Positions 1 to 50,435 of a DNA stretch of 50,435 bases are shown here, piece by piece (positions within the stretch are counted from its first letter, which is position 1; every line of letters starts with the position of its first letter). The stretch covers positions 1-50,435 of the forward strand of contig JAGAKI010000037.1 of the NCBI GenBank assembly GCA_017625695.1. Reading direction: 5' to 3'. The notes under the pieces were generated by a model. The model ran no database searches. It saw nothing but the letters and a program-made list of their open reading frames with translations, and had not been told where the DNA came from. The position numbers were made by a program, and so were the translations under genes. The stretch is from Clostridia bacterium (GTDB lineage Bacteria > Bacillota > Clostridia > UMGS1840).

Positions 1-66
1 ATGGTATGGGAAAATTTAGAAACTTGTGTGCCGTTATGTGAGGCAGAAAACGTCCCTTTAAACTAA
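1..66 (+). CDS. possible C-terminal end of a truncated ORF
   Basis: One frame is open from the left edge to a TAA at 64-66 and gives 21 residues ending VPLN. It could be the tail of a gene lying to the left of the window, but nothing in it is recognisable and the stretch is too short to judge. No ribosome-binding site can be assessed because the edge cuts the sequence. It may be chance. Confidence 0.2.
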   Translation: MVWENLETCVPLCEAENVPLN

Positions 67-86
67 TTAAATAACAAAACAAAAAT

Positions 87-142
87 AAAGTCAGACAATT
101 AACAGAAACCATTTATAATATTGGTGTTAATAGTCTGACTTT
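87..142 (-). terminator. inverted repeat, terminator-like, behind recombinase remnant
   Basis: Arms 87-103 and 126-142 are complementary over 17 positions with one mismatch, around a 22-nt loop. On the minus strand the hairpin follows the stop of the recombinase remnant at 151 and runs into a T-rich stretch, as a factor-independent terminator would. Confidence 0.45.
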
Positions 143-150
143 AAATTTAT

Positions 151-336
151 TTAATTTTCCAAAAGAGAAACATATTTATAGACGGTTGTACGGCTCAAAT
201 CACACACTCTGGCAAGTTCTGAAACATTTAATTTGCCAGACTTCAAAGACGGATAATGCCGTAAAAAGGATGCAGGAATATCTTCTTTTGTTACTTGCGG
301 TCTGCCGATATTTGCCCCTTTTGATCTGGCATTTTT
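151..336 (-). pseudogene. serine recombinase (resolvase/invertase) C-terminal remnant
   Basis: About 61 codons read KNARSKGANIGRP and continue to a helix-turn-helix of the form LNVSELARVCDLSRTTVYKY before a stop at 151. This is the linker and DNA-binding tail of small serine recombinases of the Tn3-resolvase/Hin type. The roughly 130-residue catalytic domain with its active-site serine is missing. Immediately upstream the frame runs into the terminator of the neighbouring GGGtGRT gene (341-390), so the homology stops at a sharp boundary. I read it as a decayed fragment left by deletion or replacement. It could still encode a short DNA-binding peptide, but no convincing start or ribosome-binding site is present. 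Confidence 0.6.
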
Positions 337-340
337 ACAT

Positions 341-390
341 AAAAAAGTTAGACACATCATCGGTAAAAACCTCAAAATGATGTGTCTAAC
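341..390 (-). terminator. factor-independent terminator of the NifU-like/GGGtGRT operon
   Basis: Perfect 14-bp arms at 347-360 and 377-390 with a 16-nt loop. On the minus strand the stem is followed by TTTTTT (complement of 341-346). It lies 44 nt after the stop codon at 434. Confidence 0.8.
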
Positions 391-433
391 ATTAAAATTT
401 TCGTTGAAACTTAAGATAAGTCCGAAAACTCTC

Positions 434-1432
434 TTATTTGCTTGCTTCTTCGATTGCAACTGCAACAGCAACACTCATACCAACCATGGGGTTGTTACCT
501 GCGCCGATCAAGCCCATCATTTCAACATGAGCCGGAACGGAAGAAGAACCTGCAAACTGAGCATCAGAGTGCATTCTTCCCATGGTATCGGTTAAGCCGT
601 AAGAAGCGGGACCTGCAGCCATGTTATCGGGATGCAGAGTTCTTCCGGTACCGCCGCCGGATGCAACGGAGAAGTATTTTTTACCCTGCTGGATACATTC
701 TTTTTTGTAGGTACCTGCAACAGGATGCTGGAATCTGGTGGGGTTAGTGGAGTTACCGGTGATGGAAACACCAACGTTTTCTTTGTGCATGATTGCAACG
801 CCTTCTCTAACGTCATCACAGCCGTAACATTTAACTTTTGCTCTTTCGCCGTCGGAGTAAGCTTTTTCGGAAACTACTTTCAGTTCGCCTGTGTAGTAGT
901 CAAACTGAGTTTTTACATAGGTGAAACCGTTGATTCTGGAGATGATTTCAGCAGCATCTTTTCCCAGACCGTTTAAGATAACTTTTAAGGGTTCTTTTCT
1001 AACTTTATTTGCGGATTTAGCGATACCGATTGCACCTTCAGCAGCTGCAAAGGATTCGTGACCTGCTAAGAATGCGAAACATTTGGTATCTTCGCGAAGC
1101 AGCATGGCTGCTAAGTTACCGTGACCTAAACCTACTTTTCTATCATCTGCAACAGAACCGGGGATACAGAATGCCTGCAAGCCTTCACCGATTACTTCTG
1201 CAGCATCAGCAGCGTTAGTAACGCCACGTTTAATAGCTAAAGCGGCACCTAAAATGTATGCCCAGCAAGCGTTTTCAAAACAGATGGGCTGGATGCCTTT
1301 TACGATGTTATATACATCGATTCCTTTATCTTCACAAATTTTTCTTGCTTCTTCGATGGAAGCGATTCCGTTAGCTTCAAGGCATTTGGTAATGCCGTCA
1401 ATTCTTCTTTCGTAACCTTCAAATAATGGCAT
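434..1432 (-). CDS. GGGtGRT family protein (332 aa)
   Basis: The protein carries the family's name motif, GGGTGRT, at residues 259-265, followed by a conserved LHPDNMAAGP stretch. Its biochemical role is not established as far as I know. In Clostridia and related bacteria it is usually encoded beside a NifU-like scaffold protein, and that is the case here: the partner ends 14 nt upstream and the two share one promoter and one terminator. Several cysteines (51, 56, 89, 118, 202, 205) could bind metal, including a CYGC pair. The start ATG at 1432 has AGGAGGG eight bases upstream. A role in iron-sulphur or redox metabolism is inferred only from the neighbour. Confidence 0.85.
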   Translation of the reverse strand: MPLFEGYERRIDGITKCLEANGIASIEEARKICEDKGIDVYNIVKGIQPICFENACWAYILGAALAIKRGVTNAADAAEVIGEGLQAFCIPGSVADDRKVGLGHGNLAAMLLREDTKCFAFLAGHESFAAAEGAIGIAKSANKVRKEPLKVILNGLGKDAAEIISRINGFTYVKTQFDYYTGELKVVSEKAYSDGERAKVKCYGCDDVREGVAIMHKENVGVSITGNSTNPTRFQHPVAGTYKKECIQQGKKYFSVASGGGTGRTLHPDNMAAGPASYGLTDTMGRMHSDAQFAGSSSVPAHVEMMGLIGAGNNPMVGMSVAVAVAIEEASK

Positions 1433-1446
1433 AATCGTTTCCCTCC

Positions 1447-2142
1447 TTATTCTTTTCTCGGATCTACGTAGGAAGCTGCATCAGCGAATCTTCCGTAGGT
1501 ACCGGTTGCTTTTTTCATTGCTTCTTCAGGAGCAGTGCCTGCTTTAATCATATCCATCATTCTGCCGAAGCTGATGAATTCATAACCGATGATATGTTTT
1601 TCATCATCCAAAGCAATTTTGGTAACATAACCTTCTGCCATTTCCAGGTATCTCGGACCTTTCGCAGAAGAAGAGTACATGGTACCAACCTGGCTTCTTA
1701 AGCCTTTACCTAAGTCTTCTAAGCCAGCACCGATGGGTAAGCCCCCTTCAGAAAATGCAGTCTGAGTTCTTCCGTAGATGATCTGCAAGAACAGTTCTCT
1801 CATAGCAGTGTTGATAGCATCACAAACCAGGTCAGTGTTTACTGCTTCCAGTAAGGTTTTGCCGGTCAGGATTTCTGCTGCCATCGCTGCAGAGTGAGTC
1901 ATACCGCTACAGCCAATAGTTTCTACCAGTGCTTCTTCGATAATACCGTCTTTTACGTTTAAGGTCAGCTTACATGCCCCCTGCTGAGGAGCACACCAGC
2001 CGATACCGTGGGTTAAGCCGGAAATGTCTTTTACTTCTTTTGCCTGAACCCATTTGCCTTCTTCCGGAATCGGTGCCGGACCGTGGTTGGGGCCTTTGGC
2101 TACACAAGTCATTTGTTCAACTTCATGTGTAAACTTGCTCAT
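1447..2142 (-). CDS. NifU-like iron-sulphur cluster scaffold homologue (231 aa)
   Basis: The protein resembles the U-type Fe-S scaffold fold. Cys-50, Cys-57 and Cys-78 (in a GCSGMTHSAAM segment typical of IscU/NifU) are candidate ligands. It is longer than IscU (about 130 residues), with a C-terminal region ending FADAASYVDPRKE. It is always seen paired with a GGGtGRT protein and follows that pattern here. I chose the ATG at 2142 (MSKFTHEVEQ) because GGAGGT stands eight bases before it; an ATG at 2187 lacks such a site and would place the promoter -10 region inside the reading frame. The scaffold activity is inferred from fold and cysteines. Confidence 0.8.
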   Translation of the reverse strand: MSKFTHEVEQMTCVAKGPNHGPAPIPEEGKWVQAKEVKDISGLTHGIGWCAPQQGACKLTLNVKDGIIEEALVETIGCSGMTHSAAMAAEILTGKTLLEAVNTDLVCDAINTAMRELFLQIIYGRTQTAFSEGGLPIGAGLEDLGKGLRSQVGTMYSSSAKGPRYLEMAEGYVTKIALDDEKHIIGYEFISFGRMMDMIKAGTAPEEAMKKATGTYGRFADAASYVDPRKE

Positions 2143-2192
2143 TAGTTTAAACCTCCATAAATGTATGTTAAAATAATTTTTTACCAAGGTAT

Positions 2193-2221
2193 ATTATACA
2201 TAATTTAAAACAGTTTGTCTA
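2193..2221 (-). promoter_or_regulatory. sigma-A-type promoter for NifU-like/GGGtGRT operon
   Basis: On the minus strand TAGACA (2216-2221), a 17-nt spacer, then TATAAT (2193-2198). The 5' leader would be about 45 nt. Confidence 0.75.
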
Positions 2222-2373
2222 CTGTTTTTGGAATTTTTTTCAAAGATTTTAAAAATTTTAGTGTTTTTCACAGATTTCAAATCCTTTTCACTCAATTTTT
2301 ATGGAAATTGTATTTTTCCGGTGAAACTTTCATATAATACACCATACTACAAATAATATTTGGAGGAATCAGA

Positions 2374-2640
2374 ATGATTATACTGAAAGTTTCAAAAAAT
2401 TCTAACCCGGGTTCGGTTGCCGGTGCCCTTTCCGGTATTATGAGAGAACGCGGAACTGCCGAATTGCAGGCCATTGGTGCAGCGGCAGTCAATCAGGCAG
2501 TAAAAGCAGTAGCAATTGCAAGAGGATTCTTGGCTCCCAGCGGATTCGATATTGTTTGTACGCCAGCCTTCTCTGAAATTGAAGTTGCAGGAGAAGAACG
2601 GACCGCAATCAAGTTTTTAATCAGCGACAAAAACAGCTGA
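2374..2640 (+). CDS. spoVS: stage V sporulation protein S
   Basis: The 88-residue product has the nearly invariant SpoVS sequence: SVAGALSGIMRERG, ELQAIGAAAVNQAVKAV and IARGFLAPSGFDI. SpoVS is a small Alba-like nucleic-acid-binding-fold protein needed for late sporulation (coat assembly and septation control) in Bacillus. The start has GGAGG eight bases upstream. A TATAAT (2333-2338) lies upstream without a good -35 at normal spacing. A GGAAAT...GAAAC pair at 2303-2327 loosely resembles a sigma-H promoter, the class that drives spoVS in Bacillus; this is only suggestive. An 11-bp inverted repeat (2322-2332, 2384-2394) spans the start region. Confidence 0.95.
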   Translation: MIILKVSKNSNPGSVAGALSGIMRERGTAELQAIGAAAVNQAVKAVAIARGFLAPSGFDIVCTPAFSEIEVAGEERTAIKFLISDKNS

Positions 2641-2670
2641 CTGTCTGCATAACGAAGAAAGGAGTCATCT

Positions 2671-3294
2671 ATGAAACATCAAAAAATGAATTGGTTTACC
2701 AAAGGACGATGGCTCCTTTTTCTGATGATAATACAACTCTCGGCATGTCATATCAAAAAAGAAGAGCCACCACGTTCACCCTCCCCCACGATTACACCAA
2801 CCCACTCAGCAAGTCCTGAACCGACTCAATCACCGGATGAATCACAAATGAGACAAGCAGTTGCTTCCACAATAATCTATGATAAAATCCCTGAAAGAGC
2901 CATAAATCTCAAGCTGTGCATCCAGGCGATTGACAAAACCGTATTGCAGCCGGGAGAAGAATTCTCCTTTAACCAAATTGTGGGTGACAGAACAAAAGAT
3001 AAGGGATATCGTGAAGCAATCGGATTTGACGAAAACGGCGAAAAAAAGCCGACAGTCGGCGGTGGAATCTGCCAGATTGCATCTACTTTATATATGGCAG
3101 CAATGAACGGTAACTTTGAAATCACCGAACGTCATTCTCATTCCCACCAGGTTCCCTATGCAGATTCTGACCACGATGCAACGGTATCCTACGGCGGTTA
3201 TGATTTTAAGTTTAAAAACAATCGGGACAAGCCAATCCAAATTTCTGTTTTCGCCGATGATGAGACTGTAACAGCACAACTTACGCCGTTATAA
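2671..3294 (+). CDS. VanW-family lipoprotein (207 aa)
   Basis: A hydrophobic leader (residues 14-25) ends in a lipobox LSAC with Cys-26, so the protein should be a lipoprotein on the outer face of the membrane. Residues 30-57 are a Pro/Ser/Thr-rich linker. A VanW-like domain then covers about 65-195, with the hallmark GGGICQIASTLY at 130-141 and a preceding LQPGEEFSFN. VanW domains occur in vancomycin-resistance clusters and in many spore-former cell-wall proteins; the function is unknown. No other van genes are nearby, so resistance should not be inferred. GAAAGGAG precedes the start. Transcription probably ends at the shared terminator at 3300-3339. Confidence 0.85.
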   Translation: MKHQKMNWFTKGRWLLFLMIIQLSACHIKKEEPPRSPSPTITPTHSASPEPTQSPDESQMRQAVASTIIYDKIPERAINLKLCIQAIDKTVLQPGEEFSFNQIVGDRTKDKGYREAIGFDENGEKKPTVGGGICQIASTLYMAAMNGNFEITERHSHSHQVPYADSDHDATVSYGGYDFKFKNNRDKPIQISVFADDETVTAQLTPL

Positions 3295-3299
3295 CATGC

Positions 3300-3339
3300 A
3301 AAAAAGACCGTAACACTTTGGTATTACGGCCTTTTTTTT
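3300..3339. terminator. bidirectional terminator between convergent genes
   Basis: Hairpin with arms AAAAAAGACCGTAA (3300-3313) and TTACGGCCTTTTTTTT (3324-3339); one position pairs as G-U on the minus strand. It serves the VanW gene from the left and the SLH gene from the right. Confidence 0.8.
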
Positions 3340-3350
3340 GTTCCGATGAA

Positions 3351-6300
3351 TTATCTTGCGTCTTTGATGATATACAGGTTATACAGAGTACAGTTAGACT
3401 CGGTATTATACGCTTTTACCATTACAACATCGTGAGTTTTAGTCGTGTTATCCAAGTTGTTTTCGATGGTTCCCAGACCTTCCAGATAGGCGCGAACCTG
3501 GTCTCTGCCTTTCACCTGTGTCAGTTTATCGCCTTCAGATGCATTTGCATCATATACATAGATATTAGCTAACTGGGTAATGTCATAGTCATAGAAATTG
3601 TCTCCGTTTTCGGAATCGCCTTCCATCATTGCAATATCTTCCTCATCGCCCGGCATAATGGGTAATCTGGAAGTTGCATCTCTTGCAATTCTCAAAGTAC
3701 GAACAGTGTCTTCATCGTCGCTGATGTATGCCATGGGAATACCCATATAGTATGCATAAACATTTGCTGTGGTAGGTGCCACCATATTACTGGTATTGTT
3801 CTGAATACCAAAGAAACGGTAATCTCTGTTGTAACCGTCAGTTGCAAGTTTTGCATTGTCGTCAGATTGCATTGCGCCTGTGGTCGGATAAGTACCGCCG
3901 GCAATTTCTTCTGCACGAGCTAAAACGTATACGTTCTTCAGAGTTTCGATATCAATGCCCTCAGTTCCGGGAATTGCATAGTAAGTGAATACGTCACCTT
4001 TCTTCAGGTTCAAGGTGTTTTTCACGCTTTCCACAATTTTCAGTTCTTTTACAGCAGAACCGTTCCCTGCTTTGGTAGTTCCGGTAAAGTTATACACTTT
4101 CAGAGTTACCACATTGTAGTCATCGTGAGGAACCACAGAACCAACAGAATCTACGATATAAGTGGGAGAATCTTTCGCTAATCCTTCAAAGGGACGAATA
4201 ATTACGTACTGCAAGTTATAATTGGTACCGGTTTTTTTCACATTCAACTGGTAAACTTTACCGGTATAAGGAGTATTGATAACCATAGTAGTGGTGGTCT
4301 GAGGAATTACTTTAGATGTATCGTCAGCTGCACCGATTACGATAATTTTGGTGGAGCTGGAGTTGTAAGTGATTTCCTTACCGGAATCAAAAGTGATTTT
4401 TGTAGAAGAAGTTTTCTTAATATTATCAACTTCATCTTCGGTAGATTTTGCTTCCACGTAGGTGTAATCTTCAGTACCTGCAACAATTTTTTCTAAGGTA
4501 TTGATCTGACCGTTTTTCAGAGTATATTTGAAGAGAGAATCGGTAATTAAACCACCGTAGACAGGAGTACGGTTACCTTCTTCATCTTCTTCATAATCCA
4601 CGATTTCTTTCAAAGCCAGTACACGGGGGTCATTGGCTTCTTCATCACGGAATCTTAAAGTTTCTACCTGATTGGTATTTACATTATAAATTTCAACTTG
4701 AGTAATTCTGTCAAAACCGCTACCACCGGTAGTAACATATACGGGAATACCAACATTAATATCTTCTGCTTTAATGTTGCTTACATAACCAATTTCGCCG
4801 AAGGCGTCGATGTGGAATTTTGCATTCACTTCCGGCTGAATGACTGCAGTCAGTTCATATCTGTCTAAGTCTCTGCCTGCACGCAATGCAGAATACTTAC
4901 CAACTTTAATAACCGGACGAGTGGTTTCATCATCAGTAGAATATTCTTCAACAATACCGGTTACAGCAGTAGCAGAAACGATAACTTCACAATAATGCTC
5001 GGAGCCTTCAATTGCATCAGCATTTTCAGGATAGCCTTCACTCTTTGCGATTGAGATAATGTTTCCTTTTGCAATACCACTGTAGGAGGTTAAGTCAGTT
5101 GCTTTGGCAGATGCTTTACCGGTCGCAAAATCAAAATTCCCTTTTTTCATAACAGTTTCAAATGTATAGGTATCTTTATAGGGAACGTACAAATCGATAT
5201 TAGGCTGATTTTCTCCGTCAATAACACCGCCTTTTACTCTGATGGTTTCGGTGCTTGCAACAACACTGTCTACTACATAAGTTTTATAGGATTTTACTTT
5301 TACCAAAGTCTGAGAACCGCTCACATACACAGAAATTACACCATTTGCATATTCATGATTGGTAACGTTGGTTAAATCTTCGTTAATAGCAGCAATACCA
5401 TCAGTATGAAGTCTTTCGTTGTAAATTACAGAAAGATTGCCATTAAATCTGACATTGTTATCTCTGTCGTTTGCTCTGTTGGTGTAATAATTAATTCCGG
5501 AAGAAGTTAAAGAAATAACATCTGCCAGTTTGATATTTTCATACACCATAACAGAACTGCTGCGAGTAATGCTGGTCATTACTTTTTCATCGGGATTTTC
5601 CGGATCCGTTTTGTAGGTAACATCTACCTGCTGACCGATATAATCGAATGCAGAAGTACCCGGAACAGTAACTTTAATGTAAGTATTGTTATGTTTGATG
5701 AACATTGCATCATCGTTAACACGGGAAATTGCAGAAACATCGGGTTCCAGATTTACTTTGGGAGTACGAACCACAATTGCATTTTTAACAGTTTCAGTTT
5801 TTAAGTACTGCTGGCTGACACTGTTATTACCGGTTGTGGGTTTTACATAGCTTGTAGTACCATCTGCGTTGATTTGGGGAACCAGCATCTCTACTTCCAG
5901 AGAATTGTACAGAAGCTGTGCAATGATTCCTCTGGCAGCAGGTGCACTGTGAGTAGCAGCTGCATTTTTTAAAATATCAAGCTTGCTTGCCTGATTGATA
6001 TATCCACCGGGATATCCTCCCTGGCTTTCTGCAACTGTGCCGTAGTTTAACGCACAGATGATCATTTTTACTGCCTGTTCATAAGTAACTTCAGCTTCCG
6101 GCTGAAAAGTTCCTTCCGGGAAACCGTTGATAATTCCTCTGTTTTTTGCCGCAACAATATTAGAAGCTGCCCAATAGTCCACTTCAACATCAGAGAAAGG
6201 TTTCTGACTCACGGTAACGCCGGGCAAATTAAACATTCTGGAAATCAGCGCTGCCATTTGCGCTCTGGTTACAGGTTCATCCGGTTTAAAGGTTCCATCC

Positions 6301-6455
6301 GGAAAACCAGTTATGATGTCCATACCGGACAACAAATTAATGGCTGTATATCTGTCATGACTTTCCGGTACGTCTGAGAACGTTGCTGCAGAAACTACCA
6401 GTGAAGACGCCAACATCATACAACACAATAAGAGTGCAAGTACTTTCGTTTTCAT
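3351..6455 (-). CDS. S-layer-homology (SLH) domain surface protein (1034 aa)
   Basis: A signal peptide (1-24, ending VVSAA) is followed by three SLH modules at about 26-72, 87-135 and 148-190. The first two carry GFPDGTFKP and GFPEGTFQP with flanking TRAQ/TYEQ segments. SLH triplets bind pyruvylated wall polysaccharide, so the protein should be anchored on the cell surface. The remaining 840 residues are Thr/Ser/Asn/Val-rich beta-type sequence without a recognisable catalytic motif and end in a short NLYIIKDAR tail. Size and domain order fit an S-layer or major surface protein. The start has AAGGAGG nine bases upstream. I could not find a convincing promoter in the 68-nt gap after the helicase-loader gene, so it may be read through from upstream. 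Confidence 0.85.
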   Translation of the reverse strand: MKTKVLALLLCCMMLASSLVVSAATFSDVPESHDRYTAINLLSGMDIITGFPDGTFKPDEPVTRAQMAALISRMFNLPGVTVSQKPFSDVEVDYWAASNIVAAKNRGIINGFPEGTFQPEAEVTYEQAVKMIICALNYGTVAESQGGYPGGYINQASKLDILKNAAATHSAPAARGIIAQLLYNSLEVEMLVPQINADGTTSYVKPTTGNNSVSQQYLKTETVKNAIVVRTPKVNLEPDVSAISRVNDDAMFIKHNNTYIKVTVPGTSAFDYIGQQVDVTYKTDPENPDEKVMTSITRSSSVMVYENIKLADVISLTSSGINYYTNRANDRDNNVRFNGNLSVIYNERLHTDGIAAINEDLTNVTNHEYANGVISVYVSGSQTLVKVKSYKTYVVDSVVASTETIRVKGGVIDGENQPNIDLYVPYKDTYTFETVMKKGNFDFATGKASAKATDLTSYSGIAKGNIISIAKSEGYPENADAIEGSEHYCEVIVSATAVTGIVEEYSTDDETTRPVIKVGKYSALRAGRDLDRYELTAVIQPEVNAKFHIDAFGEIGYVSNIKAEDINVGIPVYVTTGGSGFDRITQVEIYNVNTNQVETLRFRDEEANDPRVLALKEIVDYEEDEEGNRTPVYGGLITDSLFKYTLKNGQINTLEKIVAGTEDYTYVEAKSTEDEVDNIKKTSSTKITFDSGKEITYNSSSTKIIVIGAADDTSKVIPQTTTTMVINTPYTGKVYQLNVKKTGTNYNLQYVIIRPFEGLAKDSPTYIVDSVGSVVPHDDYNVVTLKVYNFTGTTKAGNGSAVKELKIVESVKNTLNLKKGDVFTYYAIPGTEGIDIETLKNVYVLARAEEIAGGTYPTTGAMQSDDNAKLATDGYNRDYRFFGIQNNTSNMVAPTTANVYAYYMGIPMAYISDDEDTVRTLRIARDATSRLPIMPGDEEDIAMMEGDSENGDNFYDYDITQLANIYVYDANASEGDKLTQVKGRDQVRAYLEGLGTIENNLDNTTKTHDVVMVKAYNTESNCTLYNLYIIKDAR

Positions 6456-6523
6456 TGAAAATCCTCCTTGTTTTTCATTTTGACAATTTCGGTTAAAATT
6501 GCCGATATATGATATAATTTTTT

Positions 6524-7447
6524 TTACTGATACCGTAAATCTTTGCCTTTAAAGACAAAAACTTCATAATTTCCTAAAATGCGGGACACGAACCGCGGAG
6601 AATATTTTTCGTTAAGCTCGTCCAGGTTCATATTCGTGGAAATCACCGTCCGTTTTCCGGAAATCATCCGACGTTCCAACAAATCAAACAGTTGCGACTG
6701 AGGATAGCCAAACGCATATTCTGTGCCCAAGTCATCTAAAATCAATAGGTCACATTCAGAAATTAACTCTACATATTCCATACTGCGTGCGTCATCCCGA
6801 CGAAATTTCGCATCATCCAGTAAATTGGAAATACGGGTAGCACTCAGATAGAATACAAAAAATCCTTGATCTAAAAACTCTTTCGCAATACAAGAGGACA
6901 AAAAGGTTTTCCCTGTTCCGGTCGGTCCGGTAAACAACAGGTTTTTTTTCAGTCCGGAATCTCGTTTGCAATACTGCTTCGCTTTTTCAAAAATCCATTC
7001 CATATTCTTTTTCTCGGAATGAATCTCCAAAGAAAAGGTATCAAAATTCTCCGTCTGAATTCTTTCTGCCAAATTGGAACATAAGTAAGCTTCTTTGACA
7101 ATCAGTTTCCGATAACATTCACATAAATCAGAGCCAACAAAGCCTTCATCGTGACAAATCGGACACTCATAATAATCCTCTAAATAATCGGCTGGATATC
7201 CATATTCTTCAAGAAGAGTTTCCCGATCTGAAATCAGCTTTTTCAGTTCTTTTTTTATCTGGTTCACTTCTGTTACAGACAAAAGCATCTGTTTCATCAA
7301 ATGTGCAATTTTTTTATTGATTTCTGCAAGAACAGGAATCTGTATGTAAACTTTTTCTCGTTTTTCACGGGAAATCTGTTTATTCTCTTCTTGTCTTTTT
7401 TTCAGTTGTTCTGCTGCATTTTTCAGCACAATGGTGGGATATTTCAT
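6524..7447 (-). CDS. DnaC/DnaI-like helicase loader ATPase (307 aa)
   Basis: An AAA+ ATPase of the DnaC/DnaI/IstB group. Residues 20-90 are charged and helical. A Cys cluster at 95, 98, 109 and 111 (YECPICHDEG...CEC) is the zinc-binding region of Firmicute DnaI-type loaders. Walker A GPTGTGKT is at 174-181, Walker B LLILDDLGTE at 234-242, and an STNMNLDEL sensor-1 segment follows. It should load the replicative helicase at origins or stalled forks. The gene follows the DnaD-type gene after 3 nt; DnaD with DnaI is a classic primosome pair, which supports the call. It is not an IS21-type IstB because no transposase is nearby. Confidence 0.88.
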   Translation of the reverse strand: MKYPTIVLKNAAEQLKKRQEENKQISREKREKVYIQIPVLAEINKKIAHLMKQMLLSVTEVNQIKKELKKLISDRETLLEEYGYPADYLEDYYECPICHDEGFVGSDLCECYRKLIVKEAYLCSNLAERIQTENFDTFSLEIHSEKKNMEWIFEKAKQYCKRDSGLKKNLLFTGPTGTGKTFLSSCIAKEFLDQGFFVFYLSATRISNLLDDAKFRRDDARSMEYVELISECDLLILDDLGTEYAFGYPQSQLFDLLERRMISGKRTVISTNMNLDELNEKYSPRFVSRILGNYEVFVFKGKDLRYQ

Positions 7448-7450
7448 CCT

Positions 7451-8398
7451 CTATTCCTCCAACTGTTTCCGAATCAGTGCGTCTGTGATTTGTTGAAAAT
7501 CAGGAGTTTCCTGATGAAAATTATTTAAGGGTCCCGATTTAACAGACGATTTTTTAGTCGGTTTGTTCCCATTTTCGTTCATAATTATCTTATCCATATA
7601 CGGGAATGAAAGTTTTCCGATCGCCATAACGGTTTTTTCGTAAGCAGAACGGATTTCTTCTTCTGTTTTATGATGGAATTCCCATTTTTTGATATATTCT
7701 TTTTCTTTCTCTACAAATTCCCGACCTGTAATTTTTATGATTTTGGAAACTTTCTTTAAGTATTTTCCACTTTCTTCCATACGGGTGAAATGTTGTTCCA
7801 ACGCTTCTGAAGTGGTCAATCCGTCCCGATAGTTTTCGGTAACGACTTTGTAAATGTATTTCATATTTTTCTTACGGATTTTTTGGCAGTGTGCCATAGT
7901 AATCAGGAACAACTCCAAAGGAATCTCTTTAATTCTCACCACATCATAGAGCATCATCACATCATCCTGAGTCAACAATTCATGATACAGGGATTCCACA
8001 ATCTGAATCGTTCCTTTAAAATCCTCATCTTTCTGAATGACAGAAAAAATATCAGAAAACTGAATGGCTTCGTAAGGTTTCTTCTTTTGTTGTACAATTT
8101 TCGGAGTATCAAATACCAATTCTTCGGGATTTTCAAACTCTACCGAGCCATCCTCCAGCAGCGTGATCAAGCCTTCCTGTCCCCAATAGTTCCATGCATT
8201 CTGCACATCTGCCTGCAGAACACCCAACTCATTTGCAATTTCCGAATTGGTCATAGAACGGTTTTCCAGACAGAGTTTCAATCCGAATAAATATATTTTC
8301 AGGTAATCTCCATTCACCACCGGCAAATAATAGTCCAAAAAAGATACCGGTAGCTTCAAAAGACTTTTTTTTCTGCCTTTTGAAAGTTTCAGTGCCAT
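7451..8398 (-). CDS. DnaD-domain replication initiation protein (315 aa)
   Basis: The N-terminal 100 residues resemble the winged-helix domain of DnaD/DnaB (NSEIANELGVLQADVQNAWNYW as helix-turn-helix, then a basic wing). Residues about 180-275 contain the C-terminal DnaD helix bundle, including YEKTVMAIGKLSFPYMDKII, the usual position of the YxxxI-like signature. Such proteins remodel DNA at oriC and restart forks and hand over to the DnaI helicase loader, whose gene is next. The start ATG at 8398 has AAAGGAATG upstream. The gene follows recR after 50 nt with no terminator seen, so it probably belongs to the dnaX-ybaB-recR transcription unit. Confidence 0.82.
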   Translation of the reverse strand: MALKLSKGRKKSLLKLPVSFLDYYLPVVNGDYLKIYLFGLKLCLENRSMTNSEIANELGVLQADVQNAWNYWGQEGLITLLEDGSVEFENPEELVFDTPKIVQQKKKPYEAIQFSDIFSVIQKDEDFKGTIQIVESLYHELLTQDDVMMLYDVVRIKEIPLELFLITMAHCQKIRKKNMKYIYKVVTENYRDGLTTSEALEQHFTRMEESGKYLKKVSKIIKITGREFVEKEKEYIKKWEFHHKTEEEIRSAYEKTVMAIGKLSFPYMDKIIMNENGNKPTKKSSVKSGPLNNFHQETPDFQQITDALIRKQLEE

Positions 8399-8448
8399 AA
8401 TTGTTTCATTCCTTTGTCATCATTCAGATGCAACAAAGGAACGCTCTG

Positions 8449-9048
8449 TTACATCTCTTTTCTTTCTTTTAACGCCATCATCAACGTTGCTTCATCGGCG
8501 TACTCGATATCACTTCCCATAGGAAGTCCCTGCGCAATGCGGGTGACTTTAACGCCCAACGGCTTTAGTAACTTTGCCAGATACATCGAAGTTGCCTCCC
8601 CTTCTACAGTGGGACTTAACGACAGAACAACTTCCCGGATTCCCCCCTCTGATACACGCAACAGAAGCTCTTTGATTTTCAAATCGTCGGGAGAAATTCC
8701 ATCCATAGGCGAAATCACACCATGCAATATGTGATAGACTCCGTCATATTCATTGGTTCGCTCCATTGCAATAACTTCTTTAGGGCTTTTCACAACCATT
8801 ACCGTGTGACGGTCCCGCTTTGGATTATTGCAAATGGGACAAATATCGCTTGCCGAAATGTTTTGACAAACGCTGCAATAATGAACCGATGCCTTGGCAT
8901 CCAAAAGTGCCCGACTGAAATCTTCGGCATATTCTTTGGGTTGGGTGAGAATGTAATATGCCAGTCTCTGAGCAGTCTTTTTCCCAATGCCCGGTAATTT
9001 ATTAAATTGTTCGGTCAAAACGGTTAACGGCTCAAAAAACTCTGCCAT
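8449..9048 (-). CDS. recR: recombination mediator RecR
   Basis: Full length (199 aa). An N-terminal helix-hairpin-helix (LPGIGKKTAQRLAYYIL, 18-34), a four-Cys zinc finger (HYCSVCQ...DICPIC, about 57-72) and a Toprim domain with EVIAMERTNEYDGVYHILHG and a GEAT segment are all in place. With RecF and RecO it loads RecA on gapped DNA. The order dnaX-ybaB-recR behind the SRP RNA gene is conserved widely in Firmicutes, which confirms the identity. Confidence 0.96.
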   Translation of the reverse strand: MAEFFEPLTVLTEQFNKLPGIGKKTAQRLAYYILTQPKEYAEDFSRALLDAKASVHYCSVCQNISASDICPICNNPKRDRHTVMVVKSPKEVIAMERTNEYDGVYHILHGVISPMDGISPDDLKIKELLLRVSEGGIREVVLSLSPTVEGEATSMYLAKLLKPLGVKVTRIAQGLPMGSDIEYADEATLMMALKERKEM

Positions 9049-9087
9049 AATACATCCTCTTATCTGTAATCATCTGATTTCCTGTAA

Positions 9088-9432
9088 TTATAATAAACCA
9101 CCAAAGTTACCCATACCGCCGGTTAAGCTTCCGATGGTATTTTCTTTTTGTTTGTCTTTTTCTTCTACTGCCTGGTTTACAGCAGCAATTACCAGATCCG
9201 CAACCATTTCTGCATCATCCAGAACAGATTCGTCAATTACAAGTTCTACCAGCTTACCGCTGCCATCAATGGTAACATTCACCGCTCCGCCACCGGAAGT
9301 TGCCTGATAGTTTTTCTTTGCCAGGTCTTCCTGTGCCTGAGTCAGAGTTGCCTGCATTTTCTGTGCCTGTTTCATTAAATTTGCCATATTGGGAGCCATA
9401 CCGCCACCCATATTAAACTTTCCTTTTGCCAT
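9088..9432 (-). CDS. ybaB: YbaB/EbfC nucleoid-associated protein
   Basis: A 114-residue protein with the family's Met/Gly-rich N-terminus (GGGMAPNMANLMKQAQKMQ), an amphipathic helix and the YQATSGGGAVNVTIDGSGKLVELVID core. It forms dimers that bind DNA without strong specificity. Like other Firmicute copies it ends in a Gly-rich tail (GGMGNFGGLL). It lies 29 nt after dnaX and 39 nt before recR. AAAGGA precedes the start. Confidence 0.95.
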   Translation of the reverse strand: MAKGKFNMGGGMAPNMANLMKQAQKMQATLTQAQEDLAKKNYQATSGGGAVNVTIDGSGKLVELVIDESVLDDAEMVADLVIAAVNQAVEEKDKQKENTIGSLTGGMGNFGGLL

Positions 9433-9461
9433 GTTATGATTGTCCTTTCTCTCATAAAATT

Positions 9462-11219
9462 CTATTTAAATGTAATTTTACCCTGATAATTGTTCAGTCG
9501 GTTCATCAGTCCGCGGAACACATCTTCTCCGCCGGATTTTTCTTCTTTCAGCCGAAGCCGTACCCGGCAGTTTTTACCCAGCAGCTCTTCCACAGCCTTG
9601 CTAACGATAGAATCGTACTGATTCATACGGGCAATATTTAAAAACGCTTCACTTTCCAGTAGTAAATCCACGGTATTTTCTTCTTCTGTGACCGTACATT
9701 TTTCCATAATCCGGCGGAATCCAAAATCTGCATGTTTCGCCCCAACTTCCAAGATGGAAGTCCAGGCTGATGCAACAGCTCCATCAGAAGAAGCGGTTGT
9801 CATTGGTTCCGTCGATTCTGCTGCCACTTCTGTCTGTGGAAGCCCTTCTTCCAAAACAGGAGGAATTTCTGTAGCAATTGCCACTTCATCGATCGGATCA
9901 TCCGATACAACTTCTGAAATTTCTTCCGGAATCAGAGATTCCGTCAATTGCGGTTCTTCGGAAACTGCTGTTTCCATATGTGAAGCCGGTTCTTTCGTTT
10001 CTTCTGTAGACGCAAAAACATCACAAACAGGTTTCTGGGATAGTTTCACGCCCGTCTGTTCCAAACGGTACAGTTTGGTTTCCACTTCTTCCAACCGTTC
10101 CAAAAGTCCCTTTACATCGGAAAGGTCCGGACGTTTGACCATAGCGGTCACAGCAATCTCTACGCAAAGTCTTGGATTTTGCAGATATTTCTGAGAAGAT
10201 GCGGCTTCTGCCAACGTATCCAGATAACGGAGTAACCGTTCAGAAGATAGCTCCTTCGCCTGATGAGCATACACCCGACAAGCAGATTTGGTCGCCATCA
10301 GAATTTCAGATGCGGCTTCTTCCGAATCCAACGTTTTGGTCACCAGAACACTACGAAAATGCTCCAGCAAATCCTCAACCATCCGCTCCATATCACGTCC
10401 GTTTTCATAAGCATCTTTCACTTTGGAAAAGCAAGCCTGTAAATCACCGTCTATGATATTCTGACTGAACTGATAAATAAAATCGGGGTCAGATGCACCG
10501 GTGATTTTGGCGATATCGGAAAGACCGATATCGGTAAGTCCCGCCGATAAGCACTGATCCAGAATGGAAAGTGCATCACGCATAGAACCATCAGCAACTC
10601 GTGCCAGAAGGCCTAACGCTTCCTCTGAAATGTTGTATCCGTCGCAAGAAATAATCTGTCGGATCCGCTTTTCTGTATCAAAAGGAGTGATTCGTTTGAA
10701 ATCAAACCGCTGACAACGGGACAGAATGGTTGCAGGGAATTTATGAGGTTCGGTGGTTGCAAAAATGAAAATGACATGTGCCGGCGGTTCTTCCAGTGTT
10801 TTTAACAACGCATTGAACGCCTGATTGGTCAGCATATGTGCTTCATCAATGATATAAACCTTGTAGGTTAAATCTGCCGGAGTATATACCACCTCGTCAC
10901 GAATAATCCGCACATCATCCACACGATTATTGGATGCAGCATCGATTTCAATGATATCCACAGCACTGCCGTTGAGTGCGGTTTTACAAGCGTGACATTC
11001 GTTACAGGGGTTTCCATTCACAGGATGCAAACAATTCACCGCACGGGATAAAATTTTTGCAGTTGATGTTTTTCCTGTACCACGGGAACCGGAAAACAAA
11101 TAAGCATGAGAAAGCTTATGGTTTTCCACCTGGTTTTTCAGTGTATCGGTGATATGACTTTGCCCCAGCACATCTTCAAATACATTGGGACGCCATTTAC
11201 GGTAGAGTGCCTGATACAT
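9462..11219 (-). CDS. dnaX: DNA polymerase III subunits gamma and tau
   Basis: 585 residues. Clamp-loader AAA+ features in order: Walker A SGSRGTGKTSTAK (about 44-56), a zinc knuckle (CLHPVNGNPCNECHAC), the DEAH-type Walker B (IIDEAHMLTNQAFNALLKTLEEPP), an SRC arginine-finger segment, and the domain III helices. A Glu/Ser/Pro-rich linker (about 390-480) joins a C-terminal domain similar to tau domain V. The gene begins with AAGGAG nine bases upstream of ATG and lies 44 nt after the SRP RNA core with no terminator, so it is probably transcribed from the same consensus promoter. I did not identify a frameshift site for a short gamma form. Confidence 0.96.
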   Translation of the reverse strand: MYQALYRKWRPNVFEDVLGQSHITDTLKNQVENHKLSHAYLFSGSRGTGKTSTAKILSRAVNCLHPVNGNPCNECHACKTALNGSAVDIIEIDAASNNRVDDVRIIRDEVVYTPADLTYKVYIIDEAHMLTNQAFNALLKTLEEPPAHVIFIFATTEPHKFPATILSRCQRFDFKRITPFDTEKRIRQIISCDGYNISEEALGLLARVADGSMRDALSILDQCLSAGLTDIGLSDIAKITGASDPDFIYQFSQNIIDGDLQACFSKVKDAYENGRDMERMVEDLLEHFRSVLVTKTLDSEEAASEILMATKSACRVYAHQAKELSSERLLRYLDTLAEAASSQKYLQNPRLCVEIAVTAMVKRPDLSDVKGLLERLEEVETKLYRLEQTGVKLSQKPVCDVFASTEETKEPASHMETAVSEEPQLTESLIPEEISEVVSDDPIDEVAIATEIPPVLEEGLPQTEVAAESTEPMTTASSDGAVASAWTSILEVGAKHADFGFRRIMEKCTVTEEENTVDLLLESEAFLNIARMNQYDSIVSKAVEELLGKNCRVRLRLKEEKSGGEDVFRGLMNRLNNYQGKITFK

Positions 11220-11263
11220 CTTAGCTTTCTCCTTTCATTGCTTTTTCTGCTCTTAAAACAAGA

Positions 11264-11450
11264 AATCCGATACCTTTATGACTTGTATTTATGCACCACA
11301 CAAATTTCTTATTGCTTATCGCTGCTCCGTTTCCGTCCTGACGAGGTTCACAAAAGAAAAATCGTAGGCCAAACACAAGTCATAAAAATACCGGATTACC
11401 ATACTTGAGTTTTCTTGCAGTTAAGAAAAAACGCACCATTTTCAAAGCTG
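11264..11450 (-). ncRNA. ffs: signal recognition particle RNA (small bacterial type)
   Basis: On the minus strand a rod closes with 23-nt arms (11375-11397 and 11264-11286) that pair almost completely with a few G-U positions. Its tip holds the SRP domain IV signature TCAGGACGGAAACGGAGCAGC-like core (11321-11341), where protein Ffh binds. The core rod is 134 nt. A consensus promoter at 11458-11486 predicts a start near 11450, so about 53 nt of leader precede the rod, including a 7-bp hairpin (11410-11416 with 423-429). Whether this leader is trimmed or forms a reduced Alu-like part cannot be decided by eye. An SRP RNA gene directly before dnaX is a conserved Firmicute arrangement. Confidence 0.85.
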
Positions 11451-11457
11451 CTTCGCT

Positions 11458-11486
11458 ATTATATCACGAATGTTCCGGATTGTCAA
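11458..11486 (-). promoter_or_regulatory. consensus promoter for SRP RNA and dnaX operon
   Basis: On the minus strand a perfect TTGACA (11481-11486), 17-nt spacer, perfect TATAAT (11458-11463). Full consensus suits a stable RNA gene. Confidence 0.88.
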
Positions 11487-11507
11487 GGTATATCTGATTG
11501 AAAAATC

Positions 11508-11954
11508 TTACAATTCCAATTCTTTTTCCAAAATTGCGGCTGCCATGTACACCAGCTCAGCACAGGGACGTTTTTTATAATAGGCAGGTGTGCGTTCTGA
11601 CGGAACGTGAGAAACAGCACCCTCTCCCTCACCCAACAGTTCCCGACAGATGATAGAACCGGTTTCTTTCCGGAATTTTTCTGCCAATGTCTGAATCAGA
11701 CGGTAATGTTCTGTTTTCTCTTCTTTCGCTTTCGGGTCGGAATACCCTTTCAGGTAGCCGGCTACCAAAAACATTCCGCTGACGGCACCGCAGACTTCTC
11801 TCAACCGTCCCATACCGCCACCAAAGGAAGATGACAGTTTCATAGCATCCTCAAAGCGAAGATCCATCCTATCCGAAAAAGCACCGACAACCGCCTGTGC
11901 ACAATTATATCCTTCTAAAAACAACTCTCTTGCACGTTCTGCTCTTTCTGCCAT
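11508..11954 (-). CDS. C_GCAxxG_C_C family redox-type protein (148 aa)
   Basis: The spaced cysteines of this family are present: YNCAQAVVGAF, GGGMGR followed by EVCGAVSG, an ICREL cysteine and a final CAELV. The family is thought to bind a metal or Fe-S cluster or act in redox reactions, with no firm function. I place the start at the ATG at 11954 (MAERAERAREL) because AAAGGAAG lies ten bases upstream; the ATG at 11978 has no such site. The left end of repeat element A begins 36 nt upstream of this start and includes an outward TATAAT, so the element may supply or modify its promoter. Confidence 0.85.
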   Translation of the reverse strand: MAERAERARELFLEGYNCAQAVVGAFSDRMDLRFEDAMKLSSSFGGGMGRLREVCGAVSGMFLVAGYLKGYSDPKAKEEKTEHYRLIQTLAEKFRKETGSIICRELLGEGEGAVSHVPSERTPAYYKKRPCAELVYMAAAILEKELEL

Positions 11955-11989
11955 AAACTCTGATCTTCCTTTCGACATTTTCTGTTTTT

Positions 11990-12240
11990 ATTATAAAATT
12001 CGTGTACAATTTAGATGACAATATTTTGGCGATATACTCGCTATCGCTCGTGCGATATAATCTCACATAAGTTCGCTTGCGATATTTTGCAAGCAAAGCG
12101 ATATGATATAAATTCCTTTTTTTCACCCCGAAGGGGTATATCGCATTACGAAGTAATATATCGCACCGCAAGGTATATCGCAAATTCCGTCAGGAATTTA
12201 TATCGCTGAGTTTAATCGTTTAGCGATTAAACTCATTATA
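11990..12240. repeat. modular palindromic element, copy A (core word GCGATAT)
   Basis: An intergenic element built in nested order. Left end of 39 nt (11990-12028). Four copies of GCGATAT at 12029-12035, 12052-12058, 12079-12085 and 12098-12104. A linker and central hairpin ACCCCGAAGGGGT (12125-12137). Four copies of the reverse complement ATATCGC at 12138-12144, 12158-12164, 12175-12181 and 12200-12206. Between the right-hand copies stand perfect small hairpins: ATTACGAAGTAAT, ACCGCAAGGT and AAATTCCGTCAGGAATTT; on the left TTTGCAAGCAAA and an AAG-TTCG-CTT. A 12-bp terminal palindrome (12207-12218 with 12224-12235) is followed by TTATA. ATTATA occurs at both ends. Copy B at 22494-22732 has the same plan with a different word. 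It fills the 348-nt gap between the membrane-protein gene and the C_GCAxxG_C_C gene. Confidence 0.9.
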
Positions 12241-12302
12241 CCACAACAAATAAAACAAATCAAGAAAATTTACCGAAAACAAAATTGCAATTCAATTACA
12301 GA

Positions 12303-12806
12303 TTATCTTTCGATAAAACGTTCCCGCAAATAGAACTTCATACTTTCCACCAAATGATCGGTGGGAGAAAACAAAACCAGCTTTTTCAGTTGATTGCTGT
12401 CTACTACCAAGACATAGGCATTCTCCAGATTACCGTCAGAAAAATCCAGCTTTTTCTGAATGGAAGCATCCTTTTGCATAGTTTCATACAGCGAGCTTGC
12501 CGGCCCCATAGTCACCACCTGACGGGGACTTACGGTAATCATGCGACGGCGGCTTTGCATACCGTAGATAACATCAATATCCAACTCCCCGTTGGTAAAG
12601 ATATATTCATATTCCCGATTGAGTTTTCTCCAAAGCAAATAGGCTCCGTAAATGACACCTGCCGCCAAAGGTAATCCCAATTGTCCGCCTACAATAAATA
12701 AAATCGGACAAACCACAACACATCCAAGAATTAACAATGCTTTATATACAATCGTCAGTCCGTCTGCTTTCCTCTTATGAATTTCATCAAAATATTTTTG
12801 TTCCAA
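12303..12806 (-). CDS. small membrane protein, DUF6106-like (167 aa)
   Basis: Two adjacent hydrophobic segments (about 20-40 and 43-60) are followed by NREYEYIFTNGELDIDVIYGMQSRRRMITV, which looks like the beginning of a PH-like beta domain on the cytoplasmic side. This arrangement matches a family of clostridial membrane proteins that I recall as DUF6106; the name is from memory and should be verified. The start is TTG at 12806 with AGAGGGG upstream. No function can be given. The 3' end abuts element A, and no separate terminator is visible. Confidence 0.65.
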   Translation of the reverse strand: MEQKYFDEIHKRKADGLTIVYKALLILGCVVVCPILFIVGGQLGLPLAAGVIYGAYLLWRKLNREYEYIFTNGELDIDVIYGMQSRRRMITVSPRQVVTMGPASSLYETMQKDASIQKKLDFSDGNLENAYVLVVDSNQLKKLVLFSPTDHLVESMKFYLRERFIER

Positions 12807-12980
12807 GTCAAACCCCTCTTTTACTAAACTATTTCAAATATATCATATCATATTTTTTGTCTAATGTAAAGAAAAACCGTAGAATTTTCACAAAAAAATA
12901 AAAAACAGTCATATTTTCTCAGAAATCAAAAGCAGTTTTTATCTATTATTTACAAATTTACGTTTTTTCCCTTTCTCCTA

Positions 12981-13009
12981 TTGATTTTCTGAATCATTTG
13001 TTGTATAAT
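12981..13009 (+). promoter_or_regulatory. promoter of HPr-like gene
   Basis: TTGATT (12981-12986), 17-nt spacer, TATAAT (13004-13009), with the start codon 41 nt downstream. Confidence 0.7.
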
Positions 13010-13049
13010 ATTTCCAAATAAATGAATGATTTCAAAAAGGAGAATTTTT

Positions 13050-13277
13050 ATGAAAACTTTTAACATTCAGCTCACTTCCATCAACGATGTGAAAATTTTT
13101 GTCAACACTGTAAACAAATACACCTTTGATATTGACTTAACTTCCGGCAGATACGTAGTGGATGCAAAATCTATTATGGGTATTTTCAGCCTGGACCTTG
13201 CAAAACCCATTAAAATTGAAATCTTTGATGATAATTGCGAAAGTCTGGTAAAAGAGCTGGAACCTTTCATCGTGTAA
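13050..13277 (+). CDS. HPr-fold protein lacking the phosphocarrier histidine (75 aa)
   Basis: The C-terminal two thirds match HPr: DIDLTSGRYVVDAKSIMGIFSLDL places Ser-41 at the position of the regulatory Ser-46 of HPr, inside an intact KSIMG. The N-terminal active-site loop GLHARPA is replaced by LTSINDVKIFV, and the protein contains no histidine at all, so it cannot carry phosphate from enzyme I. In this it recalls Bacillus Crh, which keeps Ser-46 and lacks His-15 and acts with CcpA in catabolite repression. A Crh-like role is inference. It is monocistronic: its own promoter at 12981-13009, AAGGAG before the start, terminator at 13283-13320. Confidence 0.85.
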   Translation: MKTFNIQLTSINDVKIFVNTVNKYTFDIDLTSGRYVVDAKSIMGIFSLDLAKPIKIEIFDDNCESLVKELEPFIV

Positions 13278-13282
13278 GAAGC

Positions 13283-13320
13283 AAAAACCGCAGTAACATT
13301 CGTTGTTATTGCGGTTTTTT
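13283..13320 (+). terminator. terminator of HPr-like gene
   Basis: Stem AAAAACCGCAGTAAC paired with GTTATTGCGGTTTTT (one G-U), ending in TTTTTT; it begins 5 nt after the stop codon. Confidence 0.85.
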
Positions 13321-13386
13321 CTATTTGAAAGCACACTCCCGCTCCTACCCTTTCCCCATTATTTTCATAAAGATTTCAAAAAAAAC

Positions 13387-13415
13387 TTGAAATCAGACAG
13401 AAAATATGTTAGAAT
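13387..13415 (+). promoter_or_regulatory. promoter of solute-binding lipoprotein gene
   Basis: TTGAAA (13387-13392), 17-nt spacer, TAGAAT (13410-13415), with the start 22 nt downstream. Confidence 0.6.
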
Positions 13416-13436
13416 AAGTGGGAAAGGTGTGATGGA

Positions 13437-14198
13437 ATGAAGAAATTCTTATTGATTGCATCCATACTCTTACTGACAGTTCTCATCGGCGGATGCCAGA
13501 ATCCGGTAACCCCGGCAACTGCTTTGCAAACACCGGCTCCCCAAAAACAGCCCACCCGTTGGGATGAGATTATAAAAACGGGCGAACTGAAAATTGGTGT
13601 TCCCTCGCTTTCTGATTCTATGGATAATCGGCTGATTGATGCTTTTTCGGAAGAAACCAATCTCACCGTTTCCAAAGTGGTACTTCCCTGGGATGATACG
13701 TTGGAAACTGCCGTAACAGACGGCACCGTAGATATGCTTTGGGGACAAATTCCGGCAATCTCCGAGTCCAGCACGATGTTCCGGCTGTCTAATCCGTATT
13801 TTCACAGCACGATGTTGTATCTTTCCCGTTCCGAGGAACTGACGGTTGACCAGAACACCACCGCAGGAGTGTTAAAACATTCTGCCGGGCAATTTATGGC
13901 AGAAAATTATTTTGCGTCCACCAAAGTGTACAACACCCGTGATGAATTATTCTATGGTTTGTCTTCCGGACAGGTTGCCTGTGTTTTATACGATAACGCA
14001 CTGTTTGAAAATATGCAAACAAAAAAAGATGCTTTCCACATCGTCAAGGAAGTCCCCTACGATTTGGTAGTAGCATTTGAACAGAACAACGTTTCTGTCG
14101 CAACAGAAGTAGAAAAATTGATTGCCAAAATCAAGGCAGACGGAACAGCATCCGACATCTGTCTGAAATGGTACTTAAATGACTATATTAAAAAGTAA
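13437..14198 (+). CDS. family 3 solute-binding lipoprotein (253 aa)
   Basis: A leader with lipobox IGGC (Cys-20) is followed by a short Pro/Thr/Ala linker and a periplasmic-binding-protein domain of the amino-acid type: WDEIIKTGELKIGVPSLSD is the usual opening beta strand, and VDMLWGQIPAISESS and ACVLYDNALFE fit the two-lobe fold. It would capture a small polar solute outside the membrane and hand it to an ABC permease. No permease or ATPase gene is adjacent, so it is an orphan component or a signalling receptor. The frr gene begins 23 nt after its stop. Confidence 0.82.
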   Translation: MKKFLLIASILLLTVLIGGCQNPVTPATALQTPAPQKQPTRWDEIIKTGELKIGVPSLSDSMDNRLIDAFSEETNLTVSKVVLPWDDTLETAVTDGTVDMLWGQIPAISESSTMFRLSNPYFHSTMLYLSRSEELTVDQNTTAGVLKHSAGQFMAENYFASTKVYNTRDELFYGLSSGQVACVLYDNALFENMQTKKDAFHIVKEVPYDLVVAFEQNNVSVATEVEKLIAKIKADGTASDICLKWYLNDYIKK

Positions 14199-14220
14199 TT
14201 TTTATGAAGGAGTTTACAAT

Positions 14221-14775
14221 ATGAAACAAGTATTTAACGATTGTCAAGACAAAATGAAAAAATCCGTGGAGTCTATGCTGCATGAATTCGGTCAGTTAAA
14301 AGCAGGTCGTGCAAATCCTGCAATTTTAGAAAAAATTACAGTAGAATACTATGGTTCTGCGACTCCCATTCCGCAGATTGGTTCTGTTTCTGTTCCGGAA
14401 GCAAGAACCCTGGTAATTCAGCCTTGGGATGCTTCTATCTTAGGAGAAATTGAAAAAGCAATTTTAAAAGCAGATATCGGAATCAATCCCACCAATGACG
14501 GAAAAGTGATTCGTTTAAATTTCCCCGCTTTGACCGAAGAAAGAAGAAAAGATCTGGTAAAAGATATCCATAAACTTGCTGAAAATGCAAAAGTTGCAGT
14601 CAGAAACATTCGTCGTGATGCAATCGACAAATACAAAGACATGAAGAAAAAATCAGAAATCACAGAAGACGACTTGAAAACCTGTGAAAAAGACGTACAG
14701 GATTTAACCGACAAATTCACCAAAGAAATCGACACTCACACCCAAGCAAAAGAAAAAGAAATTATGACAGTATAA
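14221..14775 (+). CDS. frr: ribosome recycling factor
   Basis: 184 residues, full length. GQLKAGRANPAILEKITVEYYG, PEARTLVIQPWD and RLNFPALTEERRKDLVK are RRF signatures covering the coiled-coil and the beta-alpha-beta domain. With EF-G it splits post-termination ribosomes. I chose the ATG at 14221 with GAAGGAG upstream; an ATG at 14179 would overlap the preceding gene and lacks family similarity. The usual pyrH neighbour is absent, so frr has been relocated behind a solute-binding protein gene here. Confidence 0.96.
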   Translation: MKQVFNDCQDKMKKSVESMLHEFGQLKAGRANPAILEKITVEYYGSATPIPQIGSVSVPEARTLVIQPWDASILGEIEKAILKADIGINPTNDGKVIRLNFPALTEERRKDLVKDIHKLAENAKVAVRNIRRDAIDKYKDMKKKSEITEDDLKTCEKDVQDLTDKFTKEIDTHTQAKEKEIMTV

Positions 14776-14796
14776 TCTGTAATAAAAAACACCAGA

Positions 14797-14823
14797 AGGG
14801 TAGCTGCAAACCGCAGTTACCCT
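14797..14823 (+). terminator. hairpin between frr and sulP, possible weak terminator
   Basis: Arms AGGGTAGCTGC (14797-14807) and GCAGTTACCCT (14813-14823) pair over 11 bp with one G-U and a 5-nt loop. Only a short mixed pyrimidine stretch follows, so termination may be partial. Confidence 0.5.
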
Positions 14824-14859
14824 CTCTATTTGCAAACCACTTCACGCAAGGAGGCTTTT

Positions 14860-16320
14860 ATGAAATCATTAAAACAAAATCTTCGTGGTGATATCATCGG
14901 CGGTATCACCGTAGCCATTGTGGCATTGCCTTTGGCAATCGCATTCGGTATGCAGTCTATGCCAGGCGACCCCAATGCAGCAATCGCCGGACTATACGGC
15001 GCTATCTTCTGCGGGCTTTTCGCCACTATCTTCGGTGCAACTCCGGGATTAATCAATGGACCAACCGCTGCAATGATTGTAGTCCTTGCAGGTGCTTATA
15101 CCGGGGCAGGCTACAACGGATTTATTATGGCAATGCTGATTGCAGGTGCTATGCAGATTCTTTTGGGCATTTTAAAATTAGGAAAACTGGTACAGTTTAT
15201 TCCCAAACCCGTAGTAGTAGGTTTTACCAACGGGATTGCCATTTCCATTTTCACAGGACAGTTTGGTGATTTTGCTACTGCTCCCATTCTGGCAATCATC
15301 GTGATCTGCGTAATGTTTATCCCCATCATTGCAAAATGGATTTATCACTTCAAAAAAGAAAATTCCGTAGTTAACGGAATCAAAAAATTCTTCCAGGTGG
15401 TTCCCGCTTCCTTAATTGGTTTGATTATTGCAGTAACCGTATCTGTGTTATGGCTGAAAGGTGCAGAAGTAATTACCGACCGTGCCACCATCACCACCGG
15501 TTTCCCGATGTTTAAAATGCCGGTATTTAACGGTTTAAACTGGAGCGTTGTCATTTCCAGTGCCATTTCACTTTGTCTTTTAGCAAGCATTGAATCCTTA
15601 CTCAGTGCCGTAGTAGTGGATGAAATGTTAGACCAGAAAAGCAACCCCAACCGGGAGCTGATTGGTCAGGGTATTGGTAACTTTATCGCTCCCCTGTTTG
15701 GTGGTTTAATCGGCACCGGTGCTATCGTACGTAGTGCAGTGAATGTGAACAACGGCGGAAGAACCAAGCTTTCCGGTATCATTCACGCACTCATCATTTT
15801 ACTTATCGTAGTTTGTTTCGCCGGAATTATGAAGTACATCCCTATGGCTGCATTGGCAGGCATTTTAATGGTAACCGCATTCAATATGATGGAATTTGAC
15901 AGCTTTGCCAAAATCGGCAAAGTTCCCTACTGCGACTCTCTGGTTATGATTGTAACAATGATTGTAACCGTAGTAGAAGACTTAATCGTAGGCGTTGCTT
16001 GCGGAACCATTTTAGCACTGCTTCTGATTTTGGTAAAAAAACTTTCTTCCAAGAAAAAGGTATTATTCTTCGGCAATATCGGAAAAACCGTAGAACAGCT
16101 TTCCAAAGAAGAAGGAGACGTAGTTTCTCTGAATCTTGGTGACGTCGGTATCATTGACGAAAGTGCAGTAGAAAGTCTGATAGCCTTAAAAACTGCGATG
16201 GAGAAAAAAGGAAAAAAACTGGTGCTGACCAATGCTGATGAAACAGTTATCAAAGTATTCTCCAAAATGAAATGTGCTGACGGTTTCCTTTGTAACTCCC
16301 CGGAAGCCACTGCAAAATAA
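14860..16320 (+). CDS. SulP-family anion transporter with STAS domain (486 aa)
   Basis: The N-terminus DIIGGITVAIVALPLAIAFGM and the GLINGPTAAMIVVLAG segment are typical of SulP (SLC26) permeases. About 12 hydrophobic segments fill residues 10-400, and a cytoplasmic STAS domain (about 405-485, DVGIIDESAVESLIALKTAMEKKGKKLVL) follows. Substrates in the family include sulphate, bicarbonate and dicarboxylates; the sequence alone does not tell which. The ATG at 14860 has AAGGAGG seven bases upstream. It ends at a bidirectional terminator. Confidence 0.92.
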   Translation: MKSLKQNLRGDIIGGITVAIVALPLAIAFGMQSMPGDPNAAIAGLYGAIFCGLFATIFGATPGLINGPTAAMIVVLAGAYTGAGYNGFIMAMLIAGAMQILLGILKLGKLVQFIPKPVVVGFTNGIAISIFTGQFGDFATAPILAIIVICVMFIPIIAKWIYHFKKENSVVNGIKKFFQVVPASLIGLIIAVTVSVLWLKGAEVITDRATITTGFPMFKMPVFNGLNWSVVISSAISLCLLASIESLLSAVVVDEMLDQKSNPNRELIGQGIGNFIAPLFGGLIGTGAIVRSAVNVNNGGRTKLSGIIHALIILLIVVCFAGIMKYIPMAALAGILMVTAFNMMEFDSFAKIGKVPYCDSLVMIVTMIVTVVEDLIVGVACGTILALLLILVKKLSSKKKVLFFGNIGKTVEQLSKEEGDVVSLNLGDVGIIDESAVESLIALKTAMEKKGKKLVLTNADETVIKVFSKMKCADGFLCNSPEATAK

Positions 16321-16323
16321 AAA

Positions 16324-16365
16324 AACATAAAAAAGAACTGTAGCAATACAGTTCCTTTTTATGTT
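16324..16365. terminator. bidirectional terminator, sulP / ydcF-like
   Basis: 19-nt arms (16324-16342 and 16347-16365) with one mismatch, a GCAA loop and A/T-rich flanks on both sides. It overlaps the stop codon of the convergent gene at 16359. Confidence 0.85.
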
Positions 16366-17102
16366 CCTAAAACCCAGAGTTTTATAACTGCCAAGGATTC
16401 TCTTAAATAGTTATGTACTAAATTATACCAGGCTGTTTTACCATGCAAAAAAGCAGCTGTTTCAAATCCCGCTCTTTTTGCCGTCTGATGCGACCGGTAA
16501 ATATGAAAATCATTGGTCACAAAAGCAACCCGATAGTTAGAACCAAGCCGTTCATCCAACAGTTTTTTGGAATACAAGAAATTTTCATAGGTACTGGTTG
16601 CCTGTTCTTCTTTGACAATCAGATTAGAAACACCGTGTCGCAACAGATATTGCTCCATAGCATACGCTTCTGTTACAGCCTCCTGAGGCCCCTGTCCTCC
16701 ACTGACCACAATCACCGCATCCGGATTTTTCCCGGCATATTCTATTGCTGTATCCAATCGGTATTTCAGGGGCAGACTCACCGTTTCTCCATGGACAGCT
16801 GCACCTAAAACAACCAATGCATCTTCATCGTAATCCACAGTGTCGTGATTTCCATATACACCTAAAAATAAAGAGATTCCGAGAAGAACCGAAACTCCTA
16901 CCAAAAAGGTGCGATGAATCCAGTTCCATTTCCGGGTAAAATCCCCTTTGGGAGAATGTTGAATCCAAATCCCCCATACGAACAAATAACATCCAATCAA
17001 AAAGGAACCAACCAACCCGACATTCAGATTGGATACGAATATCATCACGAAAAAATTACAAATGAATATTCCGCCGATGACCATATAAATCCATGGTATC
17101 AT
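16359..17102 (-). CDS. YdcF/DUF218 (ElyC/SanA-type) membrane protein (247 aa)
   Basis: Three to four hydrophobic segments (5-25, 31-48, 66-84) precede an extracytoplasmic-type DUF218 domain: DALVVLGAAVHGETVSLPLKYRLDTAIEY, VIVVSGGQGPQEAVTEAYAM, EEQATSTYENFLYSK and FVTNDFHIYRS are the four conserved blocks with the usual Gly, Asp, Glu, Thr, Asn and His residues. Family members affect envelope polysaccharide recycling in Enterobacteria; the reaction is unknown here. I prefer the ATG at 17102 with GAGGTGAT before it over a GTG at 17111. Confidence 0.88.
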   Translation of the reverse strand: MIPWIYMVIGGIFICNFFVMIFVSNLNVGLVGSFLIGCYLFVWGIWIQHSPKGDFTRKWNWIHRTFLVGVSVLLGISLFLGVYGNHDTVDYDEDALVVLGAAVHGETVSLPLKYRLDTAIEYAGKNPDAVIVVSGGQGPQEAVTEAYAMEQYLLRHGVSNLIVKEEQATSTYENFLYSKKLLDERLGSNYRVAFVTNDFHIYRSHQTAKRAGFETAAFLHGKTAWYNLVHNYLRESLAVIKLWVLGT

Positions 17103-17141
17103 TCCTATCACCTCAAACGAACAGTTATGGTAGAATCACGA

Positions 17142-18152
17142 TTAACCAATATCATTCAGATGTTTTACCAACCGTACCAACGGAGCTACCTCCGGACAAA
17201 ACTCATGAATGCCGTCAAATTCCAAAAATTCCAGCCAATCACATCCCACATCACAGCACAGTGTTTTCAATCGTTGCAATTCCGCTACACCGGAATCAAA
17301 ACTGAATAAATCGTCACGGTTACCAAGCTCAACACAAAGCTTCCGGGGATAAATCAAACAAGCGATTTCCGCATCATCCAGAAGTTTTGCAGATTCAAAC
17401 CAGGTCCAGTCACTAAATGGATATTTACTTCTCTGATTAAAAAACGCACAAGAAACAGCACTTTTGATTCTGGTATCCAATGCAGCAGTATACAAGGTAT
17501 AAAAACCGCCATACGACAGTCCGACCATCCCAAAATTGGACACACTATCCTTTTTTTCAAAATAATCAAGCACCGTTTGAATTCCGTGAATTTCTATCGC
17601 TGTTATAGAACTTCCTACACGTTTTAAGTGGGCATCCATAGCTTTTCTGTCATATTCTACCCCGTAGGTTTCATCCCACAGAAGAAGCTGAGGTGCAAAC
17701 ACATGAGCCCCTTGCCCCGTAAGATTTTGAATCACATCATAATAGTATTCAGAAGAGCCGTATACTCCAGCTGCAAATTCCGGAGTTCCAGCACCGCCAT
17801 GCTGAAATATAACCAGAGGATTTTTCTTACCGTCTACTTGGAAAAATAACCCTGTCAGAAATACACCTTTTAAAATCTCAAACTGCATCCGGTAAACGGA
17901 ATAACCGTTTTCATCAGACAGCTTTTCCGATTTTGGTTCAGAAAGTTGTTCGGGTGTGTACCCTACCAGCGGCCAACCAAGCATCTTTTGAAAATCTTCC
18001 CGGTATTTTTTTGGATTGGTAAAAATATCTTTTCGGTATGTTTCCCGAACAGTTTCACAGTCTGCTTCCCGTCTGGCGAGCAGGTGTTCCAATCCGTTAA
18101 CATATTGTTGCTTGTATTTTTTGGAAATTTCTTTTGTTTCTTGATATTTCAT
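17142..18152 (-). CDS. alpha/beta hydrolase (336 aa)
   Basis: A dienelactone-hydrolase/acetyl-esterase-like fold. The oxyanion region is IFQHGGAG, the nucleophile elbow GLSYGG carries the catalytic Ser, an Asp lies in ELGNRDDLFSFD and the His in FDGIHEFCPE. The N-terminal 100 residues form a helical cap (KYREDFQKMLGWPLVGYTPEQ). There is no signal peptide, so it is cytoplasmic. Substrate unknown; relatives include cephalosporin-C deacetylase-like and peptidase-like enzymes. The ATG at 18152 (MKYQETKEIS) has GGAAGGAAAT upstream; earlier starts would run into the preceding gene. It follows the wall-hydrolase gene after 19 nt. Confidence 0.85.
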   Translation of the reverse strand: MKYQETKEISKKYKQQYVNGLEHLLARREADCETVRETYRKDIFTNPKKYREDFQKMLGWPLVGYTPEQLSEPKSEKLSDENGYSVYRMQFEILKGVFLTGLFFQVDGKKNPLVIFQHGGAGTPEFAAGVYGSSEYYYDVIQNLTGQGAHVFAPQLLLWDETYGVEYDRKAMDAHLKRVGSSITAIEIHGIQTVLDYFEKKDSVSNFGMVGLSYGGFYTLYTAALDTRIKSAVSCAFFNQRSKYPFSDWTWFESAKLLDDAEIACLIYPRKLCVELGNRDDLFSFDSGVAELQRLKTLCCDVGCDWLEFLEFDGIHEFCPEVAPLVRLVKHLNDIG

Positions 18153-18171
18153 CTGGGATTTCCTTCCGATG

Positions 18172-19005
18172 TTATTCATAAAAAGCCATAGTATGAATCG
18201 TTCCGTAATAAGGTCTGTTTTTATTTGCCCAGGAACGGGATGCGGCGGAAGACTCAATAAAATACAATGAATTCCCCACATTTTTAATCCCACGCAACGC
18301 ACATTTTGCTGCAATTATGCTTTCTTTTTTGGGGGTTATATTAATTTTATCGGTGTGTACCGGCGGAAACTGCTTGCCATATTTGGTATCAAAAATCACA
18401 CCTTTCACGGTGTTTGGAAATTGAGAGGATTTCATGCGGTTTACCACCACATTTGCCACACCGAGTTTCACCTCAAAAGATTCATAGCCACTTTCAATCT
18501 GTGTCAGTTTTCCAAGATATAAAATATCTTCATAGGAATACGAATCATCTCTGCAAGCCTCCGAAACAACAACCCCCGGAGCTGTAATTTTTACCATCAG
18601 ATAAGTATCGTCCCACAAAACATCATATCCTAAGGTTTCACAAACGGCTCTAACGGGGATAAAGGTTAAATTTTCATATAAGACCACGCTGTAATCAGTT
18701 GCCGCACCGTCAATCACACAACGGTTTTCGTCAGGGTAAAATAAAAAAGAATGGCCGTCTTTTCCCATCACGGCTGCCCGGTTTACTTCGTCCCACGAAA
18801 TACTTCCGCCAACAGCATCCGAAAAGGCACGAAGCGGAATGTAGGTAGTGCCGTCTACCATAATAGGTTTCTCCACACAGCGAATCAGACAGTCGTTTAC
18901 TGCGATATCCACAGGAATATGATAACCCGAATAAGTATCCACAGCAAAGGCGGTTGAGGATACAAATAATATTAAAATAAAAAATAAGCAAAGTATCTTT
19001 TTCAA
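18172..19005 (-). CDS. copper-amine-oxidase-N domain plus SleB-type cell-wall hydrolase (277 aa)
   Basis: A signal peptide (1-21, ending TAFA) is followed by a CuAO-N stalk-type domain (about 35-140), recognisable by PIMVDGTTYIPLRAFSDAVGGSISWDE and NLTFIPVRAVCETLGYDVLWDD. A SleB/CwlJ hydrolase-2 domain occupies about 160-277: EDILYLGKLTQIESGYESFE (catalytic Glu region), GVANVVVNRMKSSQFPNTV and the closing HTMAFYE. Such enzymes cut peptidoglycan, often spore cortex. The start is TTG at 19005 with GGAGGTAG eight bases upstream. Its promoter is at 19029-19057. Confidence 0.88.
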   Translation of the reverse strand: MKKILCLFFILILFVSSTAFAVDTYSGYHIPVDIAVNDCLIRCVEKPIMVDGTTYIPLRAFSDAVGGSISWDEVNRAAVMGKDGHSFLFYPDENRCVIDGAATDYSVVLYENLTFIPVRAVCETLGYDVLWDDTYLMVKITAPGVVVSEACRDDSYSYEDILYLGKLTQIESGYESFEVKLGVANVVVNRMKSSQFPNTVKGVIFDTKYGKQFPPVHTDKINITPKKESIIAAKCALRGIKNVGNSLYFIESSAASRSWANKNRPYYGTIHTMAFYE

Positions 19006-19028
19006 AGCTTCTACCTCCTGACAGGCTT

Positions 19029-19057
19029 ATTCTATCACAAAATCCATTATTTTTCAA
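19029..19057 (-). promoter_or_regulatory. promoter of wall-hydrolase / alpha-beta-hydrolase pair
   Basis: On the minus strand TTGAAA (19052-19057), 17-nt spacer, TAGAAT (19029-19034). It diverges from the alpha-galactosidase promoter about 30 bp away. Confidence 0.65.
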
Positions 19058-19087
19058 GAAAAAAACAGATTTTATACAAAAAAGATG

Positions 19088-19116
19088 TTGACAAATGTGA
19101 AAAAATATTTTATACT
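19088..19116 (+). promoter_or_regulatory. promoter of alpha-galactosidase gene
   Basis: TTGACA (19088-19093), 17-nt spacer, TATACT (19111-19116); the leader is about 80 nt. No palindromic operator was noticed, although the leader contains ACTTTCGTGAGAGAA. Confidence 0.78.
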
Positions 19117-19200
19117 ATTCTACAAATACAAATTCATACCAAAAAAATAACTTTCGTGAGAGAATTTTGTGATAAAGATACAAAAAAGGAGCACAAATAA

Positions 19201-21135
19201 ATGCTAAAACAATTGCAAAATGACTATATCTATACAAATCCTGAAAAACTCCCCTTAAGCTTTCTGTATGGTCCGGATGGAATCCACGGGATTCCCGAAA
19301 ACTATCATCCCACTGTTACCACCGAGGAAAAAGACGGCGTAACCACCACCACCTTCTGCGGCACCAACGAAGATGGCCTGGAACTCAAATTTATTATGAC
19401 AAGCTATGTCGATTATCCAGTTGTAGAATATGTGGCGTATGTAACAAATAAAGCAGATACCGACAGTAAAACTGTGCGTGATATTTCTATTTTCGACGGG
19501 ATTTTCCCCGGAAACAACCCCGTGGTGACCTATTATTCTGGTGATACCTGGGATCAGAGAGGGTTTGAATCTCACACCGAACAGTTGATGGAGCGACTGA
19601 TTTTAGAACCCAACGGCGGCCTTCCCTGTTGCGGTGTTTCGCCCTTCTTCAAATGTCGGTTAGATGAATACGAAGTTCGTATTGCGTTAGGATGGCTTGG
19701 AACCTGGAAAGCACTCCTTGATTCCAGAAAAGCAGAAGATGGAACCTATTATACTTATGCAAGAATCGGACTATGGTCCAGATTCAATATCAGTCTGCAT
19801 CCGGGCGAAACCGTGAGAACTCCCTCTATCACCTTAATGTTCTGCGATACCGATGAAAATGTAAGCAACAACCAGTGGCGATATTGGTTCAGAAAATATA
19901 ACACTCCCAAAATCGACGGCAAACCTTGGTATCCTATGATAACCCAGGCACAGCATATGGAAGGGTTTGACGAACACTGCGGAATTACTGCCGAACAGCA
20001 AATTGGTGCTATGCAAGATCATATAAAAAAAGGCGACTTAGGAAACTTATGGTGGATTGATGCCGGTTGGTACGACTGTGATAACAAATGGAGTTACATT
20101 GGAAACTGGCGTCCCGACCCGAACCGTTTCCCAAATGGTATGGGAGAAATCGGTAAAAAATGCAAAGAGTTGGGAATTCACTTCCTGCTTTGGTTTGAAC
20201 CGGAACGAGTCATCCGTGAAACTGAACTGTTTTTAGAACATCCTGATTGGATTTTAGAATCCAATGGTGCAGATACCAACGATTTCGGACTGTTAAACTA
20301 TGCCATTCCCGAATGTGTGGACTGGTTAATTGAACGTGTGGATTCCATCATTAAAGAAAGTGGAGTAACCGTGTACCGTGAAGATTTCAATTTCAATCCC
20401 GGTCCCTACTGGATTAAACATGAAACCCAGAACAGAATCGGTGCTATCGAAAATGCTCACATACAAGGACATATCCGTTTTTGGAAAACATTGGCAGAAC
20501 GAAATCCCGGTTTGCTTTTTGACCTATGTGCATCCGGCGGAAGACGCAACGAAATAGAAACCTTAAAAATGAGCGTTCCATTCCATTACACCGATATCGG
20601 TTATGGTGTGCACCCCATTAAACAAAAACAGTTCCGCTATATGAACGAGTGGATTCCCTACTATCGTTCCCACACTTTCGACTGGCGTGATAAAAACGGA
20701 GTATATTCCCCCCGCGGATACACATATCCCGATAAATTCACTTTGGTATGCTCTTTAGCGCCTGCAATGCAGTTCTTATGCTTAGATGATGAACACGGCG
20801 TAGCACTGAAAAAAGAATTTATGCCTTTCTGGGAAAAAACTGCAAGTCTGATTTCAGATGGTGACTACTATCCCTTAACCGTTTGCAGAAAGAGCACCAA
20901 AGATTTTTACGCAGAGCAGTTTGAATCTCCCGAAAAAGGTATTGGCTTCTTTCGAGTGATTAACAACATCGACAATCCCACTTCCGAAGCAACCTTTGAT
21001 ATTCATATTGACTCTTCAAAAAACTACGAATTGGGCGAATCCTTTGGTGATGGTACTTTAGAAATCACAAAAAACGGAAAACTAAAAGCTACTATGGAAA
21101 AAGCACAAGCCATCATTCAGATATACAAATTCTAA
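19201..21135 (+). CDS. GH36-type alpha-galactosidase (644 aa)
   Basis: A beta-sandwich N-domain (1-235) precedes a TIM barrel (240-560) and a C-terminal beta domain. Barrel motifs in order: WWIDAGWYDC (284-293), FLLWFEPERV (328-337), VYREDFNF with the candidate nucleophile Asp-395, and LFDLCASGGRRNEIE (439-453), where the general acid is expected; this protein has Glu-451 in a place where most relatives have Asp. No signal peptide, so it acts on imported melibiose/raffinose-type sugars in the cytoplasm. AAAAGGAG precedes the ATG. The gene is alone, without transporter genes, between its own promoter and a strong terminator. Confidence 0.9.
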   Translation: MLKQLQNDYIYTNPEKLPLSFLYGPDGIHGIPENYHPTVTTEEKDGVTTTTFCGTNEDGLELKFIMTSYVDYPVVEYVAYVTNKADTDSKTVRDISIFDGIFPGNNPVVTYYSGDTWDQRGFESHTEQLMERLILEPNGGLPCCGVSPFFKCRLDEYEVRIALGWLGTWKALLDSRKAEDGTYYTYARIGLWSRFNISLHPGETVRTPSITLMFCDTDENVSNNQWRYWFRKYNTPKIDGKPWYPMITQAQHMEGFDEHCGITAEQQIGAMQDHIKKGDLGNLWWIDAGWYDCDNKWSYIGNWRPDPNRFPNGMGEIGKKCKELGIHFLLWFEPERVIRETELFLEHPDWILESNGADTNDFGLLNYAIPECVDWLIERVDSIIKESGVTVYREDFNFNPGPYWIKHETQNRIGAIENAHIQGHIRFWKTLAERNPGLLFDLCASGGRRNEIETLKMSVPFHYTDIGYGVHPIKQKQFRYMNEWIPYYRSHTFDWRDKNGVYSPRGYTYPDKFTLVCSLAPAMQFLCLDDEHGVALKKEFMPFWEKTASLISDGDYYPLTVCRKSTKDFYAEQFESPEKGIGFFRVINNIDNPTSEATFDIHIDSSKNYELGESFGDGTLEITKNGKLKATMEKAQAIIQIYKF

Positions 21136-21181
21136 TACCATAAAAAACAGCTGCCTATGGCAGCTGTTTTTTATGGTATTA
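21133..21181. terminator. very long bidirectional terminator
   Basis: 23 perfectly complementary bases on each side (21133-21155 and 21159-21181) around a 3-nt TAT loop. The stem contains A6 on one side and T6 on the other, so it works for both convergent genes. It lies right after the alpha-galactosidase stop and touches the dehydrogenase stop. Confidence 0.92.
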
Positions 21182-22399
21182 TTAAAAATCAACTTCAGTG
21201 TCGTAGTAACAACATTTGAGAAGTTTTTCCATTTCTTCCACAGAAATCTTGCGGGGGTTGGAACCGGTACAAGCATCTGCCACTGCATTTTTCGCAATTT
21301 CAGGCAGTCTTTCCAGGAATACTTCTTCTGATACAAATCCCTGTTCGCAAGGATAACTGTCAATCCCGTAGTTTTTAATACACTGAGGAATGTTCAGTGC
21401 ATCATTCATACCACGCAGATATTGAATTAAGCTTGCAACTTTTTCATCATCATTTGCACCTTCCAAGCCCATAAAGTCAGCAATCACACCGTAACGTTTC
21501 TTTGCCGTTTCGTCTTTCGCATTGAACGCAATCACTTTAGGCAAATACATCGCATTAGCAGCACCATGAATAATGTGAGCCCCTAAATCTTCAAAAATTG
21601 CACCGGTTTTGTGTGCCATAGAATGCACGATACCTAACAGTGCGTTAGAGAATGCCATCCCTGCAAGGCACTGAGCGTTATGCATAGAAGCACGTTTTGT
21701 CATATCGCCGTTGTAGGAAGCAACCAAATCAGACTGAATCATTTTGATTGCAAAGATTGCAAGCGGATCAGTGAATTCACAATTTGCAGTAGAAACATAT
21801 GCTTCAATTGCGTGTGTCATTGCATCCATACCGGTATGAGCAGTTAATTTCTGGGGCATTGTTTCTGCCAGATCAGGATCAACAATTGCAATATCCGGAG
21901 TAATTTCAAAGTCTGCCAAAGGATATTTGATTCCTTTTTCGTAATCGGTAATAACAGAGAACGCAGTGACTTCTGTTGCTGTACCGGAGGTGGAAGGAAT
22001 TGCACAGAAGCGTGCTTTTTTACGCAGTTCGGGAATACCGAACACCACACACATTTCTTCAAAGGTGATTTCGGGATATTCATATTTAATCCACATTGCT
22101 TTCGCAGCATCAATGGGAGAACCACCGCCGATAGCCACAATCCAGTCAGGCTGGAATTTTGTCATCGCTTCTGCCCCACGCATTACGGTATCTACAGACG
22201 GATCAGGTTCAATTCCTTCAAAAACCTCAACTTCCATACCTGCTTCTTTCAGGTAATTGCAAACTTTATCCAAAAAGCCAAAGCGTTTCATAGAACCGCC
22301 GCCCACGCAAACCATTGCACGGGTACCTTTCAAAGTTTTCAATGCTTCCAAAGCACCTTTTCCGTGATACAAATCACGAGGTAATGTAAATCTTGCCAT
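21182..22399 (-). CDS. iron-containing (group III) alcohol dehydrogenase (405 aa)
   Basis: The NAD(P)-binding segment IVAIGGGSPIDAAKAMW (88-103), the AIPSTSGTATEVTAFSVI block (133-150) and the metal-binding region are complete: Asp-192 and His-196 in GMDAMTHAIEAY, then GIVHSMAHKTGAIFEDLGAHIIHGAANA with three further His. Relatives reduce aldehydes such as butanal or 3-hydroxypropanal; the substrate is not predictable. The ATG at 22399 has AAAGGAGA upstream; a longer frame to 22528 would run into repeat element B and is not conserved in type. Its leader joins the left end of element B, which holds an outward TATAAT at 22494-22499. Confidence 0.92.
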   Translation of the reverse strand: MARFTLPRDLYHGKGALEALKTLKGTRAMVCVGGGSMKRFGFLDKVCNYLKEAGMEVEVFEGIEPDPSVDTVMRGAEAMTKFQPDWIVAIGGGSPIDAAKAMWIKYEYPEITFEEMCVVFGIPELRKKARFCAIPSTSGTATEVTAFSVITDYEKGIKYPLADFEITPDIAIVDPDLAETMPQKLTAHTGMDAMTHAIEAYVSTANCEFTDPLAIFAIKMIQSDLVASYNGDMTKRASMHNAQCLAGMAFSNALLGIVHSMAHKTGAIFEDLGAHIIHGAANAMYLPKVIAFNAKDETAKKRYGVIADFMGLEGANDDEKVASLIQYLRGMNDALNIPQCIKNYGIDSYPCEQGFVSEEVFLERLPEIAKNAVADACTGSNPRKISVEEMEKLLKCCYYDTEVDF

Positions 22400-22493
22400 T
22401 TCAGACTCTCCTTTTCTGTTGTTATTTGATACTCTTTTTTGTCTTGTTTTTTTGCAAAAAGATAAAATCAATGATTTCATCTTTAACGAATTC

Positions 22494-22732
22494 ATTATAG
22501 AATCAGTGAACGATTTAGATGACACCATTTTTAGCTAAATTTTGCAACAAGTTGCAAAGCTAAATTATTCCACTTCGTTCCATAGCTAAATAACTCCTTA
22601 GGAGTAGCTAAATTAAATTCGCTTTTAGCTGACCGAAGGTCAATTTAGCTACGAAGTAATTTAGCGTGCGTAGCACATTTAGCTCGCCGTCAGGCGAATT
22701 TAGCTGAATTCAACATTGTTGAATTCATTATA
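22494..22732. repeat. modular palindromic element, copy B (core word AGCTAAAT)
   Basis: Same plan as the element at 11990-12240. Left end of exactly 39 nt (22494-22532), 31 of 39 positions equal to copy A by my count. AGCTAAAT at 22533-22540, 22558-22565, 22584-22591 and 22606-22613. Central hairpin GACCGAAGGTC (22631-22641). ATTTAGCT-type copies at 22643-22650, 22659-22666 (last base changed), 22677-22684 and 22698-22705, plus a TTTTAGCT at 22623-22630. Hairpins between them are TACGAAGTA, GTGCGTAGCAC and CGCCGTCAGGCG; on the left an 8-bp stem at 22541-22558 and ACTCCTTAGGAGT. Terminal palindrome 22705-22714 with 22718-22727, then TTATA. A 12-bp direct repeat GAATTCATTATA brackets it (22488-22499, 22721-22732). 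It accounts for most of the 452-nt divergent gap before the Mrp/NBP35 gene. Confidence 0.9.
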
Positions 22733-22784
22733 TCATATATCTTTTATTTCTTCAAGAAAAAAATAAATTTCACATCAAAAGGAT

Positions 22785-22813
22785 TTGACAACTTTCCTAA
22801 TTCGTGATATACT
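22785..22813 (+). promoter_or_regulatory. promoter of Mrp/NBP35 gene
   Basis: TTGACA (22785-22790), 17-nt spacer, TATACT (22808-22813), 39 nt before the start codon. Confidence 0.8.
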
Positions 22814-22851
22814 ACCCTACAGAGAACAATATACATGAAAGGAAGTTTACC

Positions 22852-23682
22852 ATGAGCGAAAATTGCACTCACGATTGCAGCAGTTGCCAGGAAAACTGTG
22901 CATCCCGTGACCCCAAAAGTTTTTTAGAAAAACCCCATACACTTTCCAATATCAAGAAAGTTATCGGTGTTGTCAGTGGGAAAGGCGGCGTTGGAAAATC
23001 CTTAGTCACCTCCTTACTGGCAATCACCTCCCGTAAATGTGGTTATGAAACTGCCGTTTTGGATGCAGATATTACCGGTCCCTCCATCCCCAAAGTATTC
23101 GGTTTAACCGAAAAAGCTGCCGGTGATGAAGTGGGAATGTATCCTGTGGTAACAAAAACCGGCATTAAAACCATTTCTATCAATTCCCTGCTCCCCGATG
23201 AAACCGAACCTGTAGTATGGAGAGGTCCTGTCATTGGCGGTGCAGTTAAGCAGTTCTGGACTGATGTGGTGTGGAAGGATGTGGACTTTATGTTCATTGA
23301 TATGCCTCCCGGAACCGGTGACGTTGCACTGACGGTGTTCCAATCTATTCCTGTGGACGGTATCATCATTGTAACTACCCCTCAGGACCTGGTTTCCATG
23401 ATTGTAACCAAAGCAGTAAAAATGGCACAGCTGATGAACATTCCGATTATCGGTTTGGTGGAAAACTACAGTTATTTAGAATGTCCTGATTGTGGCAAAA
23501 AAATCAACGTATTCGGCGAAAGTCACATTGATACCATTGCTGAAAACTTTGGCATTCCCGTTCTGGGAAAATTACCCATCAATCCCGAAATAGCATCCTT
23601 ATGCGACGACGGAAAGTTAGAAGATGCCAACATTGACTTCTTCTCCGATATGAAACCGCTATTGGATGCACTGGCACAATAG
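22852..23682 (+). CDS. Mrp/NBP35-type Fe-S cluster carrier ATPase (276 aa)
   Basis: A deviant Walker A SGKGGVGKS (42-50), a switch DADITGPSIPKVFGL and a Walker B-like FMFIDMPPGTGDVALTV identify the Mrp/NBP35 branch of the SIMIBI NTPases. An N-terminal cysteine cluster (Cys 5, 9, 12, 16: CTHDCSSCQENC) resembles the N-terminal Fe-S site of NBP35, and the C-terminal CPDC pair is the bridging-cluster motif of the family. It should carry a 4Fe-4S cluster to apo-proteins. The start has AAAGGAAG before it. Single gene with own promoter and terminator. Confidence 0.92.
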   Translation: MSENCTHDCSSCQENCASRDPKSFLEKPHTLSNIKKVIGVVSGKGGVGKSLVTSLLAITSRKCGYETAVLDADITGPSIPKVFGLTEKAAGDEVGMYPVVTKTGIKTISINSLLPDETEPVVWRGPVIGGAVKQFWTDVVWKDVDFMFIDMPPGTGDVALTVFQSIPVDGIIIVTTPQDLVSMIVTKAVKMAQLMNIPIIGLVENYSYLECPDCGKKINVFGESHIDTIAENFGIPVLGKLPINPEIASLCDDGKLEDANIDFFSDMKPLLDALAQ

Positions 23683-23700
23683 TCTTCTGATAAAAACTAC

Positions 23701-23740
23701 AAAAAGACGGTAAAATCACTGAAAATTTTACCGTCTTTTT
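23701..23740 (+). terminator. terminator of Mrp/NBP35 gene
   Basis: Perfect 16-bp arms (23701-23716 and 23725-23740) with an 8-nt loop; the stem ends in TTTTTT. It could also serve the small zinc-ribbon gene arriving from the right. Confidence 0.9.
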
Positions 23741-23760
23741 TCATACGCACAAAAAATGTA

Positions 23761-23913
23761 TTATGATTTCTTTTGTTCTTCCTGAATCTTTAAAAATTGT
23801 TCCTTTGCTTCCTCATTTGCTTCGGAAACAGAATATTTTCCGCAATTGGGACATAAAATGGTGTCCGCACGGCGTTCAAAAATAAATTGACATTGAGAGC
23901 ATTGGTAAATCAT
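23761..23913 (-). CDS. 50-residue zinc-ribbon protein
   Basis: The reading frame starts MIYQCSQCQF and continues to CPNCGKYSVSE, giving CxxC-(12)-CxxC, the layout of a small rubredoxin-like zinc ribbon. The second half is a charged helix (EANEEAKEQFLKIQEEQKK). AAAGGAG stands seven bases before the ATG, and a clear promoter lies at 23963-23991, so despite its size the gene is well supported. Function unknown: zinc-ribbon mini-proteins may bind nucleic acid or other proteins, and this cannot be decided here. Confidence 0.8.
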   Translation of the reverse strand: MIYQCSQCQFIFERRADTILCPNCGKYSVSEANEEAKEQFLKIQEEQKKS

Positions 23914-23962
23914 CGGCGTCTCCTTTTGGTTCTACATAGAAAAACATCTTGAATCGGAAAGT

Positions 23963-23991
23963 ATTATATCATATCTCTCTTAGATTTGCAA
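23963..23991 (-). promoter_or_regulatory. promoter of the zinc-ribbon gene
   Basis: On the minus strand TTGCAA (23986-23991), 17-nt spacer, TATAAT (23963-23968). Confidence 0.7.
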
Positions 23992-24030
23992 GGTTTTTTT
24001 CACATTTTTAAGGATTATTTTGCGGTTGCC

Positions 24031-25305
24031 TTATTTCACAACCTCTAAAACGTCTTTCTCAATCCAGAAACAAGCTTCCTCTGTTATAATTTCTCCAATG
24101 GTTACAATAGGAACACAAGGCGGAAATCTGGTAATATTTTCTTTTGAAATCCGTCCGACTGCCCGTTCTTTCGGAACAAATTCTCCCTCTGCAAAATAAG
24201 CTTCTCTCGGAGATAATCCTTGTTGCAGTTGTAAAATGGGAATCTGATATTGTCTCATTTGCTCTGTTTTCTCAAGCGACAGAAGAGAAAATGTACGCCA
24301 AAGAAGTTCCATTTCTTCCGAAGTATTGCACGGTGAAAACATAAAAAGCAAATTATTGGCAAAGACACCCTCAATATAAATGGAATTCTTTTGCTCCAGT
24401 TCTTTTTGAATGTCTGATGCAGTCAGGTTACAACCGTCGCAATTTAAGAGCAGTTTATAGGGGTCATCATTCTCTAATATCCGAAGAGGGGTTTCAGATA
24501 TCAGAAACTGTTTAAACTCCTTGATTTTGCAAAGGATGTCATCATTTTCATATAATGTTTTTCCGTATATTCCGGCATAATCCAAGGAAGACAGGATGGG
24601 ATATGACGGACTGGTGGTTGTTACCATATTGATGGCGTCTTTCACCCTTTGTCTGGCAACTCGTTGGGTATTCATTGCCAGGACCGCCCCCTGGTTTAAG
24701 GTCGGCATGGTTTTATGAAAGCTTAATACCGTCAAATCCGAATGCTGATTGCCCAAAGATTTCAATTCATTACAAAAATAAAAATGTGCACCATGGGATT
24801 CATCTTGCAGTAACAAGGCATCCCCTACTGCTTTCCGGATGGCTTTCATATCAGACACTTCCCCATAATAGGTAGGCGATGTCACAATGACAGTTTTTTC
24901 TCCCCGATAAGAAATATCCTTTGAAGAAACAGGACACGGAATTCCAAAATCCAGATTGATTTCGGGATAGATATATTCGGGAACAGCACCCGATAGAATC
25001 AAGGCATTTAATACCGAAACGTGGCAGTTACGGTCCACCAGAATTTTTTCGTCAGCCTTTGTAGTAGCTAAAATACTTGCTAAAATTCCGCTGGAAGCGC
25101 CATTGGTCAAAAAGAAAGTTTCTTCTTTACCAAGGCGATTTGCCATTTGTTCCTCCGCTTCTTTGATGATTCCTTCAGGACATCGCAAATTATCGGTACC
25201 GGACAACTCAGTAACATCAACAATGGGAATCGGGATACGTCCTTTGTGTCCCGGCATATGAAAAGATATTTCGTGAAAATGCTTGAAGTATTCGTAAACG
25301 GACAT
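24031..25305 (-). CDS. PLP-dependent Orn/Lys/Arg decarboxylase-family protein (424 aa)
   Basis: A fold-type I PLP enzyme. HMPGHKG (16-22) is the N-terminal hallmark, LQDESHGAHFYF (166-177) holds the PLP-binding Asp and His, and SFHKTMPTLNQGAVL (195-209) has the Schiff-base Lys-198. It belongs to the short YaaO/SpeA-like Firmicute branch, with no wing domain, slightly shorter than the usual 470-490 residues. The substrate (arginine, lysine or ornithine) cannot be told. It is the last gene of a long minus-strand operon, 15 nt after yifB. Confidence 0.88.
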   Translation of the reverse strand: MSVYEYFKHFHEISFHMPGHKGRIPIPIVDVTELSGTDNLRCPEGIIKEAEEQMANRLGKEETFFLTNGASSGILASILATTKADEKILVDRNCHVSVLNALILSGAVPEYIYPEINLDFGIPCPVSSKDISYRGEKTVIVTSPTYYGEVSDMKAIRKAVGDALLLQDESHGAHFYFCNELKSLGNQHSDLTVLSFHKTMPTLNQGAVLAMNTQRVARQRVKDAINMVTTTSPSYPILSSLDYAGIYGKTLYENDDILCKIKEFKQFLISETPLRILENDDPYKLLLNCDGCNLTASDIQKELEQKNSIYIEGVFANNLLFMFSPCNTSEEMELLWRTFSLLSLEKTEQMRQYQIPILQLQQGLSPREAYFAEGEFVPKERAVGRISKENITRFPPCVPIVTIGEIITEEACFWIEKDVLEVVK

Positions 25306-25320
25306 TTGTTTTCTTCCTTT

Positions 25321-26841
25321 TTAGTCTGCCATTCTATGTTCGGTATCCCGATAACTGATAGCTTCTGCCAGATGATGAAGCTCGATATTCTGAGATTCCT
25401 CTAAATCAGCAATGGTACGTGCAACCTTAATGATTTTATCATAACCTCTGGCGGTTAAGCCAAGGGTCTGAAATGCCTGTTTTAATAAAGTTTCTGCTTC
25501 CGGGGAAAGCAAACAGTATTTTTTTACTAAAGGTGCAGTTAATTCTGCATTGGTTAAAATCCCTTCCCCTTCATATCGTTTTTTCTGAATTTCACGGGCT
25601 TTGATAACCCGTTTTCTGATTTCCAAAGTAGATTCTGCCGGCTGTATTGACGAAATCTCATCATAGTTTACCGCGGGAACTTCAATCTGAATATCAATTC
25701 GATCCATTAACGGTCCCGAAATCTTCTTCTGATACCGTTGAATCTGGTCAATCGTACAGCTACATTCTTTTACCTGTGAACCGTGATATCCGCAAGGACA
25801 CGGATTTTTTGCCGCTATAATCATAAAATTACAAGGATATTCTGCGGAACGGCTCACACGGGTTACATTGATTCTTTTATCTTCCAGTGGTTGCCGTAAC
25901 ACTTCCAACGCTTCCCGCTTAAATTCGGGTAGTTCGTCTAAAAACAAAACTCCGTTATGTGCCAGAGAAATCTCACCCGGCATCGCCTTGGTCCCGCCAC
26001 CGATAATACTGACTGTGGAAGCGGTATGATGAAGCACACGAAAAGGTCGTTTCACAAGCATAGGGTTTTCTTTGGAAACCAATCCACAAACCGAATAGAT
26101 TTTGGTCACTTCCATAGATTCTTCAAAGGTCAAGGGCGGCAAAATTCCGGGCACCCGTTTAGAGAGCATAGTTTTCCCGGAGCCGGGAGTTCCCGTCATT
26201 AAAATACTATGTCCGCCGCTACAGGCAACCTCTATGGCACGTTTGGCATTTTCCTGCCCTTTCACATCGGCAAAATCCAAAGTGGTATCAAATGCGGAAA
26301 AGTCAAGTTCCTCCTCCTGTTGGTAAGAAGAGATGGAGGTTTGTCCGGTCAGAAAATCAATCACCTGACGTAAATTGCCGGCAGGATACACAGAGATTCC
26401 CGGTACCAATGCCGCTTCCTTAGCATTATCCATAGGAACAATGATTTTAGAGAAGCCTTGTTTTTTGGCGTGGTCTGTCATCGGAAGTACACCACTGACG
26501 CCCCGGAGTTCACCTGACAGCGACAGTTCCCCCAACATTACATATTCTTCCAGACCGCCCAGTTCGATCGAAGCACCCAGCAACGCTACTGCCATAGGCA
26601 AATCATAGTGAGTTCCTTCTTTTCTGACCGAAGCAGGTGCCAGATTAATGGTTATTTTTCGTGCAGGAAACTGAAAACCGGAGTTTTTGATTGAGCTTCT
26701 CACACGTTCTTTGGATTCCTTAATGGCGGTATCTGCCAGACCCACCACATCGTACTGTGGTAAGGCTTTGGTGATATCCGCTTCAATATCCACCAGGTAG
26801 GAATCAATTCCGTTTAAACCGCAGGTATAACAAGTAACCAT
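25321..26841 (-). CDS. yifB: YifB/ComM family AAA+ ATPase
   Basis: 506 residues, normal length. The N-terminal Lon-protease-like fold (VDIEADITKALPQYDVVGLADTAIKESKERVRSSI) is followed by the Mg-chelatase-type AAA+ core with Walker A TGTPGSGKT, Walker B VLFLDELPEF and a zinc/loop segment NPCPCGYHGS. The C-terminal Mg_chelatase_C helices include GLTARGYDKIIKVARTIADLE. ComM in Haemophilus is a branch-migration helicase for natural transformation. dprA, the common neighbour, is not here. Operon gap to rqcH is 11 nt. Confidence 0.94.
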   Translation of the reverse strand: MVTCYTCGLNGIDSYLVDIEADITKALPQYDVVGLADTAIKESKERVRSSIKNSGFQFPARKITINLAPASVRKEGTHYDLPMAVALLGASIELGGLEEYVMLGELSLSGELRGVSGVLPMTDHAKKQGFSKIIVPMDNAKEAALVPGISVYPAGNLRQVIDFLTGQTSISSYQQEEELDFSAFDTTLDFADVKGQENAKRAIEVACSGGHSILMTGTPGSGKTMLSKRVPGILPPLTFEESMEVTKIYSVCGLVSKENPMLVKRPFRVLHHTASTVSIIGGGTKAMPGEISLAHNGVLFLDELPEFKREALEVLRQPLEDKRINVTRVSRSAEYPCNFMIIAAKNPCPCGYHGSQVKECSCTIDQIQRYQKKISGPLMDRIDIQIEVPAVNYDEISSIQPAESTLEIRKRVIKAREIQKKRYEGEGILTNAELTAPLVKKYCLLSPEAETLLKQAFQTLGLTARGYDKIIKVARTIADLEESQNIELHHLAEAISYRDTEHRMAD

Positions 26842-26852
26842 ATTTTTTTCCT

Positions 26853-28580
26853 CTACTTTTGTCTTAATTGTTCCACTTTATTGGCATCCGGTTCTACAAT
26901 AATCGTTTCAAAATTGTCGTATATCACCATTCCCGGTTTTGCACCCGACGGCTTTTTCACGTATTTCACACGGGTGTAATCGACCGCTGCTTTGGTGTCT
27001 TTGGCACTTTTGGAATACTGTGCCGCAATCAACGCTGCTTCATATAATGTCTGATCGGAAACCAAAGCACCCTGACAACGAATGACAGTATGCGAACCGG
27101 GAATATTTCTGATATGAAGCCAAAGGTCTTGCTTGGATGCAATTTTCAAAGTCAATTCTTCATTCTGACGGTTATTTTTCCCGCAAAGAATCACAGTTCC
27201 ATCCGAAGATAAAAACTGCATGGGACCCGAAACACGGCTTTCTTTTTTCTTCTTTTTGGGTACTTTATCGGAAACGTAGCCGCCATCGGTCAGCTCTTCT
27301 TTGATTTCGGAAATATTTTTTTCGTCCTCGCTAAGTTCCAGGGCATCTTTCACGCTTAGAAGATATTGAATTTCCTCTTGTATTTCTACCAGCATTTCCT
27401 TTGAGATTTTTTCCATATTTTTTTCTTTGTTGTATTTTTCAAAATACTTTTTAGCATTTCTTGCAGGAGAAATCGTTTCATCTAAGGGAATCGTCAAAGG
27501 AGCGTTTTCTTCGTAATAATTGGGAAGTGTCACTTCCTGTTGATTTTTGGTTAATTGATATAAATTCGCAGTCAGAAGTTCCGCATAAATCCGATAACGG
27601 TCTTTTTTCTCTGCCTTTTTGATATTCTTTTTATGAATATCAATTTTTTTATATAAACGGGTTAAATTCTTATCTACAATCTGCCCTACACTCTCCCGCT
27701 TTTCTTCCAGTTTCCGTTTCGTTTCTTTCACTCGGTAGAACAAATCTACACACTCATTAACAGAAGAACAACTGCGTTTCTCATAAAAATCACCATATTG
27801 CTTTAAGTCCCAGATGTATAGCTCTTTTGGTTCTTTGGTTTCTTTCTGATACAATAACACAGGCTCATAGATTTTTTGGTCTGCTTTCCCAAGAAACTCA
27901 GAAAAAACTTCGGCTGCCAGCAGTTCATCATTTCCCGAACGATGTTCAATTTCTCTTGCCAATAAGGGTGACATTCCCAAAAAGGCATTCATCAGTTTTT
28001 CTGAGACAGAAACTCCTGCAGTTTTCTGAAAAACTGAAGCAAGTTCTATCACAGAAAGTCCCGTCGGATTTTGTTTTTCCTGTACGGGAGGCAATTCATA
28101 AAACATTCCCGGAAGCACCTGACGTTTTTCGGAAAGTGTAAAATCAATATGACGGATAGCATCGATAATACGATTATTATCATCGGTCAGAATGATGTTG
28201 GAATGCTTTCCCATGGGTTCTACAATCAGTATCTTTTTGGTCACTTCAAACAGTTCGTTGGTGCTTTCGGCGATAATTCTTACAATTCGCTCATTGGCAA
28301 CGGCTTGCACACCTAAAATTTTGCCGCCACCCAGATGCTTTCGCATCAACATACAGAACACCGGTGGCATATCAGGATTTTCAAATGTCTGATTGGTAAG
28401 GCAAACACGCCCTTTGGCAGCATCGCAGGATAACAACAAACGATAATTTTCTCCCAAAGACCGTACAGTCAACAGTACCTGAGACCGTGACATCTGATAA
28501 ATTTTATCAATACGACCGCCTCTGAGTTTTTCATCCAACTCATAGGCTAATGCCGCCAGGGTATTGGCGTCCAATGCCAT
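26853..28580 (-). CDS. rqcH: ribosome-quality-control protein RqcH (NFACT family)
   Basis: 575 residues. NFACT-N begins MALDANTLAALAYELDEKLRGGRIDKIYQ and contains the segment around DAIRHIDFTLSEKRQVLPG. A long coiled coil spans about 270-440, and the NFACT-R domain carries LWLHIRNIPGSHTVIR. In Bacillus RqcH recruits tRNA-Ala to stalled 50S subunits and adds alanine tails to failed chains; older annotation calls it fibronectin-binding protein. It sits between pcrA (12 nt) and yifB. Confidence 0.94.
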   Translation of the reverse strand: MALDANTLAALAYELDEKLRGGRIDKIYQMSRSQVLLTVRSLGENYRLLLSCDAAKGRVCLTNQTFENPDMPPVFCMLMRKHLGGGKILGVQAVANERIVRIIAESTNELFEVTKKILIVEPMGKHSNIILTDDNNRIIDAIRHIDFTLSEKRQVLPGMFYELPPVQEKQNPTGLSVIELASVFQKTAGVSVSEKLMNAFLGMSPLLAREIEHRSGNDELLAAEVFSEFLGKADQKIYEPVLLYQKETKEPKELYIWDLKQYGDFYEKRSCSSVNECVDLFYRVKETKRKLEEKRESVGQIVDKNLTRLYKKIDIHKKNIKKAEKKDRYRIYAELLTANLYQLTKNQQEVTLPNYYEENAPLTIPLDETISPARNAKKYFEKYNKEKNMEKISKEMLVEIQEEIQYLLSVKDALELSEDEKNISEIKEELTDGGYVSDKVPKKKKKESRVSGPMQFLSSDGTVILCGKNNRQNEELTLKIASKQDLWLHIRNIPGSHTVIRCQGALVSDQTLYEAALIAAQYSKSAKDTKAAVDYTRVKYVKKPSGAKPGMVIYDNFETIIVEPDANKVEQLRQK

Positions 28581-28592
28581 AATAATATCTCC

Positions 28593-30986
28593 TTATATAA
28601 TCTGCGGGGGTGCAAAAGCTGCCATCACATTCTTTTTACCGAATTCGTCAAACTGAATTTCCAGCTTAATATCATTGCCCAACGACTGTACCGACAAAAC
28701 CGTTCCGTCTCCAAACTTTTTATGACGCACACGGCAGCCTTCCTGATAGTCGGGCAAGTTGACGGAAGTTTTGGGTTCCGTTTTCTTTGCAGGCGGAGTT
28801 AAGTGAATCGCATTGGTGTTGTAAGAATCGCCGCGATAACCGCCGATGGCACTCTGTGCTACCTGATTGGTATATCCGTAGGATTCGCCAAAACCACCCG
28901 CAGACACTTGTTTTTTCTTTGGCAGTTCCAAGGTTTCCACCGGAATTTCTTTCAAAAACTGCGAAGGCATACTATGCATATAAGAACCGAATAACATTCT
29001 TTCCTGGGTATAAGACAAATAGAGCTTTTCTTTGGCACGGGTAATGCCCACATAGCAAAGCCGACGTTCTTCCTCCAGTCCGCCCACTTCTGTTTTGGAC
29101 TGCATGGATGGGAAAATTCCCTCTTCAAAGCCAACTAAAAATACCACGGGGAACTCCAACCCTTTGGAACTATGGAGTGTCATTAAGGTAACAGCATCTT
29201 CGTCAGCATCGTAATTATCAATATCTGACAATAAGGAAACATTTTCCAGAAAGGAAGATAAATCCTGATTGGCTTCATCTTCTTTAATCATAGAAAGAAG
29301 TTCTTTCATATTCTGAATTCTTGCGTCGGATTCTTCCGTATCTTCTTTCTGCAATGCCTCCATATAACCAGAACCGTAGAGAACAGAGGTCACAAGTGCC
29401 TCGGTACTTTCGGTATTCTCCCTGAAATCAGCGATCATTTTTGCAAAATTTATCAGTTTCAGTTTAGGGTGGGAAAGCTCAGGATACTCCCCTGCTTTTT
29501 CACAAACTGCAAGCATAGAAAGCCCATTGGCAGTTGCCAATGCCTGTACTTTTTCTACCGAAGTTTTTCCAATACCGCGGGCAGGTTCATTAATAATACG
29601 CATCAGTGCCGCATCGTCATTTTCGTTTAACACCAACCGCAGATATGCCACGATGTCCTTGATTTCCTTGCGGTCAAAGAAACGGGTTCCACCCACGATT
29701 CTGTGAGGGATTGCTGTTTGCAGGAAGGTCTGTTCAAAGGTACGGGACAAGGAATTCATCCGGTATAATACCGCCATATCCCGATAGTTGTATCCATCCT
29801 GACAGAGGGTGTCAATCAAACGTCCCACCTGTTCCGCTTCCTGGTAGTTGTTTTCCGGATTCAAAACAGTAATTTTAGAACCGCCTTCTTTTTGCGTCCA
29901 GAGTTTTTTCGCCTTTCTCTGACGATTGTTTTTAATCACACCGTTTGCTGCTTCCAGAATATTTTTGGTACTACGGTAGTTTTCTTCCAATTTAATAATC
30001 TTCGTATTGGAAAACTGCTGTTCAAAATTCAAAATATTAGTAATATCTGCACCTCGGAATTTATAAATGGACTGGTCATCATCCCCCACGACACAAAGGT
30101 TTTTGGATTTACTTGCCAGATATGACGCCAGCAAATACTGAATTTTGTTGGTGTCCTGATATTCGTCAATCATAATATGGGTAAAACGTTGTTGATACTC
30201 TGCCAACACACCGGGGAACTGTTCAAACAGTTTCACGGTATCAAACAGAATATCATCAAAATCCAGGGCATTATATTTCTGTAGTTTTTCCATATACAGT
30301 GTGTACACCTTGGCAAGTAATGTCTGTTTATAGTCTGCACCTGCCTGACGGCGGAATTCTTCCGCATCAATCGCATCGTTTTTCGCTTTGGAAATGACAC
30401 TGTAGCCAAGCTTATGATTGAGCACATCTTCCGAGATATTCAATTCTTTGATACACTCCTTGATGCAGGTTTTGGCATCATTAGCATCAAAGATGGTAAA
30501 ATAACGGTTCAAGCCCCCGCCCAGCAAAGCAATATGTTCTCTTAAAATACGCACGCAAGCGGAATGGAAGGTCAACGCCCAGATACCGGTTGCATCCTCT
30601 CCCAGTTTTTTCTCCAGACGTTCCTTTAATTCGTTTGCCGCTTTATTGGTAAAGGTAATGGCTAAAATATTTCGGGGAGAAACACAACGGTAAGAAAACA
30701 AACCTGCTTCTTCCTTCGTCAGTAATTCTGCCGGTTTTCTCTCCAAACGTTCCAAATCCGACTCATCTAAAAAAGGCGGACATTCCATATTGGTGTAGTA
30801 AGAATCGCCATATTTAATCAGATAATGAATCCGGGAAATCAGCGTGGTGGTCTTTCCACTGCCGGCACCCGCTAAAATCAAAACAGGACCCGTTGCAGTA
30901 AAGCAAGCTTCTCTCTGCATAGGATTCAAGTGAGAAAATTCTTCTTCTAATATTCGTTTTTTAATTTGATTAAATCTGTTTTTCAT
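28593..30986 (-). CDS. pcrA: UvrD/PcrA superfamily 1A DNA helicase
   Basis: 797 residues. Motif Q and I are LNPMQREACF and AGAGSGKTTTLISR, motif Ia is ITFTNKAANELKERL, motif II IDEYQDTN, motif III GDDDQSIYKFRGAD, motif IV LEENYRST, motif V TLMTLHSSKGLEFPVVFLVG, motif VI EEERRLCYVGITRAKEKLYL. The C-terminus (YQEGCRVRHKKFGDGTVLSV) is the PcrA Tudor-like domain that binds RNA polymerase. It unwinds DNA in repair and clears polymerase conflicts. Its ATG overlaps the end of the QueG-like gene by 17 bp, so translation is probably coupled. Confidence 0.95.
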   Translation of the reverse strand: MKNRFNQIKKRILEEEFSHLNPMQREACFTATGPVLILAGAGSGKTTTLISRIHYLIKYGDSYYTNMECPPFLDESDLERLERKPAELLTKEEAGLFSYRCVSPRNILAITFTNKAANELKERLEKKLGEDATGIWALTFHSACVRILREHIALLGGGLNRYFTIFDANDAKTCIKECIKELNISEDVLNHKLGYSVISKAKNDAIDAEEFRRQAGADYKQTLLAKVYTLYMEKLQKYNALDFDDILFDTVKLFEQFPGVLAEYQQRFTHIMIDEYQDTNKIQYLLASYLASKSKNLCVVGDDDQSIYKFRGADITNILNFEQQFSNTKIIKLEENYRSTKNILEAANGVIKNNRQRKAKKLWTQKEGGSKITVLNPENNYQEAEQVGRLIDTLCQDGYNYRDMAVLYRMNSLSRTFEQTFLQTAIPHRIVGGTRFFDRKEIKDIVAYLRLVLNENDDAALMRIINEPARGIGKTSVEKVQALATANGLSMLAVCEKAGEYPELSHPKLKLINFAKMIADFRENTESTEALVTSVLYGSGYMEALQKEDTEESDARIQNMKELLSMIKEDEANQDLSSFLENVSLLSDIDNYDADEDAVTLMTLHSSKGLEFPVVFLVGFEEGIFPSMQSKTEVGGLEEERRLCYVGITRAKEKLYLSYTQERMLFGSYMHSMPSQFLKEIPVETLELPKKKQVSAGGFGESYGYTNQVAQSAIGGYRGDSYNTNAIHLTPPAKKTEPKTSVNLPDYQEGCRVRHKKFGDGTVLSVQSLGNDIKLEIQFDEFGKKNVMAAFAPPQII

Positions 30987-31764
30987 GTAAGAGTCTCACA
31001 TTCCTTTTGAGTATTTCAGTTCCTTTGTAAGCAAAGGCAAAATCCCGATATTTTTCCCGGAATTCGTCTTCGGAAATCCCAAGAATTTCTTCTTCCGAGA
31101 GTTGCAATACCGGTTTTTGAAATTTTTCAATTTCTGTCACGTTCGCCCTTGCGTTGACAGGACAGGCAAGCTGACAAATGTCACAACCCCAAACTTTTTC
31201 CGACTTTTGAAACAATGCAATTTCTGCATCGGATAATTCTTTTTTCTGACTGAGGTAGGACAAGCACCGTTCCCGACAAAATCCATCTGTTAATCCATTG
31301 GTGGGACATGCTCTCTGGCAGGCACCGCAACCGGTACACAAGGAAACCGCCGGATGCTTTTTGGGAGGTAGTTCTTCTTTTAACAGCACTTCCCCCACAA
31401 ACACAAAGGAACCATAGCGTTCGGTCAGAAGCAGATTGTGTTTCCCAATCTGTCCCAGACCTAACTCCTCCGCCAGAACCTTTTCCTTAAAAGGTGAAAT
31501 ATCGGAAAAGCTCCGATATTCAATTCCAAGAGGAGCAAAAATTCTGTCAAATTCCTCTTTTACCACCGTATGATAATCATACACCGAACAATACCGGGAA
31601 AACAAACGGGCATCCCCGGGATAAGAATAAGGAAATACCGCCACTATTAACGTGCGGTATCCCTGTTTTCGATATTTTTGATTGGGATTTGCCATCACTC
31701 CGTACGAAATATACGGAGGAAAGCGTTCTTCAATTTGTTGGGCAAGAGTCAGATTCATTTTCAT
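30970..31764 (-). CDS. QueG-like iron-sulphur protein, short form (264 aa)
   Basis: The C-terminal half holds two 4Fe-4S cluster motifs of epoxyqueuosine-reductase type: LCTGCGACQRACPTNGL and WGCDICQLACPVN. A GQIGKHNLLLTERYGSFVFVGEVLL segment fits the cobalamin-binding region, with the usual E.GLGQIGK start. The protein is about 100 residues shorter than typical QueG and has no HEAT-repeat tail. QueG finishes queuosine in tRNA. Short paralogues exist whose function is uncertain, so I give no gene symbol. The ATG at 31764 has AGGAAA upstream and overlaps the end of the transporter gene by 35 bp. Confidence 0.78.
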   Translation of the reverse strand: MKMNLTLAQQIEERFPPYISYGVMANPNQKYRKQGYRTLIVAVFPYSYPGDARLFSRYCSVYDYHTVVKEEFDRIFAPLGIEYRSFSDISPFKEKVLAEELGLGQIGKHNLLLTERYGSFVFVGEVLLKEELPPKKHPAVSLCTGCGACQRACPTNGLTDGFCRERCLSYLSQKKELSDAEIALFQKSEKVWGCDICQLACPVNARANVTEIEKFQKPVLQLSEEEILGISEDEFREKYRDFAFAYKGTEILKRNVRLLHEKQI

Positions 31765-32899
31765 ACTTTTCCTGATATCTTCTTTCAACATATGCTTTAA
31801 ACAGCAGATACAATACTGCGGTCAGAGGTACACCAACAATCATACCCACAAAACCCAGCAGCTTGCTTCCTGCCATAATACCAACCAGCACCCAGATCGG
31901 AGACAAACCGGTGGTATCACCTAAAATTTTAGGCCCTAAAATGTTTCCGTCAAACTGTTGCAAAACAAAAACAAAAATAATAAACCAGATGAAACGTTCG
32001 GGAGCCACAATCAAAATGAGAAGTGCCGAAGGAATCGCTCCGATAAACGGTCCGAAGAATGGAATCACATTGGTGATGCCGATAATCACGCTGATGAGTA
32101 ACGCATACGGACGGTATATCATCAGCATAAACGGAAAGGCAATCACGCCGATAATTGCAGAATCAATAATTTTTCCTAAGATAAAACGGGAAAAAGTCTT
32201 ATTTGCCATGTTTGTAATATTGACCGCTTTTGCCGCAGTCAAAGGTTTACAAAGAGCATATAAGGTAGTTCGGATATTGCGGAAAAATTTTTCTTTATCG
32301 TAAAGAAAATAGATGGATACAATCAAGCCAACAATCGTATTGGTAAAACCGGTGGTCAGAAGTGCCGGCACATTCACCAGCCAGCCAAAGCAGGCATTCA
32401 ACAGTGCGGTGGCATATTCTGTCATCGTATCGTAGGGTAACAACCGGTCTAAAAAGTTGGCGTCCAGATGATATTGTTGCATCCATTTGGAAACATTGGC
32501 AGAAAACACCCTGATATAAAGCGGAATATTCTTAAACAGGGTTTCCACACTGGTGGTAATCTGCGGAATCAGTAAAACAGTCAGACAGATTAAAACTCCC
32601 AAGGTTAACACATAAGTAACCAGAATGGAAATCATACGTCTTACCTTCTGATACCGTTCGGGATATTTTTTTGACTTAATCCAGCAAAGGACTTTGGTTT
32701 CCACAAGTTTCATTAAAGGATTCAACAAATAAGCAATGGCAAATCCAATGATAAACGGAGTGAAAATAGAAATAAGAAACCGGAACGCTCCCTGAAAACT
32801 GTCAAATTTCAAAAACAAAAAGTAAGCAGCCACGCCGATTACTGCCACCAGCGAATATAAAATGATTTGATTTTTGTTTTCTTTAAAGAACTGCTTCAT
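31730..32899 (-). CDS. AI-2E (PerM/YtvI) family transporter (389 aa)
   Basis: About eight hydrophobic segments. FIIGFAIAYLLNPLMKLVETKV near the N-terminus and IGITNVIPFFGPFIGAIPSALLIL, DGNILGPKILGDTTGLSPIWVLVGIMAG near the C-terminus are family landmarks. Members have been linked to autoinducer-2 export and to sodium/proton exchange; the substrate here is unknown. The C-terminal YEN tail overlaps the next gene. It lies 82 nt downstream of the prsA-like gene, with a modest hairpin in the gap. Confidence 0.9.
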   Translation of the reverse strand: MKQFFKENKNQIILYSLVAVIGVAAYFLFLKFDSFQGAFRFLISIFTPFIIGFAIAYLLNPLMKLVETKVLCWIKSKKYPERYQKVRRMISILVTYVLTLGVLICLTVLLIPQITTSVETLFKNIPLYIRVFSANVSKWMQQYHLDANFLDRLLPYDTMTEYATALLNACFGWLVNVPALLTTGFTNTIVGLIVSIYFLYDKEKFFRNIRTTLYALCKPLTAAKAVNITNMANKTFSRFILGKIIDSAIIGVIAFPFMLMIYRPYALLISVIIGITNVIPFFGPFIGAIPSALLILIVAPERFIWFIIFVFVLQQFDGNILGPKILGDTTGLSPIWVLVGIMAGSKLLGFVGMIVGVPLTAVLYLLFKAYVERRYQEKYENESDSCPTN

Positions 32900-32926
32900 A
32901 GTTAATCTTTTCCTTTTTTGTAAGGA

Positions 32927-32957
32927 CAGGCATAAGCGTTCTTGACACCTATGCCTG
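32927..32957 (-). terminator. weak hairpin between prsA-like and transporter genes
   Basis: Arms CAGGCATA (32927-32934) and TATGCCTG (32950-32957) with a 15-nt loop. There is no real T run next to the stem, so it may be a processing or attenuation hairpin and not a terminator. Confidence 0.35.
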
Positions 32958-32981
32958 CACTGTCACAATATAGTAAACAAA

Positions 32982-33983
32982 TTATTGGGCATCCCGTACG
33001 GGGATTGCATCAATTTTCGCATCGTCCTGAGTAACTTCCATAGTTGCTAAAAGTTCAGCCACAACTTTATCTTCTTCTGCTACCATATACGCACTCTGAA
33101 CACTGGAAAGATTTGCGGTGAAATCAGTTTCTATATCCAGGGGTAAACGTTTGATAATATGATAACCGTAAGAAGATTCAATCACATCAGAAACAGCGTT
33201 TTCAGCCAATGCAACGGTTCCTTCATAGAATTCGGGAACCATGGTTCCTTCTGCAAATACATAACCGTCAGGAGACTGTTCTTTTCCGGAGTCTTCAGAA
33301 TGTTCCATCATCAACGCCTTAAAGTCAGCACCGCCTTTTGCTTTTGCCAACAGACTGTCAATTTCTGCTTTTTTCGCCTCAATATCTGCCTGAGCCAAAG
33401 GCTGTCCACTGGTCTGGTCAACAGTCATTTTTAAAATGTGTTGTGCTTTATAGAAGTTATTAGCGAAGTATTCTTTCAAAGCTTCTTCGGAAGGATTAAA
33501 CCGTTCAGAACTCAGCAATACTCTTTCACCATATTTGTTATAGAGCATCTGTTTTCTTAAAATCGCCTTTAAGGCTTCTTCGGAAGTGCCATAAGTGGAA
33601 ATAGTTTGCTGATAAGATTCCTGATTGGTTTCAAATTCTTCATCTACTTCTGCTGCAGTAACAGTCAGATTGTTATCTTTTGCCGCCTGTGCCATCGCTG
33701 CAATATTTAAAAGAAGTTCCATAGCTTTTTCACGGATATAGCTTTCAGCATCTTTTCCGTCTTTTTCGGTACTCCAGAATTCTTCAACCGCATCACCCTG
33801 AAGCTGACCAACCGACTGCATTTTCACAATGGTGATTGCATATTTGAGTTCACCCGCAGTAATGACTTCGTTTCCGACTTTGGCAACTGTTTGAGTATCT
33901 TCCACAGCTCCGCATCCGGCCAAAACGCCAATGCAAAGCAAGGCTGTCATCAAAAGTGCAAGAATTTTTTTCATATGTTTCAT
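32982..33983 (-). CDS. PrsA-like peptidyl-prolyl isomerase lipoprotein (333 aa)
   Basis: Leader and lipobox LAGC (Cys-24) indicate an extracytoplasmic lipoprotein. A SurA_N-like helical region (about 40-180, VITAGELKYAITIVKMQ) precedes a parvulin (PpiC) domain at about 185-285: AQHILKM, GGADFKALMMEHSEDSG, VFAEGTMVPEFYEG and SSYGYHIIKRL are its standard blocks. It helps fold exported proteins. I chose the ATG at 33983 (MKHMKK), with GAGGTAATC eight bases before it. Confidence 0.9.
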   Translation of the reverse strand: MKHMKKILALLMTALLCIGVLAGCGAVEDTQTVAKVGNEVITAGELKYAITIVKMQSVGQLQGDAVEEFWSTEKDGKDAESYIREKAMELLLNIAAMAQAAKDNNLTVTAAEVDEEFETNQESYQQTISTYGTSEEALKAILRKQMLYNKYGERVLLSSERFNPSEEALKEYFANNFYKAQHILKMTVDQTSGQPLAQADIEAKKAEIDSLLAKAKGGADFKALMMEHSEDSGKEQSPDGYVFAEGTMVPEFYEGTVALAENAVSDVIESSYGYHIIKRLPLDIETDFTANLSSVQSAYMVAEEDKVVAELLATMEVTQDDAKIDAIPVRDAQ

Positions 33984-34016
33984 AGTGATTACCTCATTTC
34001 TTGTATGGTTTCTTTC

Positions 34017-34046
34017 ATTATATAACAGATGAATCAAAAAAGTCAA
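34017..34046 (-). promoter_or_regulatory. promoter of the prsA-like to decarboxylase operon
   Basis: On the minus strand TTGACT (34041-34046), 18-nt spacer, TATAAT (34017-34022). The genes from 33983 down to 24031 follow with overlaps or gaps of at most 82 nt. Confidence 0.72.
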
Positions 34047-34168
34047 TTCTTTTCTGTGTTGTAACAAAGATTTAATATTTTATACTATCTCCAAAAAACA
34101 TATTTTTTCTGCCCGAAGAATAGGATGTATCAAAAACAGTTCAAACCGAAAGGAGGCGCAACTGCAAT

Positions 34169-35020
34169 TTGCGGTTGCATCACAGCGTGAAATATCCGAA
34201 AGTCTCCCAGAGTATTATGGTAATCTCTTTAAAGACCCTGTTGGGGCGTTTCGCTGCCGGAATTTGTGTGTTGGCAGCCATCACTGCACTGTTTACAAAA
34301 GCTGTTCCCATAGCACAAAATACCGCCGCATTCAAAACCGACTGGGGATTAAGTTATCAGGAAAACGGCAATCCTCCTGCAGGGAACCGAAGTCAGGCAG
34401 AACTTTCAAAATACGATGCCTATTACTTAGGAAACCAAGAAGAAAAAGTATTATATCTGACCTTTGATGCAGGCTTTGAGGCTGGTTACACACCTCAGAT
34501 TTTAGAAACTCTGAAACAGCATCAGGTCCCCGCAGCATTCTTCCTGGTCGGAAACTATTTAGACACCAAACCGGAGCTGGTCAAGCAAATGGCTGCCGAC
34601 GGTCACCTGGTGGCAAATCACACAAATCACCATCCGGATATGTCCAAAATTTCTGATTTGGAAAATTTCCAAAAAGAACTTTCCGATTTAGAAGAAAAAT
34701 ACAAAACAATTACCGGTCAGGAAATGAAAAAATTCTACCGTCCGCCCCAGGGAAAATTCAACGAGCAAAACTTAACCCAGGCAAAAAATTTAGGATATAA
34801 AACCGTGTTCTGGAGTCTGGCATATGTGGATTGGTATCAGGATAAGCAGCCCACACGGGAGCAGGCATTGGAAAAACTTCTGCCCCGTACCCACAACGGT
34901 GCCATCATTCTGCTTCACTCCACCTCAAAAACCAATGCCGAAATTCTGGGTGAACTCCTCACAAAATGGAAAGAAATGGGATATCGGTTTGGCACATTGG
35001 AACAGCTTTGTCAATCATAA
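34169..35020 (+). CDS. PdaA-like polysaccharide deacetylase (283 aa)
   Basis: A single N-terminal membrane helix (about 24-45) anchors a NodB domain at 90-275: VLYLTFDAGFEAGYTPQIL holds the first metal Asp in a TFDAG variant of TFDDG, HLVANHTNHHPDM the two His, FYRPPQGKFNEQNL motif 3 and GAIILLHS motif 5. The TFDAG/TFDNG form and length fit the PdaA group, which makes the muramic-delta-lactam of spore cortex. The start I choose is TTG at 34169, 12 nt after AAAGGAGG; it lies inside a 9-bp hairpin. An ATG at 34217 lacks an SD and would also preserve the domain. Confidence 0.85.
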   Translation: MRLHHSVKYPKVSQSIMVISLKTLLGRFAAGICVLAAITALFTKAVPIAQNTAAFKTDWGLSYQENGNPPAGNRSQAELSKYDAYYLGNQEEKVLYLTFDAGFEAGYTPQILETLKQHQVPAAFFLVGNYLDTKPELVKQMAADGHLVANHTNHHPDMSKISDLENFQKELSDLEEKYKTITGQEMKKFYRPPQGKFNEQNLTQAKNLGYKTVFWSLAYVDWYQDKQPTREQALEKLLPRTHNGAIILLHSTSKTNAEILGELLTKWKEMGYRFGTLEQLCQS

Positions 35021-35060
35021 CAAAAAATTCTCTCCGGACACCCGGAGAGAATTTTTTGTT
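35019..35060. terminator. bidirectional terminator, pdaA-like / LRR gene
   Basis: Perfect 19-bp arms (35019-35037, 35042-35060) with an ACAC loop and A6/T6 in the stem. It overlaps the pdaA-like stop codon and stands 17 nt from the LRR stop. Confidence 0.9.
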
Positions 35061-35076
35061 ATAAATGTCTCGATTC

Positions 35077-36132
35077 TTAATTGGATGAATCAATGGCATC
35101 CACCGGAAGCATCAACGGTTTTAAAGTAGAAAAACCGTCATATAACATCACTTTCACCCGATCATACCCGGTAAAATCACCGGGGATATCATATCGCTGT
35201 TCAGCGGTAGTCATCACACCGTCCACATATTCCAGAGTATCTCCGCTATAGCAAGCGACTACAATCTGACTGCCTGCGGGAGCATTGTAAACAGACACCA
35301 AAAGACTGTCATCATAAATTCTTGCTCCCATTTCGATGGGATACCAAACAGCATATAAGGTCATTCCGCCGTCAGGCAACACAATCGTCTCACCGGGCTG
35401 ATAGGTTGCCGTCCAACTGTTTTGATCGGTTCCCCACCCTTTGAACAGATATCCGAAACGAGTGGGAATCTGAGTGGAAATTTCCACTTCGCCCTCAGTG
35501 TTCACGGTTTCGGGAGCATTTTCACCACCGTTGGCATCGTAAGCCAATCGGGTCACAAAATGAATGGTAGCATTTAAGAGTGCATCATTATCATCTCCGA
35601 TAAACACTTCGTCCCATTCTGCCTTGGTACCGCTGTAAAATACATCTGTCAAAGCATTACAATCCTTAAAAGCACCTTCACCGATGACCGTGGTGTTGGT
35701 AGTCAGAGAAATGGTTGTTAAATTATCACAATCGGCAAATGCACGATAACCAATCGCATCCATATGGTCAGGAAGCTCCAACCGAACCAAACTGTCACAA
35801 TTATGAAATGCCAACGACGGTATCAAAGTCAGATTTTTACCCCAACGAATGGTTTCAATTCCGGTACACAACGAAAAAGCACCGGTTCCAACAGTTGTTA
35901 CACTATCGGGAATGATAAGCTCACGAATGGAACTGCATCCTAAAAAGGCACAATAACCGATATCAGTTGCATCTTTCATCAGCGGAAGTTCAGTTAAGCT
36001 GCTGCAGCCGGCAAATGCCTGTGTACCAATCGAAGTAGCAGAATCCGGAATTTCTATGGTTTCCAAAGCAGTGCAATCCGTAAATGCACCAATGACAGTA
36101 CACGTTTCCAATTTCGATTCATAAATTATCAT
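35077..36132 (-). CDS. BspA-type leucine-rich-repeat protein without signal peptide (351 aa)
   Basis: Six LRR_5 (BspA-type) repeats fill residues 10-170, with the pattern GAFxxCxxLxxIxIPDSVTxIG. A Listeria-Bacteroides (Flg_new/InlB B-type) repeat follows at about 190-260 (AYDANGGENAPETV ... GYLFKGWGTD ... TLYAVW), and a 75-residue C-terminal domain ends it. Such proteins are normally secreted, yet this one begins MIIYESKLETC inside what looks like an incomplete first repeat. The ATG at 36132 follows AGAGAGG with no spacing, and an in-frame stop lies about 39 nt upstream with no better start. It may be a 5'-truncated gene read by coupling from the gene ending 13 nt upstream. Confidence 0.75.
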   Translation of the reverse strand: MIIYESKLETCTVIGAFTDCTALETIEIPDSATSIGTQAFAGCSSLTELPLMKDATDIGYCAFLGCSSIRELIIPDSVTTVGTGAFSLCTGIETIRWGKNLTLIPSLAFHNCDSLVRLELPDHMDAIGYRAFADCDNLTTISLTTNTTVIGEGAFKDCNALTDVFYSGTKAEWDEVFIGDDNDALLNATIHFVTRLAYDANGGENAPETVNTEGEVEISTQIPTRFGYLFKGWGTDQNSWTATYQPGETIVLPDGGMTLYAVWYPIEMGARIYDDSLLVSVYNAPAGSQIVVACYSGDTLEYVDGVMTTAEQRYDIPGDFTGYDRVKVMLYDGFSTLKPLMLPVDAIDSSN

Positions 36133-36145
36133 CCTCTCTTTCGTA

Positions 36146-37420
36146 TTACAGCAATCCGCTTTTTTTCACTTCTTCCACAGCCAGCATCAATCCTGCTTTT
36201 CCATACCCGTAGGATAAGGAACCTTGCATAAAGGCAGTATAGGGCGGTTTGATGGGTGCATCGGCAGAAAGCTCAATAGAAGCCCCTTGCACAAAAGCAC
36301 CTGCCGCCATAATCACCTGATCCTGATATCCCGGCATATCCCAGGGTTCGGGAGATACAAAAGAATCTACAGGTGCACCTTTCTGAATCCCTTTACAGAA
36401 AGAAATGACCCCTTCAGGTTTTAGAAAATCAATTGCCTGAATGATACAATTTCTGGTTTCCTCCGGCTGTGGTGTGACGGGAAATCCCAAATCTTTAAAA
36501 ATCTGTGCACAAAGTGCGGCAGTTTTTAATGCCTGACACACCACAAAAGGAGCAAAATACAACCCCTGAATCATAGAACGGGTTAATCCTAAGGAAGCTC
36601 CCACTTCTTTTCCCAAACCGGGAGATGTCAGTCTCATGGCACAAAGTTCGATATATTCTTTTTTTCCTGCTATGTAGCCCCCGGTTAATGCAAGTCCACC
36701 ACCGGGATTTTTAATGAGAGAACCGCAAATCAGATCCGCCCCGTATTTTGTTGGCTCTGTAGTATTGACGAATTCTCCGTAACAGTTATCCACAATCACG
36801 ATGATATTGGGGTTAATCCCCTTTACTACCTCAATGATGTCTCCGATTTCTTCGGAGGACAAAGACACCCGGCTTTCATAGCCTTTGGAACGCTGTATCA
36901 GCACTGCTTTGGTAGTAGCGGGAACCCCTGCTTTGATCGCTTTTAAATCGGGGGCACCGTCTTTTAAGGGAATCTCCCCGTAAGACACACCGAACTCTTT
37001 TAAAGAGCCAGAATTTTCGCCACGAATACCAATCACTTCTTCTAAGGTATCATAAGGACGTCCTGTTACAGAAATCAAAGTATCTCCCGGCCGAAGTACA
37101 CCAAAAAATGCGGTAGTCAGAGCGTGAGTCCCGGAAATAATGGTATGCCGGACCAGAGCATCCTCACACTCAAAAATTTCAGCATATAAACGGTCCAACG
37201 TATCTCTGCCATGGTCATCGTAGCCATACCCGGTGGAAAAATTAAAGTGGGTATCGGAAATCCGACATTCAGAAAATGCCTTGAGTACTCTTGCCTGATT
37301 ATAATGAGAAATTTCTTCCAACCGTTCAAACACCGGAGCAAGTTTTTTTTCGCTTGCCTCCACTAAAGAAACGGTTTCTTCGGAAACCCCTAAAAGTGTT
37401 GCAAAATCCATATTGTTCAT
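36146..37420 (-). CDS. methionine gamma-lyase-family PLP protein (YnbB type, 424 aa)
   Basis: A Cys/Met-metabolism-type PLP enzyme of the family once labelled aluminium resistance protein. SGTHALTTAFFGVLRPGDTL is the cofactor phosphate region, IVIVDNCYGEFV contains the PLP Asp, and LICGSLIKNPGGGLA the Schiff-base Lys. Family members are close to cystathionine lyases, but the real substrate is unclear. The ATG at 37420 (MNNMDFATL) is 12 nt after GAGGG; an ATG at 37411 is also possible. The gene has a consensus promoter (37513-37541) and about an 85-nt leader. Confidence 0.88.
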   Translation of the reverse strand: MNNMDFATLLGVSEETVSLVEASEKKLAPVFERLEEISHYNQARVLKAFSECRISDTHFNFSTGYGYDDHGRDTLDRLYAEIFECEDALVRHTIISGTHALTTAFFGVLRPGDTLISVTGRPYDTLEEVIGIRGENSGSLKEFGVSYGEIPLKDGAPDLKAIKAGVPATTKAVLIQRSKGYESRVSLSSEEIGDIIEVVKGINPNIIVIVDNCYGEFVNTTEPTKYGADLICGSLIKNPGGGLALTGGYIAGKKEYIELCAMRLTSPGLGKEVGASLGLTRSMIQGLYFAPFVVCQALKTAALCAQIFKDLGFPVTPQPEETRNCIIQAIDFLKPEGVISFCKGIQKGAPVDSFVSPEPWDMPGYQDQVIMAAGAFVQGASIELSADAPIKPPYTAFMQGSLSYGYGKAGLMLAVEEVKKSGLL

Positions 37421-37512
37421 TGCTGTTGATATCCCTCTTTTACTAAAATCATTATTATCCTGGTCGGATCGTACAAAATAGTTTTCCCACAGAAAAACCA
37501 TTCTTATTTTTT

Positions 37513-37541
37513 ATTATACCTCTTTGAGAAAACATTGTCAA
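37513..37541 (-). promoter_or_regulatory. consensus promoter of the YnbB-type gene
   Basis: On the minus strand TTGACA (37536-37541), 17-nt spacer, TATAAT (37513-37518): a full match to consensus. Confidence 0.82.
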
Positions 37542-37677
37542 TGAATTTTGTGGTTTTTTTCAGATTCTTCCTGCTGCTGTATTTTTCACCAAAAAGCACA
37601 AAAAAGGAGGTTCAACGACAAACAAATTGCTCAATTATGAGAAAATGTTAAAAAATAGTAATTTTTTTGAAAAAGGC

Positions 37678-37705
37678 TTGAATTTTTCAAAATATGTGTT
37701 ATAAT
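37678..37705 (+). promoter_or_regulatory. promoter of tig-clpP-clpX
   Basis: TTGAAT (37678-37683), 16-nt spacer, TATAAT (37700-37705) preceded by TGT, forming an extended -10. No CIRCE or CtsR operator was recognised upstream. Confidence 0.75.
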
Positions 37706-37753
37706 GTATAAATGTTATAATTGTTTAAAAGCAAATTTGGAGGAAACGAAACA

Positions 37754-39253
37754 ATGAGTATCAAAATCAAAGATTTAGGCAAAAATCAGGTTGAATTTTC
37801 CGTAAAAGTAAACGCAGAAACATTCAACGATGGCATCGAAAAAGCGTACAGAAAAAATGTGAAGAGTATTACCCTTCCCGGTTTCCGTAAAGGAAAAGCA
37901 CCTAAGAATATGATTGAAAAAATGTACGGAGAAGGTATTTTCTTTGACGATGCTGTAAACTCCATCCTGCCCGAATTATACGAAGAAGCAATTAAAGAGG
38001 CTGCACTGGACGTTGTTTCTCAGCCGGAGGTTGATATCCCCGAAATTTCTAAAGAAAATGGTTTTACCGCTGTATTCAAAGTATTTGTAAGACCTGTGGT
38101 AACTGTTGAAAACTACAAAGGTATCACTGCAAAAAAAGTTGTCTATACTGTAAAAGATGAAGCAGTTGACGCTGAAATCGAAAGAATCAGAGAAAGAAAT
38201 TCCAGAATTGTTCCTGTAGAAGACAGAGGCATCCAGAACGGTGATATTGCAAATATTGATTTTGAAGGGTTTGTTGACGGTGTTGCATTCCCCGGCGGAA
38301 AAGGCGATGCATTTGATTTAACCATCGGAAGCGGTCAGTTCATTCCCGGTTTTGAAGAACAGTTAATCGGAAGCGGTACCAATGATGACGTTTTGGTAAA
38401 AGTAACTTTCCCCGAAGAATATCATGCAGAAGAATTAAAAGGTAAAGCTGCTGAATTTAAAGTAAAAATCAACAAAGTTACTACCAAAGAACTGCCCGAC
38501 GCTGATGACGAACTGGCAAAAGACGTTTCCGAATTTGATACCTTAGCAGAATTTAAAGCTGATATCAAAGCAAAAATGGAAAAACAGCTGTCTGAACGTG
38601 CTGACATCCAGTTTGAAAACGAAGTGGTAGACCAGATTGCAAAGAGCGTGGAAATCGACATTCCCCAGTCTATGATCGACGAAAGAGTCAATATGCTGGC
38701 AAGAGATTTCGACAATGGCTTAATGCAGCAGGGTATCAACCGTGAAATGTATCTGAAATATACCGGTATGGACGAACAGACTTACTTAGGTCAGTTCAAA
38801 CAGAATGCTGAAATTCAGGTAAAATCTATGTTAGTATTAGAAGCTGTTGCACGTCAGGAAGCAATCGAAGCAACTGATGCTGATTTAGACGAAGAAAAAA
38901 CGAAACTGAGCGAACATTACGGTATCGAAAAAGAAAAAATTTCCAACTTCGTGCCGGATGAAGACCTGAAAAAAGATATCATTATCAGAAAAGCAGTTGA
39001 CTTTGTAAGAGACAATGCAGTTTGTCAGGAAATTTCTGAAGAAGAAGCAAAAGCGGAAGCGGAAGCAAAAACAGAAAAGAAACCTGCAGCAAAGAAAACT
39101 ACTACCAAAAAAACCACTACCAAAAAAGCGGACGGCGAAGAAACTCCCAAGAAAACCACCGCAAAGAAAACTACTGCAAAGAAAACAGATACTGATGCAG
39201 CCGAAGCTCCGAAAAAAACTACCAGAAAGAAAAAAACCGAGGATGCTCAGTAA
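37754..39253 (+). CDS. tig: trigger factor with a lysine-rich C-terminal tail (499 aa)
   Basis: The ribosome-binding domain contains the GFRKGKAP loop (about 44-51), the FKBP-type isomerase domain lies at about 150-240 (GDIANIDFEGFVDGVAFPGGKGDAFDLTIGSGQFIPGFEEQLIG), and the helical chaperone domain at 250-430. A typical trigger factor ends there; this one continues for about 65 residues of KKTT, AKK and TTKK blocks rich in Lys, Ala and Thr, resembling histone H1 tails. The chosen ATG (37754) has GGAGG upstream. It begins the tig-clpP-clpX block: co-translational folding followed by proteolysis. Confidence 0.95.
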   Translation: MSIKIKDLGKNQVEFSVKVNAETFNDGIEKAYRKNVKSITLPGFRKGKAPKNMIEKMYGEGIFFDDAVNSILPELYEEAIKEAALDVVSQPEVDIPEISKENGFTAVFKVFVRPVVTVENYKGITAKKVVYTVKDEAVDAEIERIRERNSRIVPVEDRGIQNGDIANIDFEGFVDGVAFPGGKGDAFDLTIGSGQFIPGFEEQLIGSGTNDDVLVKVTFPEEYHAEELKGKAAEFKVKINKVTTKELPDADDELAKDVSEFDTLAEFKADIKAKMEKQLSERADIQFENEVVDQIAKSVEIDIPQSMIDERVNMLARDFDNGLMQQGINREMYLKYTGMDEQTYLGQFKQNAEIQVKSMLVLEAVARQEAIEATDADLDEEKTKLSEHYGIEKEKISNFVPDEDLKKDIIIRKAVDFVRDNAVCQEISEEEAKAEAEAKTEKKPAAKKTTTKKTTTKKADGEETPKKTTAKKTTAKKTDTDAAEAPKKTTRKKKTEDAQ

Positions 39254-39278
39254 GTAACCGAAAGGATTTGACTAAGAC

Positions 39279-39860
39279 ATGAGTTTAGTTCCCTATGTTG
39301 TTGAACAAACCAGTCGGGGTGAAAGAACCTATGACATTTTTTCCCGACTGTTAAAAGACAGAATCATTTTTCTGGCAGATGAAGTTAACGATGCCACTGC
39401 AAGTTTAGTGGTAGCCCAGTTGTTGTTCTTAGAAGCGGAAGACCCGGACAAAGACATTCAACTCTACATCAACAGTCCCGGAGGCTCCATCACTGCAGGA
39501 ATGGCAATTTATGACACCATGCAGTATGTGAAACCTGATGTTTCCACTATTTGTATCGGTATGGCAGCTTCTATGGGTGCATTTCTTCTGAGTGCAGGTA
39601 CTCCCGGAAAACGACTGGCTCTGCCCAACTCTGAAATTATGATTCATCAGCCCTTGGGCGGGATGCAGGGTCAGGCAACCGATATTAAAATTCATGCAGA
39701 CCGGATTTTAAAAATGAAAGACCACTTAAATCAGATTTTAAGCGAAAGAACCGGTCAACCTCTGGAAGTGATTCAAAAAGATACCGAACGTGATAACTTT
39801 ATGTCAGCTACCGAAGCGAAAGCCTACGGTCTGATTGACAAAGTCATCGAAAAAAGATAA
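39279..39860 (+). CDS. clpP: ATP-dependent Clp protease proteolytic subunit
   Basis: 193 residues, standard length. Catalytic triad Ser-98 (GMAASMGAF), His-123 (MIHQPLGG) and Asp-172 (ERDNFM) are present, together with the handle-region [16 protein letters not shown] and the N-terminal [26 protein letters not shown]. It forms the tetradecameric barrel used with ClpX. The gene starts 25 nt after tig; AAAGGA lies about 13 nt before ATG, a slightly long spacing. Confidence 0.98.
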
Positions 39861-39900
39861 CAACAAAATGGCGTGACGGTTTCGTTACGCCATTGTTGTT
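39859..39900 (+). other. clpP-clpX intercistronic hairpin
   Basis: Arms 39859-39878 and 39883-39900 pair over 18 bp with one G-U and a two-base bulge, around a GTTT loop. It begins within the clpP stop codon. No T run follows, so partial termination or mRNA stabilisation is more likely than full termination. Confidence 0.6.
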
Positions 39901-39949
39901 CCGAAAAAACACTTCCCCATCGAAAAGAACACAGGAAGGCAGTGATATT

Positions 39950-41200
39950 ATGGCAAACAGAAGAGATGAAGACCAGCAGTTTTGTTACTTCTGCGGAAAA
40001 TCCACCAGCGAAGTGGAGCAGATTGTAACCGGTGGTGCAGCAAACATCTGTGACGAATGTATTATCAGTTGTTATGAACTGATTACCGGAACCAGTACTC
40101 ACCATACAAAAAAGAAATCTTCCGAAGAACCCGAAGATTTTGTAATGTTAAAGCCAAAAGAAATCAAAGCAAAGCTGGATGAATATGTCATCGGTCAGGA
40201 AAAAGCAAAAGTTGCCCTTTCCGTAGCGGTGTACAATCATTATAAAAGAGTCAACAAACCTCGGGCGCAAGATGATGATACTGAACTGAAGAAAAGCAAT
40301 GTTCTTTTGTTGGGACCCACCGGTTCCGGAAAAACTCTTTTGGCACAAACCTTGGCAAAAATTTTAAATGTGCCATTTGCAATTACTGACGCTACTACTT
40401 TAACCGAAGCAGGTTATGTAGGTGAAGATGTAGAAAATATCTTACTCCGCTTAATTCAGGCAGCGGATTTTGATATTGAAAAGGCACAAAAAGGTATCAT
40501 CTACATTGACGAAATCGATAAAATCGCAAGAAAATCGGAAAATCCGTCCATCACCCGTGATGTAAGCGGTGAAGGAGTTCAACAGGCACTCCTCAAAATT
40601 ATTGAAGGTACTGTGGCAAACGTTCCTCCTCAAGGCGGGCGAAAACATCCGCATCAGGAGTTTTTATCCATTGATACCTCAAACATTCTCTTTATCTGTG
40701 GCGGTGCTTTTGACGGGATAGAAAAAATCATTGAAAAAAGAAGCAAAGAAACCACCCTCGGCTTCACCGCTCAGATTCAGTCAAAAAAAGAAACTTCAAA
40801 ATCCAAGCTTCTGGCTGATATCACCCCTCAGGATTTACTAAAATACGGCTTAATTCCTGAATTTGCAGGCAGACTGCCTGTGATAGTGGCTTTGGAGGAA
40901 TTGTCCAAAGAAGCAATGCTCAGAGTCCTGTTGGAACCTAAAAACTCTGTCATCAAACAGTATCAGAAGCTGATGCAATATGACGGTGTAGCGTTAGAAT
41001 TTGAGCCGGAAGCACTGGATGCTATCGTAGAAAAAGCGTTAGAACGAAATACCGGTGCCCGTGGACTTCGCTCCATTGTGGAAGGTGCTTTGATGAATAT
41101 TATGTACGAGACCCCATCGGATACTTCAATCGAAAAAGTAATTATCACAAAAGATTGTATTGAAAATGATACTCCCCCAAAAGTAATGAAAACTGCATAG
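39950..41200 (+). CDS. clpX: Clp protease ATP-binding subunit ClpX
   Basis: 416 residues. N-terminal zinc-binding domain with Cys 12, 15, 34 and 37 (FCYFCGKS ... ICDECI), Walker [19 protein letters not shown], Walker [14 protein letters not shown], and the ClpP-docking loop region (LGFTAQIQ in place of the usual LGFGA) are visible. The C-terminal small domain has [21 protein letters not shown]. It unfolds substrates for ClpP. The ATG at 39950 has AGGAAGG upstream. A strong terminator follows directly. Confidence 0.98.
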
Positions 41201-41201
41201 C

Positions 41202-41241
41202 AAAAAAGGAACTGTAAAAATGTTTTTACAGTTCCTTTTTT
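41202..41241 (+). terminator. terminator of tig-clpP-clpX
   Basis: Perfect 19-bp arms (41202-41220, 41223-41241); the inner A5-TG-T5 gives a flexible loop and the stem ends in T6. Confidence 0.92.
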
Positions 41242-41245
41242 ATCC

Positions 41246-41296
41246 AACAGAAAAGCACCGTTGAGTTCCAGACAACTAAAACGATGCTTTTCTGTT
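41246..41296. repeat. second inverted repeat between clpX and the beta-helix gene
   Basis: 17-nt arms (41246-41262, 41280-41296) with one mismatch and a 17-nt loop. No T run follows on either strand. It lies 40 nt downstream of the minus-strand gene's stop and may protect or terminate its mRNA. Confidence 0.6.
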
Positions 41297-41335
41297 ATAA
41301 AGTGGAATTATAAGGATTTTGTTTCTAAAAGCAAC

Positions 41336-44300
41336 TTATTTGCCATATTGATTCATAAGTTCATCCTGAGTAATCACAAGGCCCTCATCGTAATCAGAAG
41401 AAGTAGGAAGTGCGGAACCATTATCAAATTTAAATCCGCCAATCATCCAGTCCATACCCTGAACGGTGATACGGAAGGTGTGTGTGCCTGCGGTAAGATT
41501 GTAACTTCCAACAGTGTAGTCTACCAAAGACCAACCCGTACGGGGAATGGAGAAAGCAGACTTGATCGTATTACCATCTAAATCTAACTTTGCAGTACAT
41601 GCAGGATCGCTTGAGGTGTTACCATCGCTGGCACGTAAGTACAAGGTATAGTCGTCGGTAGTAGGAACATAGAAATCAAATTCCAACCATTCGCCGGGTT
41701 TGGTATCCCCTACTTCCCCACCGGGATATACAGAGGGGTTTGAGTGGCTGATTTCATTAAATCTGTCATATTCTTTTGCAATAATCCAACGGTTGATATC
41801 TAAAATCTCTTCGCTGGTGAATACAATTTCCGGAGCACGTTCGTAAGCTAAAATTCTCCATTCGGGCTGTTCTACCTCGGTCAGAAGATGTTGGTACGCA
41901 TCCTGCACCCCTGCTTCATTCATAATAGTTACTGCAGCAGCAGGCCAATTGCCGTCGGTCACTCTGACAGTACCGGTTTCGGTACAAACAGAATCATCGC
42001 AGGAATCGTTTGTAGTATCAGTATAGTTATTGGTTGCCACACATTCGCTGATATTAACACCGCTTCTTGCATAAATCATCGCATCAGAGCCGGTCACCAC
42101 GTTATTTGCCATGGTAATCGCTTCGGTACCTTCATCTAAATAAATACCGCCACGGTAATCCCCTGCATCAATTAAATAGTTATTGGAAATGTGAGTATTT
42201 TCCATACGGCTTAAGGTGTAGATATGTGCACCGTCTTCGGTTTTATGGGTGACATTTTCAATGCGGTTATGCGTGATGGAAATATCCCTGCAATCTGACA
42301 CATCAGCACCCCATCCCCAACCGACAGAAATACCCGTATAGGGCACATCTTTAATATCATTATGATGAGCATTGATTGCTTTTGCATAATAAATGGAGAT
42401 TGCCGGGCATCCTGTGTATTCATTGGCAACGCGACGAATCACGTTGTTTGCCACTTCCACATTGGTCACACGGCCGTGACCGCTGGGTAAAGAATTGGTA
42501 TGCAGGAAGTGTCCCAATACCAATGCAGTACCGGAAATATCACGGAAAATGTTTCCTACTACTGCAGAATTGGTCACATCATTATCCATGCTGAGACCGT
42601 TGGAACCAAGACAAGCAAAATCGCAGTTTTTAATGGTGATGGAATCTGCATAATTTACTGTAATCTGTCCCGGGAATAAACGGTCGGTATATCCAACAGC
42701 AGAGGTGCTGTAACAATACCACTCGTTGTCTGCCTGATTAAATTTCGCTCCGTTTTGAGACATTTCATTGAAAGCGCTGTATTTGAAGGTTAAGTTATTA
42801 AGCTCAATATTGGATGCTTTATTGGAGGTGGAATCGCCACCTAAATAGAGCATTTTTTCGGTGGTACCTGCATAAACCTCTGCGGTGGTCATATTCTCTT
42901 CTTCGTAGGGATAATAGTACATTTTCTTAGCAGTTTTATCAAAATAGAACTCACCGGGTTCGTCCAGCAATTCCAACGCATTTTCAATAAAGAACTGTCT
43001 TCCCGTTCCGATTTTTAAATGCTCATAACCCTGGGTGGTATGGGTTGCCCACTGGGGCTGCTGCATTTCAAATACGGTGGTAACACGTCCACGGGTAATT
43101 TTATTGACGGGAGTTCTGGATAAGGTCCAGAGAATCGGCCAGCAAACCATCACATCTTCCGGATTGGTGGTAATTTGCGGGAAGTTGGTGTTGGAAATTT
43201 TAAAACCGTCAGAAGCGTAAGAGCTACCGGTTTTATTGTATAACGCAGTAGGTTGATATAAGTAACGGCTTCTTGCTAAGGTTGCAGGATTGTCGTTAAC
43301 ATACAACGTTCTGGTTGCGGTAATGTCGGAAGCATCTGCCACCCAGATGGGAGAATCGGTCTGTTGCTGCCAGCCGTCTACCTTGGTACCTGCATTAAAT
43401 ACAGGAGGATTGTTAATATCGTCCCCTTTGTAAATGACTTTATATCCGTTCTGACCGCTGACACTTTCATCGATGGTCATCATAGAGGTAACGGGATATT
43501 CTCCCCCTGCAAAATGAACCACAATGTCGTCTGTCATATCGGGAGCGATTTCGGCAACCAGTTCGTTTGCTCTTGCAAGTGTTTTTACGGGAGCGTTCTT
43601 GCTACCGTCGTTACTGTCGTTCCCATTGGATGCAACATAAATATCGGAATATACGGAAAGCTCCGGATTCTCCGCTTCTAATGCAACTCCGGTATAGGGA
43701 GTTAAATTGGTATCTACAATAAAGGTTTTCAGGTTGGTGAAAGAGCCGGATAAAGAAACAGGATAGCTTTTCTTCACGCCGACAGCCTGAAGATCAGTAT
43801 CAATAGGAGTCAGATTGATGTTGGCCAGATGGTTGTACGTGTCATAATCTGCTAAAATCAACCAAAGAGTATCCACACAATGATCCAGCTTTAAGAAATC
43901 CACGCTTGCAGAAGCAGTATCTGCATTGATGGTTAAATTGCTGACAACAGTAGCTTCCGTTTCAGTGGGAACAGCACAATCTTCCAAGGTGGGAATAATG
44001 CCTTCATCATAGGTAATATAGGAAGCTTTGATTTCATAGGTTAAAATTTCACAACCCGCTTTTCCAACATTCTGTAAGTAAATGGAGGTAGTTCCCTCTT
44101 CTAAATATACAAACAGATAATCCCCATTGGAATCAAACCGATAAAACTGCTCGGTGGTATCCACCGGAAGGTCTGCCTTATATCCACCGGCAAAAGTACG
44201 AAGAACGGTTTGTCCGCTCATAGTTTTTGCCTGCACGTAGTAAAAACCGGTCTGGGGTACCGTTACATCAAATCTTGCCCAACCGGAAGGCTCCAACCAA

Positions 44301-45010
44301 AGATAATTGTCACGGGAAACCACTGCATCACTGTAATCAATCACATTTCCCCAAACAGTGTTCGCAGTTCCGGGCTTATCAATAGATTTGGTGGTGATGT
44401 TTTCAGGGTACTGCTTTACTTGCTTCACCAAAGGCATAAAGTCTAAGGATTTCGTTGCACCGGAAGCATCCAGACGACCGAAGTCCAATAAAGCAAGCCA
44501 CGCATTGTAGTCATCGCTGTCTCCTAATAATTCAACCGTAATAATATTGTCCCCTTCGGTTAAGTATATTAACTGGTCCTGAGAATAGGTGCTGCTCCAG
44601 CCACCTGCGCCAATGGTGTGCTCGGTGTAGTATCCCTCTTCAGTGGTTACACGGAAAGTAGTAGTGCCGCCGCCGCGTACCCAGATGGTCCGAAGCTGCA
44701 TTACATAAACACCGGTATAAGGAACGTTAACTGCGAGATTTGCCCAGTCTCCATATACCATAACAAAACCCCCGTTAGCATCCCAAGGGGCACTGGAAGA
44801 CGCCTTATAGTCCACCCCGGGTACTGATTCGGTTCCACCGGACCCACTTTTTGCCAACACATTTTTCGGTGCAAATTCACCAACATAGCCGTTTTTGTAG
44901 GTATCGGAAACGCTACTGTAGGTACCTGAAAAGCTTGGTGTTGCCGCTGCTACAGGGATTGTAGGCAATAACATACAAACCGCCAACAGCAGCATCATAA
45001 GTTTTTTCAT
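41336..45010 (-). CDS. secreted right-handed beta-helix carbohydrate-active protein, GH141-like (1224 aa)
   Basis: Signal peptide 1-23 (ending PVAAA). Two beta-sandwich modules of carbohydrate-binding type precede about residue 350. At about 455 begins IYVASNGNDSNDGSKNAPVKTLARANEL, the entry block of pectate-lyase-like helices, followed by ATRTLYVNDNPATLARSRYL. Parallel beta-helix rungs run from about 735 to 985 with many N and D ladders (ISITHNRIENV, THISNNYLIDAG). A CBM35/CBM6-like module (about 1085-1200) closes the protein. The block order is that of GH141-type enzymes (alpha-L-fucosidase/xylanase), recalled from memory. No SLH or sortase motif, so probably released. GAGAGGG precedes the start; it follows a MarR gene by 66 nt. 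Confidence 0.8.
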   Translation of the reverse strand: MKKLMMLLLAVCMLLPTIPVAAATPSFSGTYSSVSDTYKNGYVGEFAPKNVLAKSGSGGTESVPGVDYKASSSAPWDANGGFVMVYGDWANLAVNVPYTGVYVMQLRTIWVRGGGTTTFRVTTEEGYYTEHTIGAGGWSSTYSQDQLIYLTEGDNIITVELLGDSDDYNAWLALLDFGRLDASGATKSLDFMPLVKQVKQYPENITTKSIDKPGTANTVWGNVIDYSDAVVSRDNYLWLEPSGWARFDVTVPQTGFYYVQAKTMSGQTVLRTFAGGYKADLPVDTTEQFYRFDSNGDYLFVYLEEGTTSIYLQNVGKAGCEILTYEIKASYITYDEGIIPTLEDCAVPTETEATVVSNLTINADTASASVDFLKLDHCVDTLWLILADYDTYNHLANINLTPIDTDLQAVGVKKSYPVSLSGSFTNLKTFIVDTNLTPYTGVALEAENPELSVYSDIYVASNGNDSNDGSKNAPVKTLARANELVAEIAPDMTDDIVVHFAGGEYPVTSMMTIDESVSGQNGYKVIYKGDDINNPPVFNAGTKVDGWQQQTDSPIWVADASDITATRTLYVNDNPATLARSRYLYQPTALYNKTGSSYASDGFKISNTNFPQITTNPEDVMVCWPILWTLSRTPVNKITRGRVTTVFEMQQPQWATHTTQGYEHLKIGTGRQFFIENALELLDEPGEFYFDKTAKKMYYYPYEEENMTTAEVYAGTTEKMLYLGGDSTSNKASNIELNNLTFKYSAFNEMSQNGAKFNQADNEWYCYSTSAVGYTDRLFPGQITVNYADSITIKNCDFACLGSNGLSMDNDVTNSAVVGNIFRDISGTALVLGHFLHTNSLPSGHGRVTNVEVANNVIRRVANEYTGCPAISIYYAKAINAHHNDIKDVPYTGISVGWGWGADVSDCRDISITHNRIENVTHKTEDGAHIYTLSRMENTHISNNYLIDAGDYRGGIYLDEGTEAITMANNVVTGSDAMIYARSGVNISECVATNNYTDTTNDSCDDSVCTETGTVRVTDGNWPAAAVTIMNEAGVQDAYQHLLTEVEQPEWRILAYERAPEIVFTSEEILDINRWIIAKEYDRFNEISHSNPSVYPGGEVGDTKPGEWLEFDFYVPTTDDYTLYLRASDGNTSSDPACTAKLDLDGNTIKSAFSIPRTGWSLVDYTVGSYNLTAGTHTFRITVQGMDWMIGGFKFDNGSALPTSSDYDEGLVITQDELMNQYGK

Positions 45011-45076
45011 AAAAGAAAACCCTCTCTTTCAAGATAAATTCTGTTTGATTGATGAAAAATTATTTATGTAAAGAAA

Positions 45077-45505
45077 TTATTTTTTTCGTTCTCGTTCCAA
45101 GGCAGAAACCAAGGTTTTTAAATGTTCAATCACTTGCTTATCAGTTTCTGTTAATTGATGAAATACACGGTCTTCAATTTCGTAAAGCCGTGCTAATTTT
45201 GCATTAGCATACACTTTTCCTTCATCCGTAAGGATAACGTGCATTTCCCGTTTTTTACCTTTTACGGGAGTTAATATCACATATCCTTGCTCTTTTAGCT
45301 CCTTCACAACAGTATTCACCGTAGTTCTTGGCAAAATCCATGTATCGCAAATTTCTTTTTGGGTGTGAGCTTCCCCATCGTTCAAAGCATACAAAACCCA
45401 TAAAAGTCGCGGCGGAACACCACTTTTTTTGGCAAACTGTGCATAATAAGCATCTATTTTATAAAATTCTCGTCCAAATTCGTAGAAAAAAGTTTTCGCA
45501 TCCAA
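45077..45505 (-). CDS. MarR-family transcriptional regulator (142 aa)
   Basis: The winged helix reads LLWVLYALNDGEAHTQKEICDTWILPRTTVNTVVKELKEQGYVIL with the wing TPVKGKKREMHVILTDEGK; flanking helices give the usual MarR dimer. I choose TTG at 45505 because AAGGTGG stands eight bases before it; GTG at 45517 would overlap that site. It has its own promoter (45536-45564) and lies just upstream of the beta-helix gene in the same direction, so autoregulation together with control of that gene is the simplest guess. The inducer is unknown. Confidence 0.88.
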   Translation of the reverse strand: MDAKTFFYEFGREFYKIDAYYAQFAKKSGVPPRLLWVLYALNDGEAHTQKEICDTWILPRTTVNTVVKELKEQGYVILTPVKGKKREMHVILTDEGKVYANAKLARLYEIEDRVFHQLTETDKQVIEHLKTLVSALERERKK

Positions 45506-45535
45506 ATAGATTACCACCTTAAAATCCCAAATCGT

Positions 45536-45564
45536 ATTTTAACACAATGTTTTTTAGTTGTAAA
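45536..45564 (-). promoter_or_regulatory. promoter of the marR-type gene
   Basis: On the minus strand TTTACA (45559-45564), 17-nt spacer, TAAAAT (45536-45541). Confidence 0.65.
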
Positions 45565-45609
45565 CCTATAATTTGTTTTTTTTATACACTAAAATTTGAT
45601 TTTTCCATG

Positions 45610-45647
45610 AAAATACCGCCGGCCTCTTGCACAACCGACGGTATTTT
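45610..45647 (-). terminator. hairpin behind the FucI-like isomerase gene
   Basis: Arms AAAATACCGCCGG (45610-45622) and CCGACGGTATTTT (45635-45647), one mismatch, 12-nt loop. It starts 16 nt after the stop at 45663; the T run is only what the stem itself contains. Confidence 0.6.
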
Positions 45648-45662
45648 AACAAATTTAAAAAA

Positions 45663-47054
45663 TTAGAATACCTTAGTTTCAATTCCCAAGTATTTTTCAA
45701 ACGCTTCCACAACAGCATCTTTGGAGTTGCTTAAAGAAATTGCAACGTGATGTTTGTAGCCGTTATCAGCCATATACATGCAAATGTCATTGATACCTTC
45801 TTTTTCAACAACTTTACCGGAGCCAAAGAATTCTGCATCAAAGGGATCATCGGTAAATTTACCGTCAGAAACAAATGCAAGCACTTTTCCGTTTTCAGTT
45901 CTGATACTACCCCAGGTAATTTCGCCGGAACGGATTTTTGCTTTGTTAACCCCTGCACCGGTACCGGGACCGAAGGTTTTTTTGAACATTAAATGTTCAA
46001 TGGTTTCACCTTTTTCTTCCATCATGTTAATCGGTACAGGACCACAATGGAACATAATCGCTTTATCAGTTGCATCGCCGTAGTTGTTGTTGAAGTCCAG
46101 CAAGGTAACGGGAGAACCGCCTGCTAAGGATAATGCTCTCATCATTGCTGCGTTTACGATATCGGTTTCACAAGCAGTTGCAATGCCTTTATGATTCAAG
46201 ATACCCACACAGGTACAAGGTGCGATTGCAGTTTCGGTCTGAAATTCAGGCCAACATCTAATTGCAAGTGCATCTAAGTTCAGTTCTTTTACTAAATCTT
46301 CCAAAACGATTTCCAGTTTTGCCATAGCGGTCAGCTTGTCATCGCCCCATTCACCCAAATTGGTAACAGCAAGAATTTCTTCTTTCATTGCGGGGATTTT
46401 TGCTTCGTCCACTTTTTTCATTCTTGCAAACACTTCGCTTAAATCAACGGTTTCTACATTGATACCTGCATTTTGCAGTGCGATTTCGTCCACACGAACG
46501 GTTTTGAATGCAGAAGTTCTTGCACCGATGCAACCAATGTTAAAGCTCTTCATACCGTTTACAATACGACAGATTCTTTCAAATTTATCCAAATCTTTTT
46601 TGAAAGAATCAGAAGAAGGATTACATACGAAATCGGTAGTCTGAGTGAATTTGATACCTGCCTGACGCAGAGCGTTACACATTGCGAATTTACCACACAT
46701 AGCATCACGTCTGTGAGCAAAATCCATCTTACCCAATTCATCGGGATATGCCTGAACTAAAATCGGAACTTTTGCATCTTTTAATGCAACCATAGCACCG
46801 TTTTCATCCCCAAAGTTGGGCAGACACAGAATAATCCCCTGATATTTACCTTCATTTTCTTTTAAGAAATCCGCAAAAATCTTACCTTCAGCGATGGTTT
46901 CAATTGCACCGTATCTGGTTTTATCTAAATCAGGATAAATACAATCGCATCCCGCTTCTTTAATTGCTGCAACCATTTCAATTCTTGCAGATTCAATTAC
47001 CTCACCGGGGAAAAATCCACGGTTACCAACATATAATGCATAGGTTAAGCTCAT
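45663..47054 (-). CDS. L-fucose/L-arabinose isomerase-family protein (463 aa)
   Basis: The sequence follows the FucI/AraA-type fold: an N-terminal Rossmann-like part (YQGIILCLPNFGDENGAMVALKDAKVPILVQAYPDE), a middle part with IGCIGARTSAFKTVRVDE, and the C-terminal metal domain with ALAIRCWPEFQTE, CETDIVNAAMMRALSLAGGSPVTLLDFNNNYGD and FHCGPVPINM. Glu, Asp and His residues in these blocks are candidate manganese ligands. The specific sugar is not predictable; members of this outgroup are often mislabelled fucose isomerase. It is divergent from the PocR/AraC regulator and shares a locus with a ketose 3-epimerase, so an aldose-ketose step feeding the epimerase is likely. Confidence 0.85.
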   Translation of the reverse strand: MSLTYALYVGNRGFFPGEVIESARIEMVAAIKEAGCDCIYPDLDKTRYGAIETIAEGKIFADFLKENEGKYQGIILCLPNFGDENGAMVALKDAKVPILVQAYPDELGKMDFAHRRDAMCGKFAMCNALRQAGIKFTQTTDFVCNPSSDSFKKDLDKFERICRIVNGMKSFNIGCIGARTSAFKTVRVDEIALQNAGINVETVDLSEVFARMKKVDEAKIPAMKEEILAVTNLGEWGDDKLTAMAKLEIVLEDLVKELNLDALAIRCWPEFQTETAIAPCTCVGILNHKGIATACETDIVNAAMMRALSLAGGSPVTLLDFNNNYGDATDKAIMFHCGPVPINMMEEKGETIEHLMFKKTFGPGTGAGVNKAKIRSGEITWGSIRTENGKVLAFVSDGKFTDDPFDAEFFGSGKVVEKEGINDICMYMADNGYKHHVAISLSNSKDAVVEAFEKYLGIETKVF

Positions 47055-47074
47055 AATAAGGTTCTCCTTTTATG

Positions 47075-47106
47075 GTAAAATTGTTTTATATATGAAACAA
47101 TTTTAC
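47075..47106. promoter_or_regulatory. palindromic operator candidate 1, sugar locus
   Basis: Perfect 12-bp arms GTAAAATTGTTT (47075-47086) and AAACAATTTTAC (47095-47106) around 8 nt. It lies 20 nt before the isomerase start and just ahead of the regulator's promoter, a fitting place for a divergent operator. A related palindrome is at 49025-49055. Confidence 0.6.
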
Positions 47107-47115
47107 TTATTTTTC

Positions 47116-47144
47116 TTGACTTGTTATTTCTTTTTTACTATAAT
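47116..47144 (+). promoter_or_regulatory. promoter of the PocR/AraC regulator gene
   Basis: TTGACT (47116-47121), 17-nt spacer, TATAAT (47139-47144). Confidence 0.72.
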
Positions 47145-47181
47145 GAAAGTGAATTTATTAAAATAATGGTAGGTGCAATCT

Positions 47182-48033
47182 ATGGTTTTAAAATACGATC
47201 TGGATAAAATCAAGTCTTTTTTGACTGATTTTCACAATATGACAGGGTTAACCGTCAGCTTTTGGGATGCTGAAATGAATCAGCTTGCCTTTATGCCACG
47301 GAAGATGCCTGCCTACTGCCAACTGATCAAACAAGTCCCTTCCGGAAAGAAAGCGTGCCTGACCTGTGATAAAAAGCTCATCGTGGAATGTAACCGTCAG
47401 TTAAAACCTATCACAGCAAAATGCCATGCAGGCCTTGTGGACACGGCAATGCCCATTATGTATCAAGACAAACCGTTAGGATTTATCCTGTTCGGACAAA
47501 TCAAAGACGGCTCAATAACCAGGGAAGAATCCCAAACCCTTCTTCGGGAATTAAGCAAAAAGTTGAATCTTTCAGAAGAAAAACTAACCGAAGCCTATCA
47601 ATCCGCCAAAAAACTTTTACCTCAGGCGATTGAATCAACTGCCAATATTCTCCATTATGCCACTTTGCAGCTTTTAATCAGTAAAACCATTGATATGGGA
47701 GATCACACCTTTATCAATCAGATTGATGAATATCTCAAACAAAATTTAGAAAATCCACTTTCCGTTTCTGAAATCTGCGAGGAATTCGGAATTTCCAAAA
47801 ACCGCCTGTATGCCCTATGGAAAAAGCATTTCAACGTGACGGTTGCAGAATACATCTTAAACCTTCGTCTGGAAAAAGCAAAGCATCTGTTAACCGACAC
47901 CGACCTTCGGGTGCATACAATCTGCTCTATGGTAGGTATCCCCGATTACAACTACTTCTCCAAGCTTTTCAAAAAGCACTGCGGATACTCCTGCAGAGAT
48001 TACAGAAAACAGTTCCCGCTTATTTTAAAATAG
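47182..48033 (+). CDS. AraC-family regulator with PocR sensory domain (283 aa)
   Basis: Residues 1-160 form a PocR-type ligand domain: KSFLTDFHNMTGLTVSFWD opens it, and the cysteine motif (CQL, CLTCDKK, CNRQ, KCHAGLVDTAMPI) is complete, a pattern associated with sensing small carbon compounds. Residues about 178-280 hold the two helix-turn-helix units of AraC type (LSVSEICEEFGISKNRLYALWKKHF; VHTICSMVGIPDYNYFSKLFKKHCGYSCRDYRK). The ATG at 47182 with AGGTG upstream is preferred to GTG at 47173. It probably activates the divergent isomerase and the convergent epimerase, which have weak -35 regions. Confidence 0.9.
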   Translation: MVLKYDLDKIKSFLTDFHNMTGLTVSFWDAEMNQLAFMPRKMPAYCQLIKQVPSGKKACLTCDKKLIVECNRQLKPITAKCHAGLVDTAMPIMYQDKPLGFILFGQIKDGSITREESQTLLRELSKKLNLSEEKLTEAYQSAKKLLPQAIESTANILHYATLQLLISKTIDMGDHTFINQIDEYLKQNLENPLSVSEICEEFGISKNRLYALWKKHFNVTVAEYILNLRLEKAKHLLTDTDLRVHTICSMVGIPDYNYFSKLFKKHCGYSCRDYRKQFPLILK

Positions 48034-48035
48034 CA

Positions 48036-48920
48036 TTACGCCATGTTGTATTTTTTGAGCATTTCTTTTTCAAAGTTTAACAGATATGCTGCTTCTTTAT
48101 CGATGGTTTCTTCACAGGGATTTTCTACTAAATCACGGAATACATGAATGTCTTTACCAACCTGTCCGCCCTGCATTACGAAGGGTTCGGAAATAATTCT
48201 GCCTTTGTAATTAATATCAGCCAGAGCACCAAAGATCTCATCCCAGTCTAAGTGACCTTTACCGGGAGCAGTACGATTGTTTTCACCGGTATGGAAACTG
48301 GTCAGCTTGCTGCCAACAGAACGGATCGCATCCCCAATATTGTTTTCTTCAATATTCATATGATAGGTATCCAGCAAAATACCAATGTTGGGGCTGTCAA
48401 AGTTGGAAACATAGTCCAAAGCTTCCGCTGCAGTGTTGATTAAGCAGGTTTCAAAACGGTTTACTGCTTCTACACAGTAAGTAACACCACATTCTTCTGC
48501 AACTTTCAAGATTTCTCTCATGCTCTTGATACTCTGGTTCCAATATGCAGCTTTGTTATCGTTAAAGTCAGAGGGAGTACCCCAACCGGAATAGCTCACA
48601 CCGGAAAGTAAAGTGCCGCCGCCAACCTTCATTTTACGGATAATGTTCTGTAAATATTCAACACCGCCTTTTCTTACGGTTTCATCCAAAGAAGAAACGT
48701 CATAAGCCGGGTCTAAACCTAAGCTGTAAGTCAATTCAATACCAACTTCATCAGCCAACGCACGTAAGGAACGGATTTTGTCGTCAGACATTTCCAGCAA
48801 TGGCTGAGCCTGGAATTCCAATACATCAAAGCCGATTTCTTTTGCTTTTCTAATGTACTTTGCGTGATCAGCATCCCAGTTCTTTTCCCAGAAATTCATA
48901 AAAATACCTAATTTGTTCAT
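48036..48920 (-). CDS. allulose/tagatose 3-epimerase-type sugar epimerase (294 aa)
   Basis: A TIM-barrel enzyme of the sugar phosphate isomerase/epimerase superfamily. The metal ligands of D-psicose (allulose) 3-epimerase are in register: Glu-151 (VEAVNRFET), Asp-184 (ILLDTYHMNIEE), His-210 (SFHTGENNR) and Glu-245 (IISEPFV). PGKGHLDWDEI is also typical. The product would interconvert ketohexoses at C3, with manganese or cobalt. The ATG at 48920 (MNKLGIFMNF) has AAGGAGG upstream; the open frame further upstream is not part of the gene. It converges with the regulator with only 2 nt between stops. Confidence 0.92.
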   Translation of the reverse strand: MNKLGIFMNFWEKNWDADHAKYIRKAKEIGFDVLEFQAQPLLEMSDDKIRSLRALADEVGIELTYSLGLDPAYDVSSLDETVRKGGVEYLQNIIRKMKVGGGTLLSGVSYSGWGTPSDFNDNKAAYWNQSIKSMREILKVAEECGVTYCVEAVNRFETCLINTAAEALDYVSNFDSPNIGILLDTYHMNIEENNIGDAIRSVGSKLTSFHTGENNRTAPGKGHLDWDEIFGALADINYKGRIISEPFVMQGGQVGKDIHVFRDLVENPCEETIDKEAAYLLNFEKEMLKKYNMA

Positions 48921-48972
48921 AAGATAAGCCTCCTTATATATGAAATATGTAAAAATATTTTTTCTTAATTCT

Positions 48973-49001
48973 ATTATAGCGGAATCTCCCTTTGGAAAAT
49001 A
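48973..49001 (-). promoter_or_regulatory. epimerase promoter with weak -35
   Basis: On the minus strand a good TATAAT (48973-48978), but the hexamer 17 nt upstream is TATTTT, which suggests an activator-dependent promoter. The palindrome 49025-49055 lies about 25-55 nt further upstream. Confidence 0.5.
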
Positions 49002-49024
49002 GCTAATTTTTTCCCATAAATATG

Positions 49025-49055
49025 GTAATTTTGTTTTTTTACGCAACAAAATTAC
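49025..49055. promoter_or_regulatory. palindromic operator candidate 2, sugar locus
   Basis: Perfect 11-bp arms GTAATTTTGTT (49025-49035) and AACAAAATTAC (49045-49055) around 9 nt. It shares the outer GTAA/TTAC and inner TTGTT/AACAA with the palindrome at 47075-47106 and nearly the same spacing. Confidence 0.55.
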
Positions 49056-49065
49056 ACGGTTATAT

Positions 49066-49108
49066 GCACAAAAGACAACGGTTGTCCTTTGTGCTTTTTG
49101 TTTTATTT
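49066..49108 (+). terminator. terminator-like hairpin with no plus-strand gene before it
   Basis: Arms 49066-49079 and 49081-49094 pair over 14 positions with one mismatch; TTTTTGTTTTATTTT follows. On the plus strand no gene lies between 48033 and here, so it may insulate the cotJ operon or end a small RNA. Confidence 0.6.
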
Positions 49109-49136
49109 TCACATTTTTTAAAACTCAACATACAAC
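49109..49136 (+). promoter_or_regulatory. possible sigma-E promoter of the cotJ operon
   Basis: TCACATT (49109-49115), 13-nt spacer, CATACAAC (49129-49136) resemble the mother-cell sigma-E consensus (TCATATT ... CATACA-T). cotJ is a sigma-E operon in Bacillus. The match is moderate and read by eye. Confidence 0.4.
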
Positions 49137-49204
49137 AATAGTGGCTCTGTTTTCTCCCCCGAAAAAACAGACGTCATAGATTGATTAGAGAAAGGGATTA
49201 TTCC

Positions 49205-49381
49205 ATGTTAGAATATATGTTTGATTTTACTCCTCGTGTGGGATATGCTTTCGTTCCTCCACAAAGGTTGGGAGAAATATACTCCCTTTGTGAAGCACTG
49301 GAGGCAGGAACTTTATTTCCCGAACTGAATATTTCCATGGAGGAATATGTACCAAAACAGTGCGGAGGATGTAAAAAATGA
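49205..49381 (+). CDS. cotJA: spore coat associated protein CotJA
   Basis: 58 residues. YAFVPPQRLGEIYSLCEALEAGTLFPELNISMEEY is the CotJA core (AYVPWQ...Y...EAL..GTLFPEL). It ends with a Cys-rich QCGGCKK. CotJA belongs to a small coat complex with CotJB and the manganese-catalase-like CotJC. The ATG at 49205 follows AAAGGGA. The stop overlaps the cotJB start (ATGA), so the two are translationally coupled. Confidence 0.92.
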   Translation: MLEYMFDFTPRVGYAFVPPQRLGEIYSLCEALEAGTLFPELNISMEEYVPKQCGGCKK

Positions 49382-49635
49382 AAAGAAACCAATTATTAAG
49401 ACAAATTCAGGAATACGATTTTGCAGTCAACGAACTGACTCTCTATCTGGATTCCCATCCCACCGATGCCAAAGCCATTGAAAAACACGCCGCATGGTCA
49501 AAAGATCTTGAAATTTTAAAATTGGCATACACCAAGGAATTTGGTCCTTTAACCTCTTGCGACGGCTCCAAACACGGCTGTTGGAGATGGGTCAATGACC
49601 CCTGGCCCTGGGAAAATACTTGTGAGGTGAAATAA
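49378..49635 (+). CDS. cotJB: spore coat protein CotJB
   Basis: 85 residues. LLRQIQEYDFAVNELTLYLDSHPTDAKAIE and the closing GCWRWVNDPWPWE are the CotJB signature. It is the second gene of the cotJABC coat operon, starting inside the cotJA stop codon and ending 1 nt before the cotJC ATG. Confidence 0.95.
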   Translation: MKRNQLLRQIQEYDFAVNELTLYLDSHPTDAKAIEKHAAWSKDLEILKLAYTKEFGPLTSCDGSKHGCWRWVNDPWPWENTCEVK

Positions 49636-49636
49636 T

Positions 49637-49738
49637 ATGTGGGAATATCAGAAAAAATTACAATTTCCGATTAATATTAAAAATCCAAATCCAAAGCTTG
49701 CCAGTTTCATCGTTAGTCAGTACGGTGGTGCGGATGGT
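49637..49738 (+). pseudogene. cotJC: cotJC, N-terminal 34 codons, interrupted by an integrated element
   Basis: The frame begins MWEYQKKLQFPINIKNPNPK and continues to VSQYGGADG, all as expected for CotJC, a manganese-catalase-like coat protein of about 190 residues. After the GGT codon at 49736-49738 the family sequence (normally ELAAxLRYLxQRY) is lost and the frame continues with unrelated residues (KCLSKKSLPKYAF) that are the antisense of a recombinase gene. The break lies about 20 nt from the stop codon of that recombinase, the normal place for an attachment site. The rest of cotJC should lie at the other end of the element, outside the window. The gene is separated, not necessarily dead, if the element excises. 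Confidence 0.9.
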
Positions 49739-49756
49739 AAATGTTTGAGTAAAAAA
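49730..49756. other. inferred attachment-site junction of the integrated element
   Basis: The boundary between cotJC and element DNA falls at about 49736-49740 (GGATGGTAAATG). The exact crossover dinucleotide cannot be fixed without the other end or an empty site. Confidence 0.6.
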
Positions 49757-50435
49757 TCACTTCCAAAATACGCATTTTATCGTTTTTCCATCTTTTCCGC
49801 CTTTGACAATTTCTTTGAAAATTGTTCTTGCCATATTGTTCTTTTCTACATTGCTTACATTTTCATCTTTTAGAACTTCTGTCAATCTGCGAATTTCATT
49901 TTTGTCTATTTTTGCAACCTCTTTCGGTGGCTCTTCAGCTTTCTTTTGATTCATCATAGCTTTCAAATTAGCAATCTCATCAAGAAGGCTATTTTTGTTT
50001 TTCTTGTATTCTTCAAGTGTATCAATACCATCCTCGTAAGCTAATTTTACACGCTCCAAACGAATTTCAAGTCGTTGTATTTGAGTTTCTATAATCAAAC
50101 TTTCATCTTCCGACTTTTTAGGCTCAACAAATTCCGACTCGGCAAATGCAAGTTTTACATTTGGAAGCATTGCATCAGATAATGTATCTAAAATGATTTT
50201 ATCCAATTTATCTGTTTTGATATATCCAACACCCTTGCAAGTACCTCTGCTTCTGTTTGAACATCCGAAGAAGCCACCTTGATTTGATAATACAGCACCA
50301 CATTTTTCACATCTTACAATTCCCGTTAGCCAATGGGATAAATCCTTGCGGTCAGAATTGAAATACTTTCGGAATTTGGCTTTTTGCATTTGCATTTTCT
50401 CCTGAGCCTTTTCCCAAATATCCATATCAATTATC
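49757..50435 (-). CDS. large serine recombinase, C-terminal part (runs off the window)
   Basis: About 225 residues of the C-terminal region are in the window. IIDMDIWEKAQEKMQ matches the end of the recombinase domain, a zinc beta-ribbon follows (GIVRCEKCGAVL ... FFGCSNRSRGTCKG), then a long coiled coil (about residues 100-165 of the visible part) and a final globular piece ending TIKCVFWK. The frame is still open at 50435, so the catalytic serine domain lies to the right. Large serine integrases insert phages and conjugative or mobilisable elements at specific att sites and sit next to the attachment site, as here. It is the first gene of the element splitting cotJC. Confidence 0.9.
   Translation of the reverse strand, partial: IIDMDIWEKAQEKMQMQKAKFRKYFNSDRKDLSHWLTGIVRCEKCGAVLSNQGGFFGCSNRSRGTCKGVGYIKTDKLDKIILDTLSDAMLPNVKLAFAESEFVEPKKSEDESLIIETQIQRLEIRLERVKLAYEDGIDTLEEYKKNKNSLLDEIANLKAMMNQKKAEEPPKEVAKIDKNEIRRLTEVLKDENVSNVEKNNMARTIFKEIVKGGKDGKTIKCVFWK

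Follow-up and report, generated by a model that had tools for sequence, protein, structure and literature searches.

Inverted arrays of a seven-base word and small hairpins in gut Clostridia: probable mobile, non-coding DNA elements

The window, a 50,435-nt stretch of DNA from a Clostridia bacterium, contains two elements, A and B, that follow one plan and use different seven-base words. The locus raises the question of how eight separated copies of a word can differ together between two such elements, and the first-pass annotation proposed that the eight copies had switched in concert. The features concerned are as follows.

21182..22398, minus strand: iron-containing alcohol dehydrogenase gene, whose upstream region contains B
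about 22494-22735: element B, four GCTAAAT words and then four ATTTAGC words with small hairpins in between
22494..22532, plus strand: left end of B, ATTATAGAATCAGTGAACGATTTAGATGACACCATTTTT
22534-22540, 22559-22565, 22585-22591 and 22607-22613, plus strand: forward words GCTAAAT of B
22541..22558, plus strand: left-arm hairpin of B, slot 1, TTTGCAACAAGTTGCAAA
22566-22584 and 22592-22606, plus strand: left-arm hairpins of B, slots 2 and 3
22614..22630, plus strand: central linker of B, about TAAATTCGCTTTTAGCT
22631..22641, plus strand: central hairpin of B, GAC-C(GAA)G-GTC, the first right-arm hairpin with a GNA loop
22643..22704, minus strand: right arm of B, ATTTAGC words starting at 22643, 22659, 22677 and 22698
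22650-22658, 22666-22676 and 22685-22696: right-arm hairpins of B, TACGAAGTA, GTGCGTAGCAC and CGCCGTCAGGCG, respectively
22706..22726: right-end hairpin of B, GAATTCAACATTGTTGAATTC
22727..22735, minus strand: extended -10 box TGATATAAT, immediately outside B
22853..23682, plus strand: Mrp/NUBPL-type P-loop ATPase gene, flanking B on the other side
about 11990-12243, plus strand: element A, with the plan of B and words of the GCGATAT class (four GCGATAT, central CCCCGAAGGGG, then four ATATCGC)
11990-12027, plus strand: left end of A
12208-12234: right-end hairpin of A
12235-12243, minus strand: TGGTATAAT, outside the right end of A

A and B are the window's only clusters of at least three words per strand, and 200 Markov-1 resamples of the window yield no 3+3 word cluster; element B is real and cannot be a product of chance. 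Both elements fold far better than their own shuffles (B, z -8.7 with DNA parameters; A, z -6.4 with RNA parameters). The mechanical open reading frame of the alcohol dehydrogenase runs to 22528, inside element B, but the gene more likely starts near 22398. The window also contains a small signal recognition particle RNA gene (RF00169, 44.5 bits; 11286-11378, minus strand).

The common plan noted earlier for A and B is borne out by the left end (matching at about 31 of 38 bases, by eye), TAAATTC, CCGAAGG, TACGAAGTA and CCGTCAGG. The copy number is not identical, as B has an additional partial word copy, TTTAGC, at 22624. The earlier comparison of core words, AGCTAAAT against GCGATAT, was out of register; in register, GCTAAAT (B) and GCGATAT (A) differ at two of seven bases, positions 3 and 5. 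Similarly, the description of kept loops on differing stems holds in part for the right arm, where both elements have GNA-type loops (accGCAaggt vs gtgcGTAgcac), and fails for the left arm, where the hairpins of A and B are unrelated.

Word classes among the relatives of A and B

Use of the left end as a query brought up more copies in congeners. Among 291 Clostridia genomes, 35 contain the wider left-end module GAAGAGCCGAATGGTTTAGATG, as do 42 contigs of named MAGs, largely of ruminant-gut origin, and the last word plus terminator is found at well over 100 sites across 35 genomes, several-fold over a reversed control pattern. The exact site pattern was found in no viral contig, and a distant-mode search for element B in plasmids and phages returned none. 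A role of GAAGAGCCGAATGGTTTAGATG as a gene-cassette site, 3' of varied cargo genes, was considered and set aside; it follows a terminator in most contexts, its other strand has a CCA-like end, and we class it here as a left-end module. The sequence GAACGATTTAGATGNCA is common to the left end of B and to variants of GGAAGAGCCGAAYGRTTTAGATGNCA, the left end of the relatives' T-type copies (described below). As a separate observation, this 26-base module GGAAGAGCCGAAYGRTTTAGATGNCA directly follows a terminator and is located at the 3' end of various cargo genes (L023, L029, L037, L068-L071 and many others), such as a DeoR regulator with a YgjV-like protein in two host families, and sequence identity ends exactly at the module. 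Other intergenic module families share the left end and terminator and have no word array (L028:2168-2363, L076, L078, L048, L058, L062); one example carries the AT-rich inverted repeats ATTACTTATTAC...GTAATAAGTAA.

Parsing of the fetched stretches gave 69 elements under a strict rule and 83 under a looser one. Across about 80 related arrays from gut Clostridia, nearly all words are GYKAWAT with small changes, and they fall into the classes GCTAAAT, GCGATAT, RTGAAAT and GTGATAT/GTTATAT. More than one class is present in seven genomes, the window's own among these. The homogeneity of words inside elements claimed earlier is confirmed, as the mean Hamming distance is 0.73 within elements and 1.68 +/- 0.02 when words are shuffled among elements (looser set, 83 elements). 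A more distant genome of the phylum (G633:C154, L355) contains a tRNA-Asp, a terminator and a GTGATAT-class array in this order, indicating that the tRNA-terminator-array arrangement is wider than the near relatives of the window. Two further kinds of array were seen: one family has the word GGATGAAAT, the left end GAAATCCAAACAAGTTTGGATGAAATC and the same terminator end (L064, L111, L140, L141, L153, L228, L245), and a GCGATAT array in L065 (about 420-670) has an additional inverted-repeat segment at its centre (GAACCTCACAAAATATTACG...CTTCGTAATA).

The word classes are inherited together with their hairpins. When the words are masked and each element is compared with those from other bacterial families, its nearest neighbour shares its class in 68 of 72 cases (expected 26.8; median identity 0.87), in a set of metagenome-assembled genomes in which contamination is possible; L005, a short copy, and the chimeras L193 and L203 are among the four misses. 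As these nearest neighbours agree in class, a word class forms a coherent sequence in which words and hairpins go together; A and B thus represent two inherited subfamilies, because hairpins co-segregate with the word in different bacterial families. Consequently, the difference in words between A and B reflects ancestry, that of two old subfamilies, and not the joint rewriting of eight copies.

Neither a simultaneous switch nor strict agreement of the words within each element, both put forward earlier, survives the comparison with relatives. Mixed elements occur: L193 has GCTAAAT, GTGAAAT, GTGAAAT and GCTAAAT followed by five ATTTAGC, L203 mixes GTTATAT, GCTAAAT and ATATCAC, and L027 is also mixed. 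The one-step intermediates GTGATAT, GTTATAT and GCGAAAT are present, GCGAAAT occupying slot 2 in many GCTAAAT elements, and chains of single substitutions connect the words (GCGATAT-GTGATAT-GTGAAAT; GCGATAT-GCGAAAT-GCTAAAT). Mixed and intermediate words are the outcomes that the first-pass annotation had itself given as counting against its proposal. The earlier observation is thus partly confirmed, being valid in outline, while concerted rewriting is not supported.

Landing sites

The arrays occupy two kinds of site. P-type copies, which include A and B, lie just 3' of an extended -10 box (TGNTANAAT) in 10 of 11 cases (by eye), and ATTATA, a possible target duplication, is present on both flanks of most of them, the same letters also occurring within the conserved left end. 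T-type copies lie directly after the CCA end of a tRNA, or after the CCA-ending left end of another copy, and their outermost hairpin is a terminator (A-run/T-run). A tRNA 3' end abuts 46 of 92 arrays, at the exact length of the array's terminator, and the GGAAGAGCC module abuts another 12; several of the remaining 34 adjoin tRNA-like remnants (by eye). The outermost terminators of T-type copies form a small library common to several species (GCGTACTGAATTTTCAGTACGC, GACTATTCTTTCGAATAGTC, GCACCGACAAAGTCGATGC and others), partly tied to word class.

Orthologous sites in congeners are empty or filled differently. The locus of A has no element in four congeners (G001-G004), and the shared flank of G004 runs on uninterrupted around ATTATA. 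The orthologous site of B, located by means of the Mrp/NUBPL-type ATPase gene, has no element in G002, G003 and G004, whereas G001 carries a GCGATAT-class element there in the place and orientation of B. The extended -10 box beside B exists already in the empty sites of G003 and G004. Presence or absence at a precise site between relatives, as used to recognise MITEs, is thus seen for both A (empty in G001-G004) and B (empty in G002-G004), although empty sites by themselves could partly reflect losses; no autonomous relative was found for the elements as MITE-like candidates. The 3' end of one tRNA-Pro is followed by a GCTAAAT-class copy in G000, by a GTGATAT-class copy with a different terminator in G003, and by a terminator and no array in G002. 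Two fillings of one site may be independent insertions or the replacement of one by the other. The apparently orthologous L310 (G000:C61:41166) and L321 (G001:C10:66353), the latter having lost one arm, differ in their promoter-end hairpins (GATTTCATCTTCGATGAAATC vs AGATTTAACTTTCGTTAAATCT) and have a nearly identical arm, so some module exchange within elements also takes place.

Gut-1 RNA and the upkeep of the hairpins

Part of the element is already known as a candidate sRNA, through the Rfam family Gut-1 (RF01706), the model of which corresponds to one arm of the RTGAAAT class. Relatives of this class match far above the curated cut-off of 50 bits (L061, 74.5 bits, E 3e-13; L065, 71.9 bits), and both A (right arm, 38 bits, E 4e-6, full model, 12133-12208, minus strand) and B (a weak full-length match, 22.6 bits, E 0.041, 22638-22706, minus strand) fall below it. 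The alignments of A and B cover model positions 1-77, the GUGAAAU words being replaced by GCGATAT or GCTAAAT, and both arms match Gut-1, on opposite strands. Across an evenly drawn sample of the phylum, Gut-1 is rare (5 of 398 genomes, G633 among them, with three of the five above the cut-off). It was described as a 77-nt sRNA found only in human gut and ranked among the motifs most likely to be expressed as non-coding RNAs (Weinberg et al. 2010, PMC2864571). Similar to one arm of the RTGAAAT-class arrays, Gut-1 has three hairpins between GUGAAAU words. In contrast to Gut-1 as described, the arrays have inverted halves on both strands and several word classes, their hosts are ruminant-gut and related Clostridia, their sites are tRNA ends and -10 boxes, and they have no G-U signature. 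The literature on Gut-1 leads to the original report alone, and a search that included clostridial interspersed palindromes and tRNA-linked repeats did not turn up any account of the whole element, of its word classes or of its landing sites.

The arms of the arrays are inverted copies of one kind of unit. Right-arm loops are GNA/GNNA in 87 cases and TN(N)C in one, whereas left-arm loops are the reverse complement, TN(N)C, in 79 cases and GN(N)A in 13 (Fisher p 7e-36 for the contrast between arms). Because the loop types are reverse-complementary between arms, the arms are inverses of each other. The closing pair of the hairpins is mostly C-G, and C(GNA)G loops form unusually stable DNA mini-hairpins.

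The compensatory change claimed earlier for the whole element is seen in the stems of local hairpins and is absent from word-word pairing. In 13 GCTAAAT-class elements, double-sided changes were found at six stem pairs in 19 cells, a cell count reached in none of 500 shuffles, and at none of 28 word pairs; a G.A mismatch persists at one word pair in 7 of the 13. Strict word pairing as the selected feature was rejected on this lack of compensatory change in word pairs. G-U tolerance was sought on both strands, and no sign of it was found in stems (1855 Watson-Crick pairs vs 7 G.T and 12 A.C mismatches) or in nested word pairs (64 G.T vs 69 A.C), a result that rules out a strong RNA signature and not a weak one. 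From stem covariation with no G-U bias, and from the C(GNA)G loops, we infer that a process at the DNA level is more likely than selection on RNA. One such process, the template-switch correction of quasipalindromes, is known (PMC7202029).

Origin and spread of the arrays

From comparison of the sequences, A and B likely belong to two subfamilies within a single superfamily of inverted-array elements that are mobile and non-coding, with lineage-wise word classes and upkeep of the palindromes at the DNA level. The basic unit consists of a small hairpin, closed C(GNA)G or C(GNNA)G, and a seven-base GYKAWAT word, with about four units one way facing about four the other way. P-type copies such as A and B sit beside an extended -10 box, and T-type copies after a tRNA CCA, bringing a terminator with them. 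Each word class may represent a lineage that expands and spreads whole. Uniform words could have arisen in a founder when duplication of one unit built the arms, and recombination between copies would keep them uniform. The stems would be kept as perfect palindromes by template-switch repair of imperfect ones or by a ssDNA-binding recombinase rather than by RNA function.

The arrays could instead be structured non-coding RNAs, one arm being the Gut-1 sRNA, with stems kept for function, for example in a 5' leader or in an sRNA that the -10 box beside P-type copies would express. The matches of relatives' arms and of A to RF01706, the covarying stems, the start of P-type copies right behind the extended -10 and the 2010 assessment of Gut-1 are all consistent with this explanation. 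It is nevertheless improbable, as G-U pairs are not in excess over A-C in stems or word pairs, Gut-1 is matched by both arms on opposite strands, T-type copies sit behind a terminator, and copies come and go at one locus among congeners. Retention by the host as terminators or insulators, to end tRNA transcripts or shield promoters, would suit the A-run/T-run terminator of T-type copies right behind the tRNA CCA, but is decidedly improbable, since the corresponding tRNA gene of congeners has a plain terminator and no array, P-type copies lack a terminator, and terminator function does not need the array. In-place rewriting of all eight words in a resident element, by template copying or folded-strand conversion, could explain why words are much more alike within elements than between them and why A and B share a plan with different words, and the chimeric L193 and L203 demonstrate that parts can be exchanged. 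This is nonetheless very improbable given that hairpins switch class along with words, consistently across host families, and that orthologous sites are empty or hold another whole class with its own hairpins. No element with fixed hairpins and switched words was seen, the misses of the masked comparison including chimeras and a short copy.

It is also unlikely that the arrays are REPIN-like, mobilised by a Y1 transposase of the RAYT type that has word and hairpin as its recognition site, with new classes reflecting altered specificity. Like the arrays, REP/REPIN/BIME elements with RAYT (TnpA_REP) are dispersed intergenic palindromes of a short tag plus hairpin in inverted pairs, with discrete classes in one genome and mosaics. 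Units of word plus hairpin in inverted pairs are found here (loops GN(N)A right, TN(N)C left), the conserved-loop hairpins fit ssDNA recognition, and Y1_Tnp exists in the genome of the window. Unlike REPINs, the arrays have eight units instead of two, a seven-base word on the GYKAWAT theme, fixed landing sites (tRNA CCA ends, -10 boxes) and no obligate Y1 gene. Three well-covered carriers, G006, G036 and G054, gave no match to the Y1 transposase (PF01797), although draft genomes can miss genes; the transposase is widespread with or without the site (165 of 282 genomes overall), and no Y1 gene was seen adjoining an array.

The search suggested earlier for a gene that always accompanies the family turned up no single partner among the genes examined. 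Y1 transposase and reverse transcriptase (RVT_1, in 9 of 35) are each missing from some carriers, so neither is an obligate partner, no transposase or recombinase was identified as the mover, and transposition itself was not observed. Class C group II introns insert beside intrinsic terminators. The arrays share this terminator-adjacent insertion with them, but the intron feature looked for, a reverse transcriptase, is absent from most array carriers. BOX elements have the layout boxA-boxB(n)-boxC and not an inverted word array. The BOX, RUP and SPRITE repeats of Streptococcus pneumoniae (PMC3049150) are, like the arrays, modular, hairpin-forming, non-coding intergenic repeats of a Firmicute; by their descriptions, they are set apart by different landing sites.

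Within the preferred reading of A and B as mobile elements, a tentative and rather doubtful extension is that they represent a putative new bacterial mobile DNA, in which inverted C(GNA)G mini-hairpin arrays carry the seven-base word as the address code of a candidate ssDNA-acting recombinase that inserts at the -10 region and the tRNA 3' CCA end, both landmarks of transcription. A change in the specificity of this recombinase would create new word classes and, if true, would explain all words of an element changing as one.

In the mobile-element reading, Gut-1, an orphan candidate RNA of 2010, becomes one arm of a mobile DNA element found repeatedly in ruminant-gut Clostridia, with two precise landing sites, after the tRNA CCA with a terminator and at extended -10 boxes. 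These arrays also carry a warning that hairpin covariation alone is no proof of a functional RNA, as the stems here covary with no G-U signal. The presence of several word classes in one genome offers a clean natural set for studying the uniformity of repeats inside one element.
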